A stretch of 64,000 nucleotides of DNA from Kordia algicida OT-1 (GTDB taxonomy: Bacteria; Bacteroidota; Bacteroidia; Flavobacteriales; Flavobacteriaceae), in contig NZ_DS544873.1 of the NCBI RefSeq assembly GCF_000154725.1, positions 4,251,085 through 4,315,084 of the forward strand. The letters run 5' to 3'. Below, one piece after another: positions 1 through 64,000 of this stretch. The translations under genes were made by a program, and so were the position numbers. Each line of letters opens with the position of its first letter. Positions within the stretch are counted from its first letter, which is position 1. Under the pieces are notes generated by a model, which had not been told where the DNA came from, searched no databases, and saw only the letters and a program-made list of their open reading frames with translations.

Positions 1-295
1 AATCTTCAAAACCAAGAAAGCTAATTTCTTCAACAACATTTTCAAATTTATTAAAAGCTTCATCAGATATAATCTTCTGTTTGTTGTATGCTTTATATTC
101 AGGAGATTGTTTATAAGCTTCTTTAAAATCTTTCAATAAGGCTGATTTCTTATTTTTTTCTTTATGAAAGCTTTCCATTGCTTCGATGTAGGATTCTGGA
201 ACTTCAGGAACTATTTCATGTATAAAGAAAGCGGTGGCGCATACCACCGCTAAAAAAATATGAGAATATTTATAAATTAAATTATTCTTCATCAT
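1..295 (-). CDS. Partial hypothetical protein, N-terminal 98 residues
   Basis: The reading frame starts at 295 (second ATG at 292) and runs off the left edge with no stop, so only the N-terminus is visible. Residues about 10-25 form a hydrophobic segment (SHIFLAVVCATAFFI), either a membrane anchor or an uncleaved signal. After it comes a charged, probably helical region rich in Lys and Glu. The start overlaps the end of the upstream small lipoprotein gene by 14 bp, which suggests the two are co-transcribed. I do not recognise the family. Confidence 0.6.
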   Translation of the reverse strand, partial: MMKNNLIYKYSHIFLAVVCATAFFIHEIVPEVPESYIEAMESFHKEKNKKSALLKDFKEAYKQSPEYKAYNKQKIISDEAFNKFENVVEEISFLGFED

Positions 296-452
296 TATTG
301 ACTGGCGGATTTGTTCCTCCACCTGAATTGACGCTATCTTTTTTGTCGGTAGAATGAAATTCAATATCTTCATCAGCTAAATTTGTTGGTTCACAATTTG
401 CAAATAAAAGCATTCCCATTATCGACAACATGAATATTATTCCTTTTTTCAT
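282..452 (-). CDS. Small putative lipoprotein, 56 aa
   Basis: ATG at 452 and TAA at 282-284. The first 19 residues are a signal peptide (MKK followed by a hydrophobic stretch) ending at Cys20 in the context LLFANC, a loose lipobox. The mature part is short, acidic and low in complexity, with a Gly-Gly-Gly and Asn-Pro-Pro stretch near the C-terminus. It probably works as an envelope-anchored peptide, or it may be a secreted precursor-like peptide. The next gene overlaps its 3' end. No function is assigned. Confidence 0.5.
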   Translation of the reverse strand: MKKGIIFMLSIMGMLLFANCEPTNLADEDIEFHSTDKKDSVNSGGGTNPPVNNDEE

Positions 453-643
453 AATATTTAAAGATTAGAGTTATACATTAATCTCAAATGTATATCAAAA
501 ATCAATTAGTAAGAAATATATCTATTGACTAATAAGAAATGTTATTGCTAAAGTAAACAAAGTAATATGAAATTAAAAATTACCACTTATTTTTAATAAT
601 AATTATGTTTTTAACGTAGATAAGTTATGGTTAAAACGTAAAT

Positions 644-685
644 AAAAACTAAAAGTTTTATATAAATATAAAACTTTTAGTTTTT
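644..685. terminator. Long AT-rich stem-loop
   Basis: Arms 644-660 and 669-685 are perfectly complementary over 17 bp (core ACTAAAAGTTTTA), with an 8-nt loop that is itself partly self-complementary. A-runs and T-runs at the arm ends make it a candidate terminator in either direction. Confidence 0.5.
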
Positions 686-692
686 ATATTAG

Positions 693-724
693 AAAAGCTA
701 GCGATTTTTTAGACACTAGCTTTT
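693..724. terminator. Second stem-loop after the lipoprotein gene
   Basis: Arms 693-701 (AAAAGCTAG) and 716-724 (CTAGCTTTT) are a perfect 9-bp inverted repeat with a 14-nt loop. It lies just past the 3' end (784) of the minus-strand lipoprotein gene, so it probably ends that transcript. Confidence 0.55.
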
Positions 725-783
725 GTTTATAGAAAGATTATACATTCCAATATAAACCGTACATTGGAAGCTATATTTCTAAT

Positions 784-1356
784 TTAATGATTCAATAAAA
801 TATAAATTAGTGGAATTCTAAAAATAATATCTTGGAATTGATCGTTACTGATATTATTTATCATACCATTTATTAATTCATTCTTATCTGGATTTTCATC
901 ATAAAAGATTTTTTTTAAGAAATTTTGTCTAATTGACAAATCTTTTAAGTAATCACTAGAATTATCATTTTGTGATAAGATGTGTTCAGGACAAGTAAAT
1001 AATATAAACCTTTGAATTCCTAAGTTAATAGTTTCGTTATCTGATGTTAGTTTTTCTCCGAGTGCTATTTTAATATCATTTTCAATGCTAGAATCCTTAA
1101 AGAAGTTTTCGAACAATTCTTTGTAAGACTCTTTATCGTTGCTTTGTAATAATTTATTTTCTTTGAGTTTATTCTCTACATTTCTAAAAAAATCATAAAC
1201 TTCATCATAACTTTTGAAGTAAGAACCGAAAATAGGTGATTGACTTTGTATGTTGTAATCTAGGCATTCATTAAGTTCACTCCTAACATTTTGATTTACT
1301 GATTTACAAGAACCTAATACAACTATAATTAGTAATAGTATTTTAATTTTTTTCAT
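784..1356 (-). CDS. Putative lipoprotein, 190 aa, unknown function
   Basis: The N-terminus is a clear lipoprotein signal: MKK, a hydrophobic stretch, then LGSC with the lipidated Cys at residue 17. The mature protein is mostly charged and predicted helical, ending in a hydrophobic tail (FRIPLIYILLNH). Size, signal type and the hydrophobic last residues resemble the next lipoprotein upstream (1748-2299, 183 aa), so the two may be distant paralogues. It is the second minus-strand gene downstream of the large RHS protein. A role as an immunity lipoprotein is a position-based guess only. Confidence 0.65.
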   Translation of the reverse strand: MKKIKILLLIIVVLGSCKSVNQNVRSELNECLDYNIQSQSPIFGSYFKSYDEVYDFFRNVENKLKENKLLQSNDKESYKELFENFFKDSSIENDIKIALGEKLTSDNETINLGIQRFILFTCPEHILSQNDNSSDYLKDLSIRQNFLKKIFYDENPDKNELINGMINNISNDQFQDIIFRIPLIYILLNH

Positions 1357-1747
1357 GTTATTTTCCTATTATTTTTAAGGATTTAAAAATCTTTTTTAAT
1401 TGACTTTCATTTTTTGAATGAGTAGTTAATCTTTTTCAAAAACGAAATCCTAAACCTAAATCTTAAAATACACAATCAACAAAATACATATAGAACTCAT
1501 CTTGACTTTTTATTTTTAACCGAAAATGAGTTAAAATTTGTTCAGATAAAGCTATTTTTAAAAGGCATAGCATCGCTAAGGATAAGAAAATAGCTGAAAT
1601 ATGGGCGAATTTTAGTCGCTTTTCAAGAAACAAAAAAAGTCAAAATGAGTTCATATTAATAAATCTACACTATCTAAAAAACTCTAATCTTCTCATTTTA
1701 GAATAATCTTTGTTTTGTGTTGATCTTTTTTTGATTAAGGTAAATTA
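1357..1747. other. Intergenic region containing a MITE-like stem-loop element
   Basis: No ORF of note. Most of the stretch is occupied by an inverted-repeat element (1493-1652, listed separately) sitting between the two lipoprotein genes. Confidence 0.6.
1493..1652. repeat. MITE-like inverted-repeat element, ~160 bp
   Basis: Terminal inverted repeats 1493-1511 and 1634-1652 match at 18 of 19 positions. Inside, a second inverted pair brackets a small palindromic core (TAGC ATC GCTA around 1568-1578). It encodes no protein. Its reverse complement has the same internal landmarks, in the same order, as the element at 35552-35713: TTTCAGC, then TAGCGnTGCTATG, then ATTTTCG(G/C)TTAAA. The two are probably diverged members of one non-autonomous mobile repeat family. 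Confidence 0.6.
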
Positions 1748-2299
1748 TTACTGAGATATCATTGAATAAAAAACAAGAGAAAATATAACTCTGTATTGGA
1801 AAATCTTGATGTCATCAGCATCATAATTATTAATAAAGTTTTCAAATTGATCTAAGTCATAACCTTCCATATCTATCGAGTTTAAGAAACTTGTAGACAA
1901 ATGAAGTGTAGAATACAATTCTACCTTATTTTGAATTAAAATAACATTTAGACACTCTTTATATCTGTAAATATTATTATTTAAATCAAAGTCATATTTT
2001 TTGCAAATCAAGTCTATTTCGGATAACAGTTTCTCTTTATCTAATTCATTTTTTCTCATTAGATTAATTAAATTGATAAAACTATTTTTAACATCGGAGT
2101 CTTTACAAAAAACATTTTCTATTTCTTTTAAAACAGTGAAAGTATTGATAGGTTCTAAGTCTGTTTTATATCTATTTTCAGCGATATTACCATTTACACA
2201 ATTTTCAATTTTATTTTCTAAATTAATATTTTCATCTTTTGACAATTTACAACTCATAATAAAGATAAAGACTATTATCAAATAAGAATATTTATTCAT
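1748..2299 (-). CDS. Putative lipoprotein, 183 aa, next to the RHS protein
   Basis: Signal peptide with lipobox FIMSC (Cys17), then an Asn/Asp/Glu/Lys-rich mature part with a hydrophobic C-terminal tail (YRVIFSLVFYSM). Its start is 19 bp past the stop of the 2319-6665 RHS gene on the same strand, so it is probably co-transcribed with it. In polymorphic toxin loci the gene directly 3' of the toxin-bearing protein is usually the immunity gene. That general rule plus the position make this the first candidate immunity protein here. No motif confirms it. Confidence 0.65.
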   Translation of the reverse strand: MNKYSYLIIVFIFIMSCKLSKDENINLENKIENCVNGNIAENRYKTDLEPINTFTVLKEIENVFCKDSDVKNSFINLINLMRKNELDKEKLLSEIDLICKKYDFDLNNNIYRYKECLNVILIQNKVELYSTLHLSTSFLNSIDMEGYDLDQFENFINNYDADDIKIFQYRVIFSLVFYSMISQ

Positions 2300-2318
2300 A
2301 ACTAAAGTATTTATTTAT

Positions 2319-5300
2319 TTATTTTTTTATTTCAAATTTCGTTAATCTTTTAGAAATAGCATAGCCTTCACCATTTCTCATAATCATTTCAAAACCTCCC
2401 CATATTTTGCCTCTGTTGGCATTATTTGCAAATAATCCTATTATTTGAATATCTGAATATCTACCCATTTCTTTTGTAAATCTTTGTTTACTATTATAAA
2501 CTTCTGTACCCAATAAAGTAGACGAACTATTCGCAACTGATCTAATCATAGGAATTTTAAAATATATAGAATATTTTTTGTTATTGTAACTGAAATATGC
2601 CCTACCTGCCATATTATCTACTCCTCCCCAGGTAGTCGAGAGCGCGCTAGACATACCTATTTTAGATTTAAAAAACGTTGAAGGTTTAAAAGCATAATCA
2701 CCATTATATCTGGTAACATCAACAGCAAATAGAAATTGGTCAAATCTTCTTTGGTCACTTTTACCTTCTTTAGAACTAATATCTAATTTTAAAATTTTAT
2801 TACCAGTTACTTGTTCTACCTTGCTCCCTGAAACTTCTGTTCCTTCATCTATTTTAGAATCTCCTGTTGTTCCCGTTATTTTTTCTGCATCTTTCTGAGA
2901 TATCCCATATTGACTTGACAAGGTTGATGCGCTATCACCTTTTTCAGAAATATAAGTTATTTCGCCATTTTCATTTAGCTTTGGTATCCATTTTGCTTTC
3001 ATACCATCAGGATCTATGTAATTGATTGGGTCATTCATCATAGCATTATAAGTAGAATAACTATAAAATTTTTCTGATAGTGGATCAATATTCATCCAGC
3101 GACCTAAGGAAGCATTATAATTCCTAGCATGAAAATCTAACCATTCTAAACCAAGTTCATCATTTTCTTCTTTTCCACCAAAGCCGTAATTATGGTTTCT
3201 TCCAGTAATTATATTATTATATCCTTTGTGTTTTAAGCCAAAAGGGTAGTAGTTACTTTCTTCTTTAATTTCAGTATTGCTATCAATAACTCCATTATCG
3301 TCAAAATCTTGATACGATAATCTAATATTTCCTAAATGGTCTTTAAATTGAAAAGTATAGCTAAACGTATTACTATTTGTAGGCTCAATATATCCTTCGG
3401 GATGATTAAAAAACACTAATGATTCCGCATTTGTATTGTCAACTTTGTAGATGAAATTACCTGCATACTGTGTTTTTACAAAACTATTATTTTCTTGAAC
3501 TATTTTAGCCATTTTTATTCCTGTAGCATCGTAAATGTAAGAAATACTCCCTTGATCGCCAAAATTAATTGTAGTTGGTAAATTTAAGTGGTTGTAAGTG
3601 ATTCCATTGGGAATGATTCCTTTGTTTATATCTGAAGTCATATTTCCATTGACATCATACATATAATCATTTTCAGAGGTGTTCACATCTTTAAATCCTG
3701 CATTATCTGCAACATCTGTAACTTTTACAAGTGTATTGCTATTGCTAGCATAATTGTAAGTTAATTGATCTATGATATCTACCGTAGGATTAGCAACCTG
3801 AGTAATTCCCATTCGCTCAAGTGAAAGAATATTTCCACTTTTATCATAGGATACATTATTTAAGCTGTAGTTCTCTATATCATTATTGGCAAGGCTAGAT
3901 AAAGTCTGCCCACTTTGATACATAGCACTTGTAACTCTATTTAACGCATCATAGTTGTAGCTATAACTTCTTAGGTTCATATCATTGGCAGTTTTCCAAT
4001 GTGTCTCACTAATATTTCCATTAAATAAATGTGTGGTTTGATTCAAGTCAGGATTGTCATAATTTATCTTAAAAGAAAATAGTTTATTTACATCATTGGT
4101 ATTTACATCATTGATTGCTTTAAGCCAACCACGAATAGTATAGCTGTAATCAATTTCTTGAAGTGGATTTACTTCTGTATTTCCAACTTTTTTACTTTCT
4201 AATATTCCTAACTCATCATAAGTATTGGCTACAATCAATTCTTCTTCTTGGTCATTTATTTGTTGTTTTTGAGTGAGCAATCTTCCCGAAGAATCATAGG
4301 TAAATCTGTCAATGGTTATGATTGGTGTATTTCCATTTTTAGTATGTACTAATTTTGATTCTAATACCTTTCCAGTAAAATCAAGTTTTGTTTCTGTAAT
4401 ATCAAATGATGATAGATATTCATTTTTTGATGCCACATAAATAGGTCTCCCTTTTTGGTCATAATGCGTTATGGTAGTAATCCACTGATCTGTACCTAAA
4501 ATTCGGATTTTTGTTCCTGTTGGTAGTGTCTTGGTATCAGAGGATATTTGAACGCCGTAAATTTGTGAATTTGATGGTAGTGTCAATGATGACTCATTAA
4601 AACTATAATCCTCATAATAATTAATTGAGTGTATTTCTTTAATACCTGGAAAAGCAAATCCATCATAGTAATGGTTGTTATTATTTATAGGCGTTGCAAC
4701 ACGAAAAGCATTTAGGTTTTGACTATTATCTACAGCTTCTTGCATTTGTCTACGCGTCCATGAATTTCCTTCCTTCCAATATAATCCTGTCATCACAGGT
4801 CTATTTAGTGCATCGTATTGCGTTACAAACCATTTATCATCTAGACGTAATTTTGCATCTTGTAAGAGTGCTGGGCGGTTGAGTCTGTCATATACAATGT
4901 ATTCCCACCCTTTTCCTGGTATTTTCTTTTCTACTACTCTGTTCCTATTATCATAATGATAGATATAACATAATCCTTGTAATACTTCTGGAGCAATGCT
5001 ATAGTTGGTTGTAGTACTTGGCTGAGTTCCTGTAAAAATTGGAAATGCAGATGTAATAGTTCCGCTACCGCTAATATGTAATGCATTCTCCTTAATAGAA
5101 AACTCATAAGTAAATCCTTCTGCTGAGAATGTCCCAAGAGTCACATCAGCAATTCTTCTTTTAAGTCCTAAATCAATTACTAACCCTTCTCTAAAGGCTA
5201 AAGGTGTTGTTGTGTTGATGTTCATGTGTAATGATACTACATCATTCTGATCGACAGCGATATGCATACCACCGCTACCACCATATTGATTTTCTATGGT

Positions 5301-6665
5301 AACATTTAAAATCTCATCGTTTGGATATGGTTTTAACTGTGACAAATAAGTATTGGCAAATTTTGTATCTACGTCTAAAATAGAAACCCAAGAAAAGTTT
5401 TTACTGTAGTTTAGTTTTGTATTACTACTGAAAGATTGATTTAGAGCCAAAAGCTTTCCTTCTCCCTGAATAAACAATGTATTATTCTTCACTAAAAACG
5501 TATAATCATAATCGTCAGTTTTGATGACACCTAATTCAGTATCTTTAAATTCTCCTAAGTCTTTTAGAGAAACAATTTCTCCTGTTTTAAAAGGCAACGG
5601 CTCATTAGTTGAAAAATTTATATTTAAAATAAGCTCATTGGTATCGGTATTTCTACTAATTGAAAAGCCACCTTGTGCGCCATATTTATTTTCTAAATCA
5701 GCCGTTAGAATATCTTCATTTTTGTATTGACTTAATTTTTTTTGATATTGTTCTGCTAATTCTTTGTCAACCAATACCAAATCTACCCATGAGAAATTTT
5801 GTCCTGATAAAAGTCCTGTTTGTGTAGTTGTAGTTACCACAATATCATCGGATGCTTTTGGAGGTATGACGTAGGTTAAATTTTCAAACTTGTCATACAC
5901 ATAATAGGTATCATGCTTTTTATTTTTATTAAAATTTCGCTTTAAAACAACTCGTCCTAATTTGTCTACATATTCTTCTGTGGTATGATCTTTTAAAAAA
6001 GGTTGATTGGACGTCCAATTCTCATCTTTTACGATCTTTTTTTGAAGCGTACCTTCTCCATAATAGTTAATAAATTCAAGCTGAGTTTGCTCTGTATCAT
6101 TATTTGGATGCGATACACCAAAGCGCATCACATTATCCTTAGCGATATTTCCTTCTTCAAAAGTATTTACTTGATATTCAAACTTGACAGCATGGTCGTT
6201 GTCTGAATTTGGATTGATAGCCCAAGAGTTTCCTGGCGCACCTTGTTTTAATGGTCTACTAAGCGGAGAATTATCATATACCGTTTCAGCAAATGGATTT
6301 AGCGTGTTTTCATACTTTTCAGTATTGTAAAAAGTAGCTTGATTGTTAATGGAATTTGCATGTATATTTCCATTTTGGGAACTTGTTGCATACGGAAGGT
6401 ATTCTTTGGTCATACGTCCATATTGGTCATAGACTATTGGTACAACAATATCTTGTTGCCCTCCTCCTGCTTTTACGGATATTTTTTGAAAAGGTCTGCC
6501 TAGTCCATCAAAATAAGTAATAGATTCTAGTTTTTGATTCTCTGGAATATTTCCGTTTTGCGTTTGGTTTTGATAAACGGTAGTTTTCGTATAATTTTCT
6601 GAGGTAGTTTGTCCCATGACTAACATTGGAACTACTACCGAAAATATGTATAATAGCTTTTTCAT
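2319..6665 (-). CDS. RHS-repeat protein with DUF6443 N-terminus and variable C-terminal domain
   Basis: The preferred start is the ATG at 6665, which begins a signal peptide (MKKLLYIFSVVVPMLVMG) one base after the upstream gene's stop; an in-frame ATG at 6695 would overlap that gene. The product is 1448 aa. In order: signal peptide; DUF6443-like region (about 20-160, containing FDGLGRPFQK); two tandem ~120-residue inserts, each beginning FSWV and carrying YGxxGG (about 288-410 and 420-545); RHS/YD repeats (about 560-1130); the RHS-associated core (YYPFG, GKEEND, NIDPLSEKFYSYSTYNA, PINYIDPDGM; about 1140-1221). After the core is a unique ~225-residue tail that starts with a LysM-like segment (GDSASTLSSQYGISQKDAE). 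The RHS core normally forms a cocoon that delivers the variable tail, here of unknown activity. The protein is probably secreted or surface exposed. Confidence 0.85.
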   Translation of the reverse strand: MKKLLYIFSVVVPMLVMGQTTSENYTKTTVYQNQTQNGNIPENQKLESITYFDGLGRPFQKISVKAGGGQQDIVVPIVYDQYGRMTKEYLPYATSSQNGNIHANSINNQATFYNTEKYENTLNPFAETVYDNSPLSRPLKQGAPGNSWAINPNSDNDHAVKFEYQVNTFEEGNIAKDNVMRFGVSHPNNDTEQTQLEFINYYGEGTLQKKIVKDENWTSNQPFLKDHTTEEYVDKLGRVVLKRNFNKNKKHDTYYVYDKFENLTYVIPPKASDDIVVTTTTQTGLLSGQNFSWVDLVLVDKELAEQYQKKLSQYKNEDILTADLENKYGAQGGFSISRNTDTNELILNINFSTNEPLPFKTGEIVSLKDLGEFKDTELGVIKTDDYDYTFLVKNNTLFIQGEGKLLALNQSFSSNTKLNYSKNFSWVSILDVDTKFANTYLSQLKPYPNDEILNVTIENQYGGSGGMHIAVDQNDVVSLHMNINTTTPLAFREGLVIDLGLKRRIADVTLGTFSAEGFTYEFSIKENALHISGSGTITSAFPIFTGTQPSTTTNYSIAPEVLQGLCYIYHYDNRNRVVEKKIPGKGWEYIVYDRLNRPALLQDAKLRLDDKWFVTQYDALNRPVMTGLYWKEGNSWTRRQMQEAVDNSQNLNAFRVATPINNNNHYYDGFAFPGIKEIHSINYYEDYSFNESSLTLPSNSQIYGVQISSDTKTLPTGTKIRILGTDQWITTITHYDQKGRPIYVASKNEYLSSFDITETKLDFTGKVLESKLVHTKNGNTPIITIDRFTYDSSGRLLTQKQQINDQEEELIVANTYDELGILESKKVGNTEVNPLQEIDYSYTIRGWLKAINDVNTNDVNKLFSFKINYDNPDLNQTTHLFNGNISETHWKTANDMNLRSYSYNYDALNRVTSAMYQSGQTLSSLANNDIENYSLNNVSYDKSGNILSLERMGITQVANPTVDIIDQLTYNYASNSNTLVKVTDVADNAGFKDVNTSENDYMYDVNGNMTSDINKGIIPNGITYNHLNLPTTINFGDQGSISYIYDATGIKMAKIVQENNSFVKTQYAGNFIYKVDNTNAESLVFFNHPEGYIEPTNSNTFSYTFQFKDHLGNIRLSYQDFDDNGVIDSNTEIKEESNYYPFGLKHKGYNNIITGRNHNYGFGGKEENDELGLEWLDFHARNYNASLGRWMNIDPLSEKFYSYSTYNAMMNDPINYIDPDGMKAKWIPKLNENGEITYISEKGDSASTLSSQYGISQKDAEKITGTTGDSKIDEGTEVSGSKVEQVTGNKILKLDISSKEGKSDQRRFDQFLFAVDVTRYNGDYAFKPSTFFKSKIGMSSALSTTWGGVDNMAGRAYFSYNNKKYSIYFKIPMIRSVANSSSTLLGTEVYNSKQRFTKEMGRYSDIQIIGLFANNANRGKIWGGFEMIMRNGEGYAISKRLTKFEIKK

Positions 6666-6666
6666 T

Positions 6667-9600
6667 TTAGTCATTGTTTTTATAATTGTATTCATTGGTA
6701 CTTATTAAATTTTGATCTGCATCCCTCACAGTTTTAAGCCTGTTAAACTCATCATATTCATAATACATCGTATATCCTCTAGCATCGGTCATACTTGTAA
6801 TTCCAACAAGCGGATCATACGTATATGAGGAGACATTTGCCGTTGGAAAAGCATCACGAAGATTTTGTAAGGCTTGACGTAGATTGTCTTCTGATACTGT
6901 ATTATTATCGTTGTCAGAAGCTTGCTTTACAACGGCTATAATATCATTTTGGGTATTTGTAAAGTCGGCAAAAGAAGCGTTTTGAATTTTAGCAATGGGT
7001 TTGGTGCTATTATATCCCCAAATCAGACAGGTATGAATTCCATTTTCGTTATGGTATTCCAACACATTTCCATTTAAGTCTCTTTTATCAATTGTTGACA
7101 AAGCATGAAAATCATTAGTTCCCTTAGATACTTGATTACTTTTATGATTTATAACTCCTTCAAATACATCAAAATTGTACTTCGCTCTTGATAGTAATTG
7201 ACTTTGGTTACTAAGTACACGTATATTTTTATGAGAGACAGGAGTCGCAATACGATTCTGAGTCACTAAACTATTTACATAAGGTTCATTTGAAACTTCT
7301 GATTCAAAAGGGTAGACAAATACTGATTTTTCAATACTTTGATCTGTAATGTATCTCTGTTCTTTTACAAAAGGATAGTTAGCATCATAAACGATTTGTT
7401 GTGTTGTACTAAAGTTTCCATTGTCTACATAATCAGTTGTGATTACTTTTGTATTTAGATTTCGTTCTATATTAATAACAGAGGTATGATAAAAAACACC
7501 TGCTGTACCACCTTGTGTGAATGGACTACCAGAGACAGTTGTTCTGTAATTTAAATCCACAGTATTAAAAGCATCATAATCATACTGATAAGTTATATGT
7601 TGCTTGATATTTTCACTCTGGGTAAAATGCTTTTCACTGATTAACTTCCCTCTTTTAATATCATAATCAATAACATTTAAACTTGGATAAGAACTGTTAC
7701 TTGTAAGAAATACATAAGGATTATTGACATTATCGGCATTTACTGTTGTTTCCAATTCATTTGGAAATGTATTTGATGTTGTATAGGTATACTCAGAATA
7801 TCCGTTACCATTTTCTTTTTTTACCACTCTAGCATAGCCGACAAAACTACCATCGGTAAGTTCTAAACTATTTTTAGTTTTATCAAAATAGGTAAAATAA
7901 CGTTTCCAATCATTTTCAGGAGCAGTCATTGAAAAATGGTGGAAAGAATAATTACTTGGCGCATCACTGTATTTATTGATGTACGCAAAGGTTGGCATAC
8001 GATTGATATAGCCTGAGCTTGTTCCGTTAGCATGGGTATACTCATAAAATATATTTCTAGTACCACCACGACCATCGTGAAGTGTTTGTTGCTTTATTCT
8101 TGCGCCACCCGCGATGTATTGCGCTCCTTGTAGATTAAAAGTATGATTTTCATATTTAAAATGTGCGCTTCCACCTGTTGGATATTTTATGGTTTTCAGC
8201 GTAGCAGTTAAAGAATATGTGTTGGATTCTAATGAGTACTGCCCATGAATGATTCTGTAATTACTACCATTTGTTCTTTTAAAAGGTAATACAGAGTTCC
8301 CACCTTGATTTTTATAGAAATGTAGCATTGCATTGGGTGGAATTTCAGACTCATCATTAGAAGACCATTCAAAACCATTATTATTGAAATAGCCTAAAAA
8401 GTCTCTTTGAAACGAATCCCTTCTTGGTAGTGGATTGTCATAATTATAATCAAACTCATGTACCTTAGCATTTACTGCGGTGTTTCCAATTGGTAATTCT
8501 TTTACTTTATCCAATCGTAATCGCTTACATTCTTTTTCGTTACAATTCTCTAAAGAATTGAAATAAGAATATTCAAATTCAAAATGTTTGATAAGTTGAC
8601 CGAAATTATTTTTTACTAAAATTTCAGTAAGTGCTTTTTCTCCAAGATCATCAATTCTATTTAATCCGTAGATAAATTCTACTGTTCCCTCGTCCCATGT
8701 GATTTTTTTAAGCCGATTTGCTTTAGTGGTTCTAGTAGAAACAGTGCTTTGAAAATCCATATCATAAGTCCCATTTCCAAGTGATACGTCAGATATAGTA
8801 GTGTAGTAATAATCATAAAGATCATTCGTATCTAAAGGATCTTGATAGGTAGCGGTAATATTTTTAATTCTTTCGGGAATTGCCTTGACATAGGCTTCAT
8901 ATTCAAAAATAACCTCTCTGTTATGAATTGGGTCAATGATTTTTGATAAATTCCAATTGGTAGAACCAAGTCCCTGGTTTGCTGAGTCCCAAACTCCATG
9001 ATAGGTACTTTCGCTATAATCTTTAGTATCAAAAATATATTTAAGTCCATTGGTATTGACAATTTCAAACGAAGGAAAATCCAAGTACTGATAATTATAA
9101 AAAGGTATTCCATTTTGATAAAAATCAGCAGGTTCATTGCCATGTGAGATATCAACTAATCTAGGAATAGTTGTTGTTGTCCTTTGTATTAGATTTTGAA
9201 CTTTTACACCAGAATGATCTAAAAAGATTGCATTGTACTTTCGATTTGCAAAAGGTGTTGTATTGTCATTAGGAAATTTATCTTCTAAATAGAATTTAGA
9301 ACTAAGTCCTGGAGCGTTGGCATAAAAGAAATCAGGAGAAGAATCAATTTTACTCCATTCTTCTGCTTCTTCTGAATCAGAATGTACCATTCCTGTAGCA
9401 CTATTAAAACTAAATGGCTCAGGAGATTTACCTCTATGATATCCTATTTGCGTTACAATCGTTTCAAAACTACCAGCGTTATCTCCTGTATCGTCAGGAA
9501 CACTATAACCTGTACCATAGAAATCATCATCATTTAAATCACGGACAATTTTTAAAATACTTCCATTCGCATTTAAACTCCATCCTAAGCCTACATTGGA

Positions 9601-9903
9601 TGCGATATCACTTACTTTTATTCCTGAAGTATTATAACTTAGAGAAATGGGAACATTGATGTCTCCAATTGAAATATCATAAATGGGAACTCCAACATTA
9701 ATTTTTCCTGTATATAAATTCTCAGGAATTAGTTTGCTTTCGTGGAAAGCTTTTACCGATGGTGTTGCAAAAACATCATCGCCTGGCGCACCTCTAAAAT
9801 AATTGGGTTTGCCATCTTGCGCATTTGTGAATTGTATACAAACAAGACACAAAAAATTCATTAAAAAGATTTTTTTCACTTTTAAAAATTTTAAATTAAA
9901 CAT
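6667..9903 (-). CDS. RHS-repeat protein, large N-terminal partner (1078 aa)
   Basis: Signal peptide at residues 1-28 (hydrophobic FLMNFLCLVCIQFTNA). Next comes the Bacteroidota-type opening of RHS proteins (NYFRGAPGDD, then TGKINVGVPIYDI and ISLSYNTSGIKV, about residues 30-110), a long beta-rich region with YD repeats, and C-terminal RHS repeats (ITSMTDARGYTMYYEYDEFNRLKTVRDA, written here only as a landmark in three overlapping motifs: MTDARG, YYEYDEFNR, LKTVRDA). It has no RHS core or DPDG motif of its own. It sits directly upstream of the core-bearing RHS gene, with one base between stop and preferred start. The pair probably acts together, much as split Tc/RHS proteins do (inference). Confidence 0.8.
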   Translation of the reverse strand: MFNLKFLKVKKIFLMNFLCLVCIQFTNAQDGKPNYFRGAPGDDVFATPSVKAFHESKLIPENLYTGKINVGVPIYDISIGDINVPISLSYNTSGIKVSDIASNVGLGWSLNANGSILKIVRDLNDDDFYGTGYSVPDDTGDNAGSFETIVTQIGYHRGKSPEPFSFNSATGMVHSDSEEAEEWSKIDSSPDFFYANAPGLSSKFYLEDKFPNDNTTPFANRKYNAIFLDHSGVKVQNLIQRTTTTIPRLVDISHGNEPADFYQNGIPFYNYQYLDFPSFEIVNTNGLKYIFDTKDYSESTYHGVWDSANQGLGSTNWNLSKIIDPIHNREVIFEYEAYVKAIPERIKNITATYQDPLDTNDLYDYYYTTISDVSLGNGTYDMDFQSTVSTRTTKANRLKKITWDEGTVEFIYGLNRIDDLGEKALTEILVKNNFGQLIKHFEFEYSYFNSLENCNEKECKRLRLDKVKELPIGNTAVNAKVHEFDYNYDNPLPRRDSFQRDFLGYFNNNGFEWSSNDESEIPPNAMLHFYKNQGGNSVLPFKRTNGSNYRIIHGQYSLESNTYSLTATLKTIKYPTGGSAHFKYENHTFNLQGAQYIAGGARIKQQTLHDGRGGTRNIFYEYTHANGTSSGYINRMPTFAYINKYSDAPSNYSFHHFSMTAPENDWKRYFTYFDKTKNSLELTDGSFVGYARVVKKENGNGYSEYTYTTSNTFPNELETTVNADNVNNPYVFLTSNSSYPSLNVIDYDIKRGKLISEKHFTQSENIKQHITYQYDYDAFNTVDLNYRTTVSGSPFTQGGTAGVFYHTSVINIERNLNTKVITTDYVDNGNFSTTQQIVYDANYPFVKEQRYITDQSIEKSVFVYPFESEVSNEPYVNSLVTQNRIATPVSHKNIRVLSNQSQLLSRAKYNFDVFEGVINHKSNQVSKGTNDFHALSTIDKRDLNGNVLEYHNENGIHTCLIWGYNSTKPIAKIQNASFADFTNTQNDIIAVVKQASDNDNNTVSEDNLRQALQNLRDAFPTANVSSYTYDPLVGITSMTDARGYTMYYEYDEFNRLKTVRDADQNLISTNEYNYKNND

Positions 9904-10003
9904 AAAATTTGTGGAGTAGTGACTCCACTTTTGAGTAGGCTATTTTTTCACAATATGATTGTATTATGCTGTAGGTTTTAGGGAATTTATTTCTATAAAC
10001 TTT

Positions 10004-10378
10004 TTATGCACTCTGTAAATACTTTGAGAACGTATTATTTTTTCGATAACTCACAGGCAAGGTTATTTCTCCTTTTAAATGGACTAATCGGTATTTACGC
10101 TCATATAATTTCAGGTTAGAAAGATTGATTAGGTAGGAGCGATGAATACGAAGAAATCCATTACCTGAGAGTTCATCCTCATAATAGCCTATCGGCTTGC
10201 AACTGAGGAATCTTTTTCCATTAATTAAATGAAACCATGTGTAACATTCGTTAGCTTCGATGTAGTTAATATTTTCTTTTAATATGTACGCTCCTTTGTG
10301 TTTTGCTCCTAAACGTATATGTTTGTCGCTGTTTAAAACGCCCTGCCTGTAACTTTTTGTTTCTCTTTTGATTTTCAT
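10004..10378 (-). CDS. LytTR-domain DNA-binding protein, 124 aa
   Basis: Almost the whole protein is a LytTR domain: INYIEANECYTWFHLINGKRFL, seen as IEANECYT then GKRFLSCKPIG, then GFLRIHRSYLINL (the conserved F-R-x-H-R-S-Y-L-I-N motif), and a C-terminal LPVSYRK. There is no receiver domain, so it is a stand-alone LytTR regulator whose signal input is unknown. It lies upstream of and co-oriented with the RHS genes, about 100 bp from the first, and is a plausible regulator of them. Family assignment is firm; the target is inferred from position. Confidence 0.85.
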   Translation of the reverse strand: MKIKRETKSYRQGVLNSDKHIRLGAKHKGAYILKENINYIEANECYTWFHLINGKRFLSCKPIGYYEDELSGNGFLRIHRSYLINLSNLKLYERKYRLVHLKGEITLPVSYRKNNTFSKYLQSA

Positions 10379-10928
10379 GTGTTATTGTTTTTAAAATTCA
10401 AATATTTTAGGTTGGCGTGATTAATTAGAAAGTGGTTTTGCAAATCAAAGTAGGTCACTTTTCCTGTTCGATGCAATTATTTTGTATAAGCGTTAAATTG
10501 CCACCAACAAGCGTCATATCTTAATTACAATCGATGCTTTTTCTTGTTAACTTTATGTTAATGACTAATTTTGAATCATAATGATTCCCATTGCAAAAAT
10601 GTTCAAAGTCATCTAGTTTTTTAAACTTTCTTATCTTCATTTTCTATCTTTGCAGTAATTATTTTAGTGATATATTTTGTAGTGATAATTTATTTCAAAG
10701 ACTTCATCTTATAGAAAGTTTTTATTTTTGTAAAGTTTTGTATTTATTTTATAAAACAATAGTATTATTGCCTTACCTTTAGTACGGTAAAAGCGTAATT
10801 TTTTTGTTTAAAAATTAATTTCTGAGGATATAAGAATAGATTAATTTAAAAAAATGCACTTCTAAAAAAGAACATCTATATCACTTTAGATAGAGTTTTG
10901 TGATTAAGTTTTAAAAAGAATTACCAAA
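10379..10928. other. Intergenic region, AT-rich, one promoter-like -7 box
   Basis: No convincing gene. A plus-strand TATCTTTG (10645-10652) matches the Bacteroidota -7 consensus TAnnTTTG and is followed by GC, but I see no TTTG at the -33 distance. It would read toward the small ORF at 10929. Several short ORFs in this stretch are low-complexity Phe/Leu/Ser strings from AT-rich DNA. Confidence 0.4.
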
Positions 10929-11114
10929 ATGGGCAAAGCGCAATTAAGAGAACTTGTAAAACCAATTAGCACAAGATATGCAAGTACAATCATCAATGAA
11001 GTGATTGCAAAACAGCGAGATGTTCCCTTATCCTTTGCTAAAAATCAAAAGATTGTATTTCAAAAAGAAGTAAGAATCGTACTTGATTTTTTAGGTCTTG
11101 AATGTGAAGACTAG
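10929..11114 (+). CDS. Small island protein, copy 1 (61 aa)
   Basis: Starts MGKAQLRELVKPIS and ends FLGLECED. It is nearly identical to copy 2 (13661-13906) over the shared 60 residues, and a third, broken relative is at 14015-14228. The start is ATG 10929; an in-frame stop at 10905-10907 excludes the N-terminal extension seen in the other copies. The protein is basic in its first half and predicted helical, which would suit a small nucleic-acid-binding or regulatory protein. I do not recognise the family. A 10-bp phased repeat array begins about 25 bp after its stop, and the IS element lies beyond that. Confidence 0.6.
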   Translation: MGKAQLRELVKPISTRYASTIINEVIAKQRDVPLSFAKNQKIVFQKEVRIVLDFLGLECED

Positions 11115-11140
11115 CACGTCATTTTGAATAAATTCGACAT

Positions 11141-11190
11141 AATGTGTACAAATCATACCGTATGCTACTTAATTGTACATCTCTTACATA
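11141..11190. repeat. 10-bp phased repeat array, copy 1 (about 5 degenerate units)
   Basis: Five consecutive 10-bp units with AAT or TAT at their first positions and no spacing errors. It aligns with the array at 13541-13600: both follow a (C/T)TCGACATAAT landmark and share CAAATCATAC and GTACAT. The IS element is inserted 11 bp after its end. Confidence 0.6.
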
Positions 11191-11201
11191 TTTTATACCC
11201 A

Positions 11202-11228
11202 TGGTCTCGTCCTAGAATGAGTCTACAG
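11202..11228 (+). repeat. IS left inverted repeat (IRL)
   Basis: Matches the reverse complement of 12743-12770 over most of its length, with conserved blocks TGGT, TCGTCCTA and GTCTACA. It begins with the TG dinucleotide typical of IS3-family ends. Confidence 0.8.
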
Positions 11229-11241
11229 TAAAATGTAGATT

Positions 11242-11793
11242 ATGGACAATAAAGAGACAGAAAAGCGAGAATTTAAAGATTATTCAGAAGCTTTAAAATT
11301 GACTGCATGCAATGCAGTATTGAAGGACGGATTAAGTTTGACTTACGTAGCAAAGAAATATGGAATTAGATCTCGTAATACCATAAAGAATTGGATTTAT
11401 TCTTTGGGGTTAGATTCCAATTATAAACCCTCAAAATTAAACACACGACACAGTGAATCATTTAAAAAAGAAGTATGTCATCAGGTTGCTAATGGTCGAA
11501 TGACTAAGGAACAGGCGATGCGTCATTATGGTCTACGTTCAGCTACCAATATTACTTATTGGATGAAAAAATATAATATTTCTATATTAGAGGATACTTA
11601 TGAGGAACCCATTGCTTCGATGAAATTTAGAAAAGTAACTTCAGATACAGAAAAAATCCGCAAAGAGAATAAGCTTCTTAAACAAGAATTAGAAGATGCA
11701 CTTTTACGTTCTGAGGTCAATGCTATGATTATAGAATTGGCATCAAAACAACTAGGAATAGATATTAGAAAAAAGTTCAATACCAAACAATAA
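11242..11793 (+). CDS. IS3-family OrfA, helix-turn-helix transposase subunit
   Basis: 183 aa with two HTH segments of the IS3/IS150 OrfA type: residues about 10-60 (SEALKLTACNAVLKDG, LTYVAKKYGI, NTIKNWIYSLG) and about 70-120 (FKKEVCHQVANG, EQAMRHYGL, TNITYWMKKY). A leucine-zipper-like C-terminus follows (IRKENKLLKQELEDALLRSE, about 136-155). OrfA binds the IS ends and, when fused to OrfB by frameshifting, forms the OrfAB transposase. The 0-frame stop lies shortly after the slippery site at 11769-11775. Confidence 0.9.
   Translation: MDNKETEKREFKDYSEALKLTACNAVLKDGLSLTYVAKKYGIRSRNTIKNWIYSLGLDSNYKPSKLNTRHSESFKKEVCHQVANGRMTKEQAMRHYGLRSATNITYWMKKYNISILEDTYEEPIASMKFRKVTSDTEKIRKENKLLKQELEDALLRSEVNAMIIELASKQLGIDIRKKFNTKQ
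11769..11775 (+). promoter_or_regulatory. Programmed -1 frameshift heptamer A AAA AAG
   Basis: In the orfA frame the codons read AGA AAA AAG, giving the canonical IS3-family slippery heptamer. A -1 shift here enters the orfB frame with no stop before FGITRHAYYKYY. The frame arithmetic (orfA frame 1, orfB frame 0) is exactly -1. This predicts the OrfAB fusion transposase. Confidence 0.85.
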
Positions 11794-11843
11794 GAGAGAT
11801 AAAGCAGTACTATCCTAGTATATGTCTTGATAGGATATGTGCA

Positions 11844-12689
11844 TTGTTTGGTATCACAAGACACGCATATTACAAGTACTATAAACGTTTAGAAATACAA
11901 ACATATCATCATCATATTGTGTTGTCATTAGTAGAAGAAATACGTATAAGTCAGCCTAGAATAGGCACTCGGAAGTTGTATAAACTAATTAAGCCTAAGC
12001 TTGAACAGCATCAAATTAAGTTAGGCAGAGATGGCTTATTTAAGTTACTATACAACCACAATATGTTAGTGCGTAATCGGAAACGTTTCAAATCATTAAC
12101 AAATTCAAATCATCATTTTAAAAAGTATCCAAATTTGATTAAAGGCTTAGATATAGATACTATTGATATGGTTTGGGTTAGCGATATTACTTATATAAAA
12201 ACCGTAACACAACAAGTCTATTTGTTCTTAATTACTGATGCATATTCTAAAAAGATAATAGGATATACTATATCTGATAACTTGAAAGCTACTAATGCTG
12301 TAAAAGCTCTTGAAATAGCTTTAAAGGATAAATCTATCAATAGAGAAACAATTCATCACTCAGATAGAGGAAGTCAATATGCTTGCGATCAGTATATAAA
12401 CTTATTGAAAAAAAATGCTATTAAAATTAGTATGACTAAAGGCGGTAGTCCACAAGAAAATGCAATTGCAGAACGTATAAACGGGATTTTAAAAACAGAA
12501 TTTTTGAGTTACCTAAAGCTTTATGATCTGACAGATGCAAAGAAAAAAATAAAAAGTGTTATTAATATTTACAACTCAGAAAGACCTCATTTAAGTTGTG
12601 GTATGATGACACCTAATCAAGCACATTCTTCCAAAGCGGTTTTAAAACCGCTTTGGAAGAATTATAAAAAGAAAAGGTATGGTATGTAG
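11844..12689 (+). CDS. IS3-family OrfB, DDE integrase domain
   Basis: HTH_21-like N-terminus followed by an rve integrase core. The catalytic triad is visible: D114 (WVSDITY), D174 (HHSDRGSQY) and E210 (NAIAERINGILK), with the 35-residue spacing of the DD(35)E family. The nominal start is a TTG; the product is more likely made as an OrfAB fusion by -1 frameshift at 11769-11775, because the orfB frame is open back to that site. Both ORFs and both ends look intact, so the element may be active. Confidence 0.9.
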   Translation: MFGITRHAYYKYYKRLEIQTYHHHIVLSLVEEIRISQPRIGTRKLYKLIKPKLEQHQIKLGRDGLFKLLYNHNMLVRNRKRFKSLTNSNHHFKKYPNLIKGLDIDTIDMVWVSDITYIKTVTQQVYLFLITDAYSKKIIGYTISDNLKATNAVKALEIALKDKSINRETIHHSDRGSQYACDQYINLLKKNAIKISMTKGGSPQENAIAERINGILKTEFLSYLKLYDLTDAKKKIKSVINIYNSERPHLSCGMMTPNQAHSSKAVLKPLWKNYKKKRYGM

Positions 12690-12742
12690 ACATATTTTAG
12701 GATTAACATTTAGAATAGACATATTATAGGATTAATTAATAA

Positions 12743-12770
12743 TGTGTAGACAAATTTTAGGACGATACCA
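12743..12770 (+). repeat. IS right inverted repeat (IRR)
   Basis: Ends in GGACGATACCA; its reverse complement aligns with IRL. Two related 19-bp motifs precede it within the IS, giving three tandem-like degenerate copies on the right end and one on the left. Confidence 0.8.
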
Positions 12771-12827
12771 TTGAAGCTTGCAACAAAACACCAACAAGAA
12801 GCAACAAAACATAAAAAACGTATTGGT

Positions 12828-12860
12828 AAAGGCTATTTCATAATTTGGAATAGCTTTTTT
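12828..12860 (+). terminator. Rho-independent terminator
   Basis: GCTATT (12832-12837) pairs with AATAGC (12849-12854), extended by flanking A/T pairs, and is followed by TTTTTT (12855-12860). It lies just beyond the IS in the segment continuous with copy 1 of the small protein gene, so before the IS inserted it may have ended that transcript. Confidence 0.6.
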
Positions 12861-13019
12861 ATTGAATACACTTCTACACTTTATAAAACTTTATGATACT
12901 TCAGGCAAAAAAAAAGAGAGATTATAAAAAATTTGATACAAACAACATCAAATCAACCCTGACATACTAGAAAAAAGTAAGGCTAAAAATCCTAAAAACT
13001 CAAAGATAAATAGAAATTT

Positions 13020-13063
13020 CAAGCTTGAAGCAAGCTTCATCCAAGCTTGCCCTAAGCTTCAAA
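13020..13063. repeat. 11-bp phased AAGCTT array, four units
   Basis: Four exact 11-bp units starting at 13020, 13031, 13042 and 13053, each with AAGCTT at the same offset (consensus CAAGCTTGANN). The core CAAGCTTG is itself palindromic. Confidence 0.8.
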
Positions 13064-13292
13064 CTAGCCAATTTTAAGCTATAGAAGTTACTACTGCTTC
13101 GTAAAAATTTGGCAATTAGAGATCATTTACCGTTAAAAAACGATTGTAAATAAGGGTGTTTTTGTCAAAAAATCAGTTCCAACGTCAAATAAAAAATTGC
13201 GGAAATCTATTTTTTTTCATTTTATCAAAACCATTTACGGGCATAAAAAAAATCTTATTAGCTTATTTTTTAATAAAAATCTAAAAAAAATT

Positions 13293-13347
13293 GAAGCTTG
13301 CCCCAAGCTTGAATCAAGCTTGAACGAAGCTTGAGTGAAGCTTGAAG
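13293..13347. repeat. 11-bp phased AAGCTT array, five units
   Basis: Five exact 11-bp units start at 13293, 13304, 13315, 13326 and 13337, all containing (C/G)AAGCTTG. It is the same family as 13020-13063. A GAAGAA-type purine tract follows immediately. Confidence 0.85.
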
Positions 13348-13540
13348 ATAAAGATGAAGAAGAAGAAGATAAGGAAGAAGATGAAGAAGAAAATAAAAAG
13401 AGAACTCAAAAATCAAAAAAGTGAAATCGTAAATTTCAAAAAAAGAATGTGAACGCATGGCTTGCATCCTAAGCAATTTCAATGGTGTACGGACTTTTTA
13501 AAGTCACAGTGGCAAACAATTCTGCCTATAAACTCGACAT

Positions 13541-13600
13541 AATACGGACAAATCATACACAATCCTACGCTATCCTACACAATGGTACATTTCCTATTTG
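13541..13600. repeat. 10-bp phased AATCCTA array upstream of small protein copy 2
   Basis: Consecutive 10-bp units from 13541, four of them (13551-13590) clear, with AAT or TAT leading and CCTAC or similar following. It corresponds to the array at 11141-11190 but with one more unit. It ends about 60 bp before the start of copy 2. Confidence 0.7.
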
Positions 13601-13620
13601 CTTTATCGCCAATTTTGGAG

Positions 13621-13652
13621 CAACAAAACAGCAACAAGAAAGAACAAAACAG
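13621..13652. repeat. 11-bp CAACAAAACAG array
   Basis: Three 11-bp units (13621, 13632, 13643) of the type CAACAAAACAG. A related set (11, 10, 11 bp) lies right after the IS at 12781-12812, consistent with an ancestral duplication of this module that the IS later entered. Confidence 0.55.
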
Positions 13653-13660
13653 CATCGACG

Positions 13661-13906
13661 ATGATACCGCAATCACAAATCAAAACAATGGGCAAAGCGC
13701 AGTTAAGGGAACTTGTAAAACCCATTAGCAGAAGATATGCAAGTGCAATCATCAATGAAGTCATAGCAAAGCAACGAGGTGTTCCCTTATCCTTTGCAAA
13801 AAATCAAAAAATTGTATTTCAAAAAGAAGTGAGAATCATACTTGATTTCTTAGGACTTGAATGCGAAGAAATAGTAGCATCGCAGTCAAATCCTGTCAAA
13901 TCCTAA
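13661..13906 (+). CDS. Small island protein, copy 2 (81 aa)
   Basis: The start is chosen at ATG 13661 (MIPQSQIKTMGKAQL) because the broken third copy has the same pattern (MIKKDDIKAMGKSQL). ATG 13688 gives the 72-aa form matching copy 1. The core residues (GKAQLREL, YASAIINEVIAKQR, QKEVRIILDFLGLE) are shared with copy 1. The last ~10 residues (ASQSNPVKS) are read from the 10-bp repeat array that starts at 13879, so the array overlaps the 3' end of the gene. Predicted to be helical and basic; function unknown. It is flanked on both sides by 10-bp phased arrays. Confidence 0.6.
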   Translation: MIPQSQIKTMGKAQLRELVKPISRRYASAIINEVIAKQRGVPLSFAKNQKIVFQKEVRIILDFLGLECEEIVASQSNPVKS

Positions 13907-13958
13907 CGAATCCTATCAAATGCAAACTAATCGCGTCGTATTGCGTCAAATCCTGTTT
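13879..13958. repeat. 10-bp phased AATCCTGTCA array, eight units
   Basis: Eight 10-bp units without a single indel (13879, 13889, 13899 and so on to 13949), consensus AATCCTGTCA; AAT or TAT begins all but the first. It starts inside the end of copy 2 of the small protein gene and ends 56 bp before the broken third copy. Confidence 0.85.
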
Positions 13959-14014
13959 GTGTCCATATTCAAATAGCCAATTTTGAATACATAACAAAGC
14001 ATAGAAACATAGGC

Positions 14015-14228
14015 ATGATAAAAAAAGACGATATAAAAGCAATGGGGAAATCTCAACTTATGGAACGAACTCATTCACGGTATTGGTAGAGAATTAGGTA
14101 GAAGCTTCATTAACAAAACAATTGCGGAGCATCGTAAGATTTCTGAAAAGCAAGCCAAGAAAATGAAAATGGTTTCCCGACCAGAGGTACTAAAAGTATT
14201 GGATTATTTTGGTTTTGAAATCCTGTAG
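14015..14228 (+). pseudogene. Small island protein, copy 3, broken by a 4-bp duplication
   Basis: Reads MIKKDDIKAMGKSQLMEL, then loses frame and stops early. The other frame, from 14067, continues the same protein (LIHGIGRELGRSFINK ... VLKVLDYFGFEIL) to TAG 14226-14228. The cause is a tandem GAAC GAAC at 14063-14070: removing one copy restores a single 69-70 residue frame that aligns with copy 2 throughout (MGK(A/S)QL, FINK/IINE, DYFGFE/DFLGLE). It is more diverged than copies 1 and 2, so it is an older relative. Either a pseudogene or a sequence error. Confidence 0.65.
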
Positions 14229-14250
14229 GATTGAAGCTTTTTGCATCTTA

Positions 14251-14478
14251 TTATCTTTTCAAATTATGTTGCGCATTGCGAACAGCTTTAACAAGACCAG
14301 CATACGCATTTACAAAATGTTTGGAGACGTACAGGAATCCATAAATACTAACACCGACAATAATTACTTTTGTAATTGGATGCTTTAAAATTTCCTTTTT
14401 ATCAACAATAGGTTTTGTATCTGTTTTAATGGAATCTAAATTTAGCTTTTCTCTAATTGATTTTTGTTTTCTGCGCAT
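14251..14478 (-). CDS. Hypothetical 75-aa protein with one membrane segment
   Basis: A basic N-terminus (MRRKQKSIREK), a hydrophobic segment at about residues 33-52 (ITKVIIVGVSIYGFLYVSKHF) and a basic C-terminus. The codons look like real coding sequence, unlike the surrounding low-complexity DNA. It converges on the broken small-protein copy. I do not recognise it; a small membrane protein is all that can be said. Confidence 0.4.
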   Translation of the reverse strand: MRRKQKSIREKLNLDSIKTDTKPIVDKKEILKHPITKVIIVGVSIYGFLYVSKHFVNAYAGLVKAVRNAQHNLKR

Positions 14479-14606
14479 ACAAATTATTTTTTTAGGTTTT
14501 TACTATTTTTTTAAATACTCAGTGTCTCTAAACGCTGTTTTTTTTATAAAATGAAATCTCTGAATCCCATTTTGTGAAAAACAAATATTTGGAAATAGTC
14601 TGAAAA

Positions 14607-14634
14607 ATCATTTGTTCACTTTTGTAACTTGAAC
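14607..14634 (+). repeat. 28-bp inverted repeat, left arm
   Basis: Perfect reverse complement of 16616-16643 over 28 bp (inner core TTCACTTTTGTAACTTGAAC). The arms enclose about 2 kb containing the 11-bp array and the 121-bp tandem repeats. Confidence 0.85.
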
Positions 14635-14810
14635 AATTTATTAATGACTTACAAAACTTCTAATCACAAATAGGATATACACATCAGAAATAATTGAATA
14701 TCCAAAAACGAATTTTGAGAATGTGAATAGTTAAATCATTATACTAAATCGTATATTTTATAAATAATTGATATTAAGCGATATAAATTCACGGTAGTAT
14801 TTTCTAACTA

Positions 14811-15017
14811 ACTTTCAAGACACTTTTTGGTCACTCTTGAGTCACTTTTAGGACACTTTTGAATCATTTTTGAATCACTTTCAAGGTGTTTTCATGTCAT
14901 TTTTGAGTCATTTTGGGACTTTCAAGACACTTTCTGGTCACTCTTGAGTCACTTTTAGGACACTTCTGAATTACTTTCAAGGTATTTTCAGGTCATTTTT
15001 GAGTCACTTCTAGGACA
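14811..15017. repeat. 11-bp phased CACTTTTGAGT array, about 18 units
   Basis: Read in 11-bp steps from 14821, nearly every unit begins CA(C/T)TTT and ends GA(A/G)T, GGT or AGGA. There is a higher-order structure: the segment from 14811 is repeated from 14918 (both start ACTTTCAAGA), with one fewer unit in the second copy. Only the junction between the two blocks breaks the 11-bp phase. Confidence 0.85.
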
Positions 15018-15419
15018 AAAAGACAATCGCTATATTTCATATATAGAACAAAGATCGAGAAGAATATTGAGATATCATTTGTATGCTTTTTGTACCATAC
15101 AAAAGTTTCTGTATTAAAAAACAAATTAAATATTGCTAAAACCCTAAAGTAATACTTTAAGGTTTTTGAAATCAACATTAAGTATTCAGTTATAAAACAA
15201 GGTGTTGAATCTGGGCATTAAAAACTCTATTTTTAATGCCCAAATTACTATATATTTTATTGATTCATTTTCAAATTTTTTGTAGCATTTAATCCAACAT
15301 ATCATATCATAGTAAGTTGGTGCAAATAATGAAATTAACTCATCGTATTCTATGATAAAAGCAATTAAAAATCTATCTAATTTTACAACTTATTACTTAA
15401 TGATGAGTAAATATTTTCA

Positions 15420-16000
15420 ACTTATTGCTTAACAGTGAACAAAAAAAATAAAAATGATTTGATTTTTTAAAACGAAAAGAAATCTAAATTCTATTTTGAT
15501 GAGTTTTTAAAAATTTTCTTTTTTTCAGAAGTTAGATGCTTAGTATACAATACTTTAAAAAATCAAAAATAAAAGTAGTTTGATTTTTAAAACGATAAGA
15601 AGCCGACATTCCATTTTGATGTATTTTTCAAAAATTTTCTTTTTTTCAGAATTGATATAATTGATATACAGTACTTTAAAAATATAAAAATAAAAGTGAT
15701 TTGATTTTTAAAACGAAAAGAAGCCGACATTTTATTTTGATGTATTTTTCAAAAATTTTCTTTTTTTCAGAATTTATATAATTGATATACAGTACTTTAA
15801 AAATATAAAAATAAAAGTAGTTTGATTTTTTAAACAAAAGAAGCTGACATTCCATTTTGATGAGTTTTTTAAAAATTTTCTTTTTTTTAGAAGATAGATA
15901 TCTAGCATACAGAACTTTAAAAAATCAAAAATAAAAGTGGTTTGATTTTTTAAACAAAAAGAAGCCGACATTCTATTTTGATATATTTTTGTAGAAAAGA
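15420..16000. repeat. 121-bp tandem repeat, about five copies
   Basis: The landmark TTTGATTTTT recurs at 15458, 15579, 15700, 15821 and 15941, a spacing of 121, 121, 121 and 120 bp. Each unit contains AAGCCGACATTCC-like, TTTTTTTCAGAA-like and ACAGTACTTTAAAAA-like blocks. No coding potential. Confidence 0.85.
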
Positions 16001-16196
16001 TGCTTAAAACCTACAAATCGACTGTTTTCTAAAAAAAATATTTCCTCAAAACAGAAATTAAATTCATTTTCTTAGAGTTAATTTTAATTCTAATCTTCAG
16101 AAGATTGTTAAAAAAACAAATAATAATTTCATTTTCAAGCAAGTTCTATAGAGCCTACAAGTTTTTAAATGCTTTTGTACACTGCATAAAATTTTA

Positions 16197-16684
16197 TAAA
16201 TGATATTTCAATTTAGTTCTCAATCCTTGTATTGATAAAATTGAAGTGTTTTGATTTGTATGATACAAAACACGTACAAATGATATTCCAATTTCATTTT
16301 AAATCTTTGTACTGATAAAAATAGATGTCTGAATTTCAGAAGTCTTTGTAAAGTCCTAACAACGATGAAATGATAAATTGACATACTTGAAAAGAATGTT
16401 GAATCCTAAAACCAAATAAAAAACACAAATCATAATAATTTAAAAAATAGAAAATATCTCTAGCTGAAAATTAAATAGAAGCTAATTGGTAAAACAACAA
16501 AAGGTAATTAACGAGTAAAATAATAAGTAAAATAACAGTCATTTTTCAAACAACATTGCTGTGGATATCCTATCAGTATTTCTATCTAGTTAAAACTTGC
16601 TTTTGTAGGCTTTAGGTTCAAGTTACAAAAGTGAACAAATGATATTTCAAACTTATACTAAATCTTTGTTCCAATAAGCTCGAA
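16197..16684. repeat. Three ~47-bp direct repeats (AAATGATATT...)
   Basis: Units begin at about 16197, 16277 and 16638 with AAATGATATT(T/C)CAA and share AATC(C/T)TTGTA or AATCTTTGTT about 25 bp later. The third unit begins inside the right arm of the 28-bp inverted repeat. Confidence 0.6.
16616..16643 (+). repeat. 28-bp inverted repeat, right arm
   Basis: Perfect reverse complement of 14607-14634. Confidence 0.85.
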
Positions 16685-16825
16685 AAATTGTAACAGATCG
16701 TAAGTACATATAAGAGAAGAAATAATTTTTCAACTTAAATCCATTTACGCTAAAATGGTTTTGAAGGTTGCCAGCACTAAATAAAAATTCTTGAATATGA
16801 AATTGATAAAAACAAAATTACCTTT

Positions 16826-16885
16826 TATTGCGTCGAATCTAGTCGAATCGATGCTAATCGCTTCCAATCGTGGCGAATCCCATTT
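16826..16885. repeat. 10-bp phased AATCG array, six units
   Basis: Six 10-bp units without indels from 16826, all but the first starting AATC. The first unit (TATTGCGTCG) is almost the same as the unit at 13939 in the 13879-13958 array, which ties the two arrays to one family. Confidence 0.8.
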
Positions 16886-16941
16886 TAACTATTCTATTTT
16901 TTTTCATTTTTAAATAAAAAAACAATGAAAACGATACATAT

Positions 16942-16991
16942 AATCCTGTCATGCTCTTTGAAATCCTGTAGCATCACTACCAATCGATACT
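16942..16991. repeat. 10-bp phased AATCC array, five degenerate units
   Basis: AATCC at 16942 and 16962, CATC at 16972 and AATCG at 16982 keep 10-bp register; the unit at 16952 is degenerate. It is the closest array to the recombinase operon. Confidence 0.55.
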
Positions 16992-17221
16992 AGAAAATAA
17001 AAACGAGAACACAACACAAATTCATCTAAAAAAAATAAAAGGCAATTCTTTGAAGTACAAATTGTAGGATTTTAACTGTTAATTAACTAAAAACGGTTTG
17101 ATTAGGTTTCAATTCTTCGTAATATTGAAATCTATGATTTCAGCTAAATTTACAATTTTAAATAAAGGAATTTTTGCTTTAAATAGTCTCATCGCTTACA
17201 GGCGTATGATAGTTCCTTTCA

Positions 17222-17425
17222 ATGAAACATGTAAAAGATATACAGCCGTTAAAAACAATCTCAGTGGAGCAACTAAAAAGCTTCAACGGGTTTGCTGATA
17301 TATCTACTCAGGAAGCTGAGCAAATCATACATACACTCAAAGAACTATCATTAGTAACACATAACATCATTACAAGCCATGAGCAATCTTCAAGACTTCC
17401 AAAGCTTCGGAAAAAAAAGCACTAA
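17222..17425 (+). CDS. Small protein upstream of and overlapping the serine recombinase
   Basis: 67 aa, mostly helical, with a charged C-terminus (LPKLRKKKH). It ends 47 bp inside the start of the recombinase gene in another frame, so the two are likely co-transcribed and possibly translationally coupled. The sequence (TISVEQLKSFNGFADIS, then TQEAEQIIHTLKELSL) looks like a small regulatory or accessory protein. I do not recognise the family, but the position suggests a recombinase accessory factor (inference). Confidence 0.5.
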   Translation: MKHVKDIQPLKTISVEQLKSFNGFADISTQEAEQIIHTLKELSLVTHNIITSHEQSSRLPKLRKKKH

Positions 17426-18977
17426 AACTGTTATCAATAACAACAAAGCAGTTATCTACACAAGGGTTTCTAGCGGAAAGCAAAAAGAAAATACCTCTTT
17501 AGAAACACAGCGCGAATACTGTACCCTGTATGCACAACGTGCCAAACTTGAAATAAGTGCGTATTTTGGTGGTACAAACGAAAGTGCGAAAAATGACGAT
17601 CGAAAAGAATATCAAAAAATGCTCACTTTTGTACGTCAGAAAAAAATATCAAACATCATTGTCTACAGTATTGACCGTTTTTCTCGTGCAGGTTCTACCG
17701 CTATTACAACGGTTGAAAAATTACAGGCTAAAGGTATCAATGTAATATCGGTCACACAGCCAATGGACACCAAAACATCTACGGGTACATTCTTTCAAAA
17801 CCTAAACTTACTCTTTAGTAAATACGATAATGACCAGCGAAAAGAAAAAACCATTACAGGAATGAAGCAACGCCTATTGCAAGGTTTCTATATTGGCAAC
17901 GCTCCAATAGGTTTTAAAAATGCTAGAGATACGCAAAACCGCCCTATATTAATTCATTCAGACAAAGCAAAGTTTATTCGCAAAGCTTTTCAGTGGAAAG
18001 CAAACGAAAGTTTGTCAAATGTTGAGATCATCAGACGTTTAAAAAACTACGGAGTTAATTTAAGTCCACCAAGACTTACAGATATGTTTAGAAATCCTGT
18101 ATACTGCGGACTCATTGCAAATAGCTTACTAGAAGGTAAGGTGGTAAAAGGAAATCACAAACCTATCGTATCAAAGAAGTTATTTCTACAAGTCAATAAC
18201 ATCAATGCAAAGAAAAACGGTGCAGGATTCAAGCACAAAAAGAACAATCCGCACTTGCCATTAAAAGGATTCATTACGTGTGATGGTTGTGGAAAACCAA
18301 TCACAGGATACACTGAAAAAATATATAAAATCAATTATTACAGGTGCAATGCGAAAGGGTGTAGTGGTTACAGTCGTGCTGATAAGCTAAATGACAAGTT
18401 TAAAAACCTGTTAAACTCTTTTCAAATCGATGAAAAATTCATCGCACCGCTTAAGCTACAAATGAAATATACCTTTGAGTATCACAATGAATCAAATAAG
18501 GATATTATAGCGCAATTAAAATACAATCTAAAGGCAATCAAGCAGAAGATTGAAACAGTAGAGGAACGATTTGTATATGGCGAAATTAATATGGAACTTT
18601 ATAGTAAGCATAATGAAAAATTAAAGCTAGAGTATCAAGCAATTGAAAAGGAAATTCAAAATAGTACGATTGAAAAATCTAAGTTTGATTTATACGTTGA
18701 AAACTCGATAAAACTATTAGCTAACTTGCCTACAACGTGGGAGTTATCAAACTGTGTGGTAAAGCAGAAATTACAAAATTTGTTGTTCCCAAACGGTATA
18801 AGGTACAATCGTCAAAATGATCGTTATCTAAGTTTTGAAGTGAATCCGATATTGGATATAACAAGCAAATTATCAATTAGTTACAATAAAAATAAAACTA
18901 GCACAAATACAACCAAAAGTAAAAAGTTGCATGAGGTAAACCTTGGAGAAAATTTAGAAAAATTCATGCGGTTTTAG
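17379..18977 (+). CDS. Large serine recombinase, 532 aa
   Basis: N-terminal resolvase/invertase catalytic domain (about residues 22-165): AVIYTRVSSGKQ with the nucleophile among the two serines, ETQREYC, and YSIDRFSRAG with the catalytic Arg. Next is the Recombinase domain (about 175-270; FRKAFQWKA-like and NPVYCGLI), a zinc ribbon (about 305-335; CDGCGK ... CNAKGCSG, four Cys) and a coiled coil (about 370-430). It integrates, excises or inverts DNA at att sites. The last ~12 residues (NLGENLEKFMRF) are encoded by a dispersed genomic repeat (18938-19175), so the natural C-terminus may have been replaced. Likely the motor of this island. Confidence 0.9.
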   Translation: MSNLQDFQSFGKKSTKTVINNNKAVIYTRVSSGKQKENTSLETQREYCTLYAQRAKLEISAYFGGTNESAKNDDRKEYQKMLTFVRQKKISNIIVYSIDRFSRAGSTAITTVEKLQAKGINVISVTQPMDTKTSTGTFFQNLNLLFSKYDNDQRKEKTITGMKQRLLQGFYIGNAPIGFKNARDTQNRPILIHSDKAKFIRKAFQWKANESLSNVEIIRRLKNYGVNLSPPRLTDMFRNPVYCGLIANSLLEGKVVKGNHKPIVSKKLFLQVNNINAKKNGAGFKHKKNNPHLPLKGFITCDGCGKPITGYTEKIYKINYYRCNAKGCSGYSRADKLNDKFKNLLNSFQIDEKFIAPLKLQMKYTFEYHNESNKDIIAQLKYNLKAIKQKIETVEERFVYGEINMELYSKHNEKLKLEYQAIEKEIQNSTIEKSKFDLYVENSIKLLANLPTTWELSNCVVKQKLQNLLFPNGIRYNRQNDRYLSFEVNPILDITSKLSISYNKNKTSTNTTKSKKLHEVNLGENLEKFMRF

Positions 18978-19175
18978 TTTTTCTCTAAAAGAAAAACTAA
19001 AAATACCTCTGGAAAAGTTCCCTTTCTTTTGTTGATGCCTGTGCTGAACTTGATTCAGTATTCTTTGGGTAAGCAAAGAAAACGAAAATAAAACCCTAAA
19101 AATGAATTATATAGCAGAGTTATTTCTAAAACTACTATAAATATAAATTGAATGATTTATATCGAACTGACGTTA
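18938..19175 (+). repeat. Dispersed hairpin-rich repeat, copy 1 (238 bp)
   Basis: Matches 29568-29782 almost throughout, from AAACCTTGGAG to GAACTGACGTTA. Both copies have two stem-loops: TTTTAGTTTTTC paired with GAAAAACTAAAA, and CTTTG/CAAAG around GGTAAGC. Copy 1 carries a replacement of about 25 bp (containing GCTGAACTTGATTCAGTAT, another common Flavobacteriaceae intergenic motif). It overlaps the last codons of the recombinase gene. Confidence 0.85.
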
Positions 19176-19328
19176 AACTATGATTATTAAAGTTTAAATG
19201 TTGCAGTATTTTCTTTTGAATTTCAAAAAAAGCCAAAAAGCTCATTCAATACTGTTAGTTAAACGAATTCGGTTATGATTACAATCTAAAAGTCTAACAA
19301 TCTAAAGCTCTAAAAAGTCTAGAAAACC
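18978..19328. other. Intergenic region, mostly dispersed repeat
   Basis: The first 200 bp is the dispersed repeat. From 19176 to 19328 I see nothing beyond plain AT-rich DNA separating the island from the core genes. Confidence 0.5.
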
Positions 19329-19769
19329 TTATTTCAAATACAAACAATTCTTGTCATAATCAATCACGGCTTTCCCTTTTCGCAGTATATCGGCTCCAAT
19401 AATTCCATGTACAGGTTGTGCTTCATGTTGTGTCAACGCCGTATTTACATGATCTAAATTGAATAAAACTAAGGCAACTCGTTGTTTCTTCCACTTTCCA
19501 ATTCGAATCTTATTATTCTTAGCAATCTGCGTTTCCATATTCACGGCGCCAGCGCCAGCAGCTTTTATTTTAGAATCTTTTGCTTTTAAATTAAAAATTT
19601 TCACAGCTTCAAATCCTACACAAGAAGTAGAAGCGCCAGTATCTAGAATAAAACTTCCTTCAACACCATTAATCTTTGCCTTTACTTCGTAATGATTTGT
19701 GTTAATTCGATTCAACTTAACACGCTGATATCCTTTATCGAGCAGAAACTTTCGTAAACTATTTTTCAT
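19329..19769 (-). CDS. Retropepsin-like aspartyl protease family protein, 146 aa
   Basis: The active-site motif ILDTGAST is at residues 41-48 (catalytic D43-T44-G45), and the second family signature GIIGADIL at about 123-130. It has the length of a single-lobe retropepsin, so it should act as a homodimer. There is no signal peptide, so it is probably cytoplasmic. The family is common in Bacteroidota as uncharacterised clan AA proteases. It is a single gene divergent from tatD. Confidence 0.8.
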   Translation of the reverse strand: MKNSLRKFLLDKGYQRVKLNRINTNHYEVKAKINGVEGSFILDTGASTSCVGFEAVKIFNLKAKDSKIKAAGAGAVNMETQIAKNNKIRIGKWKKQRVALVLFNLDHVNTALTQHEAQPVHGIIGADILRKGKAVIDYDKNCLYLK

Positions 19770-19930
19770 CTATGCAAAACGCTTTAATTCGTGTAAATTT
19801 ACAAATCAAAAGCCATGCCGCTACATTATTTATGATATAATTGTCATGTATTCACAAAAAAATAACGCCCTGTCATACTTTTTAAAAAGAAGCCACACAT
19901 AAATCTTATTGAAAATACTATTTTTACGGC

Positions 19931-20698
19931 ATGATAATCACAGACACACATACACACTTATACAGTGAAGCTTTTGATGAGGATAGAAACGAAATGATGC
20001 AGCGCGCTATAAAAAATGGAGTACAACGTTTTTTTGTTCCTGCAATTGATTCTACCTACACAGAACGTATGTTTCAACTTGAAAAAGACTATCCTAACGA
20101 AGTTTTTTTAATGTCAGGCTTACATCCAACACACGTAAAAGAAAACTATAAAGAAGAAATTGCGCATGTTGAAACATTATTGGCGGAGCGAAAATTCTAT
20201 GCAGTTGGCGAAATTGGAATTGACTTATATTGGGATAAAACATTCTTAAAACAACAACAAGAAGCGTTTCAATACCAAATTCAATTGGCTAAAAAATATA
20301 AATTGCCGATTGTAATTCACTGTCGTGATGCTTTTGATGAAGTATTTGAAGTATTAGAAAAAGAAAAAAGTGAATCTTTATTCGGAATCTTTCACTGTTT
20401 CACAGGAACCAAAGAACATGCAGAAAAAGCAATTGGTTACAATATGAAATTGGGAATTGGTGGAGTTGTCACGTTTAAAAATGGAAAAATTGACAAGTTT
20501 CTGCATGAAATACCATTAAAACATATTGTGCTTGAAACAGACGCGCCATACTTAGCTCCAACGCCATACAGAGGAAAGCGAAACGAAAGCAGTTATGTGA
20601 TGAATGTACTTGAAAAAGTAGCTTCTATCTATGAAAAATCCACAGCAGAAATTGCCGAAATCACCACTAAAAATTCAAAAGCTATCTTTGGAGTTTGA
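19931..20698 (+). CDS. tatD: TatD-family metal-dependent hydrolase
   Basis: 255 aa. The TIM-barrel amidohydrolase ligands are all present: HTH at residues 7-9 (DTHTHLY), E94 (VGEIGIDLYW), H130 (IHCRDAF), H155 (FHCFTG) and D204 (ETDAPYLAP). TatD enzymes are Mg-dependent deoxyribonucleases acting in DNA repair and turnover, and some act on D-aminoacyl-tRNA. Length and motifs are normal. It precedes the asparaginase gene on the same strand with ~130 bp between. Confidence 0.9.
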   Translation: MIITDTHTHLYSEAFDEDRNEMMQRAIKNGVQRFFVPAIDSTYTERMFQLEKDYPNEVFLMSGLHPTHVKENYKEEIAHVETLLAERKFYAVGEIGIDLYWDKTFLKQQQEAFQYQIQLAKKYKLPIVIHCRDAFDEVFEVLEKEKSESLFGIFHCFTGTKEHAEKAIGYNMKLGIGGVVTFKNGKIDKFLHEIPLKHIVLETDAPYLAPTPYRGKRNESSYVMNVLEKVASIYEKSTAEIAEITTKNSKAIFGV

Positions 20699-20829
20699 AA
20701 AATGAAGTTGAAACTGAATTTGGATTTGAACTCGAAATTGAAACGCACAGATAAACGAATCCACAAAAAGACAAATTAACAAATCCACAAATAACGGAAC
20801 AAAGCTACCCAAAACCCAACACCCAAACC

Positions 20830-21858
20830 ATGACGCAACCCAACATTTTACTTATATACACAGGTGGAACCATTGGAATGATAAAAGATTTCGAAACAGG
20901 TGCATTGCGTGCTTTCAACTTCGATAAACTATTAGAACGAATTCCAGAACTTTCGCATTTAGACTGTGAGATAGAAACGGTTGCCTTTGATGCTCCGATA
21001 GATTCTTCTGACATGAATCCGAACTATTGGATAAAAATGGCAACAATTATTGAGGAAAACTATGAAAAATTTGATGGTTTTGTTGTCTTGCACGGAAGTG
21101 ATACAATGAGTTATTCGGCTTCTATGCTAAGTTTTATGTTAGAAAATTTAGCAAAACCAGTCATCTTTACAGGATCGCAATTGCCTATTGGAGACTTGCG
21201 TACAGATGCCAAAGAAAATCTCATTACCTCAATTCAAATAGCTTCTTTACAAGACGATAGCGGAAATCCGCAGATTACAGAAGTTGGATTATATTTTGAA
21301 TACAAACTTTACAGAGCCAATCGTACCACAAAAATAAATGCAGAACATTTTGAAGCATTCGATTCGCTAAACTATCCACCTTTGGCAGAATCGGGTGTGC
21401 ATTTAAAAATTTTCAAAGAAAACTTATGGCGTCCTGCGAAACAAAAACCCTTCAAAGTTCACAAAAAAATAGACCATAATATTGCTTTAATCAAACTATT
21501 TCCTGGAATAACATTGGCAAGTTTGGAAGGTTTTTTGGCTTCAAATACCATAAAAGCCATCATTTTGGAGACGTATGGAGCTGGAAATGCACCAACAGAA
21601 GCATGGTTTTTAAACTTTTTAAAAGAAATAAAGCAGAAAGGTATAATTATTGTAAATGTTACACAGTGTTCTGGAGGAAAAGTTATTATGGGACAATACG
21701 AAACCAGTGTTGCGTTAAAAAGCTTAGGAATCATCAGTGGTAAGGACATAACTTCCGAAGCTGCAATTGCAAAATTAATGTACCTTTTGGGAAGAAAAAT
21801 TAGCCAATCTGAGTTCAAAACTGTCTTTGAAACACAAATTAGAGGTGAAATGTCCTAA
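20830..21858 (+). CDS. ansA: Type I (cytoplasmic) L-asparaginase
   Basis: 342 aa. YTGGTIGM at residues 10-17 holds the nucleophile T14; HGSDTM at about 88-93 holds T92 and D91. It has no signal peptide, which fits the cytoplasmic type I enzyme that hydrolyses asparagine to aspartate and ammonia. The downstream tRNA-Ser lies 57 bp after its stop. Substrate specificity (asparagine or glutamine) cannot be read from sequence alone. Confidence 0.9.
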   Translation: MTQPNILLIYTGGTIGMIKDFETGALRAFNFDKLLERIPELSHLDCEIETVAFDAPIDSSDMNPNYWIKMATIIEENYEKFDGFVVLHGSDTMSYSASMLSFMLENLAKPVIFTGSQLPIGDLRTDAKENLITSIQIASLQDDSGNPQITEVGLYFEYKLYRANRTTKINAEHFEAFDSLNYPPLAESGVHLKIFKENLWRPAKQKPFKVHKKIDHNIALIKLFPGITLASLEGFLASNTIKAIILETYGAGNAPTEAWFLNFLKEIKQKGIIIVNVTQCSGGKVIMGQYETSVALKSLGIISGKDITSEAAIAKLMYLLGRKISQSEFKTVFETQIRGEMS

Positions 21859-21915
21859 AAATAACTGGATATATTTCAAAAACTAAAATATTTTTTGTTA
21901 TTTGCCCGACGATAA

Positions 21916-22003
21916 AGAGAGGTGGCCGAGTGGTCGAAGGCGCACGCCTGGAAAGTGTGTATGCGGCATAACCGTATCGAGGGTTCGAATCCCTTCCTCT
22001 CTG
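21916..22003 (+). tRNA. tRNA-Ser (anticodon GGA)
   Basis: 88 nt. The acceptor stem AGAGAGG (21916-21922) pairs with CCTCTCT (21996-22002), with discriminator G at 22003. The anticodon stem-loop reads CACGC CTGGAAA GTGTG, so the anticodon is GGA, decoding UCC and UCU. A long variable arm of the serine type (ATGCGGCATAACCGTAT) and the T-loop GGTTCGAATCC are present. The 3' CCA is not encoded. Confidence 0.95.
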
Positions 22004-22080
22004 CATAATTTTATCGTAAATAATTATAAAATTTTTATATCTTTAACCCGATTAACTAACAAAATTTAAGTTCAAGAGAA

Positions 22081-22809
22081 ATGAAAAAAGGATTTTCTAT
22101 TATGGCAGTAGCCATGTTAACGATTTTAAATGTAGGTGTTGCAACAGCGCAAGACGTAGCAGAAAAAACAGAAGAGGCTCAAGGTTTTCACCAAGTTTTA
22201 AAAGAATACTTTATTAAAGGTGGACCAGGATTCATGGGAATTGTATTGTTATGTCTTATCTTAGGATTGGCAATATGTATTGAAAGAATCATCTATTTAA
22301 ATATGGCTTCAACTAATAATAAGAGATTATTAGCAAATGTTGAAAATGCATTAGCAACGGGTGGTGTAGAAGCTGCAAAAGAAGTTGCAAGAAACACAAA
22401 AGGACCTGTTGCCTCTATATTCTACCAAGGATTAGATCGTATGGACGAAGGTGTTGATAATGCAGAAAAAGCAGTAGTAGCATACGGAGGAGTTCAAATG
22501 GGACAACTTGAAAGAAACGTATCTTGGATTTCATTATTCATCGCCATTGCACCGATGTTAGGATTCATGGGAACGGTAATTGGTATGATTCAAGCCTTTG
22601 ATAAGATTGCAGCTGTAGGTTCGTTAGATGCTTCGTTAATTGCGAGTTCTATTCAGGTAGCCTTATTAACAACTGTATTTGGTCTTATAGTAGGTATTAT
22701 ACTTCAAATTTTCTATAACTATATTATTGCTAAGATTGATAGTATTGTAAACGATATGGAAGATTCATCTATTTCTTTAATAGATTTATTGGTTCGTTAC
22801 AAGAAATAA
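22081..22809 (+). CDS. exbB: MotA/TolQ/ExbB proton channel family protein
   Basis: 242 aa. An N-terminal hydrophobic signal (1-24, ending in TAQ) is followed by TM segments at about 52-72, 150-172 and 192-215. The family core is clear: the cytoplasmic helix between TM1 and TM2 (AKEVARNTKGPVASIF) and the TM2-TM3 region (LGFMGTVIGMIQAFDKIA, then LIASSIQVALLTTVFGL), which lines the proton channel. It energises TonB-dependent or Tol-like systems with the two ExbD-like proteins downstream. First gene of a four-gene operon. Confidence 0.9.
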   Translation: MKKGFSIMAVAMLTILNVGVATAQDVAEKTEEAQGFHQVLKEYFIKGGPGFMGIVLLCLILGLAICIERIIYLNMASTNNKRLLANVENALATGGVEAAKEVARNTKGPVASIFYQGLDRMDEGVDNAEKAVVAYGGVQMGQLERNVSWISLFIAIAPMLGFMGTVIGMIQAFDKIAAVGSLDASLIASSIQVALLTTVFGLIVGIILQIFYNYIIAKIDSIVNDMEDSSISLIDLLVRYKK

Positions 22810-22839
22810 TACTGTCAACTTTATACAATACAATATAAT

Positions 22840-23250
22840 ATGAAATCATTAAAATTAATATTAACAATCGTAATTGCTATTATCGCGCTTATAGGAGCTA
22901 TCCTATACATCACGATTCTTACAGGCAAATCTGATGGGAATATGATGATTCGTGCAGGTGAAATCCTTGTTGTTTTCACTGCTTTAATTGCCGTATTCTT
23001 TGGACTCAAAAACTTAGCTACTAATCCACAGGCTCTTAAGAAGTCATTAATCTCAATTGCTGTTTTAGCAATCATTTTAATCCTTTCTTATGTGTCTGCA
23101 AGTGATGAGCTAAGAGAAGTTGGAGATATCTCCATCGATGCAGGAACCTCTAAATGGGTAGGAACAGGAATTTACATGTTCTACTTCTTAGCAGCAGTTG
23201 CTGTTTTAGCAATGATAGGATTTGGAATCAAAAAATCACTTAATAAATAA
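22840..23250 (+). CDS. Small membrane protein of the Exb operon, 136 aa
   Basis: Four hydrophobic segments: about residues 5-27 (LILTIVIAIIALIGAILYITIL), 40-60 (ILVVFTALIAVFFGLKNLA), 70-90 (LISIAVLAIILILSYV) and 108-130 (GIYMFYFLAAVAVLAMIGF). Located between exbB and the first exbD with spacings of 30 and 2 bp, so it is in the same operon. It has no known domain that I recognise. Its constant place beside ExbB/ExbD suggests a structural or assembly partner (inference). Confidence 0.8.
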   Translation: MKSLKLILTIVIAIIALIGAILYITILTGKSDGNMMIRAGEILVVFTALIAVFFGLKNLATNPQALKKSLISIAVLAIILILSYVSASDELREVGDISIDAGTSKWVGTGIYMFYFLAAVAVLAMIGFGIKKSLNK

Positions 23251-23252
23251 TT

Positions 23253-23876
23253 ATGGGAAGAAGAAATATACCAGAAGTTAATGCAGGTTCGATGGCCGAT
23301 ATTGCGTTCTTACTTCTTATCTTTTTCTTAGTAACAACTACTTTTGAAGTGGACAATGGTATCAACAGAAAGTTGCCTCCAATGCCACCTCCAGGAGTAA
23401 CACCTCCAATTATCAAGCAAAAGAACTTATTTACAGTACTTGTAAATAAAAACAATGATCTTTTGGTTGAAGAAGAAGTAATGGATTTGAAAGACTTGAG
23501 GCAAGCAGCGATAGAATTTCTAGACAACGGAGGAGGAACTAACGAGAAAGGAGAACCTTGTAATTACTGCAAAGGTAAAAGAAGTCCGGATTCTTCCGAT
23601 CATCCGAACAAAGCGATCGTCTCTGTAAGAAATGACAGAGAAACAGATTATAAAACGTTTATTTCAGTTCAAAACGAATTAGTAGGAGCCTACAATACGT
23701 TGAGAAACAGGGAAGCTATAAGACTTTATGGGAAAAATAGTTCATATACAACGATGGATTCAATTTATTCTCACCCGCAAACTGGGGAAGTACTTAAAGA
23801 AGAACTAAAAAAGAAAATGGACGTGATTAAGGATATGTATCCTATGAAGATATCTGAAGCGGAAACTAACAATTAA
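23253..23876 (+). CDS. exbD: ExbD/TolR-family biopolymer transport protein (long form)
   Basis: 207 aa. The short cytoplasmic N-terminus ends in VNAGSMADIAFLLLIFFLVTT, the single TM (about 12-33) with the conserved Asp (ADIAF) needed for proton coupling. A Pro-rich stretch (PPMPPPGVTPP) follows, then a periplasmic domain with an extra Cys-containing insert (CNYCKGKRSPDSSDHP, about 108-125) not typical of ExbD. It partners the other ExbD and ExbB. Confidence 0.9.
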   Translation: MGRRNIPEVNAGSMADIAFLLLIFFLVTTTFEVDNGINRKLPPMPPPGVTPPIIKQKNLFTVLVNKNNDLLVEEEVMDLKDLRQAAIEFLDNGGGTNEKGEPCNYCKGKRSPDSSDHPNKAIVSVRNDRETDYKTFISVQNELVGAYNTLRNREAIRLYGKNSSYTTMDSIYSHPQTGEVLKEELKKKMDVIKDMYPMKISEAETNN

Positions 23877-23889
23877 AAATGTAGCTACT

Positions 23890-24381
23890 ATGTCTAAATT
23901 TAAAAAGAAAAAAAGTGGTGAATTGCCACCAGTATCTACAGCAGCTTTGCCTGATATTGTTTTCATGTTATTATTCTTCTTTATGACGGTAACAACGTTT
24001 AAAAAAGATGATTACAAAGTAAAACAAGAATTGCCATACGCAGATCAAGTACAAGTTCTGAATAAAGATGATAAAGTAATCTACATTTATGCAGGAAAGC
24101 CAAGTTCACGATACCAAAAAGAATTTGGAACACAAGCAAAAATTCAGTTGAATGATAAATTTGCTGATGTTTCTGAAATCAAAGATTATTGGTTCAATGA
24201 AATCAATAACAATCCGAAACTTGGGCAGCAATTCCAAAATATTGCGATTACTGCACTAAAGGTAGATAACGAAACGAATATGGGTTTAATAGCTGATATT
24301 AAACAACAACTTCGTGAAATTAATGCTTTAAAGATTAACTACACTACCCGAAAAGGTAATGTGCAACAAAATTTCAAATAG
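23890..24381 (+). CDS. exbD: ExbD/TolR-family biopolymer transport protein (short form)
   Basis: 163 aa. The TM segment at about 16-36 (STAALPDIVFMLLFFFMTVTTF) has the conserved Asp in LPDIVF. The periplasmic domain includes a helical region near the C-terminus (MGLIADIKQQLREINALKINYTTRK). It follows the first ExbD by 13 bp; having two ExbD paralogues in one operon is common in Bacteroidota. The terminator at 24404-24433 ends this operon segment. Confidence 0.9.
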   Translation: MSKFKKKKSGELPPVSTAALPDIVFMLLFFFMTVTTFKKDDYKVKQELPYADQVQVLNKDDKVIYIYAGKPSSRYQKEFGTQAKIQLNDKFADVSEIKDYWFNEINNNPKLGQQFQNIAITALKVDNETNMGLIADIKQQLREINALKINYTTRKGNVQQNFK

Positions 24382-24403
24382 AAGATCTTAAATTTATATT
24401 TAG

Positions 24404-24433
24404 AAAAAGCACTCTTTTTAGAGTGCTTTTTTT
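24404..24433 (+). terminator. Rho-independent terminator after the Exb operon
   Basis: AAAGCACTC (24406-24414), loop TTTTTA, GAGTGCTTT (24421-24429), then T-run to 24433. The 9-bp perfect stem and T-tract are strong. Confidence 0.85.
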
Positions 24434-24487
24434 ATGCTATCTTGGTACTACTTGTTTATAAAATTACTCAGCTAATATAGAAAACGA

Positions 24488-25186
24488 ATGAAGCGCTACG
24501 TCATCAAAATTTTAATCATCTTTATAGGAATGCAAACTCTTATCGCGCAAGAAGAAGTACCACAAGACACTATTCCAGATGAAAACTACCGAGAAGATCA
24601 ATTCTATATTGGATTTACCTATAACATTCTTCAAAATCGCCCAAGCGGCATTTCTCAAAATAACCTGTCTAACGGAATACACTTAGGATTTATTCGTGAT
24701 TTTCCTATTAATGAGAAGCGTAACAAAGCTATTGGAATTGGTGTAGGATATTCCTATAATTCTTATTTTCATAACTTAAAAGCTACAGAAACAAGTGCAG
24801 GAGTTTCTTATGAAGCAATTGCCAGTGATGAAGGTTTCAAGCGAAATAAATACCGAACACACGAAGTAGAACTTCCCATTGAATTTCGTTGGAGAACATC
24901 AACTTCAACCGATTATAAATTTTGGCGTATTTATGGTGGGATAAAATTTGGATATATCTTTTCAGGAGTTTCTAAATTTGTTGGAGATAACGAGAAAATA
25001 AAGTTTCAAAATGATGATTTTGACCGTTTTCGGTACGGATTGACACTAAGTGCAGGTTACAATACTTGGAATTTTCATGTATATTATGGATTGAATAAAC
25101 TCTTTAAAGATGGAACCGCAACTACAAGCGGCGAACAATTTGAAATGAATACTATCAAAGTTGGCTTGATGTTTTACATCTTATAA
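24488..25186 (+). CDS. PorT-like outer-membrane beta-barrel protein, 232 aa
   Basis: Signal peptide at residues 1-20 (MKRYVIKILIIFIGMQTLIAQ). The rest alternates short amphipathic strands ending in aromatic residues (FYIGFTYNILQ, AIGIGVGYSYNSYF, YGGIKFGYIF, GLTLSAGYNTWNF, IKVGLMFYIL), a small outer-membrane barrel pattern. Size and position after two exbD genes match PorT-family proteins of Bacteroidota, where PorT is needed for gingipain or type IX secretion. The gene begins after the terminator, so it has its own promoter. Family name by context and pattern, not by search. Confidence 0.7.
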   Translation: MKRYVIKILIIFIGMQTLIAQEEVPQDTIPDENYREDQFYIGFTYNILQNRPSGISQNNLSNGIHLGFIRDFPINEKRNKAIGIGVGYSYNSYFHNLKATETSAGVSYEAIASDEGFKRNKYRTHEVELPIEFRWRTSTSTDYKFWRIYGGIKFGYIFSGVSKFVGDNEKIKFQNDDFDRFRYGLTLSAGYNTWNFHVYYGLNKLFKDGTATTSGEQFEMNTIKVGLMFYIL

Positions 25187-25786
25187 CCAATTATACAGCA
25201 TCAAAAGTTGCGAAATTGCCCCAATAAGAAAGCCAATAATCAGTTCAGGAAACGTATGTGCTTTTAGAAATAATCGCGAAGTTCCTACGAGTCCAGTCAC
25301 TAAAATCAAAATACTCAATGCAAAGATAATATTGAGTTGATACGTGATGCTCAATACGATTAAAAACATTAACAATCCAGAAACGCCCATCATGTGCATG
25401 CTTGCTTTTACTCGAAACAATACAAGCACCAAACAAACAAGCGAAGCAAATAAGGTCGCTAAAAAGAAATCGTACAACTCTGCAAAAATAGATTTAGTAA
25501 TGACTTTTGTCACGATCAAAAATAAAATCAATACATAAACATACAACGGAATTCTTCGTTCTTCTACCTTTCTAGCAAAAATAGAATCAATCAACTTGAA
25601 GCGTTTCAGTAAAATAAAAATCAGAATTGGAATACAAATGGTAAAAATAGAAATGGTAATGACTACATCTATCTTAAAATTTAGTTCGTACAAGCGAGGC
25701 GTGACTAAAAAATAGCCAACAGTTGCCATTACAGGAATAAAAATTGGATGAAATAGGTATGATATTACGTTGAGAAAACTACGCAT
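25181..25786 (-). CDS. PAP2-like integral membrane phosphatase family protein, 201 aa
   Basis: Six or so TM helices. The C-terminal part carries SRLFLKAHTFPELIIGF, which matches the PAP2 motif SRX5HX3D with Glu in place of Asp, and KASMHMMG, which resembles the PSGH-region motif. The first motif (KX6RP) is not obvious, so enzymatic activity is uncertain. It overlaps the end of the PorT-like gene by 6 bp (convergent), and its start abuts the stop of rpoN with no gap, so it is the second gene of the rpoN transcript. Confidence 0.65.
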   Translation of the reverse strand: MRSFLNVISYLFHPIFIPVMATVGYFLVTPRLYELNFKIDVVITISIFTICIPILIFILLKRFKLIDSIFARKVEERRIPLYVYVLILFLIVTKVITKSIFAELYDFFLATLFASLVCLVLVLFRVKASMHMMGVSGLLMFLIVLSITYQLNIIFALSILILVTGLVGTSRLFLKAHTFPELIIGFLIGAISQLLMLYNWL

Positions 25787-27244
25787 TTATATTTTCTTTC
25801 GTAATCGTGCCACAGGAATATCAAGTTGTTCTCTATATTTCGCCACCGTTCTTCGCGCAATTGGATAGCCTTTATCCTTTAAAATTGTTGCTAATTTTTC
25901 GTCGGTAAGCGGCTTTTTCTTGCTTTCTTCTTCAATAACTGTTTCCAGAATTTTCTTTATTTCACGAGTAGACACATCTTCTCCTTGTTCATTCTTCATG
26001 GATTCAGAGAAAAATTCCTTGATTAATTTCGTTCCATACGGCGTATCGACATACTTGCTATTTGCCACACGAGATACGGTAGAAACGTCCATATTAATCA
26101 TATCGGCAATATCTTTTAAAATCATTGGTTTTAATTTGCGCTCATCTCCCGTAAGGAAATATTCCTCCTGATAATGTAAAATAGCGTTCATCGTTACCAA
26201 AAGTGTCTGTTGGCGTTGCTTAATAGCATCAATAAACCATTTTGCAGCGTCTAACTTTTGTTTGATAAACATCACGGCATCTTTCTGAGATTTCGTTTTC
26301 TGACGCGAATCTTTATAGCCTTTCAACATGTTATTGTATTCCTTTGAAACATGCAATTCTGGTGCATTTCGACCGTTTAATGTCAGCTCTAAAACACCTT
26401 CAACGATGCGAATGGTAAAATCGGGAACAATATGCTCAATAATTTTCGTATTCCCAGCATACGATCCGCCAGGTTTCGGATTCAAGCGTTCGATCTCTAA
26501 AATGGCATCGCGCAATTGAACTTCCGTAATATCAAATTTCTGTAAAAGTTTCTTGTAATGTTTTTTGGTAAAATGCTCAAACGACTTTTCCAAAATCGCG
26601 ATAGCAAGCTCTATAGAAGCTGTTGGTTCTTTTCGGTGCAACTGAATTAACAAGCATTCTTGTAAATTTCGCGCGCCAACTCCAGCAGGATCTAATTCGT
26701 GGACAATATTCAGTATCTTTTCAATATTTTCATCCGTAGTAAAGATATTTTGAGTAAATGCTAAATCGTCTACAATATCTTCTAAAGGTCTGCGTATATA
26801 ACCACTTTCATCTACACTTCCTATTAAAAATTCCGCAACTTCACGATCTTCTTCCGAAAGTCGAAACGTATTTAATTGATTTTTTAAATGTTGATTGAAG
26901 GAAGTTCCAGAAGCATACGGAACGCTCTTTTCGTCATCATCGGCACTGTAATTATTAGCTTGTAAACGGTAACTAGGAATTTCATCGTCACTCAAATAAT
27001 CATCAATATTGATATCTTCTGCGGCAATCGTTTCATTTCCATAATCGTCGTCATATTCATTGGATAAATCGGAATCAAAATCGTCGGTTTGCTCTTTTCC
27101 ACTATCTAGCGCAGGATTTTCTTCTAATTCTTGTTTCAAACGTTGTTCAAAAGCTTGTGTAGGCAATTGAATCAACTTCATCAACTGAATTTGCTGTGGT
27201 GATAATTTTTGGGATAGTCTAAAGTTTAGTTGTTGTTTAAGCAT
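25787..27244 (-). CDS. rpoN: RNA polymerase sigma-54 factor
   Basis: 485 aa from ATG 27244 (MLKQQLNFRLSQKLSPQQIQ), the usual N-terminus of the activator-interaction region; an in-frame ATG at 27316 would add 24 atypical residues. Region I (1-50, Gln/Leu rich), an acidic region II (about 65-130), the core-binding domain (about 140-330), the HTH (ADMINMDVSTVSRVANSKY, about 370-390) and the C-terminal RpoN box (ARRTVAKYRE) are all visible. It directs transcription from -24/-12 promoters with enhancer-binding activators. No such activator is in this window. Confidence 0.92.
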   Translation of the reverse strand: MLKQQLNFRLSQKLSPQQIQLMKLIQLPTQAFEQRLKQELEENPALDSGKEQTDDFDSDLSNEYDDDYGNETIAAEDINIDDYLSDDEIPSYRLQANNYSADDDEKSVPYASGTSFNQHLKNQLNTFRLSEEDREVAEFLIGSVDESGYIRRPLEDIVDDLAFTQNIFTTDENIEKILNIVHELDPAGVGARNLQECLLIQLHRKEPTASIELAIAILEKSFEHFTKKHYKKLLQKFDITEVQLRDAILEIERLNPKPGGSYAGNTKIIEHIVPDFTIRIVEGVLELTLNGRNAPELHVSKEYNNMLKGYKDSRQKTKSQKDAVMFIKQKLDAAKWFIDAIKQRQQTLLVTMNAILHYQEEYFLTGDERKLKPMILKDIADMINMDVSTVSRVANSKYVDTPYGTKLIKEFFSESMKNEQGEDVSTREIKKILETVIEEESKKKPLTDEKLATILKDKGYPIARRTVAKYREQLDIPVARLRKKI

Positions 27245-27316
27245 ATTTTTTGGTGTAAAACTCTTTTCAGAGCTTAAAAATGGATTGGTTTTTAGTCGTA
27301 CTATTGGTAGTGCCAA

Positions 27317-27558
27317 TCAAAAATGAGACCATTATTTAAAAATACTATTATTTTTTTAAAAAACAGCGCACAGATATACACAAATATAAAAAACCTATAA
27401 AGGTATTGGAAGCTGTAACACAAAAAATAGTAACGCATTTGCGAAGAAAACGGTAGTTTTTCCTGTAGTTAGAAAATATGAAAGAAAAGTAAGTAAATTT
27501 GGTCATAAAAAAAGCAGACTCGAAAAAAGTCTGCTCTTACAAGTATTATATATCTATA
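27317..27558. other. Short intergenic region between asnS and rpoN
   Basis: Holds the asnS terminator (27508-27536) and the presumed rpoN promoter region; nothing else is visible. Confidence 0.4.
27508..27536 (-). terminator. Rho-independent terminator of asnS
   Basis: On the minus strand AGCAGACT pairs with AGTCTGCT (27514-27521 with 27529-27536) around a 7-nt loop, followed by a run of T. It lies 22 bp past the asnS stop. Confidence 0.85.
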
Positions 27559-29001
27559 TTAAAATTCTGCATTTTGCGGAGTTCTTGGGTAAGGAATTAC
27601 GTCTCTAATATTGCTCATTCCTGTAGCAAACATTACCAAACGCTCAAAACCAAGTCCGAAACCAGAATGTACTGCAGTTCCGTATTTACGAAGTTCTAAG
27701 TACCACCAAAGTTCTTCTTCTGGAATATCTAAGGCAGCCATTTTTTCTTTCAATACGTCCAAACGTTCTTCACGTTGCGATCCACCGACAATTTCTCCAA
27801 TACCTGGAAATAAAATATCCATAGCGCGAACTGTTTTTTCATCTTCGTTCAAACGCATGTAAAACGCTTTGATATTTGCAGGATAATCAAATAAAATTAC
27901 AGGACATTTAAAGTGCTTTTCTACTAAGAAACGTTCGTGTTCACTTTGTAAATCTGCGCCCCATTCGTTGATGATGTACTTAAACTTCTTCTTCTTATTT
28001 GGCTTAGAATTGCGTAAAATATCAATCGCTTCCGTATAGCTTACACGTTTAAAGTTATTGTCAATCACAAAACGCAACTTCTCTGTCAAAGTCATTTCGC
28101 TACGTTCCGCTTGCGGTTTGGTTTTATCTTCTTGAATCAAACGATTTTCTAAAAATGCCAAATCGTCCGCATTGTGTTCCAACACGTAACTTAATACAGA
28201 TTTCATAAAGTCTTCTGCCAAGTCCATATTTCCATCCAAATCCATGAACGCAACTTCTGGTTCAATCATCCAAAATTCTGCCAAGTGACGTGATGTGTTT
28301 GAGTTTTCGGCTCTAAATGTCGGTCCAAACGTATACACTTTTCCAAGTGACATTGCATAGGTTTCGGCTTCCAACTGTCCAGAAACGGTTAAATTTGTTT
28401 CCTTTCCAAAGAAATCTTGTGTATAATCTACATTTCCTTCTTCGTTTAGTGGTGGATTTTTAGGATCTAATGTCGTAACACGAAACATTTCTCCAGCACC
28501 TTCTGCATCACTTCCTGTAATGATTGGCGCATGCATATAATAAAATCCGTTATCATTAAAATATTTGTGAATGGCAAATGATAATGACGAACGCAAACGC
28601 ATTACAGCGCTAAATGTATTTGTACGTGTACGCAAATGTGCTTGTTCACGTAGTTTTTCTAATGTATGTCTTTTCTGTTGAAGAATTGTTTTTGATACTT
28701 CTTCCGGATCAGCATCACCTAAAATTGTAATGTCTTTTACCTGAACTTCTACTTTTTGCCCTTTTCCTTGACTTTCAATCAATTCTCCTTTAATAGCAAC
28801 AGCAGCACCTGTACCAATACGTTTTAAAATATCTTCATTGGTATTTTCAAAATCAACAACACATTGAATATTTTTTATGGTCGATCCGTCATTTAAAGCA
28901 ATAAAACGATTTGCTCTAAACGTTCGTACCCAACCTTTTACAGTAACTTCCTGTAGTAATGTTTCTGAATGTAATAATTCAGCGACTGTGTATGATTTCA
29001 T
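27559..29001 (-). CDS. asnS: Asparaginyl-tRNA synthetase
   Basis: 480 aa. OB-fold anticodon-binding domain at about 15-115 (VKGWVRTFRANRFIALNDGS), then the class II catalytic core: motif 2 region (FRAENSNTSRHLAEFWMIEPE) and motif 3 (GFGLGFERLVMFATGMSNIRDV then PYPRTP at the end). The C-terminal IRDVIPYPRTPQNAEF is typical of AsnRS and AspRS; the RHLAEFWMIEPE signature and length favour AsnRS. It charges tRNA-Asn in the cytoplasm. A -7 box TATATTTG lies at 29022-29029 on the minus strand. Confidence 0.92.
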   Translation of the reverse strand: MKSYTVAELLHSETLLQEVTVKGWVRTFRANRFIALNDGSTIKNIQCVVDFENTNEDILKRIGTGAAVAIKGELIESQGKGQKVEVQVKDITILGDADPEEVSKTILQQKRHTLEKLREQAHLRTRTNTFSAVMRLRSSLSFAIHKYFNDNGFYYMHAPIITGSDAEGAGEMFRVTTLDPKNPPLNEEGNVDYTQDFFGKETNLTVSGQLEAETYAMSLGKVYTFGPTFRAENSNTSRHLAEFWMIEPEVAFMDLDGNMDLAEDFMKSVLSYVLEHNADDLAFLENRLIQEDKTKPQAERSEMTLTEKLRFVIDNNFKRVSYTEAIDILRNSKPNKKKKFKYIINEWGADLQSEHERFLVEKHFKCPVILFDYPANIKAFYMRLNEDEKTVRAMDILFPGIGEIVGGSQREERLDVLKEKMAALDIPEEELWWYLELRKYGTAVHSGFGLGFERLVMFATGMSNIRDVIPYPRTPQNAEF

Positions 29002-29289
29002 CTTTCAAATAATTTAGTCGACAAATATAGTTTATTAGCGAAAACTTATGAAATGCGCTATCACAAATTTTTGTTGCTTAGTTGTATGATGAGCAGCGGA
29101 ATCAATTTAATAGAATCAATAAAATTAGCCAAACAGTTAAAAGGTTACTAAATAAAATTAAAGTCTCATTTTGTACGAAGAGTATCTTTTTCTATTGAGA
29201 GAATTCAACATAACGTAAAAATACGTAGAAATAAAAGGGTATTACCCAGCAAAAAGGGGATTTTTCCCCTTGTTTAAACGCTTGATGTT

Positions 29290-29440
29290 GACATATATTT
29301 GTCATGGCTATTAATCAATTGTAATCTTAATTTGTCTTCAATGATTAAGTAAATTAAGGTAGGTTTGGGGGAACCTATAAAGTCTGAATGCTGTATCCAC
29401 AGCTTCAGGCTTTATTTCATTTACAGCAGTTTGTAAATGA
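29290..29440 (+). ncRNA. Candidate structured non-coding RNA with three hairpins
   Basis: TATATTTG at 29292-29299 fits the -7 consensus TAnnTTTG, with CTTG about 21 nt upstream in the -33 position. Downstream are three successive stem-loops: AGGTT/AACCT (29361-29376), a longer imperfect stem starting AAAGTCTGAA and ending TTCAGGCTTT (29379-29413), and CATTTACA/TGTAAATG (29418-29439, perfect 8 bp). There is no ORF across it. This could be a small RNA or the remnant of a leader. Inference from structure only. Confidence 0.35.
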
Positions 29441-29567
29441 ATTGCTCCTGTTTCTGCTAAAAATTTGATTGCCAATCTTAACTATTTAACGTGAGTTCGA
29501 TGTAAGAACTTTAGTTTGAAACTTTTCTTTTCCGAAGTATAGCAGGAGTTTTTCGTTAAAATTTTCG

Positions 29568-29782
29568 AAACCTTGGAGAAAATTTAGAAAAACTCATGCG
29601 GTTTTAGTTTTTCCCAAAAAGAAAAACCAAAAATACCTCTGGAAAAGTTCCCTTTCTTTTGTTTCTTTTCTTTGGGTAAGCAAAGAAAACGAAAATAAAA
29701 CCCTAAAAATGAATTATATTACAGGATTATTTCTAAAATTACTATAAATATAAATTGAATGATTTATATCGAACTGACGTTA
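29568..29782. repeat. Dispersed hairpin-rich repeat, copy 2 (215 bp)
   Basis: Same sequence family as 18938-19175, without the ~25-bp replacement and so with an intact second hairpin (TTTTCTTTG/CAAAGAAAA). It ends one base before the stop codon of the MMPL gene. Confidence 0.85.
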
Positions 29783-29783
29783 T

Positions 29784-32201
29784 TTATTCTTTTTTATCTT
29801 TTCGTTTTGAAAGTTCCGATAGTTTTCGGTTTACCTTTTCAGGGAGAATTCTAAAGTTTGGTTCTTTCACTGTGCGTTTGTTGGCAATGCTTCTTTCTAG
29901 CGAAAGCAATAAGGAAGGCAACAACAGTAAGTTTGCTAACATGGCAAACAGTAGTGTTGCAGAAACCAATCCGCCTAAAGCAACCGTTCCGCCAAAACTA
30001 GAAATCATAAATACCGAGAATCCAAAGAATAATACAATAGATGTGTAAAACATGCTGACACCAGTTTCGCGCAAGGCAGCATATACAGATTTACGAATCT
30101 TCCAATTGCTACTGCGTAATTCTTGACGGTATTTTGCCAAGAAATGAATTGTGTCGTCCACAGAAATACCAAAAGCAATACTAAATACCAAAATGGTAGA
30201 AGGTTTGATAGGAACGCCTAAAAAGCCCATCATTCCCGCAGTAATGAGTAACGGAAGTAAGTTGGGAACTAACGAAACCAAAATCATTCGGAAAGAACGG
30301 AATAAATACGCCATAAACAGCGAAATCAAAAAGATGGCAAGCGATAATGACATGATTAAATTATCGACTAAATATTTTGTTCCTTTCAAGAAAACCAATG
30401 CTTTTCCTGTAAGCGTGACATCATATTTGTCTTTAAAAGTATTGTCTATTTTTGCGCGTAAATTTTCTTCGATACGTTCCATTTTATCGGTTCCGATATC
30501 TTTCATAAACGTTGTAATACGTGCGTACCTTCCGGTAGAATCTACAAAGCTTGTCAGCAGATTGGTCTCTGATTTCGATTTTCCAGCGTATGCCAAAATC
30601 CAATTGTTTTCATTGGAAGTGGGTAAGGTGTAGTTTTTTGCCAATCCTCCAAAATAGGCTTGTCGCGAGTATTTTGCCAAACTTACTACAGACATAGGCT
30701 GAGATAATTCTGGAGTTTCCACGATTAATTCTTCAAACTTATCCATTCGCTTCAAAGTAGAAAGTCGTGTGACACCATTTTTACGTTTGGTATCAATCAA
30801 AATTTCTAATGGCATGATGCCGTCAAATTCTTTTTCAAAAAAGCGAATATCTTTAAAGAAATCGGCGCGTTGTGGCATATCTTCAATTAAACTTCCAGAA
30901 ATTCGAATTTGATATATTCCAATGATACTTAAAACCAATAATGCAACAGAAGTGATATATACTGCAAATCGGTGGTGACGAACTGTGTGTTCCATCCAAC
31001 CAACAAAAGCACCAATCCAACGTTTGTTTAAGTGATTTAAATGTTTCTGTTTTGGCAATGCCATAAAACTATATATGATTGGAATGATAAGCAGCGAGAG
31101 TATAAAAATCGCAATGATATTAATGGAAGCCACAATACCAAATTCCTTTAAAAGCTTACTTTCAGTGATGATAAATGTAGCAAAACCAGCGGCAGTCGTA
31201 ACATTGGTCATTAAGGTTGCATTTCCAATTTTAGAAATTACACGTTGCAACGACTTTGCCTGATTTCCGTGTTTTTTTATTTCTTGCTGATATTTATTGA
31301 TGAAGAAGATACAATTTGGAATTCCAATCACAATGATTAATGGCGGAATTAACGCGGTAAGTACCGTAATTTCATAATGCAATAATCCTAAGATTCCGAA
31401 TGCCCACATGACACCAATAATTACCACAACCATAGAAATGAACGTAGCGCGAAACGATCGGAAGAAAAAGAAAAATATCAAACTTGTAATGAGCAATGCC
31501 GCTCCAATGAACAAACCGATTTCATCAACAATGTTTTGTGAGTTGAGCGTACGAATGTATGGCATACCAGAAACGCGCAAATCGAGTCCAGTTTCTTCTT
31601 CAAACTCAGCAATTATCGGAAGAATTTCATCATAAATAAAATCTTTACGAACAATGGTGTTTACAATTTCTTTATCGAGATAAACCGCCGTACGAATGGT
31701 TCCTTCGTCATTAAATAATAAACTTTTGTAAAAAGGCAGGTTTTTAAAGAGTTCGTCACGAATTTCATCAACTTGTTCTTGTGTTTTAATTTCGCCTTTT
31801 ACAAGATTATCAAGTGCAAATCGTTGATTTTCTTCGTCTTTAACAAGTTTTTTGAGATTTTCGGTAGAAATTACAGCACTTACTTCGGGTTTTGCATTGA
31901 ATTTTTTACTCAGTCGATTCCAAGCATTGAATTTTTCAGTTGTAAATAATGTACTGTCTTTTACGGCAAGAATGATTAGGTTTCCTTCTTCCCCAAAAAT
32001 ATCAAGGAATTTATTGTATTCAATGTTTACAGGATGATTGTCAGGTAGGAGATTTGCTTCCGTATACGAGAAACGCATATTTTTCCATTGATATCCCAAA
32101 AATACGGTCATACCAATGACAAGTGTAAGAATGATGATTCTGTTTCTAAGAATTAGTCTCGCAACACTTGCCCAGAAGCGCGTATTTATCCATTTAATCA
32201 T
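29784..32201 (-). CDS. MMPL/RND-family transporter, 805 aa
   Basis: Two-fold RND architecture: TM1 (about 15-36), a periplasmic loop (40-215), five TMs (about 225-385) with ALIPPLIIVIGIPNCIFFINKYQQE, TM7 (about 412-432), a second loop (435-625), and five TMs (about 628-780) with STILVFSIAFGISVDDTIHFLAKYRQE, where the DD is the usual proton-relay region of MMPL/SSD proteins. It probably exports lipids or hydrophobic molecules across the inner membrane. The protein that acts next to it in transcription order is a DUF5686 outer-membrane protein encoded just upstream (48 bp gap). A -7-like TAAATTTG lies at 32221-32228. Confidence 0.85.
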   Translation of the reverse strand: MIKWINTRFWASVARLILRNRIIILTLVIGMTVFLGYQWKNMRFSYTEANLLPDNHPVNIEYNKFLDIFGEEGNLIILAVKDSTLFTTEKFNAWNRLSKKFNAKPEVSAVISTENLKKLVKDEENQRFALDNLVKGEIKTQEQVDEIRDELFKNLPFYKSLLFNDEGTIRTAVYLDKEIVNTIVRKDFIYDEILPIIAEFEEETGLDLRVSGMPYIRTLNSQNIVDEIGLFIGAALLITSLIFFFFFRSFRATFISMVVVIIGVMWAFGILGLLHYEITVLTALIPPLIIVIGIPNCIFFINKYQQEIKKHGNQAKSLQRVISKIGNATLMTNVTTAAGFATFIITESKLLKEFGIVASINIIAIFILSLLIIPIIYSFMALPKQKHLNHLNKRWIGAFVGWMEHTVRHHRFAVYITSVALLVLSIIGIYQIRISGSLIEDMPQRADFFKDIRFFEKEFDGIMPLEILIDTKRKNGVTRLSTLKRMDKFEELIVETPELSQPMSVVSLAKYSRQAYFGGLAKNYTLPTSNENNWILAYAGKSKSETNLLTSFVDSTGRYARITTFMKDIGTDKMERIEENLRAKIDNTFKDKYDVTLTGKALVFLKGTKYLVDNLIMSLSLAIFLISLFMAYLFRSFRMILVSLVPNLLPLLITAGMMGFLGVPIKPSTILVFSIAFGISVDDTIHFLAKYRQELRSSNWKIRKSVYAALRETGVSMFYTSIVLFFGFSVFMISSFGGTVALGGLVSATLLFAMLANLLLLPSLLLSLERSIANKRTVKEPNFRILPEKVNRKLSELSKRKDKKE

Positions 32202-32248
32202 TGTATCATTTTTGCTCGTGCAAATTTAACAAAAACGATTGAAGGCAA

Positions 32249-34771
32249 CTAGAATCCTAAACTAAAATAATAAGTGAACTTAAATGACAGGTTATCTTCA
32301 AACTCAGGCAGGTGATATGCACCGTAGCGATACATAAAACTCAATCCAAAACCTGCAAATAGTTTGTTGATTTCAAATCCAGATTCAGAAAAACCGTGTT
32401 CTAACGAATTGAATTGTTGTCCTAAATGGCGTTCAATATTGTCTGCATCACCAATAGCAAAACGTGTAATTAAGGTTAATTCTGGACGAAACCCTTTGGT
32501 AATTTTAAACGGTTTGAATTGGTGTTTTGCTTGAAACATCGCGTATCTGTCGGAGAAAAATTCGTTAAAGTACATAGTTTCAAAACTGTTTCTTCCAGCA
32601 ATCGAAAAACGCTGTAAAAGTACGTCTTTGTTAGGATTGTTTGGTGATGTATGATATAAATGTGAGATGGGAATGTCGCCAATTCCCAAACCACCTTTTA
32701 GTAAAAAGGAAGTCACACCTTTGTCAATTGGTCGAATTTCATGCACAATACGCGCATCAAGTTTTGTATAATCAAAATCGCCGCCTAGGAAACCATCAAA
32801 ACTTTTGGTTGCCTGAAATGCAAATTGTGGAAATCCTCTTTTGATTTCATTACGTCCATGACGATTTTGCATGTATTCGCTAAACGGATTCCATTGTACA
32901 GAAAGTGTAGCTTCTGTGATGTCGTACGCGTTAAATATTTCGCCATTATTCACAAAACCATAGTCGTACGTAGATTCTACATTGCTTCTAGAAAGCATTA
33001 AATTTGCATGTGTTTTGGCAGTAATTTGGTGTTCAATGTTTGCGGTAAGACGTTTTATTTCGTAAAAAAGATCGATATTAAACAATCGTGGTTCAAAAAG
33101 TGAAAACGCACGTCTGTCTGTGATAAAACGAGAGCTTCCTGTTTCAACTAAATCGTCCGTATAGGAAATTCCAAACCATGTTTGTGTTCGTTTGTCTAAT
33201 CGTGCTGCGCCGCCAACTCCAAATTTAAAATCTTTGTCGCGCGTTCCATACACGCCATAACCATTTAGGCGATATTTGGTAGAAAAATTGGCATTTGTTA
33301 CACCACCAAGTCCCAAACGAAATGCTTCATAATTATTGTACTTTACTAAGTAGCGTAAATCTAAATCGATATATTTTGTTGGATAATATCCTTTCAACAG
33401 TTTTCGTGCTAAGTAAATATCTTTTTCTACGCCTTCTTCTTCCACAATACTATCTAAAACAACATAAGTTTCTTTGCCACGATCAGTGATCTTTTCCGTT
33501 CGAAATTGTTCCCAATAGGCTTCGTCTCTGTTGTGTGCTTTGTCATCAATTTCAATTGCCAATCCGCGCCCTTGAATGGTTACAGGTTCGTTGATGGCTA
33601 AGTCGAAGTTTTGTGTTTTAGAAGTCAAATACACAAAGTCACTAACATCTTGTTTGTTAGTTCGAGTAGTTTTTGTGCTGTCTTGCGGTGTGCCGCGTTG
33701 TACTTTAATTGTTTGTCCAAAAAGTGATACAGAATCGTCTGTTTTTCCTTTACGGATTTGAATTTCTTTGTCGGTCGGAAACCAAACTTCGAAGGTTTGA
33801 TTGTATTCAAAATTTTGAACGGCTTTAATGTCAATGACACCTTTTATTTCTGCAATTCCTTTTTGCAGTGCGTACGATTCACGATCGATATATAAAATAC
33901 CTTCTAATCCAGAAGTTTTCCCTTTTTTCTTCGGGCTGTAATAAATCATGTATGATTCGCGATTGCTGTTACTAACCGTATCAAGTATTTTATAGTTGTA
34001 TTTGGAAAGTGCATTTCCTGCCATTGGACCTGTGTAGGAAGTTCCAAAAAGCTCATATTTACCTTTATAGAAGGAGAACGACTGAATTTTAATACCTAAT
34101 ATTTCATAAATAGGTTCTTTAAAACCTGCCATACGTGTGGCTAAAATCTTTTCGCGCTTTCCTTTGGAGGAACTAAATGAAACTTCACTCACTTTTTCGG
34201 TCATGTACAGATGACTTCTCGTGAGTTCTTTTTTAAAGCTGTAATTGGAAGAATCTACTTCTTTAAAAACAAGCTTTCCATCTTTTTTTGTAAAGATAGA
34301 ATCAATTTGTCCGTTGATAGAATCAGGATTCGCGGTTACTAAAAGTTTGTTATAGGAATTGAGTTTAAACGAATTCAGTTTACGCTCAGGATCGTTTTGT
34401 TTTTTATTAGCAATGGCATCACGCATAATTTGCAAAGCGGGATTTTCTTTATTGTATAAAACCACAGCATCCAATGCTTCTTGTGAAGGATCGAGTTGTA
34501 TTTTAAGATATGTTGTGTTTTTATCAATAGGAATCGTCACCGTTTTGTAGCCGATGTATGAAACTTTGATAGAGGGAATATTCTGTTTCAAATCTAACGT
34601 AAACTTTCCTTCTGCGTCGGTAATTGTTCCTTTGGTAGGGGAAATAAAAATATTGGCAAATGGCAATGCTTCCTTAGATTGTTTGTCAGTTACAACTCCC
34701 GAAATTCGTTGCTGTGCAAAAGCAGTAATAGAAGTGAATGCTAAAATAAAAATCAGCAAAGATTTTTTCAT
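32249..34771 (-). CDS. DUF5686 outer-membrane protein with carboxypeptidase-regulatory-like domain
   Basis: 840 aa. Signal peptide at 1-19 (ending TAFAQ). CarboxypepD_reg-like beta-sandwich at about 22-105 (ISGVVTDKQSKEALPFANIFI ... DAEGKFTLDL), then a long DUF5686 region (about 110-840) whose C-terminal half has repeated beta-strand patterns and ends FKFTYYFSLGF, a terminal Phe typical of barrels. Common in Bacteroidota, generally of unknown function. Probably in one transcript with the MMPL exporter. Confidence 0.85.
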   Translation of the reverse strand: MKKSLLIFILAFTSITAFAQQRISGVVTDKQSKEALPFANIFISPTKGTITDAEGKFTLDLKQNIPSIKVSYIGYKTVTIPIDKNTTYLKIQLDPSQEALDAVVLYNKENPALQIMRDAIANKKQNDPERKLNSFKLNSYNKLLVTANPDSINGQIDSIFTKKDGKLVFKEVDSSNYSFKKELTRSHLYMTEKVSEVSFSSSKGKREKILATRMAGFKEPIYEILGIKIQSFSFYKGKYELFGTSYTGPMAGNALSKYNYKILDTVSNSNRESYMIYYSPKKKGKTSGLEGILYIDRESYALQKGIAEIKGVIDIKAVQNFEYNQTFEVWFPTDKEIQIRKGKTDDSVSLFGQTIKVQRGTPQDSTKTTRTNKQDVSDFVYLTSKTQNFDLAINEPVTIQGRGLAIEIDDKAHNRDEAYWEQFRTEKITDRGKETYVVLDSIVEEEGVEKDIYLARKLLKGYYPTKYIDLDLRYLVKYNNYEAFRLGLGGVTNANFSTKYRLNGYGVYGTRDKDFKFGVGGAARLDKRTQTWFGISYTDDLVETGSSRFITDRRAFSLFEPRLFNIDLFYEIKRLTANIEHQITAKTHANLMLSRSNVESTYDYGFVNNGEIFNAYDITEATLSVQWNPFSEYMQNRHGRNEIKRGFPQFAFQATKSFDGFLGGDFDYTKLDARIVHEIRPIDKGVTSFLLKGGLGIGDIPISHLYHTSPNNPNKDVLLQRFSIAGRNSFETMYFNEFFSDRYAMFQAKHQFKPFKITKGFRPELTLITRFAIGDADNIERHLGQQFNSLEHGFSESGFEINKLFAGFGLSFMYRYGAYHLPEFEDNLSFKFTYYFSLGF

Positions 34772-34900
34772 CTGTTATGGTATGTTTTAATAGATCAGAT
34801 ATAGTTGGTCGATATTATTATGTATTGCTATCAATTTTTGTTTGACAATATATAATTGCAGACCTTATTATTTATAACGAATATAATCCTATAATGTTAC

Positions 34901-34933
34901 AAAAATAAAGCGACCATTGGTCGCTTTATTTTT
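34901..34933. terminator. Bidirectional terminator after frr
   Basis: A perfect 15-bp stem (arms 34901-34915 and 34919-34933, core AAAGCGACC) with a 3-nt loop, A-run on one side and T-run on the other. It ends frr on the minus strand. Confidence 0.85.
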
Positions 34934-34958
34934 AGTTTATTATAAGTTTAACGTTTTT

Positions 34959-35510
34959 TTAAACCGTCATAATCTCTTTTTCTTTCACGGAGAAAATTTC
35001 ATCAATTTTCTTTACATAATCATCTGTTAAAGCTTGCACGTCAATTTCGGCATTCTTTTTAAGATCATCAGAAACATCTAGTTTTTTAATTTCTTTATTG
35101 GCTTCTTGTCGTGCATTACGAATACCAACTTTTGCATCTTCAGCTTCAGCTTTGGATTGTTTTACCAATTCTCTACGACGTTCTTCTGTTAACGGCGGAA
35201 CGTTGATAATTACAGATTCTCCGTTATTCATTGGATTAAAACCTAAATTGGCAACTAAAATACCTTTTTCAATTTCTTGAATCATACTTTTTTCCCACGG
35301 CTGAATTGTAATTGTACGTGCATCAGTACTATTTACGTTGGCAACTTGAGACAAAGGCGTTTGCGAACCATAATAATCAACCATAACACTAGACAACATA
35401 GCAGGAGAAGCTTTTCCGGCTCTAATTCCTAAAAGTTGTTTTGTTAAGTGTGTAATGGCACTATCCATTCCTTCTTTTGTCGTATCTATAATAAATTTAA
35501 TGTCTTCGTT
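34959..35510 (-). CDS. frr: Ribosome recycling factor
   Basis: 183 aa from ATG 35510 (MNEDIKFIIDTTKEGMDSA); the in-frame ATG at 35543 would add 11 atypical residues. Typical RRF features are present: HLTKQLLGIRAGKASPAML near the N-terminus, GSQTPLSQVANV, a central beta domain and the C-terminal helix region ending DEIFSVKEKEIMTV. It splits the post-termination ribosome with EF-G. It is downstream of pyrH on the same strand, the usual order. Confidence 0.93.
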   Translation of the reverse strand, partial: NEDIKFIIDTTKEGMDSAITHLTKQLLGIRAGKASPAMLSSVMVDYYGSQTPLSQVANVNSTDARTITIQPWEKSMIQEIEKGILVANLGFNPMNNGESVIINVPPLTEERRRELVKQSKAEAEDAKVGIRNARQEANKEIKKLDVSDDLKKNAEIDVQALTDDYVKKIDEIFSVKEKEIMTV

Positions 35511-35789
35511 CATAATGTCTTTAATTATTGAATATAATAGCAAGTATTATAGAAGTGATTTAAACTTTTTTGATTTGCTAAAAAATTACTATTTTTTCAG
35601 CCCTGTTTTCGTCTTTTTTTCGTTCCGTAGCGCTGCTATGAAACTCAAAAAATCCTTCAACAGTACTTAAAACTTCTAATTTTCGCTTAAACCCGAAAAG
35701 TTTAAATCACTTCATACTATATCATTACTAATTTAAAATATTTTTTTGTTTTTGATCGAATAAAATCAAAAACTACGCCAGTTTTTTTC
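35511..35789. other. frr-pyrH intergenic region with MITE-like element
   Basis: Almost wholly occupied by the inverted-repeat element 35552-35713; no gene. Confidence 0.5.
35552..35713. repeat. MITE-like inverted-repeat element, 162 bp
   Basis: Perfect 18-bp terminal inverted repeats (35552-35569 and 35696-35713, GAAGTGATTTAAACTTTT and its complement). Internal landmarks TTTCAGC, GTAGCGCTGCTATG and ATTTTCGCTTAAA match those of the 1493-1652 element in reverse orientation. It sits between pyrH and frr, which are normally co-transcribed. Confidence 0.7.
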
Positions 35790-36497
35790 TTACAGGTTTA
35801 CTTTCGTACCTATATTTTCACCAGAAACTACTTTGAGTAAGTTTCCTTTTGTGTTCATGTCAAAAACAATAATGGGCAGTGCATTTTCTTGACTCAATGT
35901 AAAAGCGGTAGTGTCCATTACTTTTAAACCTTGTTTTAAAACTTCATCAAAAGAAATATGGTCAAACTTGATGGCTTTGGTATTTTTTTCAGGATCTTCA
36001 TTGTAAATACCATCAACACGAGTTCCTTTTAAAATAACATCAGCATTGACTTCGATAGCGCGTAAAACCGCAGCAGAATCTGTAGTAAAATACGGATTTC
36101 CTGTTCCTGCACCAAAAATAACCACGCGTCCTTTTTCTAGGTGGCGAATAGCCTTTCTTTTAATGTATGGTTCTGCCACTTCTTTAATTTCTAAAGCGGT
36201 AAGTAAACGTGTGTGTACGTCTGCATCTTCCAAAGCACTCTGTAAAGCGAGTCCGTTAATCACGGTAGCGAGCATTCCCATATGATCTCCTTGTACTCTG
36301 TCCATACCATTGCTAGCACCAGCAACACCTCTAAAAATATTTCCACCACCAATTACTATGGCAACTTGGATTCCTAAATCTGTCACTTTTTTGATTTCTT
36401 CAGCGTATTCTGCCAAACGTTTTGGGTCAATTCCGTATTGACGTTCGCCCATAAGTGCTTCGCCTGATAATTTGAGTAAAATTCTTTTGTATTGCAT
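35790..36497 (-). CDS. pyrH: UMP kinase
   Basis: 235 aa from ATG 36497 ([17 protein letters not shown]), the standard N-terminus; an ATG at 36530 lies beyond the likely promoter. Amino-acid-kinase fold motifs: [48 protein letters not shown], and [13 protein letters not shown]. It phosphorylates UMP to UDP in pyrimidine nucleotide synthesis. Confidence 0.93.
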
Positions 36498-36518
36498 TGC
36501 TTGTAGTGATGAGTTTTG

Positions 36519-36547
36519 CAAATATAGCAAATATTGAAGTCTACAAA
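36519..36547 (-). promoter_or_regulatory. Predicted promoter of pyrH
   Basis: On the minus strand TTTG (36544-36547) and TATATTTG (36519-36526) are 17 bp apart, close to the Bacteroidota TTTG-N~19-TAnnTTTG pattern. The implied transcription start fits the 36497 ATG and argues against the longer 36530 start. Confidence 0.5.
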
Positions 36548-36776
36548 AATGTTTTTGAAAATGAAGATTATTTTTAAGAAAGATTTAAAACAGTTATGCT
36601 TTAAAAGAGTGAAATGAGTATAGATGAAATTTATTTTATTACAACTTAACTTATACGTTATATGGCTTTTACTTATAAAAAGTATAAGTTTTTTAAATAT
36701 CACAAAATATGTTAATTATATTTCTAGGAATCTCTGTTTTGTATCTTTATATAATATGAATCAAAAATTATTTACC

Positions 36777-37005
36777 ATGAAAAAAGAAAAAATTAAAATT
36801 AGGATTAAACAAAATTGAAGTCTCAAACTTGTCAACAATCACAGGAGGATATGATGAAACTTTTATTGCATTATGTAACTCTATGCAAATGGGTGATTGT
36901 GAAGAAACGGCTAATTGTGAAACGCAAGGTGGTTATGCTTGTGGAGAAACTATTGGTGCATTTTGTGGCTTTCGAACTTATGAAGGCGATAGCTGTAGTT
37001 GTTAG
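36777..37005 (+). pseudogene. Lanthipeptide-like precursor with GG leader, frameshifted after the start codon
   Basis: ATG 36777 begins MKKEKIKIRIKQN and stops. One base out of phase, the frame KKLKLGLNKIEVSNLSTITGG continues in a way typical of Flavobacteriia class I lanthipeptide leaders (Lys-rich start, LxLNKxxVSNL, GG); I write its parts as KLKLGLNKIEVSNL and STITGG. It is followed by a 51-residue core with seven Cys and eight Ser/Thr (starts YDETFIALCNS, ends TYEGDSCSC). Deleting one A from the A6-G-A6 tract at 36780-36792 joins ATG to this frame (MKKKKLKLGL). A -7-like TATCTTTA is at 36742-36749. Either a decayed gene, a homopolymer sequencing error, or slippage expression. No modification or export genes are adjacent. 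Confidence 0.65.
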
Positions 37006-37020
37006 TAGAAAAACAAAAAA

Positions 37021-37047
37021 GGATCGTCAAGTTGACGATCCTTTTTT
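37021..37047. terminator. Bidirectional terminator between precursor peptide gene and tsf
   Basis: GGATCGTCAA and TTGACGATCC form a perfect 10-bp inverted repeat around one G (37021-37041), with an A-run before and a T-run after (37042-37047). It serves the plus-strand precursor gene (stop 37005) and the minus-strand tsf (stop 37079). Confidence 0.85.
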
Positions 37048-37078
37048 ATATAAATACTCAAATGAGTGAGTGTTTTGT

Positions 37079-38044
37079 TTATCCTAAAGATACACGTTTA
37101 AAACCTGTAACTTCAACATCTCCGTAAGAAGCAACGTATTTAGCAACTGTAGACTTTTCATCTTTGATGAAGTCTTGATCTAATAAACATTGTTCTTTGT
37201 CTAACGTAGTGTTATCAGAAACGAATCTTTCCATTTTTCCAGGTAAAATACGATCCCAGATTTTCTCAGGTTTACCTTCTGCAGCCAATTGCGCTTTAGC
37301 ATCTTCTTCTGCTTTTGCCATTACTTCATCAGTTAACTGAGACATAGAGATATACTGAGGAACATTTTTCAATGTTTTTCCTAAACGCTCTAATTCTTCG
37401 TTATCTTTTTCAATTGCAGCAATTCTAGCTTCTGTTTCAGAAGCCACATACGCAGGATCAAAATCTTTGTAAGATAATGTAGTAGCTCCCATAGAAGCAA
37501 CTTGCATCGCTAAGTCTTTTGCTAATGTTTCAGCATTGTCAACTTTTGCAGATAATCCAACAACAGCAGCAATTTTATTGATATGTACGTAAGAACCAAC
37601 ATAAGCAGCTTCTAATTTTTCAAAAGCTTTTAAGTCAATCTTCTCACCGATAACACCAGTTTGCTCCGTTAACTTTTCAGCAACTGTGATTCCACCGAAA
37701 TCAGCAGCTAAGAATTCTTCTTTAGTGTTGTATCCGATTGCTAAATTAGCAAAGTCTTTTGCTAAGGCTACGAAACTTTCGTTTTTTCCAACGAAGTCAG
37801 TTTCACATCCTAAAACGATAGCAACACCAGCAGTGTTGTCATCATTTACTTTTGCAGCAGCTACACCTTCAGAAGACTCACGATCTGCTCTTTTAGCAGC
37901 AACTTTCTGACCTTTCTTACGAAGGATATCAATTGCTTTATCGAAGTCACCTTCTGCTTCTACTAATGCTTTTTTGCAGTCCATCATTCCTGCACCGGTA
38001 GCTTTTCTTAATTTACCTACTTCTGCGGCTGTAATTTTTGCCAT
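37079..38044 (-). CDS. tsf: Elongation factor Ts
   Basis: 321 aa. N-terminal UBA-like domain with the EF-Ts signature LRKATGAGMMDCKKALVEA (about 12-30), then the dimerisation/core domain with TDFVGKNESFVALAKD (about 80-95) and the C-terminal module. It exchanges GDP for GTP on EF-Tu. Length is longer than E. coli EF-Ts (283 aa), as is usual in Bacteroidota. It follows rpsB, the standard order. Confidence 0.93.
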   Translation of the reverse strand: MAKITAAEVGKLRKATGAGMMDCKKALVEAEGDFDKAIDILRKKGQKVAAKRADRESSEGVAAAKVNDDNTAGVAIVLGCETDFVGKNESFVALAKDFANLAIGYNTKEEFLAADFGGITVAEKLTEQTGVIGEKIDLKAFEKLEAAYVGSYVHINKIAAVVGLSAKVDNAETLAKDLAMQVASMGATTLSYKDFDPAYVASETEARIAAIEKDNEELERLGKTLKNVPQYISMSQLTDEVMAKAEEDAKAQLAAEGKPEKIWDRILPGKMERFVSDNTTLDKEQCLLDQDFIKDEKSTVAKYVASYGDVEVTGFKRVSLG

Positions 38045-38148
38045 TTTATTTTAGTTTTAATGTTTATGTATTTATTCAGCATTTTTATATCGATAGCAAA
38101 GCTATTGATCTTCTTTTGATGAATAAACGCATCAACGTTAAATAATAA
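38045..38148. other. rpsB-tsf spacer with two hairpins
   Basis: Two small stem-loops lie in the spacer: 38089-38109 (ATCGATAGC with GCTATTGAT) and 38116-38135 (TTGATG with CATCAA). Neither has a long T-run on the minus strand. They could set the ratio of EF-Ts to S2 by attenuation or processing (inference). Confidence 0.4.
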
Positions 38149-38934
38149 TTATTTTGTTTCTTCTTTAGCAGGAGCTTCTGCTTTCGCTGGAGCTTCCTTT
38201 TTTGCTGGCGCTTCTTTTTCAGCTTTTTTCGCTTCTTTTTCAGCTTTTCTCTCAGATAATCCTTCGATAACTGCATCTGTAACGTGAGTTAAGATATTCT
38301 CGATTGATTTAGAAGCATCATCATTTGCAGGAATTACATACTCTACTTCTCTAGGATCAGAGTTTGTATCAACCATTGCAAAAATTGGAATGTTTAATTT
38401 TTGAGCTTCTTTAATCGCGATGTGTTCACGTTTGATATCAACTACGAATAATGCACCTGGAAGACGTGTCATATCAGAGATAGAACCTAAGTTTTTCTCT
38501 AATTTTGCTCTTAAACGATCTACTTGTAAACGTTCTTTCTTAGATAAAGTCATGAACGTTCCATCTTTCTTCATTCTATCGATAGAAGCCATTTTCTTTA
38601 CGGCTTTTCTGATCGTTACAAAGTTAGTTAACATTCCGCCTGGCCATCTTTCAGTGATGTACGGCATGTTCGCTTTCCCTGCTTTTTCAGCAACGATGTC
38701 TTTTGCTTGTTTTTTGGTAGCTACGAAAAGTATTTTTCTACCAGAGGCTGCAATTTTCTTTAAAGCTTCGTTAGCTTCTTGAATTTTAGCAGCAGTTTTA
38801 TATAAGTTGATAATGTGGATTCCATTACGCTCCATGTAGATATACGGCGCCATGTTTGGATCCCATTTTCTTGTCAAGTGTCCAAAGTGTACACCTGCTT
38901 CAAGTAAGTCTTTTACTTCTATGTTATTTGCCAT
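38149..38934 (-). CDS. rpsB: 30S ribosomal protein S2
   Basis: 261 aa. S2 signatures: LLEAGVHFGHLTRKWDPNM (about 9-27), FVATKKQAKDIV, ERWPGGMLTNF, LPGALFVVDIKREHIAIKEA and NSDPREVEYVIPANDDASKS. The last ~35 residues are a low-complexity Lys/Glu/Ala/Pro tail (KEAPAKAEAPAKEETK), common in Bacteroidota S2. Part of the small ribosomal subunit. Confidence 0.95.
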   Translation of the reverse strand: MANNIEVKDLLEAGVHFGHLTRKWDPNMAPYIYMERNGIHIINLYKTAAKIQEANEALKKIAASGRKILFVATKKQAKDIVAEKAGKANMPYITERWPGGMLTNFVTIRKAVKKMASIDRMKKDGTFMTLSKKERLQVDRLRAKLEKNLGSISDMTRLPGALFVVDIKREHIAIKEAQKLNIPIFAMVDTNSDPREVEYVIPANDDASKSIENILTHVTDAVIEGLSERKAEKEAKKAEKEAPAKKEAPAKAEAPAKEETK

Positions 38935-39112
38935 TTTTGTAAATAGTTTACGTTCCGTTGAATTAGCAATAGATAAGTAGCAATTTTATTTTTTGTAATT
39001 GGTCTTACCTATTTAGATGCTAAACTAAATTTCGCTTTTGCGAAACAACGACAACATGATTTTAATTTCAATAATAAATGAACAGTACGTTTTTTTGAAA
39101 AACGACCAAAAA

Positions 39113-39499
39113 TTAACGTTTCGAGAATTGGAACTTCTTACGAGCTTTCTTCTGACCAAATTTCTTACGTTCAACCATTCTTGGATCTCTTGTTAATAAT
39201 CCTTCTGGTTTTAAGGCAGCTCTGTTTTCAGCGTCGATCTCACATAATACTCTTGAGATAGCTAAACGAACAGCTTCTGCTTGTCCTGTAGCTCCACCAC
39301 CATATACATTTACGTTTACATCGTAAGTGTCAACAGTTTCTGTTAAAGCAAATGGTTGCTTTACTTTGTACTGTAAAGTAGGTGTTGGGAAATACGTTTC
39401 AAATGCTTTTTTGTTTACGGTAATGTTTCCAGTTCCTGGAGTAACATATACACGAGCAACAGCGGTCTTTCTACGACCAATTTTGTGAATAACTTCCAT
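39113..39499 (-). CDS. rpsI: 30S ribosomal protein S9
   Basis: 128 aa. [13 protein letters not shown] at the N-terminus, [19 protein letters not shown] in the middle and the C-terminal [14 protein letters not shown], the tail that reaches the P-site. It is separated from rplM by a single base, as in the conserved rplM-rpsI operon, with rpsB downstream. Confidence 0.95.
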
Positions 39500-39500
39500 G

Positions 39501-39956
39501 TTACATTAAATCATTTAAGTTAATAGTTGTTGGTTTTTGAGCTTCTTGTCCGTGCTCAGCTCCAACATAAACTTTTAGGTTACGGAATAAAGCGCTACCT
39601 AATTTGTTTTTTGGTAACATTCCTTTCACTGATTTTTCTACTAATTTTGCAGGATCTTTTTCGAAAAGTTCCGTAGCAGTTAGCGATCTTTGACCACCTG
39701 GATAGCCTGTGTGACGAATATAAGATTTGTCCGTCCATTTGTTTCCAGTTAAGTTGATTTTTTCTGCATTGATAATTACAACATTATCTCCGCAATCAGC
39801 ATGTGGTGTAAAGCTAGGCTTGTACTTACCTCTAAGGATTTTTGCTACCTTAGAAGCCATACGCCCTAGCGTCTGTCCTTCAGCATCAACCAAAACCCAT
39901 TGCTTATTTGCAGTAGCTTTGTTTGCTGAAATTGTTTTGTAGCTTAATGTGTCCAC
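39501..39956 (-). CDS. rplM: 50S ribosomal protein L13
   Basis: 151 aa. [25 protein letters not shown], seen as [10 protein letters not shown] then KILRGKYKP, and the signature [13 protein letters not shown]. First gene of rplM-rpsI-rpsB-tsf. A strong promoter match lies just upstream (40006-40036). Confidence 0.95.
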
Positions 39957-40005
39957 ACTAATTTTTTTTAATAATTAAACATTCCTATCTCTTTAAAAGA
40001 GTCCG

Positions 40006-40036
40006 CAAAGGTAAGATTTATTCTGTAGATAACAAA
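40006..40036 (-). promoter_or_regulatory. Predicted strong promoter of rplM operon
   Basis: On the minus strand TTTG (40033-40036), a 19-bp spacer and TACCTTTG (40006-40013) match the Bacteroidota consensus TTTG-N19-TAnnTTTG exactly. It lies 50 bp upstream of rplM. Confidence 0.75.
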
Positions 40037-40143
40037 TACATTGTGAAGAATACTGAAAATAGTTAAATGTATTGGTTTTCAATCCATTAAAAAATGCTTC
40101 AAAAACATAATTTTAAGAACTATATTTATCAAAATTTTCAAAG

Positions 40144-41142
40144 ATGAAATTTTTACCAAAAATAAAGAAGTTTTTTGTCAATACTATTGTCATAGGATTG
40201 CTAAGTCTTTTGTTGTTTGAAGTGTTGTACCGAAATTCTGTGATCGATTTTTATAAAGCAGAAACTTCACATTTAAATTCGGAATCAGATTTGGCAAAAC
40301 CTTCCGTAGATTTTTTGGTGTTTGGCGATTCTTTTTCCGCCACAGCGGCAACAATTAATTATGTAGATAAGTTACGAGAAAATAATCCGAATACAACGAT
40401 TGTAAATGTGAGTGTTCCCGGAATTGGAATTCGGCAAGTGAATACATTCGCGAAAGCAAAAATTAAAAAACACCAACCCAAAGCGATTATATATCAGATA
40501 TATGTTGGGAACGATTTGACCGATGTAAACCATTTGTGGAGTTGGGAAAAGTTTTCGGTCACTCGGAATTTGTATTGGGAAGCATCCGATTATTTTTTGA
40601 GTTTGTCTTATTTGAATCATAAAGCAACAGTGTTTAGTCCGCGCGTAAATAATAGAACCAAAACCATGGCAACAGATGTTTTTAAACCTGAATATTACGA
40701 TCAGCGAACGAAACGTTTTGTAAATTTTGATGCAGCATATTTTAATAATACATTGCTGTTGAAAGCTCCTTTTAAGGAACGTTATGATGCTTGGCTTTCG
40801 TATATGAAGACTTTTTTAGAAACAATTCCGAATGATGTTCCTGTGTATTTGGTGTGGATTCCGCATTGTTCACAAGTGAACTCCTATTATATGAGTAATT
40901 TGAATGCCTTAGGAGCTACTTTTGAAGATGAAGTGGCAATTCAGAAAACGGAATATCCATTCTTCGCGCAAGCTAAAAAGGACTTAAAAACATTCACAAA
41001 TGTGGTGCAATTAAATCCTTTAGAGACATTTCAGATGAATGATTCACCTTCAAATCGTTTGTATTTTGCCAACGATCCACATATTAATGATAATGGAAAT
41101 GTAGTGTTGCGTGATTTTTTGGAGTCTGAAATTCTTTTTTAA
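40144..41142 (+). CDS. Membrane-anchored SGNH-hydrolase-like protein, 332 aa
   Basis: A TM anchor at about residues 12-30 is followed by an SGNH fold: block I FLVFGDSFSA (Ser63), block III YVGNDL, and a C-terminal DPHINDNG with D311 and H313. Family members remove or transfer acyl groups on envelope glycans; AlgX/AlgJ-like O-acetyltransferases share this layout. It stands alone, divergent from rplM. One of four such proteins in 16 kb. Substrate unknown. Confidence 0.75.
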   Translation: MKFLPKIKKFFVNTIVIGLLSLLLFEVLYRNSVIDFYKAETSHLNSESDLAKPSVDFLVFGDSFSATAATINYVDKLRENNPNTTIVNVSVPGIGIRQVNTFAKAKIKKHQPKAIIYQIYVGNDLTDVNHLWSWEKFSVTRNLYWEASDYFLSLSYLNHKATVFSPRVNNRTKTMATDVFKPEYYDQRTKRFVNFDAAYFNNTLLLKAPFKERYDAWLSYMKTFLETIPNDVPVYLVWIPHCSQVNSYYMSNLNALGATFEDEVAIQKTEYPFFAQAKKDLKTFTNVVQLNPLETFQMNDSPSNRLYFANDPHINDNGNVVLRDFLESEILF

Positions 41143-41271
41143 TGTATCAATTTGTTAATTTGAAAATGTAGCAATGCATTTCAAATATCATTTTTTTTAT
41201 CTACAAGAAACAGTTTACTTCACTGCGTTCATAATGACGTATTGAAGGCGTTTTTTTGAGAAAATCGTCAA

Positions 41272-42111
41272 TCAAAAATCACTAGCTTCTTGTTTTTCTT
41301 CAATCGCTTTGTCTTGTGCCGCTTTTTTTGCCAATAAATTCTTTTGGTAACGACCTTGCACAATGTCAATAATCACTAATGTGATAATCACAAAATAGAA
41401 AGTTGCTTTGCTCATTTGTTCTACATCGTTTCCGAAGAATTTCAATTTTGCCAAATGTCCACCTTCTGATAACAACATGATTCCGACAATGAACAGAATA
41501 AATAATCCGAGTACTTCATACATTTTGTTTTTCTGCAAGAAGTCCGAAACTTTATCTGCCATCACAATCATTAACAATCCACCTAATACAATGGCAATAG
41601 TCATTAAAATTAATTGTGGCATGTAGTCCATATCACTTGTCAATGCCATAGCGCTTAAGATAGAATCAAACGAGAAAACCAAGTTCATCACTACAATCCA
41701 AGTCACTACACTTTTGACAGATTTTTTACTTTGAGCACCTTCTACCTTTTCGTGTTCTTTCATCAGCATCATGTGCCAAATTTCCTTTACTGCGGTGTAA
41801 ATGATGAAAATTCCACCTGCTAATACAATCAAACTATGTCCAGTTAAATCAAATTCCACAATCGTATTGCTGTGCATGGATAAGAAAGGATTTTGGAAAT
41901 ATTGAATCAATTGCAATAGCACAAATAATAATACAATTCGTAAAATAATTGCCAAGCCAACGCCCATTTTTCGAACGTACGATTGTTTGTCTTTCGGTGC
42001 TTTTTGCGATTCTAATGAAATGTACAATAGGTTGTCAAATCCCAACACAGCCTGCAACAATACAAGCATGAATAAGGTAAAAAGACTATCTAAGGTTAAG
42101 AGTTGTTCCAT
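41272..42111 (-). CDS. TerC-family integral membrane protein, 279 aa
   Basis: About seven TM helices with TerC signatures: LLQAVLGFDNLLYISLES near the N-terminus (the conserved FDN), NLVFSFDSILSAMALT (second FDS motif) and MADKVSDFLQKNKMYEVLGLFILF. Family members are linked to metal (Mn) export and tellurite resistance. Last gene of the 41.3-47.6 kb operon, 12 bp after the SGNH gene, though its role may be unrelated to the others. Confidence 0.85.
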   Translation of the reverse strand: MEQLLTLDSLFTLFMLVLLQAVLGFDNLLYISLESQKAPKDKQSYVRKMGVGLAIILRIVLLFVLLQLIQYFQNPFLSMHSNTIVEFDLTGHSLIVLAGGIFIIYTAVKEIWHMMLMKEHEKVEGAQSKKSVKSVVTWIVVMNLVFSFDSILSAMALTSDMDYMPQLILMTIAIVLGGLLMIVMADKVSDFLQKNKMYEVLGLFILFIVGIMLLSEGGHLAKLKFFGNDVEQMSKATFYFVIITLVIIDIVQGRYQKNLLAKKAAQDKAIEEKQEASDF

Positions 42112-42123
42112 ATTTTTAGGTAA

Positions 42124-43320
42124 TTATTTATTGTTGTTTGTTAGTTGTTCCGTTTCGGGTTCTGTTACAGTTTTTTCTGTTTTTGATAGTAATGTCCATT
42201 GTATGTTTGCTAACATCCTGTAAGCAACCATACGATTTCCAAGTTCGCCCGTATGGCAAAAATCAAAATAAATGGTTTTACTCGCAGTATCAAATACATC
42301 ACTAATGTCTATAAAAGTAGCATCTGTCTGCATAAGTGAATCTTTACGAACAGCTTCATACGATAATCGGTATAAATTCTCATAGTATTCTTGCATTTCG
42401 TAATATTTTTGTTCGTACTCAGTTAAAAACTTTTTGGAGTAAATATTAGGTTGCATAAAGTTGAATACTTTAAAACCGTATTCGTTTTCTAAACTTTTTG
42501 AAATTTTTACCAAACCAATATAGTTTTCAGCAATGTCTGTTGCCAATTCGTCTGATCGAGAGCTCAATTGTTTGTAAGCAGAATTGGTAAATAGTTTGCG
42601 TTGCATTGTTGTGACAAATCGATATAAATTGCTGGAATAAATCATCAACTTGATGCGCTTTTTGTAACTGTGTGCAATTTTAAACTCTTTCTTTCGGTTG
42701 TAGGCATTTGTGGGCGAACCGGCTTCGTTGTTTTGATGTCCTGAAATCACTTCATTCACACCATCATAAAAGATAACAATGTCTGGAATGTTGTTTTTTA
42801 CCAGTTCTCGCTGTAGCTGAATGTTCTCTGTAGCACGCGTATATCCGTGACAACCAAAATTGGTGACTTCTACGTTTTGATTTGGGAATTTCTCGTGAAT
42901 CAACTTTGATAATTCTGATGGAATGGTGTATGCATCTCTTGCACCAGAACTAAACATGGTAGAACCACCAAAACAGAATATTTTTAAGGCTGTTGCCGAA
43001 TCTTTTAAACTCGGATTGATCGTTTTTCGCAGTCCATTTTCGTAAATCGTGTTGTGTTTTCCGTTCATCGGTTTAAAACGATAATGCAAAAACGGTTCCC
43101 ACATCATATCTTGTAGGCGAAGTTCACGGTGAATTTCCTTGATTGTTTCGTCATCCAAGCTTTCATCATACAAACCAGACGCAATAATACGTTCGGTGTT
43201 TTTATCAATACCACTTTCGTCGTGGTAACTGTAAAAAATGCCCAATCCTATTTCTAGCAAAAGAAAAATAATCAGCACATTTCTGAATAATATATAGGCA
43301 AATTTGAGTTTACTTTTCAC
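42124..43320 (-). CDS. Membrane-anchored SGNH/GDSL hydrolase-like protein, 398 aa
   Basis: N-terminal TM at about 10-30. Block I IFCFGGSTMFSSG (GGST with Ser120), a later VIFYDGVNEV (block III with Asn), and a C-terminal DFCHTGELGN with D and H as block V. The GGST variant of block I is common in anchored Bacteroidota members. It lies between the acyltransferase (13-bp gap) and TerC, so it may act on an O-acyl-modified glycan made with the acyltransferase. Confidence 0.75.
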   Translation of the reverse strand: MKSKLKFAYILFRNVLIIFLLLEIGLGIFYSYHDESGIDKNTERIIASGLYDESLDDETIKEIHRELRLQDMMWEPFLHYRFKPMNGKHNTIYENGLRKTINPSLKDSATALKIFCFGGSTMFSSGARDAYTIPSELSKLIHEKFPNQNVEVTNFGCHGYTRATENIQLQRELVKNNIPDIVIFYDGVNEVISGHQNNEAGSPTNAYNRKKEFKIAHSYKKRIKLMIYSSNLYRFVTTMQRKLFTNSAYKQLSSRSDELATDIAENYIGLVKISKSLENEYGFKVFNFMQPNIYSKKFLTEYEQKYYEMQEYYENLYRLSYEAVRKDSLMQTDATFIDISDVFDTASKTIYFDFCHTGELGNRMVAYRMLANIQWTLLSKTEKTVTEPETEQLTNNNK

Positions 43321-43332
43321 AAATACGGGAGT

Positions 43333-44298
43333 TTATAAAATATATTTTAATTTCTTGTTGAGTTGAATCAATGCATAACTCGCAATTACAGAGAGTATGA
43401 TTGTTATAAACGTCAAAGGTGTCGAATCTAATTTAAAAAAACGAAGAATTAAAAAGATAATTAATGGATGTATTAAATAGAGTGCGATAGAGTAGGACGA
43501 TAGTAATTTGCTATTAAGATTGGATGAAACTGTAAACGTAAATGCAGTAATCAGTAAAGCAGGCGCTAAGAATATATATGAAATGTAAGTGTTTAAAATT
43601 GCTTCACCAGTTATAAAGTAGTAGGTGATTAAGTTTTCAGCAACCAAAAGAACCAAACTTAGTATCAAAAGACTTATGGCAAATGATTTGCTGAGTTTGG
43701 TGTGAAAATTTGCGCGTTTGATGACATAACCAATACTTAAAAGTGGCAATGCGAATAGCAAAAAGTTTCGGTGTAACGGCGGATAATTCATCAATTTATC
43801 TAATAAAAGTTGTTCCGAAAACACATGAAGCTGTCCCAAATATTGAATGATAATCCCGATTAAGAACAAAATAAACGTTCCTACAATTAATAGTTTATTT
43901 GAAATATTTCGAAGTTGATATAATAGCAATCCGCCCAAAAGAAGTGCCGCCAAATACCATAAATGATTGAAACCAAATATTATTGTTAAAATCATTTTCA
44001 TTAGGTTAAAATCATTCAAATACGCCCAAAAATAAGTGTAAAATAACATCCAAATCAAGTATAAAATTCCAACACGTTTGAACCATTTTTGTATACGATC
44101 ATCATTAAATACGTTGTATAAAAAGAAACCGTTGACACAGAAAAAAAACGGAACAGCAATTCTAAAAACGCCGTTGGTAATAGTTTGCGAAGCTACTTCG
44201 CTGTATTCAAATAAAAAGCCACAATGTGTGCCAATTACAAATAGCGCAGCGATGACTTTAAAAATATCTAACAGTATGTTTCGCGAAGTTTTCTGCAA
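43333..44298 (-). CDS. Acyltransferase family 3 membrane protein, 321 aa
   Basis: About ten TM helices, opening NILLDIFKVIAALFVIGTHCGF with the conserved His of acyltransferase-3 proteins, then AVPFFFCVNGFFLY. The family transfers acetyl or other acyl groups to sugars on the cell surface. Length is a little short of the usual 340-380. Encoded 5 bp downstream of the methyltransferase and just upstream of an SGNH protein; AT3 and SGNH proteins often work as a pair. Confidence 0.8.
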   Translation of the reverse strand: MQKTSRNILLDIFKVIAALFVIGTHCGFLFEYSEVASQTITNGVFRIAVPFFFCVNGFFLYNVFNDDRIQKWFKRVGILYLIWMLFYTYFWAYLNDFNLMKMILTIIFGFNHLWYLAALLLGGLLLYQLRNISNKLLIVGTFILFLIGIIIQYLGQLHVFSEQLLLDKLMNYPPLHRNFLLFALPLLSIGYVIKRANFHTKLSKSFAISLLILSLVLLVAENLITYYFITGEAILNTYISYIFLAPALLITAFTFTVSSNLNSKLLSSYSIALYLIHPLIIFLILRFFKLDSTPLTFITIILSVIASYALIQLNKKLKYIL

Positions 44299-44303
44299 AT
44301 CGG

Positions 44304-44960
44304 TTATGATTTTTGAATACTAAAGATATAATTTTTCTCTTTTAAGACACTTTTTTCCAAAATCAGTTCAAAGTTAAGTTTGTTATTGGAAGCTATTTTT
44401 TTTATATGTTCAATTTCACAATCTTCCGATAAAATCATCCAAGTATTTGGTGCTAAGTGTTGAGGAAGTTGTGCAAATAGTTTTTCGAAATATTCAAAAT
44501 TTTCACCACAAAACCATGCACGTTCTTTATCGTTTTGCGGCGCTTTTGGATAATATGGCGGATTGATGATGATATAATCAAACGTTTGATTGGATAAGTT
44601 TTCAAACAAATCTGAATACACAACGTTTAACGGAATTTCATTTGCTTCAGAAGCTTCTTTCAACGCACTAATTGCAATTTTATTAATATCAGAAGCGGTG
44701 ACATTTGCACCTTTAGAAGCCGCAAAAAGTGAGATGATTCCTGAGCCACAACCGAGTTCTAAAAAGTTTTTATTCTTTAAATCTAAAGGTTTTATAAATT
44801 CTAGAAAAATCTTGGTGCTTATCGTAAAATGTGGTGGAAATACTTCTGCGCTGACGTTTACCGTAATACCTTCATACGTGTAGCTTCGCTGTTTTAACGT
44901 ATATTTATCAAAGAAAAATTTCGCAACAGGAAATATGTGTTTTTTAATTTTCTTAAACAT
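44304..44960 (-). CDS. Class I SAM-dependent methyltransferase with NPPY motif, 218 aa
   Basis: Motif I FLELGCGSGIISLFAA (about 71-86), a following ASDINK acidic loop, and motif IV IIINPPYYP (about 131-139). NPPY is typical of methyltransferases acting on planar nitrogens (PrmC/RsmC/TrmN6-like). The substrate is not readable from sequence. Fourth... position in a tight operon: 12 bp after the B12-type radical SAM gene. Confidence 0.8.
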   Translation of the reverse strand: MFKKIKKHIFPVAKFFFDKYTLKQRSYTYEGITVNVSAEVFPPHFTISTKIFLEFIKPLDLKNKNFLELGCGSGIISLFAASKGANVTASDINKIAISALKEASEANEIPLNVVYSDLFENLSNQTFDYIIINPPYYPKAPQNDKERAWFCGENFEYFEKLFAQLPQHLAPNTWMILSEDCEIEHIKKIASNNKLNFELILEKSVLKEKNYIFSIQKS

Positions 44961-44972
44961 ATTTTCTGCGGA

Positions 44973-46493
44973 TTATTCTGAGTAGAAACCTTCAATTTCT
45001 GGTTGACGGTATTTCCAAATTTTATGCAATACTTTAATTTCATACGGAAATTTGTACCAACCATATTTAAAGCGATATCCTGAAACTAATTTTAGCAAGC
45101 TTTTCTTGTAGCCTTTAATTCTAAAATCGGAAGCAGTTGGATAATAACCGTTGAGAACTGTTTCAAAATTCTGGATTTTATCAATCATATACGGTTTCAA
45201 CCAAGGTGTTAGCGGATTTCTTCGCAAGTCAAATTTTTCCCAACTCGGTTCAATCCATTCTTCTAATTTTTCAGGAAAAGAAAATCCTGCATCTACAATT
45301 TGTTGATACAACTCCGAACCTTCTGTTGGCACCGGACTATACAAATAAATGATGATTTCCGCATCCGCATTAATCGCTTTTATTTCACGAATAAAATTGA
45401 TGTCCCACAAAATCTGTTCGTAGACTTTTTGTTCGTTTTCGCCAGGCAAACCTAGTACAAAGGACAATTCAGGAATAATATCAACATCTTTCATGCGTTT
45501 CACAAAATCCTTAATCATCTGTCCAGATTGTGTGCCACCTTTGTTCATTTGCTTCAACACTTCATCATTTCCAGTTTCAGCTCCTAAAAACATCATGCGG
45601 CAACCTGCTTTTCGCATGTAATGCAAATCTTCGTCAGAATATTTATTAATCGTATCAATGCGACCTTCGCCCCACCATTCGATATTATCATCCATCACAA
45701 GTTTGGAAAATTCCATCACACGTTTTCGAGACGTAAAAAAGTTATTATCGTGAAATTCTACCGCATCAATCTGATACTTTTCTTTAAAATATTTTAAATC
45801 TTTATAAATGGTTGAAGCTGCTTTTGCCTTCCATTTGGCATTGTAAATTGGCACAACCGCACAGAAAGAACAGGTAAACGGACAACCCATACTTGAGTGA
45901 TACGCAAAGGTTTTTTGTCCCATAAACGTTTTTGCCAAATAACGCTCTAGCGGATAAAACGTATTGAAATATTCGTACGGATATGGAGGTAAAGAATCCT
46001 GATCGAGCAAGGCTTCTTTTACCGTTTGCACAATTTTCCCGTTTTCATCTTTAAAGATTAAGTTGCGAATGAGTTGTAATTTCTCATCGCTTTTTCCTTC
46101 TAAAACATCTAATAATTTTGGAAACGTATTGTCGCCAGGTCCGTTGATGATATAATCAACATACCCTGAATTTAAACATACTTTGTATTGATTGGAAGCA
46201 AAATAGCCGCCCCAAATATTTATAGCATTTGGGTATAATTCCTTGATCTTTTTTGCATACGGAATTGCCTGTTTCAATTGTGGTCCGGGCATTACAGTGA
46301 GACAGAAATATTTAAATTCGCCTGTAGCAAAATAACCTGAAATTTTTTTCCAAGGATCGGTTTCCATGTTTCCATCTACAAAAACATAGTCATATTTTCC
46401 ATGAATTGCCGCGCCAACCTGAATGATGGTATTGGGCAAACGATGCTTTGCATTCGCGCTTCTCGGATTGAATATGATGATCTTATTTCCCAT
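44973..46493 (-). CDS. B12-binding-domain radical SAM protein, 506 aa
   Basis: Start taken at ATG 46493 (MGNKIIIFNPRSANAKHR), which avoids overlapping the upstream gene; ATG 46535 is the longer alternative. The N-terminal ~150 residues look like a cobalamin-binding domain (VFVDGN, then INIWGGYFASN and VDYIINGPGDNTFPKLLD). The radical SAM cluster motif GCPFTCSFC (CxxxCxxC, about 205-212) and downstream HDNNFF, GRIDTINKYSDED, GAETGNDEVLKQMNKG and ELSFVLGLPGE follow. Such enzymes do methylations or C-C rearrangements. Substrate unknown. Confidence 0.85.
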   Translation of the reverse strand: MGNKIIIFNPRSANAKHRLPNTIIQVGAAIHGKYDYVFVDGNMETDPWKKISGYFATGEFKYFCLTVMPGPQLKQAIPYAKKIKELYPNAINIWGGYFASNQYKVCLNSGYVDYIINGPGDNTFPKLLDVLEGKSDEKLQLIRNLIFKDENGKIVQTVKEALLDQDSLPPYPYEYFNTFYPLERYLAKTFMGQKTFAYHSSMGCPFTCSFCAVVPIYNAKWKAKAASTIYKDLKYFKEKYQIDAVEFHDNNFFTSRKRVMEFSKLVMDDNIEWWGEGRIDTINKYSDEDLHYMRKAGCRMMFLGAETGNDEVLKQMNKGGTQSGQMIKDFVKRMKDVDIIPELSFVLGLPGENEQKVYEQILWDINFIREIKAINADAEIIIYLYSPVPTEGSELYQQIVDAGFSFPEKLEEWIEPSWEKFDLRRNPLTPWLKPYMIDKIQNFETVLNGYYPTASDFRIKGYKKSLLKLVSGYRFKYGWYKFPYEIKVLHKIWKYRQPEIEGFYSE

Positions 46494-46516
46494 TAATTTA
46501 GTATCGTATTTTTGAT

Positions 46517-47587
46517 TTAAAAAGAACTGCAACAACGACTACACGCAGGCAATAAACCTCCGTTTTTAGATAATGTAGCACGGAATTTCGACAAGACGCG
46601 TCCATTCCAGATTTGCTTTAAATTTTCTTCGTAAATATTGCCAAGTTCCAAGTTGTAACAACGTCCGTGTGCAGGAATTACACTTCCATCCGATTTAATC
46701 ATCACGTTGGTAAACACATCATTGCACATTTTCCCAATCTTGATTTCTGGCTTATAATAGAATTCCTTTAGCTTTTCTTTTGAAGCAATTTCTGGAGAAA
46801 AATTCACAGGAAATTTATCATTTCTAGATTTTATCATAGCAATTTCGTCCCAAAGTGCATCCAAATCAAAATTATTAATATTTACTTCATCAACATTAGA
46901 AGCTGTTGCAGGATAGGAATTTGCCCAAACTTCATTATGAACATCTGCAATGCGTTGTTCGGTAAAGTTGGAATGCATAAATCCGATTTGTTGCAATGGA
47001 TAGTCTTTAAAGAAATCTAGAAATTCATTTAAATATCCAATATTCCATTCAGTAATGACACAAAATATAGCAATCGTCGCTTTCGGATTGATAGAAAGCA
47101 CTTTTTCAATACCTTCTACTGCTTTTTGAAATGACTTTTTGTGTCCGCGAATTTCATTGTGAATGTCTTGCGGACCATCAAGTGAAATATAAATAGAAGT
47201 ATCGGCAACCACATTCGCTTTCTGTTTTAAGGTAAGCGCATTTGTAGTTACAGAAGTTTCAATTCCTTTTTGTTTTGCATATTGTAACGAAGCTTCTAAA
47301 TGCGGATATACCAACGGTTCTGTAAAAGCATATCCCAATTTTGAAATCGGATAATATTCCGCCATTTGATCGATAATTTTTTCAATCAACGGTAACGGCA
47401 TGTTTATCGGATGCGTTCCTACTAAGTTTTGTGCAAAATTCGTATCCAAACTTTTCGTACCAACATCACACATTTTACAATGCAAGTTGCACACATTATT
47501 CACGCCCAAAATGATCCATTCTGGAGGAAAAAGATACTTGCTAGGAAGTACTTTTTTGTTTATTTTTTTAAATGTGGCAACACTCAT
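46517..47587 (-). CDS. Radical SAM/SPASM protein, 356 aa
   Basis: Radical SAM motif NNVCNLHCKMC with Cys33, Cys37 and Cys40, then TTNALTLKQKA-like and SLDGPQDIHNEIRGHKKSF motifs. A C-terminal SPASM-type region includes GRCYNLELGNIYEENLKQIW and ends CSRCCSSF. SPASM enzymes hold extra FeS clusters and act on peptides or other substrates. No precursor peptide gene is next to it. First gene of the 41.3-47.6 kb minus-strand operon. Confidence 0.85.
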   Translation of the reverse strand: MSVATFKKINKKVLPSKYLFPPEWIILGVNNVCNLHCKMCDVGTKSLDTNFAQNLVGTHPINMPLPLIEKIIDQMAEYYPISKLGYAFTEPLVYPHLEASLQYAKQKGIETSVTTNALTLKQKANVVADTSIYISLDGPQDIHNEIRGHKKSFQKAVEGIEKVLSINPKATIAIFCVITEWNIGYLNEFLDFFKDYPLQQIGFMHSNFTEQRIADVHNEVWANSYPATASNVDEVNINNFDLDALWDEIAMIKSRNDKFPVNFSPEIASKEKLKEFYYKPEIKIGKMCNDVFTNVMIKSDGSVIPAHGRCYNLELGNIYEENLKQIWNGRVLSKFRATLSKNGGLLPACSRCCSSF

Positions 47588-47713
47588 AATTCCTTCTTTT
47601 CTTCGAATTTGTAAACATACAAATCAAATAGCAAAATTTATATTCAAATTTACATTTTAAATTGATAAAATAAGCCATCTGTTTAAAGGAAGTCTAAATA
47701 GTGACTTTTTGCG

Positions 47714-48001
47714 CTATAATTTATCCTTTAAATCTTGTCTGCCAACGATGGTCATTATCTCAACAGTATTATTTTGTATTCTAAAATAAATACTATCTGC
47801 TCCACAAACACATCGTCTATATCCTGTTTTTATAAAATCAACGGCTTCAAAAGAAAAAGGTCTGTTAGCTATGATGTCGAAATGTGTGAAAAAAGAATTA
47901 AAATACGCGTCCGCTTGGGTAATTCCAAACTTTTGAACTCCGTATTGATGAATCCGAATTAGATCATTTTTAGCTTCATTGCTCAAACAATATTTAGCCA
48001 T
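47714..48001 (-). CDS. parE: RelE/ParE-family toxin, 95 aa
   Basis: ParE/RelE fold: AKYCLSNEAKNDLIRIHQYGVQKFG at the N-terminus (seen as LSNEAKNDL then IHQYG), ANRPFSFEAVD, and the C-terminal CGADSIYFRIQNNTVEIMTIVGRQD. ParE members inhibit gyrase; RelE members cleave mRNA, and the sequence alone leaves this open, though pairing with a ParD-like antitoxin favours ParE. It overlaps the antitoxin by 8 bp. Confidence 0.85.
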   Translation of the reverse strand: MAKYCLSNEAKNDLIRIHQYGVQKFGITQADAYFNSFFTHFDIIANRPFSFEAVDFIKTGYRRCVCGADSIYFRIQNNTVEIMTIVGRQDLKDKL

Positions 48002-48233
48002 TTAATAGAGATTTTGACTGAGCCAAAATTGCTTCTTTACTATCTTCTGTAAATCCGTTGGCTTCTGCTTTTTCTATTTTGGCACGAATCCAATCTACTT
48101 GAACTTGTTGTTTTCGTGCTTGTCGAATCAAGTCATTTACAAGTTCGCTTTTACTTGAATATTCTTTTTTATCGACTTGATTTTTCAGCCATTCATCATT
48201 TGGCTCTGTAAGCGAAATACTTTGTCTTGCCAT
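47994..48233 (-). CDS. parD: ParD-like ribbon-helix-helix antitoxin, 79 aa
   Basis: Start set at ATG 48233 (MARQSISLTEPNDEWLKNQV): this gives the standard ParD N-terminus and places the perfect palindrome 48244-48265 upstream as an operator; the ATG at 48281 would put the palindrome inside the gene. The RHH DNA-binding strand and helix are followed by the toxin-binding tail (ARKQQVQVDWIRAKIEKAE). It neutralises the downstream toxin and should autorepress. Confidence 0.85.
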   Translation of the reverse strand: MARQSISLTEPNDEWLKNQVDKKEYSSKSELVNDLIRQARKQQVQVDWIRAKIEKAEANGFTEDSKEAILAQSKSLLNG

Positions 48234-48243
48234 ATCATTGTAG

Positions 48244-48265
48244 TTTGGTGTAAAATTACACCAAA
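48244..48265. promoter_or_regulatory. Operator palindrome of the parDE module
   Basis: TTTGGTGTAA and TTACACCAAA are perfect inverted arms of 10 bp around AA, 11 bp upstream of the parD start. The place and symmetry are as expected for ParD autorepression. Confidence 0.7.
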
Positions 48266-48364
48266 AGTGAATCAATTCCAAATTGGGAAATTGCAGGTTT
48301 TGTTTTGAGAATAGGGAACAATTTATTTTTTTCTATTTCACACAGATTCTTTTCCTAGAGACTG

Positions 48365-48372
48365 TATATTTG
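48365..48372 (+). promoter_or_regulatory. -7 box upstream of the 48405 gene
   Basis: TATATTTG matches TAnnTTTG. The implied start of transcription near 48379 leaves a ~26-nt leader before the TTG start codon at 48405. No clear -33 element. Confidence 0.45.
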
Positions 48373-48404
48373 TTTTTATCACAGCAACCGCCAAAAGAAC
48401 TATT

Positions 48405-49526
48405 TTGCTCAAAAAATACCTTTTTAAACCAATTAAAAACCTAATTATTATTGTTGGGATAACTTTTTTATTGTTGGAAATTATATTGGCAATTTATATT
48501 CGTACCGCAGAAATCAAAATAGAATTACCAACCTATACGTTTCAAAATACGCAGAATTTTTGGTTTGATTTGGATGAAAACTTCGGAACACTGCATTTAC
48601 CAAATGATGAATATCGACAGAAAAAGTACTGCTTTGACGTCGTTTATAGCACAAATTCAGCAGGTTTTCGTGATGCAGAACGCGAACTAAATACAACAGC
48701 AAAACGCGTTATTGCTTTGGGAGATTCGTTTACCGAAGGAATTGGTGTAGAAGTTGAAAATCGCTTGACGAATCTTCTTGAAAAAGATAAAAACATTCCG
48801 CATTTAAATTTCGGCTTGGCAGGAAATTTTGGACCTACACAATATTTAATGATGTATAAAACGCTTGCGCGCAATTATTCGCATGAAGCGGTTTTGGTGG
48901 GAATTTTGCCTTCTAATGATTTTATAGACGACGATTACGAAGTGAGTTTGAAAGTTGGTGGCGATCGTTATCAACCGTTTTTAAAAGGCGATTATCCAAG
49001 TTACGAATTGATGTATCATACAGACAGCATTCACAAATCGAAAGCACGTCCAATAAAGCAAAGTTTTATTCATAAATTATTGAAAAATTTTACACATTCA
49101 TATAATATGTATCGCTATTTGCGTGTAATGCAGCGTGTAAAAGCTATTCCAGAAGATAAATTACTAGATGCATCTAAAATTCCGAGTTATTTCAACTTTA
49201 CGGAAAAGCAATTCAATCGCATGCGGTATTCGATAGAAGAAATTAAAAAATTGGCAGGAAATCGTCCTGTGATGGTGTATAGTATTCCGATTGAAAAAGA
49301 AATCAAAGCGTATCGCGAACACGGGAAAAATCCGCTGGCAAAGAGACTTCAAGCGGTTTGCGATAGTATCAATGTAGAATATTTAGACTTGTTACCCAAA
49401 ACCGATCGTTTTACAGAAGCCGAATACAAAGCGTTGTTTTTGTCTTGTGACGGACATTGGAGCGAAGCTGGAAATGCGTTTGCGAAGAAACATATTGAAT
49501 CATTTTTTAGCTATTACAAAAGATGA
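48405..49526 (+). CDS. Membrane-anchored SGNH/GDSL hydrolase-like protein, 373 aa
   Basis: The start is a TTG (codons read LKKYLFKPIKNL); no ATG fits upstream, and a -7 box sits ~33 bp before it. TM anchor at about 12-33. Block I RVIALGDSFTEGIGV with Ser108, block III region GILPSNDF, and C-terminal CDGHWSEAGN with D349 and H351 complete the catalytic set. It overlaps the next gene by 4 bp (ATGA type), so the two are translationally coupled. Confidence 0.75.
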   Translation: MLKKYLFKPIKNLIIIVGITFLLLEIILAIYIRTAEIKIELPTYTFQNTQNFWFDLDENFGTLHLPNDEYRQKKYCFDVVYSTNSAGFRDAERELNTTAKRVIALGDSFTEGIGVEVENRLTNLLEKDKNIPHLNFGLAGNFGPTQYLMMYKTLARNYSHEAVLVGILPSNDFIDDDYEVSLKVGGDRYQPFLKGDYPSYELMYHTDSIHKSKARPIKQSFIHKLLKNFTHSYNMYRYLRVMQRVKAIPEDKLLDASKIPSYFNFTEKQFNRMRYSIEEIKKLAGNRPVMVYSIPIEKEIKAYREHGKNPLAKRLQAVCDSINVEYLDLLPKTDRFTEAEYKALFLSCDGHWSEAGNAFAKKHIESFFSYYKR

Positions 49527-51115
49527 TGAATTTTCTCAAAAAATACCAAGATCAACTCGGATTGTTGCTGTTGTGGTTGTTGCTGATTTTCATCATCAAT
49601 CCGATAGGCGATTTTCCACTGAACGACGATTGGTGTTACGGAAAATCTGTAAAAACCTTAACGGAAAATGGTTATTTAAAACTCTATAATTGGGGAGAAA
49701 TGACCTTAGTTGGTCACGTATATTGGGGATTTTTATTTACTAAAATTTTCGGTTTTTCCTTTACCGTATTGCGTTGGTCAACCTTGATTTTAGGATTTGC
49801 GACGCTTCTCGGAATTTACGAACTCTGTAAACTCGCCAATATTTCTCGTTGGATGGCAATTTTCGGAACTATTTTATGTATGGTAAATCCGATATTTCTG
49901 TCTTTGTCGTTTTCGTTTATGACAGACATTCCTTTTTTCTGTGTCACCATTTGGGCATTTTATTTTTTTGCGAAAGCGTTGAAAACGGATTCTTGGAAAC
50001 CGATTCTCTGGGCGATTTTCTTCTGTTTTTGGGCATTTACCATTCGTCAATTGGCATGGGTTTTTCCAATTGTATTTTTAGTGACGATGTTACTTTCGAA
50101 AAAACGAAACTTGCAAAATCTGGCGAAAGCCATTGCGCCTTTATGCACGTTGATTGTGTTTTCGTTAGTCTTTTCATACATCATGGAATCGAATGATTTG
50201 TTGCAAGAACGTTACAATTCGAAGTTTGGTTTGTTACTAGAAAACATCAAAAATGTAGATAAAAATCTGATTATTTTAATCTTTTCGTATTTCTTTCGTT
50301 GCATGGCGTATCTTGGATTTCTGTTGGCGCCAATTCATATTTTTTATATGAATCGCTATACATTTAGAGGTTATAAAATTTCAGCAATTGTGTGGACGCT
50401 TCTCGTGACAGGAATTTTAATTCAGATTGGAAAAGTATTGCCAAGTTTGGATAATATCTGGATTGACTTCGGCGTCGGACCAACCACGTTAGCCGATCAT
50501 GCAGGAAACTTTACCACAAGTCCTGAACCGCGTGCGCCACAATTATTTTGGCAAATGGTGACAGCAATTGGTGTGTTTTCAAGTGTAGCGTTGTTATTTC
50601 ATATTCGTCAAATGATCGCTTCGGTGTTTAAAAAGCGACAAGTGAATTCGTTAGTCGTATTGTCGTTTGTATTTTATGTCGTGTATTTAACACCATTTTT
50701 AATTGTTGGTGTGTACGATCGATATTTACTGCCGTTGTTTCCAATTGCAATTGTCTTTTTAGCGACAAATTCTACAAAAGTTCCTAAAAAAATGTATAAA
50801 TATTTCGCATTTAGCTTTTTGATATTAATGACGTGGTTTTCGGTGTGTGCAGTACACGATCATTTATCTTGGAATCGTGCACGATGGAAAGCACTTGATG
50901 AACTTGTTGACTCAGGAATTCCAAAAAACCAAATTCAAGGAGGTGTGGAATATGTGACATGGAATTTCTTTTCAGAAGAAAAAGAAAAATGGTGGGAAAG
51001 TGTGACGCCAAAGTATACCTTAGTTTTTAAACCTACTGACGAACAGAAAGTCGTGAAAATGTACACTTATGATCGTTGGTTGTTTGGTGATGGTGTTTTT
51101 TGGTTGGTGGAGTAG
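49523..51115 (+). CDS. GT39/ArnT-like multi-pass membrane glycosyltransferase, 530 aa
   Basis: About twelve hydrophobic segments. The first external loop carries PIGDFPLNDDWCYGKSV, with the acidic DD typical of the catalytic site of GT-C enzymes (GT39/ArnT/DUF2029-like), which move sugars from a lipid carrier to envelope substrates. Translationally coupled with the SGNH protein upstream, which suggests a joint role in modifying a surface glycan. Family assignment is at GT-C level only. Confidence 0.7.
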   Translation: MMNFLKKYQDQLGLLLLWLLLIFIINPIGDFPLNDDWCYGKSVKTLTENGYLKLYNWGEMTLVGHVYWGFLFTKIFGFSFTVLRWSTLILGFATLLGIYELCKLANISRWMAIFGTILCMVNPIFLSLSFSFMTDIPFFCVTIWAFYFFAKALKTDSWKPILWAIFFCFWAFTIRQLAWVFPIVFLVTMLLSKKRNLQNLAKAIAPLCTLIVFSLVFSYIMESNDLLQERYNSKFGLLLENIKNVDKNLIILIFSYFFRCMAYLGFLLAPIHIFYMNRYTFRGYKISAIVWTLLVTGILIQIGKVLPSLDNIWIDFGVGPTTLADHAGNFTTSPEPRAPQLFWQMVTAIGVFSSVALLFHIRQMIASVFKKRQVNSLVVLSFVFYVVYLTPFLIVGVYDRYLLPLFPIAIVFLATNSTKVPKKMYKYFAFSFLILMTWFSVCAVHDHLSWNRARWKALDELVDSGIPKNQIQGGVEYVTWNFFSEEKEKWWESVTPKYTLVFKPTDEQKVVKMYTYDRWLFGDGVFWLVE

Positions 51116-51223
51116 AGAGGATTGTGTTTTTTTAAAATTAATACTTTCTTAACAGGCAAATCTCTTTCAAGGATTCAATCTGTTTTTCATGTAATTTGAT
51201 TAACTCATTTTTATCAATTAATT

Positions 51224-51541
51224 TTATTTAACTCTCTTTAACTTTGTTGGGTTTTGTCGAGAGTCAAAAACATCAGCTATCTTTAGAAGACTATTTTTAT
51301 CATCAATAGCATAAATGATTTTGTAGTTTTTATATATTAAATAACGATACTGGATTTCACGATTTTTTAGTAATAATTCTTCCTGTCCAATGTGTGGGTT
51401 ATTAATTAAACGATTTGGTGCTTGAATGATCTCTTGGAGTAGTTTTTTAGCAATGGTTTCACTTGCTTCATCTTTGTAGTATTGGTAAATTTCATCAAGT
51501 TGTGTTTCTGCAAAAGCAGACCAAATAATTTTAAAAGCCAT
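51224..51541 (-). CDS. RelE/ParE-family toxin, 105 aa (second TA module)
   Basis: FKIIWSAFAETQLDEIYQYYKDEAS at the N-terminus (AETQLDEIYQYY landmark), a central PNRLINNPHIGQEELLL, and IQYRYLIYKNYKIIYAIDDKNSLLKIADVFDSRQNPTKL at the C-terminus, all in the usual RelE/ParE order. It abuts the antitoxin gene: its ATG (51539-51541) shares one base with the antitoxin stop. Independent of the 47.7-kb module in sequence. Confidence 0.85.
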   Translation of the reverse strand: MAFKIIWSAFAETQLDEIYQYYKDEASETIAKKLLQEIIQAPNRLINNPHIGQEELLLKNREIQYRYLIYKNYKIIYAIDDKNSLLKIADVFDSRQNPTKLKRVK

Positions 51542-51768
51542 TATTGGTACTTTTCTAAAAGTTCGTCGCTAGATTTAAATTGTCCATTTTTGAAATCATT
51601 TTCAGCTTGGTCAATTCGTTTGTGAAGTTCTTCTTTTGTCATTCCCTTGAGTTCTTGATTTTCAGAAATTTTATTTGCCAATATGTTTTCAAGCATTGAA
51701 ATTATTTCTTCATTTTGAAGATTTAAGAATTCTCGAACAAATTTTATTTTTCTAGCTTCCAAAGTCAT
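51541..51768 (-). CDS. Antitoxin of the second TA module, 75 aa
   Basis: A small helical acidic protein directly upstream of a RelE/ParE-type toxin with a one-base overlap. It ends with KNGQFKSSDELLEKYQ, the kind of C-terminal tail that neutralises RelE-like toxins. It has no recognisable RHH or HTH motif, so its DNA-binding mode is unclear. Called an antitoxin by position and size. Confidence 0.7.
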   Translation of the reverse strand: MTLEARKIKFVREFLNLQNEEIISMLENILANKISENQELKGMTKEELHKRIDQAENDFKNGQFKSSDELLEKYQ

Positions 51769-51821
51769 GATTAAACTGCTTTTATCAAATATACAAAAAA
51801 CACCACAAAAACAAACTCTCC

Positions 51822-51962
51822 TTAAAATTTCACCTTCTGAATCAAATAATTAGAATTGTTGTCTATAACTTTATACTTTGGGTTTTTCATGATTTCTTTC
51901 ATAAAATTAGAACTTCCGAAGTTGAGGTAATTAGCAAAATTATAGAATAAGATAAAATCGTT
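51822..51962 (-). pseudogene. Orphan C-terminal gene fragment, ~46 codons
   Basis: An open frame without a start codon reads DFILFYNFANYLNFGSSNF, continues KEIMKNPKYKVID and ends YLIQKVKF with TAA at 51822-51824. It looks like the C-terminus of a larger protein that has been cut away; the upstream codon is a stop (51963-51965). No similarity to its neighbours is visible. Confidence 0.35.
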
Positions 51963-51990
51963 TTATTTTAGTTTTTTTTAATCGATATCT

Positions 51991-52524
51991 TCAAATCCCT
52001 TGCCAAGCAATTCGGTCGTCTGAACCAATTACAATTTGTTCTAAAATAGCTTCTAATTGCATAAATGCTTCCCAAAAATCATTATTGGTCATCGTAGAAA
52101 TACGTTTGGCAATTTCTTCTTCCAATTCGGAGACTCGTTTTCCTTTCCAGACTTTATCAGCCAAACAAACAATTAAATCTTCTAAAGTGTTTGTTTCTGC
52201 TTTCCAGTTTCCGTGAGTGATGGTAAATCGTGCTTCAGAATCGCTAAAACCGTGTTGTTTTAATAGAGCAAAACCTTTTGCTTCGTGCAATTTCCCTTTT
52301 TGGTAGATTTCATCCGTCACAATCATTTTTCCGATGTCGTGTGTGGCAGCTCCAAATAAAATTTCTGCTTTGTTGAAAGGTAATTGTTGCCATGTATTAT
52401 TGAATTGTTCCGATAGATAAAAAGCAGTCGCATGCACAATAGTCAAATGCCTGATGAGTCTTTGCGGCGCCTCGTAGTGTTCAAGTAAGGAGATAACTTT
52501 TTTTGGCAATTCTATGATCTTCAA
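51991..52524 (-). CDS. HD-domain phosphohydrolase, 177 aa
   Basis: HD-superfamily metal ligands: H31 (LTIVHATAF), H62-D63 (GAATHDIGK) and a later HG in FTITHGNW, with a second Asp in LADKVWKGK. Members hydrolyse nucleotides or cyclic nucleotides, or tRNA ends. The ATHDIGK motif is typical of HDIG-type proteins. It lies 31 bp downstream of the histidine kinase start side, both on the minus strand and likely co-transcribed. Confidence 0.75.
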   Translation of the reverse strand: MKIIELPKKVISLLEHYEAPQRLIRHLTIVHATAFYLSEQFNNTWQQLPFNKAEILFGAATHDIGKMIVTDEIYQKGKLHEAKGFALLKQHGFSDSEARFTITHGNWKAETNTLEDLIVCLADKVWKGKRVSELEEEIAKRISTMTNNDFWEAFMQLEAILEQIVIGSDDRIAWQGI

Positions 52525-52555
52525 TCTTCTTATTTTAGATTTTTAGTTTGATTGT

Positions 52556-53560
52556 TTATCGCTCCAACATTTTCGGATATTTAATAATAAACTTTGTTCC
52601 CAACTTCCCATCAGATGCTACTCGAATTTTGCCTTCGTGTTTTTCAATAATCTTTTTTACGATGGCAAGTCCGATTCCCGTATTTTCATACGTATCTTTT
52701 TGTTCGAGTGTTTGAAAGACTTCGAAGATTTTTTGATGGTATTTCGGATCAATTCCAGGTCCATTATCAGCAAAAGTGAATTCGTAAGCGTAGGTTGTTT
52801 CTTCACTTGAAATTGTAATTTCGCAAACGTCTTTGTCATTGTATTTTACGGCATTGCTGATGAGGTTTGAAACAACTTGCGATAGTTGTATTTTATCTCC
52901 TGTAATTGTGGGAAGTTCACCTTTAATAATAAATTTTACCGCCGTTGGATCTTGATAATTTTTGGCTTCTCCACGCATCATTTTGTTCAGATCGACAGCT
53001 TCAGGAATAATTTTTCCAATTTTTGAATATTGCAAAATTCCATTTATCAAACTTTCGAGTCGCTTCACGCGTCCTTGCATGGTGTCCAAATGCTTGTACA
53101 CATCTTCTGTTTGACCAGCTTCCAAATCTTCCTTGATAAAAGAAGCCAAACTAGAAATTCCTCTAATCGGTGTTTTTAAATCATGCGAAGTAATATAGGC
53201 AAATTGTTCAAGTTCTTTATTTTTTAATTCGGTGTCGTCTAAGTTTTGATTGAGTTCTTTGAGTTTTCTGAAACTATCCAATCCGGTGCGAACCACCAGA
53301 AATACAAATAATGATCCCATAAAAAAGATCACTCCAGATAATACCGCCAACAATTCTGTTTGTCCCAAAATTACAACCGTAGCAACCACCAAATAGCCAA
53401 CTAAAAAGAGCAACATGAGAAAGCGTAATTTTTTCCAACTTCTTCTTAAATCGTTGTTGGGAAGAATGTTGAATATTTTTTTGGTATACGCGGCACTCAT
53501 CAACATAATAAAAGCTCCAAAAAGAATAAGCGCTGCAATCATGTAATCAGAAAAGTGCAT
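52556..53560 (-). CDS. Sensor histidine kinase, 334 aa
   Basis: Three TM segments (about 5-24, 47-66, 72-91) form a small membrane sensor with no large periplasmic domain. HisKA: QFAYITSHDLKTPIRG with phospho-acceptor H126. HATPase: N box SNLISNAVKYND, G1 ADNGPGIDP, then NTGIGLAIVKKI. No response regulator is adjacent, so this is an orphan kinase. Confidence 0.9.
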   Translation of the reverse strand: MHFSDYMIAALILFGAFIMLMSAAYTKKIFNILPNNDLRRSWKKLRFLMLLFLVGYLVVATVVILGQTELLAVLSGVIFFMGSLFVFLVVRTGLDSFRKLKELNQNLDDTELKNKELEQFAYITSHDLKTPIRGISSLASFIKEDLEAGQTEDVYKHLDTMQGRVKRLESLINGILQYSKIGKIIPEAVDLNKMMRGEAKNYQDPTAVKFIIKGELPTITGDKIQLSQVVSNLISNAVKYNDKDVCEITISSEETTYAYEFTFADNGPGIDPKYHQKIFEVFQTLEQKDTYENTGIGLAIVKKIIEKHEGKIRVASDGKLGTKFIIKYPKMLER

Positions 53561-53711
53561 AGATTGATGTTAAAAGTAGGTTTGTATTATTCGGGAATGT
53601 TTGTTTTTGAGGAACTTGTCTCGCAAAACATTGCTATTTTTCATAAATGTAGTATAAACCTAAAACATATGCAATTCGGCGATTGTATTGATAGATGATT
53701 TATGATCAGAG

Positions 53712-54740
53712 TCAAGAGGTTCGCTGCGGAATGTTTTCAATATGGAGTTCGTGCGCTAAATCGATTATTTTCTGTGGCGTATGCAAGGTTTTTTCTAAAT
53801 CGTTTATTACTAAAGTGCCCGCTTTTGCTTTGAATACGAATGAACGATAATTGAGTTTGGCGACTTCTTTGTTGAAATCTTCTCTGTGTTGAACGATCAA
53901 TTCTTTTGTCAATATTTCAATTTTTGATTGAATTTTGATGCGTAACGCTTCAATTTGCTGAATCCAATTTCGTTGTTTGGCTAGAAATTCCTGAATTTCT
54001 GTTTCCGTTTTATACGCAAGTTTGTCAATTTGACGATATACTTGATCGATTTTCATATGTTCCCAATCTTTCGCTTCCAAGACAGGAATTTGCCAAGCTG
54101 ATTGCTGTGCTTTCCAATGATCGGTTTCTACACGTACTTGATGAATTTTAAAACTTGGCAATTCTATTGCAGTCAACATTCCTGCGTGACATGCGCCAGT
54201 ATCAATTCCGTAGGTATTATTTTTTATTTTAGGCGTTTCTCCAACGACGTGATGTCCGTAAATGATTGGTTTTTTACCTGTGTAATAATCTGACCAATAG
54301 GTTCCTTCTTCGTATTTCGTTTCTAGATAGCGACTTCCTGAAGTGGTTCCGGCGAGTACTTCTTCTTTCTGCTGATACAGCGTTTTATCATGTTCAAAAA
54401 AGGCATGAACAATGATCGCTTCTGGCGTTTCGTAATAATAAGGAAGTGTTTTTAGCCAATCACAAAATTCCTCATATTCGTCTCCAAATTGAACTTTTAC
54501 AATTTCTTGCGAATAGCTTAAAATTCCATTCAAATGTTTGCGTTCGTGGTTTCCCATGAGAACAATGGCGTTTTTTCTATTTTTAAAATAATGATAGAGT
54601 TCGAGCGATTTATTTCCTCTGTCAACAATATCACCAAGCGAAACCACCAAATCATCATCAGTAACGCCAATTTGGTTCATTAGTTCGATAAATTCGTCAT
54701 AACATCCGTGAATATCGCCAATAATATATGTTTTGCTCAT
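53712..54740 (-). CDS. Metallophosphoesterase, 342 aa
   Basis: Calcineurin-like motifs at the N-terminus: GDIHG (D9, H11), GDIVDRG (D37), GNHE (63-66), then HAFFEHD and IYGHHVVGE. The first ~200 residues form a Ser/Thr-phosphatase/diadenosine-tetraphosphatase-like domain; a helical ~110-residue C-terminal extension (FLAKQRNWIQQIEALRIKIQ, coiled-coil-like) has no obvious counterpart in ApaH. Probably hydrolyses phosphoesters or dinucleotides. Confidence 0.8.
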   Translation of the reverse strand: MSKTYIIGDIHGCYDEFIELMNQIGVTDDDLVVSLGDIVDRGNKSLELYHYFKNRKNAIVLMGNHERKHLNGILSYSQEIVKVQFGDEYEEFCDWLKTLPYYYETPEAIIVHAFFEHDKTLYQQKEEVLAGTTSGSRYLETKYEEGTYWSDYYTGKKPIIYGHHVVGETPKIKNNTYGIDTGACHAGMLTAIELPSFKIHQVRVETDHWKAQQSAWQIPVLEAKDWEHMKIDQVYRQIDKLAYKTETEIQEFLAKQRNWIQQIEALRIKIQSKIEILTKELIVQHREDFNKEVAKLNYRSFVFKAKAGTLVINDLEKTLHTPQKIIDLAHELHIENIPQRTS

Positions 54741-54837
54741 GGTGTTTTGATTTTTGAATCATTTAATAACGTTCATGCACTGGTGTCTCAAGTTTTCTAA
54801 GAATATATAATCATCAATAATTATGTAAAACTTTGTA

Positions 54838-55893
54838 CTATTCTAATGCTATTTTTTTATACAACAACTCACCAATAATACGATGTGCATTCTTGTTAAT
54901 ATGTAAATCTTGATCCCAATACACTTTTTCGGAAGTGTTTTGTAGTGCGGGTTTTAAATCAATGTATTCAAACTGTTCTGCTTTTAAAAAAGCAATCAAT
55001 TGTGTTGTCAATTCTTGGTTGATACTCATCGTTTCATCATCCAAATTGTGTAATTTTTGCACTTCTTTTCGGAAGGTAGGATTTACGTCTAATTTAGAAG
55101 GCAATAAGGTAATAATTAACCGAATATTTTCCTGTTCGCACAAAGCTTTAATTTGTGATAAATATTGCTTTGAAATGTTCATAGTGCGTTCTTTTTCTGC
55201 TGGAAACGACTCAAAAAACAAGGTTTGTTCTAATCCTTGATTGTACGGAATTGCCTTTTGTGCATCCGATTGAAACTTTCTGCGGAAGCGCATCCGTAAA
55301 CTCCGATATACATTAGCAATACTCGTACGATCGTCTTCAAAAATTGCCGCTTCTCGGAAGTCATTTCCCGTAAAAATATTTATCAAAAATACTTCTGGTT
55401 GTAATTCTTGATAGTATTTCTTTAAAAAACCATGATAATTCCGAAAGGTATAATAACCAACACCACCATTCATGCAATTGTATACGTAAGTACTATCGGA
55501 AGCATTTAGTTTTTCTTCCCAAACATTTACAAAAGATTGGTTGTTGTGTTTCAGAACGCCATCCGTATGCGAATCGCCCGTAACCAAAATACGATATTCG
55601 TTTTCTTGTTTCGTGGTAATATCTGCGTCTTCGCGAAAACCTAGATTATTGGTGCGCCTTTCTGTAGAAATTTTTTGCTCAGGCGTTCCCCAATTATCAT
55701 ATAAATGAATATTTGGCTTGTGAATAAAAAGGGCAGTAGAATCAGGTTGAAAATAAGTTGCTTGTTTTGGCGCTGTAAACGTAAAAAAAGTTTTGATCCG
55801 ATTGGCTTCAATAAAATATCCAATCACAGCCAAAATCAGCAAAAGCCCACACAAGACCAACAAATTGATTCCAATAAGCCGTAGATATTTCAT
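54838..55893 (-). CDS. Membrane-anchored SGNH/GDSL hydrolase-like protein, 351 aa
   Basis: Start preferred at ATG 55893 (MKYLRLIGINLLVL), which begins a single TM anchor; an upstream in-frame ATG at 55992 would add a second hydrophobic stretch and cannot be excluded. Block I YRILVTGDSHTDGV, a central NIFTGNDF as block III, and C-terminal DQDLHINKNAHRII (D and H). Same architecture as the three other SGNH proteins here. Divergent from the oxygenase gene. Confidence 0.75.
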   Translation of the reverse strand: MKYLRLIGINLLVLCGLLLILAVIGYFIEANRIKTFFTFTAPKQATYFQPDSTALFIHKPNIHLYDNWGTPEQKISTERRTNNLGFREDADITTKQENEYRILVTGDSHTDGVLKHNNQSFVNVWEEKLNASDSTYVYNCMNGGVGYYTFRNYHGFLKKYYQELQPEVFLINIFTGNDFREAAIFEDDRTSIANVYRSLRMRFRRKFQSDAQKAIPYNQGLEQTLFFESFPAEKERTMNISKQYLSQIKALCEQENIRLIITLLPSKLDVNPTFRKEVQKLHNLDDETMSINQELTTQLIAFLKAEQFEYIDLKPALQNTSEKVYWDQDLHINKNAHRIIGELLYKKIALE

Positions 55894-56042
55894 AAAAACA
55901 AAGGAACTAAAAATATACAACAAACAAAAAAGCAACCGATTGTATTTTTTGAACACATCAATTGTGAAAAAGTAGCTAAAATTGCTAGGCAAGAATCTTA
56001 TATTTTATGTACATTTATCGGCAAATTCAACAAAATTCATCA

Positions 56043-56876
56043 ATGATTTTTGATTATTCAAAATGGAATGCACGATTAGCTGTTGATACAGAAAAGTATC
56101 AAAATGCAACGCCGTATCCGCATATGGTAGCAGATGATTTTTTAGAAACGGCTTCCGCCGAAAAAGCACTGGAAGTGTTTCCGAAAATCAAAGATGAAGG
56201 TTGGATTCATTACGTGCATGTGAATGAAAAAAAACACGGATTGAACAAACTAGAGTTGATTCCGGAGTTTATTCGTGATGGAATCATTAAAGAGTTGAAT
56301 TCACCTGAATTTCTTCAATACCTAGAACAACTCACAGGAATTTCGAATTTATTACCAGATACGACAATTGAAGGTGGCGGAATTCATCAAAGTGAAAATG
56401 GTGGTTATTTGAATATTCATGCAGATTTTACCGTACATCCACACAAAAAAACATGGCGACGTCGCGTAAACGTATTAGTTTATTTAAATAAAAATTGGGA
56501 GGATTCTTATGGTGGCGCGTTGGAATTGTGGGAGAAAGACATGTCGAAATGTGTTGTAAAAGTTGCACCAATTTTCAACAGAATCGTTATTTTTAATACG
56601 GATGAAGATTCGTATCACGGTTTCCCAGATCCGATTCAGTGTCCAGAAGATGTGACACGAAAGTCCATTGCCTTGTATTACTTTACAGAAGAAAAAACGG
56701 GTTCCTTCCGACGAAAGTCTACCAACTATCGCGCACGTCCAAATGATGGTTTTAAAGCTGTTTTTATTTGGTTAGATAAAAAAATGATCGCAATTTATAC
56801 ATGGATCAAAGGCACTTTTGGAATCAATGATGATTTTGTGAGTAAAGTGTTGAATTTGTTTCGAAGGAAAAAGTAG
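56043..56876 (+). CDS. 2OG-Fe(II) oxygenase (prolyl-4-hydroxylase-like), 277 aa
   Basis: Start preferred at ATG 56043 (MIFDYSKWNARLAVDTEKY); ATG 56007 would add 12 unconserved residues. The iron ligands are visible: HxD at H126/D128 (LNIHADF) and distal H192 (DSYHGFPDP), with R206 as the 2-oxoglutarate anchor (VTRKSIALYY). VNVLVYLNKNWEDSYGGALELW is the typical strand pattern. It hydroxylates a protein side chain or small metabolite. It lies next to surface-glycan genes. Substrate unknown. Confidence 0.85.
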   Translation: MIFDYSKWNARLAVDTEKYQNATPYPHMVADDFLETASAEKALEVFPKIKDEGWIHYVHVNEKKHGLNKLELIPEFIRDGIIKELNSPEFLQYLEQLTGISNLLPDTTIEGGGIHQSENGGYLNIHADFTVHPHKKTWRRRVNVLVYLNKNWEDSYGGALELWEKDMSKCVVKVAPIFNRIVIFNTDEDSYHGFPDPIQCPEDVTRKSIALYYFTEEKTGSFRRKSTNYRARPNDGFKAVFIWLDKKMIAIYTWIKGTFGINDDFVSKVLNLFRRKK

Positions 56877-57349
56877 TATCGCTTTGCTGTTAGACACGCT
56901 TACGCTTTTAGTATTTTGGTATCGCTTTGCTATTAGTACGTTCATATTTTAGTTTGAATTTCCAATTACTCTTAGAACTTGGCTAATACCTAATTCCCAA
57001 AAGCTAATGCCTATTCTTTTCGCTTCGCTCAATTCAAAGATTTAAAATTTAATAATTCAGGGTTGTTTCTGAGATCATTATTTGATTTTGTATGAAATGC
57101 TGAATGTTAAGTTTTAAATGCTAAATGTGCTTCTGACAAATTTGAGTGTTATTTGAAACTAATTGATACATTTTCAAATTTTCAAATTGCTTCATTAAAA
57201 TTTAAGTATTGCTGTCGCTTAAAGTATATTCGTATTTTAGTTTGAATTTCCAATTACTCTTAGGACTTGACTAATACCTAATACCCAAAAGCTAATGCCT
57301 GATTTTTTTTGCTTCCAAGAAACATTCTTTGCTGCAGAATATTCTACTT
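56877..57349. other. Intergenic region with a 78-bp direct repeat
   Basis: No gene. Contains two copies of a 78-bp sequence (56935-57012 and 57223-57300), listed separately. A short ATCGCTTTGCT motif also occurs twice at 56879 and 56921. Confidence 0.6.
56935..57300. repeat. 78-bp direct repeat pair, offset 288 bp
   Basis: 56935-57012 and 57223-57300 align without gaps at a constant offset of 288 bp, with only a handful of mismatches (shared core AGTTTGAATTTCCAATTACT). The DNA between is non-coding. Confidence 0.8.
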
Positions 57350-58489
57350 TTAGGAAAATCTTCGATGCAATTTATACGCCAATAATACCATCCATTGTGC
57401 GATCGCTGCACTTACCAAAACTCCAAAAATTTCATAGGTTTCTATTAAAAGGAGAAGTAAGCTAATAGTTGCAAAAAAACCAAAAAAGCTAATATAAATT
57501 ATAGTGCGTTCTTGTTGATTTTTCATGAGTTCCATCACGTTTAACGTGTAAAAAAAACAAGGAAATGCGATCAATCCGCCAACAATATAATATTCATAAG
57601 TGAAACCCAATTTTACAAAATATTCCATGACAAACCAGATTGAAAATCCGCCAAGAACTGTCAGTGGAAGCGAAGCCATATACAATTTGTATTTGATTTT
57701 TTGTACCACTTCGTCTGAAACGCGATACACATGTTTTGTAAACGGAATGGTAATATACGCCGCCAACGCTTGCAGCATTAAAAATGCCGTAATTAAAAGT
57801 TGGTATTCGGCTAATTGCGATTTTTCTAGGTACAAATCAACCACATAAATGTCAATTTTAGAAATCAGCCAACCACTCAATCCGAGAATGAAAAAAGGCA
57901 ATCCTGATTTGAATTCTTGCAGTGAAATTTTAGCAGAAAACGATTCTTTCCAAAAATTGAGTTGTGCGCTTAATACAATCAATTTTATAAGTATCGCAAT
58001 GGTATAAATTTTCAGAAAACTTTCTAAATCAAAACTTTCAAAATAAAAAATACTTCCAGAAATTATCACAAAAGCAATCACTTCTGCCAATAATTGTGCG
58101 CCAAATTTTTGATGATATACGACCAAAGTACTCAATGATGAATATGTAAATGTGAGCAACACAAGTACAATTGCCCATATGGCAATTGTTGTTGGAAAAA
58201 ATATAAATAACAGCAATGAAAATGGCAATAATAAACAGCGCGATAAAAAATTACTAAAAAAAGCATGATACATTTTGGAAGGTGTTTTGCTGTATGCTCT
58301 CAGTAAATGATCGCGATTTCCCCAGCCAAACATGAATGTGGTAAATAAAACCCATAACATCACGTTTATCAAACTTGCCCATTCCGTTTTTCCAAAGATT
58401 TTTACGCCAAAAACAACAATTAAAAAGTTGAAAGCTGGATTGGCAAATCCTTGAATCGTGTTGATTCCTATGGTCATCAATTTACGCAT
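57350..58489 (-). CDS. Oligosaccharide flippase-like membrane protein (Wzx/MATE-like), 379 aa
   Basis: About ten or more TM helices; conserved GWGNRDHLLRAYS near residue 55 and a repeated hydrophobic pattern as in polysaccharide export (MurJ/Wzx) proteins. Members flip lipid-linked sugar units across the inner membrane. It is the last gene of the polysaccharide cluster and overlaps the GT4 gene by 8 bp. Shorter than typical Wzx (400-480), so a related family is possible. Confidence 0.65.
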   Translation of the reverse strand: MRKLMTIGINTIQGFANPAFNFLIVVFGVKIFGKTEWASLINVMLWVLFTTFMFGWGNRDHLLRAYSKTPSKMYHAFFSNFLSRCLLLPFSLLLFIFFPTTIAIWAIVLVLLTFTYSSLSTLVVYHQKFGAQLLAEVIAFVIISGSIFYFESFDLESFLKIYTIAILIKLIVLSAQLNFWKESFSAKISLQEFKSGLPFFILGLSGWLISKIDIYVVDLYLEKSQLAEYQLLITAFLMLQALAAYITIPFTKHVYRVSDEVVQKIKYKLYMASLPLTVLGGFSIWFVMEYFVKLGFTYEYYIVGGLIAFPCFFYTLNVMELMKNQQERTIIYISFFGFFATISLLLLLIETYEIFGVLVSAAIAQWMVLLAYKLHRRFS

Positions 58490-59531
58490 GATACAAAGAT
58501 AAGTAAGCGTTGATAGTTTCTGTTTCGGTACTTAATATGACGCGTTTTTTCTGTCGATTTTTTTCTAAAAGTAAGATTTTACAAGCTTCAATGAGATCAA
58601 TTTTATCTGTACCAACATGCCAATTTTCGCTAGCTTTTGCGAGTCCGACATTGTGTGAAACGAGTTGCATTCCTGAATACAAAGCTTCCAAAAACACAAA
58701 TCCGAATGATTCGTACATGCTAGTATGTAACAAAATTTTAGCTTGCGCCATTTTCTTTAAAACTTCTGTTCTGGGCAACTCACCGAGCAATGAAATCGTG
58801 TTTTCGAGTTGTAAATTTTTAATTTTCGTTTCGAGTTCACTTCGCATACTTCCATCGCCGATAATAGTAACTTTGAGGTTTTTGTGTGTTTTCGCTACAG
58901 CGGAAATGACATCGATAAAATCTACATAATTTTTGATTGTATTGAGCGAACCAACTCCCAAAATATCAATCGTACTTTCTGTCAATGGTGGAAACTCTGA
59001 AACATCTAAATGCCAAGGAATTATAGTGGAATTTAGATTGTATGTCTTTGTCAATTTCGCTTGATGATTCTCGGAAAGTGTCACCATTTTTACGTTGGAA
59101 TTCATCAAATTTTTTGCGTACGAATTTTTGATAGAAGCATCTTGTCCCATCACAGTTACAACGTGATTCACTTTGTGTTTTTTGGCAAACTTTTGTCCAA
59201 CACGCGAACATTCGCCAATCCAAAAGCTATGAATAGTATCAATTTTTTCTTTTTTGTGGAGTTTTTGAAGTGTTCTTCTAGCTTTTCTCCAGATAAGTAA
59301 TTTTTGAAACTTTTTATTTCTTCCGTCAAGCGGAATGATCTCAATTCCGTGCCAATTGTATTTTTTTCTTGTAAACGGAAATTGAAACGCAAGCAATGTC
59401 AATTTTGCTTCAGGTAAGGCATTTCGCATACTTTTAAGAAACACTTGTAACGCAGGAATTGTGGTAGAATCTACTTCAGATTTCGCAAAACCTGGTGTTA
59501 AGAATACGATATGTTGCTTTATTTCTTTCAT
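58482..59531 (-). CDS. Glycosyltransferase family 4, 349 aa
   Basis: Start set at ATG 59531 (MKEIKQHIVFLTPGFAKSE), the natural opening of the GT-B fold; the longer frame from 59603 begins by translating the GCTGAGCGGAGTCGAAGC repeat and is rejected. C-terminal donor-site motifs: GVGSLNTIKNYVDFI, GDGSMRSELE and the E-x7-E motif in MYESFGFVFLEALYSGMQ. It transfers a sugar from a nucleotide or lipid-linked donor in the capsule/O-antigen pathway. Confidence 0.85.
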   Translation of the reverse strand: MKEIKQHIVFLTPGFAKSEVDSTTIPALQVFLKSMRNALPEAKLTLLAFQFPFTRKKYNWHGIEIIPLDGRNKKFQKLLIWRKARRTLQKLHKKEKIDTIHSFWIGECSRVGQKFAKKHKVNHVVTVMGQDASIKNSYAKNLMNSNVKMVTLSENHQAKLTKTYNLNSTIIPWHLDVSEFPPLTESTIDILGVGSLNTIKNYVDFIDVISAVAKTHKNLKVTIIGDGSMRSELETKIKNLQLENTISLLGELPRTEVLKKMAQAKILLHTSMYESFGFVFLEALYSGMQLVSHNVGLAKASENWHVGTDKIDLIEACKILLLEKNRQKKRVILSTETETINAYLSLYHA

Positions 59532-59566
59532 CTTTAGTTTCCATGTAAACGGAAATCTTGCTATTC

Positions 59567-60427
59567 CTATTTCGGCACGCTGAGCGGAGTCGAAGCACGC
59601 CATTCCACATTTGTAAATACCAAATCTGTCTCCTTAATCAATTCAGGTTTTTTTGCCAAATCCTCAAAGGAAATTGGAGTTCCATCACTTTTATAAATGT
59701 ATGTATACGCTTTTAAATCGTCGTATAAATTTGCTATTTCTTTTCGAATTTTACTTTTATAGCGTGAAAAGCCAAAAGTGTTTTCCAATCGCATGAATAA
59801 TTTATTTAAAAATACGGAGGGAATGTTTTTGTGATATATATTTTCATTTAAAAAACTGTAATGAAATGAAATATACAACGTCGGATAGTTGATTTTTTCA
59901 ATCGCTTTTCCGATCGTTGGTAGAATTTTAAATTCGGCACCTTCCACGTCCATTTTGATAAAATCTACTTTTTGGATATTTTCTTTTTCTAAAAAATCAG
60001 CTAAGGAAATCGTTTCTAATTCCAGCGAATTTTCAGCATCACGTTTGCGTTCTAAAATACTACTTGACGAAGCGCCATAGGTTTCGCGCGCAGACAAGCG
60101 AACGGTTTCTTTTTGTGCTGAAATTGCTGTTTTGTACGTTTTTATTTTATCAGCCACAGCTGGATTCAATTGCACATTCCGATTCAATTCACTAAAACAC
60201 ACAGGATCAGGATCGAGCGCATGTACTTCTTTGGCAGTTTTTGCTGCGTACAACGTCAACACGCCACTCCACGAACCAATGTCTAAAACTACTGAATCTT
60301 CATTGATAAAATGATCGAAAATAGCAAACGTATGCGGTTCCCAATCAATAGAATTGATGTACGACCAATAGTGTTTGTTTTGTCCAGGATCAATCTGAAA
60401 TGTATGATTTTTAAGTTGTACTTGCAT
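59567..60427 (-). CDS. FkbM-family methyltransferase, 286 aa
   Basis: SAM-binding motif VVLDIGSWSGVLTLYAAK (about 51-65), acidic loop HALDPDP, and KVDFIKMDVEGAEFKILP (about 155-170), the FkbM signature DVEGAE. It O-methylates a sugar or other hydroxyl. The last ~10 codons (RASTPLSVPK) are read from an intergenic repeat (59571-59601), so the original C-terminus may have been altered. Directly abutting the GNAT gene. Confidence 0.85.
   Translation of the reverse strand: MQVQLKNHTFQIDPGQNKHYWSYINSIDWEPHTFAIFDHFINEDSVVLDIGSWSGVLTLYAAKTAKEVHALDPDPVCFSELNRNVQLNPAVADKIKTYKTAISAQKETVRLSARETYGASSSSILERKRDAENSLELETISLADFLEKENIQKVDFIKMDVEGAEFKILPTIGKAIEKINYPTLYISFHYSFLNENIYHKNIPSVFLNKLFMRLENTFGFSRYKSKIRKEIANLYDDLKAYTYIYKSDGTPISFEDLAKKPELIKETDLVFTNVEWRASTPLSVPK
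59571..59601. repeat. Common intergenic repeat (GCTGAGCGGAGTCGAAGC type)
   Basis: The sequence TTCGGCACGCTGAGCGGAGT followed by CGAAGCACGCC belongs to a repeat type widely seen in Bacteroidota intergenic DNA. Here it overlaps the 3' end of the FkbM gene and the spurious 5' extension of the GT4 gene. Confidence 0.55.
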
Positions 60428-61354
60428 TTAAAATGTATCTAAATCTGAATAGGTAAATATAAAATCGTTGAGGTCAATTTCAGGATCAAAATCGAGATAA
60501 CCCACCAACCACGATTCTTTTGGTTTTGTGATGGTTTTTAGCTGAGTCGCCATGGTAGCATCAGCATCAACCTGAAATAAAAACTCAGTAATTCCCAAGA
60601 AAAATGCTTTTCGTTTTAACTTTTTCATGGCTTTTTGTAACGCTTCCGCAGATGGCGCATAGAACATTCCCACGTGAATAATCGCCTGAATTTTTAACCA
60701 AAATACGCAATCGTCAATTTCTACACAATAATGACTTTTGAAACTATTTTTGTAATCGATAAAGTTGTTGTCAAACTTCAATCGGTACTTTTCTTTGTGT
60801 TCGGAAGTTAGTTTTTCAATGGCTTCTTGCGACACTTTTTGCTTGAAAAAAACGTCATAGAGATTTGTCCAACGCAACTTATTGAGCACTTTTCCAAGAG
60901 GAAGTGTGTTTACTTTTATATGAAATCGTTGTAAGTTTTTGTGTTCTTTCCAACCTAGTTTTTTGGTGCTTCGATACGTATTTTCACTATGAAAAGCATA
61001 CACATATTTCATGTCGTATTCTTTCATAATTTTATAAGCGAATTTCGCCAAAGCGTTGTGCAATCCTTTTCGCTGATGATTCGGCAATGTGTAAGAATCA
61101 CACGCATGCGCAACAAATAGTTCGCCTTTATTATTTTTAAATTTTTGTGGAATAGCTCCGTAGAAAGCTACTGGAATATCTCCGCAATACGCAATGCTAC
61201 AAATATAGTTGACGCCCACATGCGAAGTGTTGTATTTGTTCTGCAAATACTGGAGCGAAACTCTTTTTTTAAAAACTTTCCAAAAGAGTTCTTTGATTGC
61301 AGGAAAATCATTGTTATCCACACGTTTAAGACGATATATTTCTTTGTACTGCAT
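60428..61354 (-). CDS. GNAT-family N-acetyltransferase, 308 aa
   Basis: Acetyl-CoA binding motif A: LPNHQRKGLHNALAKFAYKIM (RKGLHN as the Q/RxxGxx loop, about 95-102), preceded by strands AHACDSY and followed by YAFHSENTYRSTKKLGW, the typical GNAT closing motif. The remaining ~150 residues are an uncharacterised C-terminal part. In this cluster it probably acetylates an amino-sugar or its precursor (inference). ATG of the FkbM gene is directly next to its stop... the two are certainly in one transcript. Confidence 0.75.
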   Translation of the reverse strand: MQYKEIYRLKRVDNNDFPAIKELFWKVFKKRVSLQYLQNKYNTSHVGVNYICSIAYCGDIPVAFYGAIPQKFKNNKGELFVAHACDSYTLPNHQRKGLHNALAKFAYKIMKEYDMKYVYAFHSENTYRSTKKLGWKEHKNLQRFHIKVNTLPLGKVLNKLRWTNLYDVFFKQKVSQEAIEKLTSEHKEKYRLKFDNNFIDYKNSFKSHYCVEIDDCVFWLKIQAIIHVGMFYAPSAEALQKAMKKLKRKAFFLGITEFLFQVDADATMATQLKTITKPKESWLVGYLDFDPEIDLNDFIFTYSDLDTF

Positions 61355-61361
61355 ATATTTT

Positions 61362-62372
61362 CTAAAAGTAAGAACCTTTTAATAAACATGCCAATTGTTG
61401 TTCCATAGAAATGTACGGATTCATCACAAAACGGTGTTGAGAAGCTTCGTTTTTAGTATCTTTTTTAGTATTGTAATCTACCAATAATAAGCGTTCAAAA
61501 CCGATTTCTTCACAATAATCTGCTAGTTCTTGATTGTAATAGCCAAACGGGAAAGCAAATTCGGTAATGGGTTGCTCGCATATTTTTTCAAGTTGTTGTT
61601 TGCTGAGTAAAATTTCTTTTTTCGCTTCTTCTACAGGAATGTCTACCAAACTTGCATGCGTTTCTCCGTGTGCGCCAATGGTAAACAACGGATTGTCTGC
61701 AATTTCTTTGATTTGTTGCGCGTTCATCAACATCCAATAATCTTCGTATTTCTTTGGTGGCAAGCTTTCCCAATCGTCTTTAAAAATTTCATAGATCATT
61801 TTTAAGACATCGTATGGCAACGCTTTGGCAACATTTTTCATGGAAATTCCGTTCCAGATAAATTCATTTTTGTCATTTTTTTGATAGAGATTTCGTTCTA
61901 AAATGACTTCCTTTTTTTTGGTATGATATGACACAAGATCTAAAAAATCTGCCCATAAATACGGTGCTTTTTCGTGAATCGTTGTAATATAAAAACAGGC
62001 AGGAACGTTATATTTTTCCAGAATTGGAACTGCGTATTTGTAATTATTTAAATAACCATCATCAAACGTAAGCGCAATATTTAAAGTATCTTTTTTGAAT
62101 TTCTTCTGATAAAAATCGTCTAAAGAAATCACGTTGTAATGTGTGGTAATATGCTTGATAAATTCCTCAAAGAAGACTTTTGAAATGAATCGGCTATTGT
62201 ATTTCGTTTCGCCAACTTCATCGATTCCGTGATAGACTAGAATGCGTTCGCCATAACGATCTTTCAACAACAACTTTCCAAAACCAAGTTTGAACAAAAC
62301 CGTTTTGTAGAGTAATCCAAGCCGATATTTGATACGCATCCAAAGCATATATATTAGTATTAATTTTGTCAC
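61362..62372 (-). CDS. Polysaccharide deacetylase family protein, 336 aa
   Basis: NodB-type motifs: ILVYHGI (about 44-50), LTFDDGYLNN with metal/catalytic D104 and D105, HGETH (GAHGETHASLVD, H-x3-H) and EFAFPFGYYNQ. The N-terminus (MTKLILIYMLWMRI) is hydrophobic and may be an anchor or a signal; the MLWMRI start at ATG 62345 is an alternative. It removes N- or O-acetyl groups from a glycan. Seven bases upstream of the GNAT gene. Confidence 0.85.
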   Translation of the reverse strand: MTKLILIYMLWMRIKYRLGLLYKTVLFKLGFGKLLLKDRYGERILVYHGIDEVGETKYNSRFISKVFFEEFIKHITTHYNVISLDDFYQKKFKKDTLNIALTFDDGYLNNYKYAVPILEKYNVPACFYITTIHEKAPYLWADFLDLVSYHTKKKEVILERNLYQKNDKNEFIWNGISMKNVAKALPYDVLKMIYEIFKDDWESLPPKKYEDYWMLMNAQQIKEIADNPLFTIGAHGETHASLVDIPVEEAKKEILLSKQQLEKICEQPITEFAFPFGYYNQELADYCEEIGFERLLLVDYNTKKDTKNEASQHRFVMNPYISMEQQLACLLKGSYF

Positions 62373-62400
62373 ATCGATCTCTGTCGAGATGCCTTTGATA

Positions 62401-63837
62401 TTATTTTTTCTGTATTATCCGATACAATTTCCAACCTTCAGGATGAGTTTCCAATATTTTTAATTGATAATTCTGCTCAATAAATTCCCAGTTTTGCATC
62501 GGAGTTTTGTCTTTCCATTGTGTTTGATAACGTTCAGAATCAAACAAAATTAAATCGTTTGGTTGAAACTTCTCGTAACGTTCTAAGAACATATTTTTAT
62601 ATTCAAAATTCAAACCGCGACCTTGCATTGCCAAATCTACATCAAAACTATATAAAGTATTGTTTTCATACGGTTTTATCATTGTTTCGAGTTCTTTTTC
62701 AATAATGGTTCGTTCAAAAATTAACTTGAATGTCATACTGAAAAAGAATAGTTGCAAGGCTACAAAAAATATTCCGAGGGCAATGACGAGTTGTTTTATG
62801 TATTTGAGTTGCATCAACCGTACGAAAGCTGGAAATAGTACGATCAAAATTAACGGAAATACCAAACCGAGCACACGTGGATTTTGAAACGGAATTCCCG
62901 CCAAAAAGAAAATATATAATGCGCTACAAATCAGTAATATTTTTTGATGAAAGCTGAAAAGTGATTTGTAATTTCTAAGCGTTATCACACTTAAAATACT
63001 TCCTAAAAAGATGAATCCAGGATGAAAAAACAGGTATAATGTGTAAATGAAATTTGGAAAGGTATAATCTGTCACACCATCTTGTGTGGTAAAACTTGAT
63101 TGGAAAAAGTTGCTTACAGACCACATTTTTAAAAATGGATTGGAAGACGCTTCAAATAGAGCATTCCATTGAAAAATAAGAAACGGAATTGATACGAAAA
63201 TACTCAACAATGCCGCAATTCCAAGTTGTATAAATTGCTTTCGTTTCCATATTAAATACAATGTATATACAATGATTGGAAAAGTGATGAATATTGAAGC
63301 ATAACGCGTCATCAACGCACAAGTAGCAAAGATGAAAATAGGCGCTAAACTGGTATTTTTGTAATATGATTTAAAGAAGAAATAGAACGCCAAGACCACA
63401 AAAACTAAGGTTAGTGCATCCGACATGACAATCAAGCCCATTTTTAGTAGAAACGGACAAAAAACACCAAAAATGAGCACATAATAAAAGCGAAAATCAG
63501 TTTTTGGATATAATAATCGAATCGTTTTGTAGATGTAAATACAAGCAATTGAAAAACTCAAACAACTTATCAATTGCAATGCAAAAGCGGTACTTCCAAA
63601 GAGAAAACCAAGCAAACTTCCCAACGTCGGATATAAAACTGGCCAAAAATAATTTCCAGGATGAATTCCATCAGTAATATATGTTTGAATGGCATTTGCA
63701 TACCGCAAATATTCATAAGAATCTTGACCGTATAAACCATCAAAACCAACAATTCTCAATGCCAACATGCAGAGCAATGGAATGCAAAAAAGCGTCAAGT
63801 TCTGGTAAAAAAAAGCGGTTAATTTAGAAGGTTTCAA
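62401..63837 (-). CDS. ArnT/GT39-like membrane glycosyltransferase, 478 aa
   Basis: About twelve TM helices. The first external loop has RIVGFDGLYGQDSYEYLRYANAI (acidic D-x-x-E/Y arrangement of GT-C enzymes), followed by repeated hydrophobic helices and a soluble C-terminus (MIKPYENNTLYSFDVDLAMQGRGL). GT-C enzymes use polyprenyl-phosphate sugars on the periplasmic face. First gene of the minus-strand cluster 57.3-63.8 kb. Confidence 0.75.
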   Translation of the reverse strand: MKPSKLTAFFYQNLTLFCIPLLCMLALRIVGFDGLYGQDSYEYLRYANAIQTYITDGIHPGNYFWPVLYPTLGSLLGFLFGSTAFALQLISCLSFSIACIYIYKTIRLLYPKTDFRFYYVLIFGVFCPFLLKMGLIVMSDALTLVFVVLAFYFFFKSYYKNTSLAPIFIFATCALMTRYASIFITFPIIVYTLYLIWKRKQFIQLGIAALLSIFVSIPFLIFQWNALFEASSNPFLKMWSVSNFFQSSFTTQDGVTDYTFPNFIYTLYLFFHPGFIFLGSILSVITLRNYKSLFSFHQKILLICSALYIFFLAGIPFQNPRVLGLVFPLILIVLFPAFVRLMQLKYIKQLVIALGIFFVALQLFFFSMTFKLIFERTIIEKELETMIKPYENNTLYSFDVDLAMQGRGLNFEYKNMFLERYEKFQPNDLILFDSERYQTQWKDKTPMQNWEFIEQNYQLKILETHPEGWKLYRIIQKK

Positions 63838-63938
63838 TATAGTTTTTGTTTTGCGTATCTAAATATAGTTGTTAAATTGTCGATCGTAAAAAAATAGGAT
63901 TATTTTTTGCGTTTTTATACCAAATTAAGCCAAAATCC

Positions 63939-64000
63939 ATGATCGATTCAAAGAAAGTAATTATTGTACTTCCTGCTTATAATGCTTCGGAAACGTTGCA
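63939..64000 (+). CDS. Glycosyltransferase family 2, N-terminus (runs off the right edge)
   Basis: From ATG 63939 the frame reads MIDSKKVIIVLPAYNASETL. The VIIVLPAYNAS motif is the N-terminal beta-strand and nucleotide-binding loop of GT2 (GT-A) enzymes. It is divergent from the membrane GT gene and belongs to the same polysaccharide region. Only 20 residues are visible. Confidence 0.8.
   Translation, partial: MIDSKKVIIVLPAYNASETL

Follow-up and report, generated by a model that had tools for sequence, protein, structure and literature searches.

An out-of-frame lanthipeptide-like precursor gene between pyrH and tsf of Kordia algicida OT-1, probably a recently broken member of a dispersed precursor pool

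The stretch of the Kordia algicida OT-1 genome analysed here (64 kb, referred to as the window) contains, between two genes which from their sequences we take to be pyrH and tsf, a precursor gene whose only ATG is out of phase with the frame encoding its leader and core. The reading that we favour, with some reservation, is that of a recently inactivated orphan precursor gene of the class I lanthipeptide-like type, which belongs to a large LanA-like pool, scattered over the genome and subject to birth and death. The frameshift itself probably reflects either an unremarkable loss of a gene or an artefact.

The frame starting at 36781 is uninterrupted and encodes first KKKKLKLGLNKIEVSNLSTITGG and then a Cys-rich core (Table 1). 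It is preceded by a TGA at 36778, and its earliest ATG, GTG or TTG is the TTG at 36829, which lies within the leader. Initiation at this TTG was rejected as a source of modified peptide since the leader motif would be lost. Reaching the core frame from the ATG (36777-36779) requires a shift of +1 (or -2); a -1 ribosomal frameshift was rejected as well, because the -1 frame ends at TAA 36794-36796. An earlier note on this DNA had described a GG-leader precursor with a seven-Cys, Ser/Thr-containing core in one open frame and the only ATG one base out of phase across A6-G-A6. Both parts of this description were confirmed, the open frame comprising 74 codons with LxLxKx5L and GG, and the frame of the ATG stopping after 13 codons. 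A six-frame search of the window gave a single LxLxKx5L with GG behind it, and its tail has 51 residues and 7 Cys. As chance control, 100 order-2 Markov windows were searched, in which the motif appeared 5 times and in no case with a tail reaching 30 residues and 5 Cys. The precursor frame is thus not a chance product.

Table 1. Coordinates of the precursor gene and of its flanking elements within the window.
Feature	Position	Strand	Evidence or remark
pyrH, left border of the hot spot	35790..36497	-	conserved in 11/11 Kordia genomes
TATCTTTA, weak candidate -7 element	36742..36749	+	35 bases upstream of the ATG; last base off consensus
ATG and short frame out of phase with the precursor	36777..36818	+	read as MKKEKIKIRIKQN, then TGA
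A6-G-A6 stretch, point of frame change	36780..36792	+	comparison to 21 relatives in frame at this locus
Precursor frame, 74 codons and TAG (37003-37005)	36781..37005	+	no in-frame standard start before the leader
Leader motif LxLxKx5L (LGLNKIEVSNL)	36799..36831	+	motif published for Bacteroidetes class I LanA (PMC7268733, accessible part)
Gly-Gly, presumed leader cleavage site	36844..36849	+	sequence; cleavage inferred from PMC7268733 (accessible part)
Core, 51 residues, seven Cys, Ser and Thr present	36850..37002	+	aligned with the K. periserrulae orthologue
A- and T-flanked hairpin between precursor and tsf	37015..37047	.	fold -19.3 kcal/mol
tsf, right border of the hot spot	37079..38044	-	conserved in 11/11 Kordia genomes

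According to the accessible part of PMC7268733, class I LanA leaders of Bacteroidetes carry LxLxKx5L instead of FxLD, and many of them end in GG with a C39 protease encoded in the cluster. The precursor described here has the exact LxLxKx5L, the GG leader end and the Cys-rich core with Ser and Thr in common with these LanA peptides, but differs from them by the lack of LanB or LanC nearby and by the out-of-frame start. Judged by its leader and core it is a LanA-like precursor. It had no match in NCBIfam or Pfam at E-values up to 10 and therefore matches neither of the leader families lant_leader_L1a (NF038153) and lant_leader_L1b (NF038158). Both were touched by its relatives, nine and eight of the 22 members of the family alignment, respectively, matching with E-values not above 1 (0.0012 and 0.00058 at best); the scores among the matches listed were 9.1-13.8 bits, below the curated cut-offs of 22 and 27. 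None of the 22 family members matched PADLOC at E up to 0.1, giving no link to a defence system, and a plasmid search with a 501-base region gave no match. In the wider family the precursor protein matched one of 149 genomes, its own, and the 22-row profile matched three of the 149.

A syntenic orthologue with an in-frame ATG is present in K. periserrulae DSM 25731. The core frame of K. algicida matches it with a tblastn E-value of 9e-36 and 68-72% identity, and the leader, the GG and all seven Cys are kept. Over 74 aligned codons the two genes differ at 12, 10 and 32 sites in codon positions 1, 2 and 3. The corresponding NG86 estimates are dN 0.19 and dS 1.02 (0.13 and 0.60 for the core alone) and the LWL85 estimates dN 0.17 and dS 0.67, with dS near saturation and the codon-position pattern covering the whole branch, so that it gives no date for the shift. 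As far as such codon patterns tell, the comparison shows that selection acted over most of the divergence of the two genes, with no obvious decay. The excess of third-position differences and a dN far below dS thus point to little decay of the K. algicida gene, in agreement with the earlier claim that its coding quality speaks against long decay.

The gap between pyrH and tsf is a hot spot for precursors in Kordia. Eight of the ten other Kordia genomes hold precursors there, with 21 copies in frame and one to five per genome; since the count is composed of leader-pattern and profile matches listed, it is to be read as at least 21 in frame and at least one broken. Among these 21 in-frame copies, 18 fit LxLxKx5[L/F], two fit a relaxed form and one fits neither, while in the remaining two genomes (G002 and G006) no precursor was detected in the gap by the leader pattern. 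The broken copy (G007:C13:37508-37720) resembles the K. algicida gene in that the frame of its ATG stops after five codons and the leader continues in another frame. It is decayed, its GG and part of its CC motif being altered. Its existence slightly raises the odds of natural loss relative to assembly error.

The hairpin downstream of the precursor stands out from its shuffled versions (-19.3 kcal/mol versus a mean of -4.0, z -8.0), and in K. periserrulae one of its base pairs is altered on both sides. According to the predicted fold it would probably act as a terminator usable in both directions. The consensus of the -7 element is TAnnTTTG. Its strict form was found upstream of eight of 22 starts, compared to a mean of 2.5 and a maximum of 8 in 300 shuffles. 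Elsewhere in the window a ParE-like toxin gene was detected at 47714-48001 on the minus strand, and a region of about 3.5 kb (13907-17378) is free of ORFs of at least 80 aa.

The check for related precursors in the genome of K. algicida, proposed together with the earlier note, revealed at least 84 precursor genes by profile matches at E up to 0.01, a census in which 150 of 151 candidates were scored and which misses at least two precursors located beside LanC or LanB (1588398, 3421526). Other profile counts for the same genome were at least 73, and at least 30 at E up to 0.001 with 38 of 108 candidates scored. At E up to 0.01 the number of profile matches ranged from at least 73 to at least 133 across the 11 Kordia genomes. 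The pool is mostly dispersed in the K. algicida genome, and 80 of the 84 precursors are located more than 10 kb from any LanB or LanC match. A methionine is found at the start of the match in 82 of the 84 genes and an in-frame ATG three codons earlier in one further gene (744719); the shifted copy is hence the only one without an in-frame ATG, as opposed to 83 others. A runs of at least six bases occur within 33 nt of the start in 66 of the 84 genes and A7-A8 runs in 43, so that the A6-G-A6 start is ordinary within this pool. Another member (G000:C1:1107807-1107998) carries an in-frame TAG between the leader and the Cys-rich core. Taken together with the broken copy in the hot spot of the relative, this stop indicates that the loss of single members is ordinary in the pool.

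The earlier note had also pointed to the absence of adjacent modification enzymes or a transporter and to a dependence on distant machinery. Indeed, no LanB, LanC or C39 transporter match was found within the window, and matches exist elsewhere in the genome. They comprise one LanB, four LanC-like matches (one of them partial) and six C39 matches (one of them weak), to which five SPASM matches can be added; LanB is present in all 11 Kordia genomes. Because 80 of the 84 precursors lie far from LanB and LanC, a precursor of this pool typically has no enzyme gene beside it, and the lack of one does not point to a defect. With C39 and SPASM matches included, the number located more than 10 kb from any such match is 79 of 84. 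The precursor with the shifted start is itself within 10 kb of a SPASM gene, namely the radical SAM/SPASM gene at 46517-47587 at a distance of about 9.5 kb. This gene forms a row on the minus strand (44304-47587) with genes encoding a methyltransferase and a B12-binding radical SAM protein. Nothing was found that ties it to the precursor.

If any enzyme modifies this subfamily, it would most plausibly be the LanB together with its LanC, and a radical SAM/SPASM route or plain disulfides are possible.

Three loci of the genome with LanC-like genes were noted. Near 1.588 Mb (G000:C1, L046 7899-10240) genes encoding a GG precursor, a nucleotidyltransferase-like and a LanC-like protein are arranged in an operon-like manner, and a second such group was found near 3.479 Mb (G000:C1, L048 9298-11358). 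Relatives of the nucleotidyltransferase of the latter are present in 10 of the 11 Kordia genomes, and at many, though not all, of the loci inspected they have a LanC-like gene next to them. It could be speculated that the nucleotidyltransferase activates Ser/Thr in place of LanB. At the third locus, near 3.084 Mb (G000:C1, L045 7045-10478), APH-like, HopA1-like and LanC-like genes follow one another.

In its intact form the precursor gene presumably depended on enzymes encoded elsewhere. Its LxLxKx5L leader would recruit them, most plausibly the single LanB and its LanC near 3.41 Mb, and a C39-type transporter would then cut at the Gly-Gly and export the modified Cys-rich core. A change of one base in the length of the A-rich start, which we infer to be a real mutation, would have shifted the only ATG out of phase with the core frame; ribosomes would then halt after 13 codons and no precursor would be made. 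The copy would be one of a pool of about 80 dispersed genes that has the pyrH-tsf gap as a hot spot and whose members are presumably gained, diversify and are lost.

The foremost alternative is an intact gene and an A-run indel that is an artefact of the deposited genome, introduced by sequencing or assembly. We consider this unlikely, albeit to be taken seriously. Such an error would leave a homopolymer indel as the sole damage to the gene, as seen here in data of a single strain, and with approximately two A runs per start and 84 starts one error needs only a low rate per run. However, the 164 A/T runs of at least six bases in the ORFs of at least 150 aa in the window all leave their frames open. 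Furthermore, for 13 neighbouring genes containing 40 such runs the alignments with five of the ten relatives stay in one frame, apart from the low-complexity C-terminus of rpsB, which remained unaligned in some of them. Each of the 65 remaining precursors whose start contains an A run of at least six bases is in frame, the completeness of the genome is listed as 99.99%, and a frameshifted start at the same locus is also seen in G007.

Phase variation, with replication slippage in the A-rich start toggling the precursor and the assembly capturing the off state, seems improbable. The position of the shift in an A-rich start, the abundance of A-rich starts in the family (66 of 84) and the second shifted start in G007 would fit, and PMC3711429 names, in its accessible part, poly-A/T runs with a minimum of 7 nt as a route to phase variation. 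The A6 runs nevertheless fall short of this minimum as well as of the A7-A8 runs found at 43 in-frame starts, and the copy in G007 is decayed and does not resemble a reversible state. A broader version, in which the A-rich starts act as contingency sites across the whole Kordia pool and single-base slips turn peptides off and occasionally on, appears no better and is, in our view, a little more doubtful still. If it were true, cell lines would differ in which part of a large peptide library, produced with a common enzyme set, they display, the K. algicida copy would be in its off state and the gap between pyrH and tsf would be a loading place for new members.

Least probable is a programmed transcriptional or ribosomal slippage that yields some in-frame precursor. 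An A-rich stretch does directly follow the ATG, and the accessible part of PMC3711429 accepts two shorter homopolymers in combination as a slippage site and counts A_AAA_AAG among the slippery sequences. The needed shift, however, is +1 or -2, for which a -1 heptamer leading to the TAA at 36794 is no help, and the A6 runs are under the length given there for transcriptional slippage (An with n above 7, or eight or longer). There is accordingly neither a long homopolymer nor a slippery heptamer suited to the needed shift, nor a site conserved in relatives, the orthologue of K. periserrulae and 20 other copies at the locus being in frame. No other of the 84 pool members uses a shifted start. The A6-G-A6 stretch is at best a weak candidate for a slippage site. 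The earlier suggestion of slippage as an expression switch was not borne out: members with longer A runs would show such a switch and none does, as the 83 other matches, many of them with longer runs, have an in-frame ATG, and the sole further shifted copy detected at this locus, that of G007, is decayed.

The precursor, probably inactivated only recently, draws its interest mainly from its setting. Throughout this genus, orphan lanthipeptide-like precursors turn up time and again in the same conserved gap flanked by housekeeping genes, and the genome-wide pool is mostly made up of genes located far from any modification enzyme. Searches restricted to the LanC neighbourhood, such as the range of seven genes on either side of LanC stated in the accessible part of PMC7268733, would miss nearly all members of the pool. 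The pool also raises the question whether one LanB serves many scattered substrates.

The richness of Kordia in RiPPs is already published. A literature search for Kordia lanthipeptide precursor peptides found PMC11118758 alone, and a search for precursor peptides with transcriptional slippage and bacteriocins found no publication. In its accessible part, this deep-learning mining study describes Kordia as RiPP-rich, reports up to 176 precursors on one genome in Bacteroidota and places LanC and a nucleotidyltransferase beside Kordia precursors. The same RiPP richness and the same colocalisation of LanC and nucleotidyltransferase were observed here. The accessible text makes no mention of a hot spot between pyrH and tsf or of the shifted copy.

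Among the loci of K. algicida described above, the row of APH-like, HopA1-like and LanC-like genes resembles the layout of class V lanthipeptide clusters. For the pool as a whole a close parallel is offered by the prochlorosins, in which many scattered precursors are served by one enzyme. The prochlorosins, also mentioned in the accessible part of PMC7268733, belong to another leader family and to the LanM enzyme class, whereas in Kordia the enzymes would be LanB and LanC. Both systems nonetheless share a large and dispersed pool of precursors, most of which are encoded far from the enzymes.
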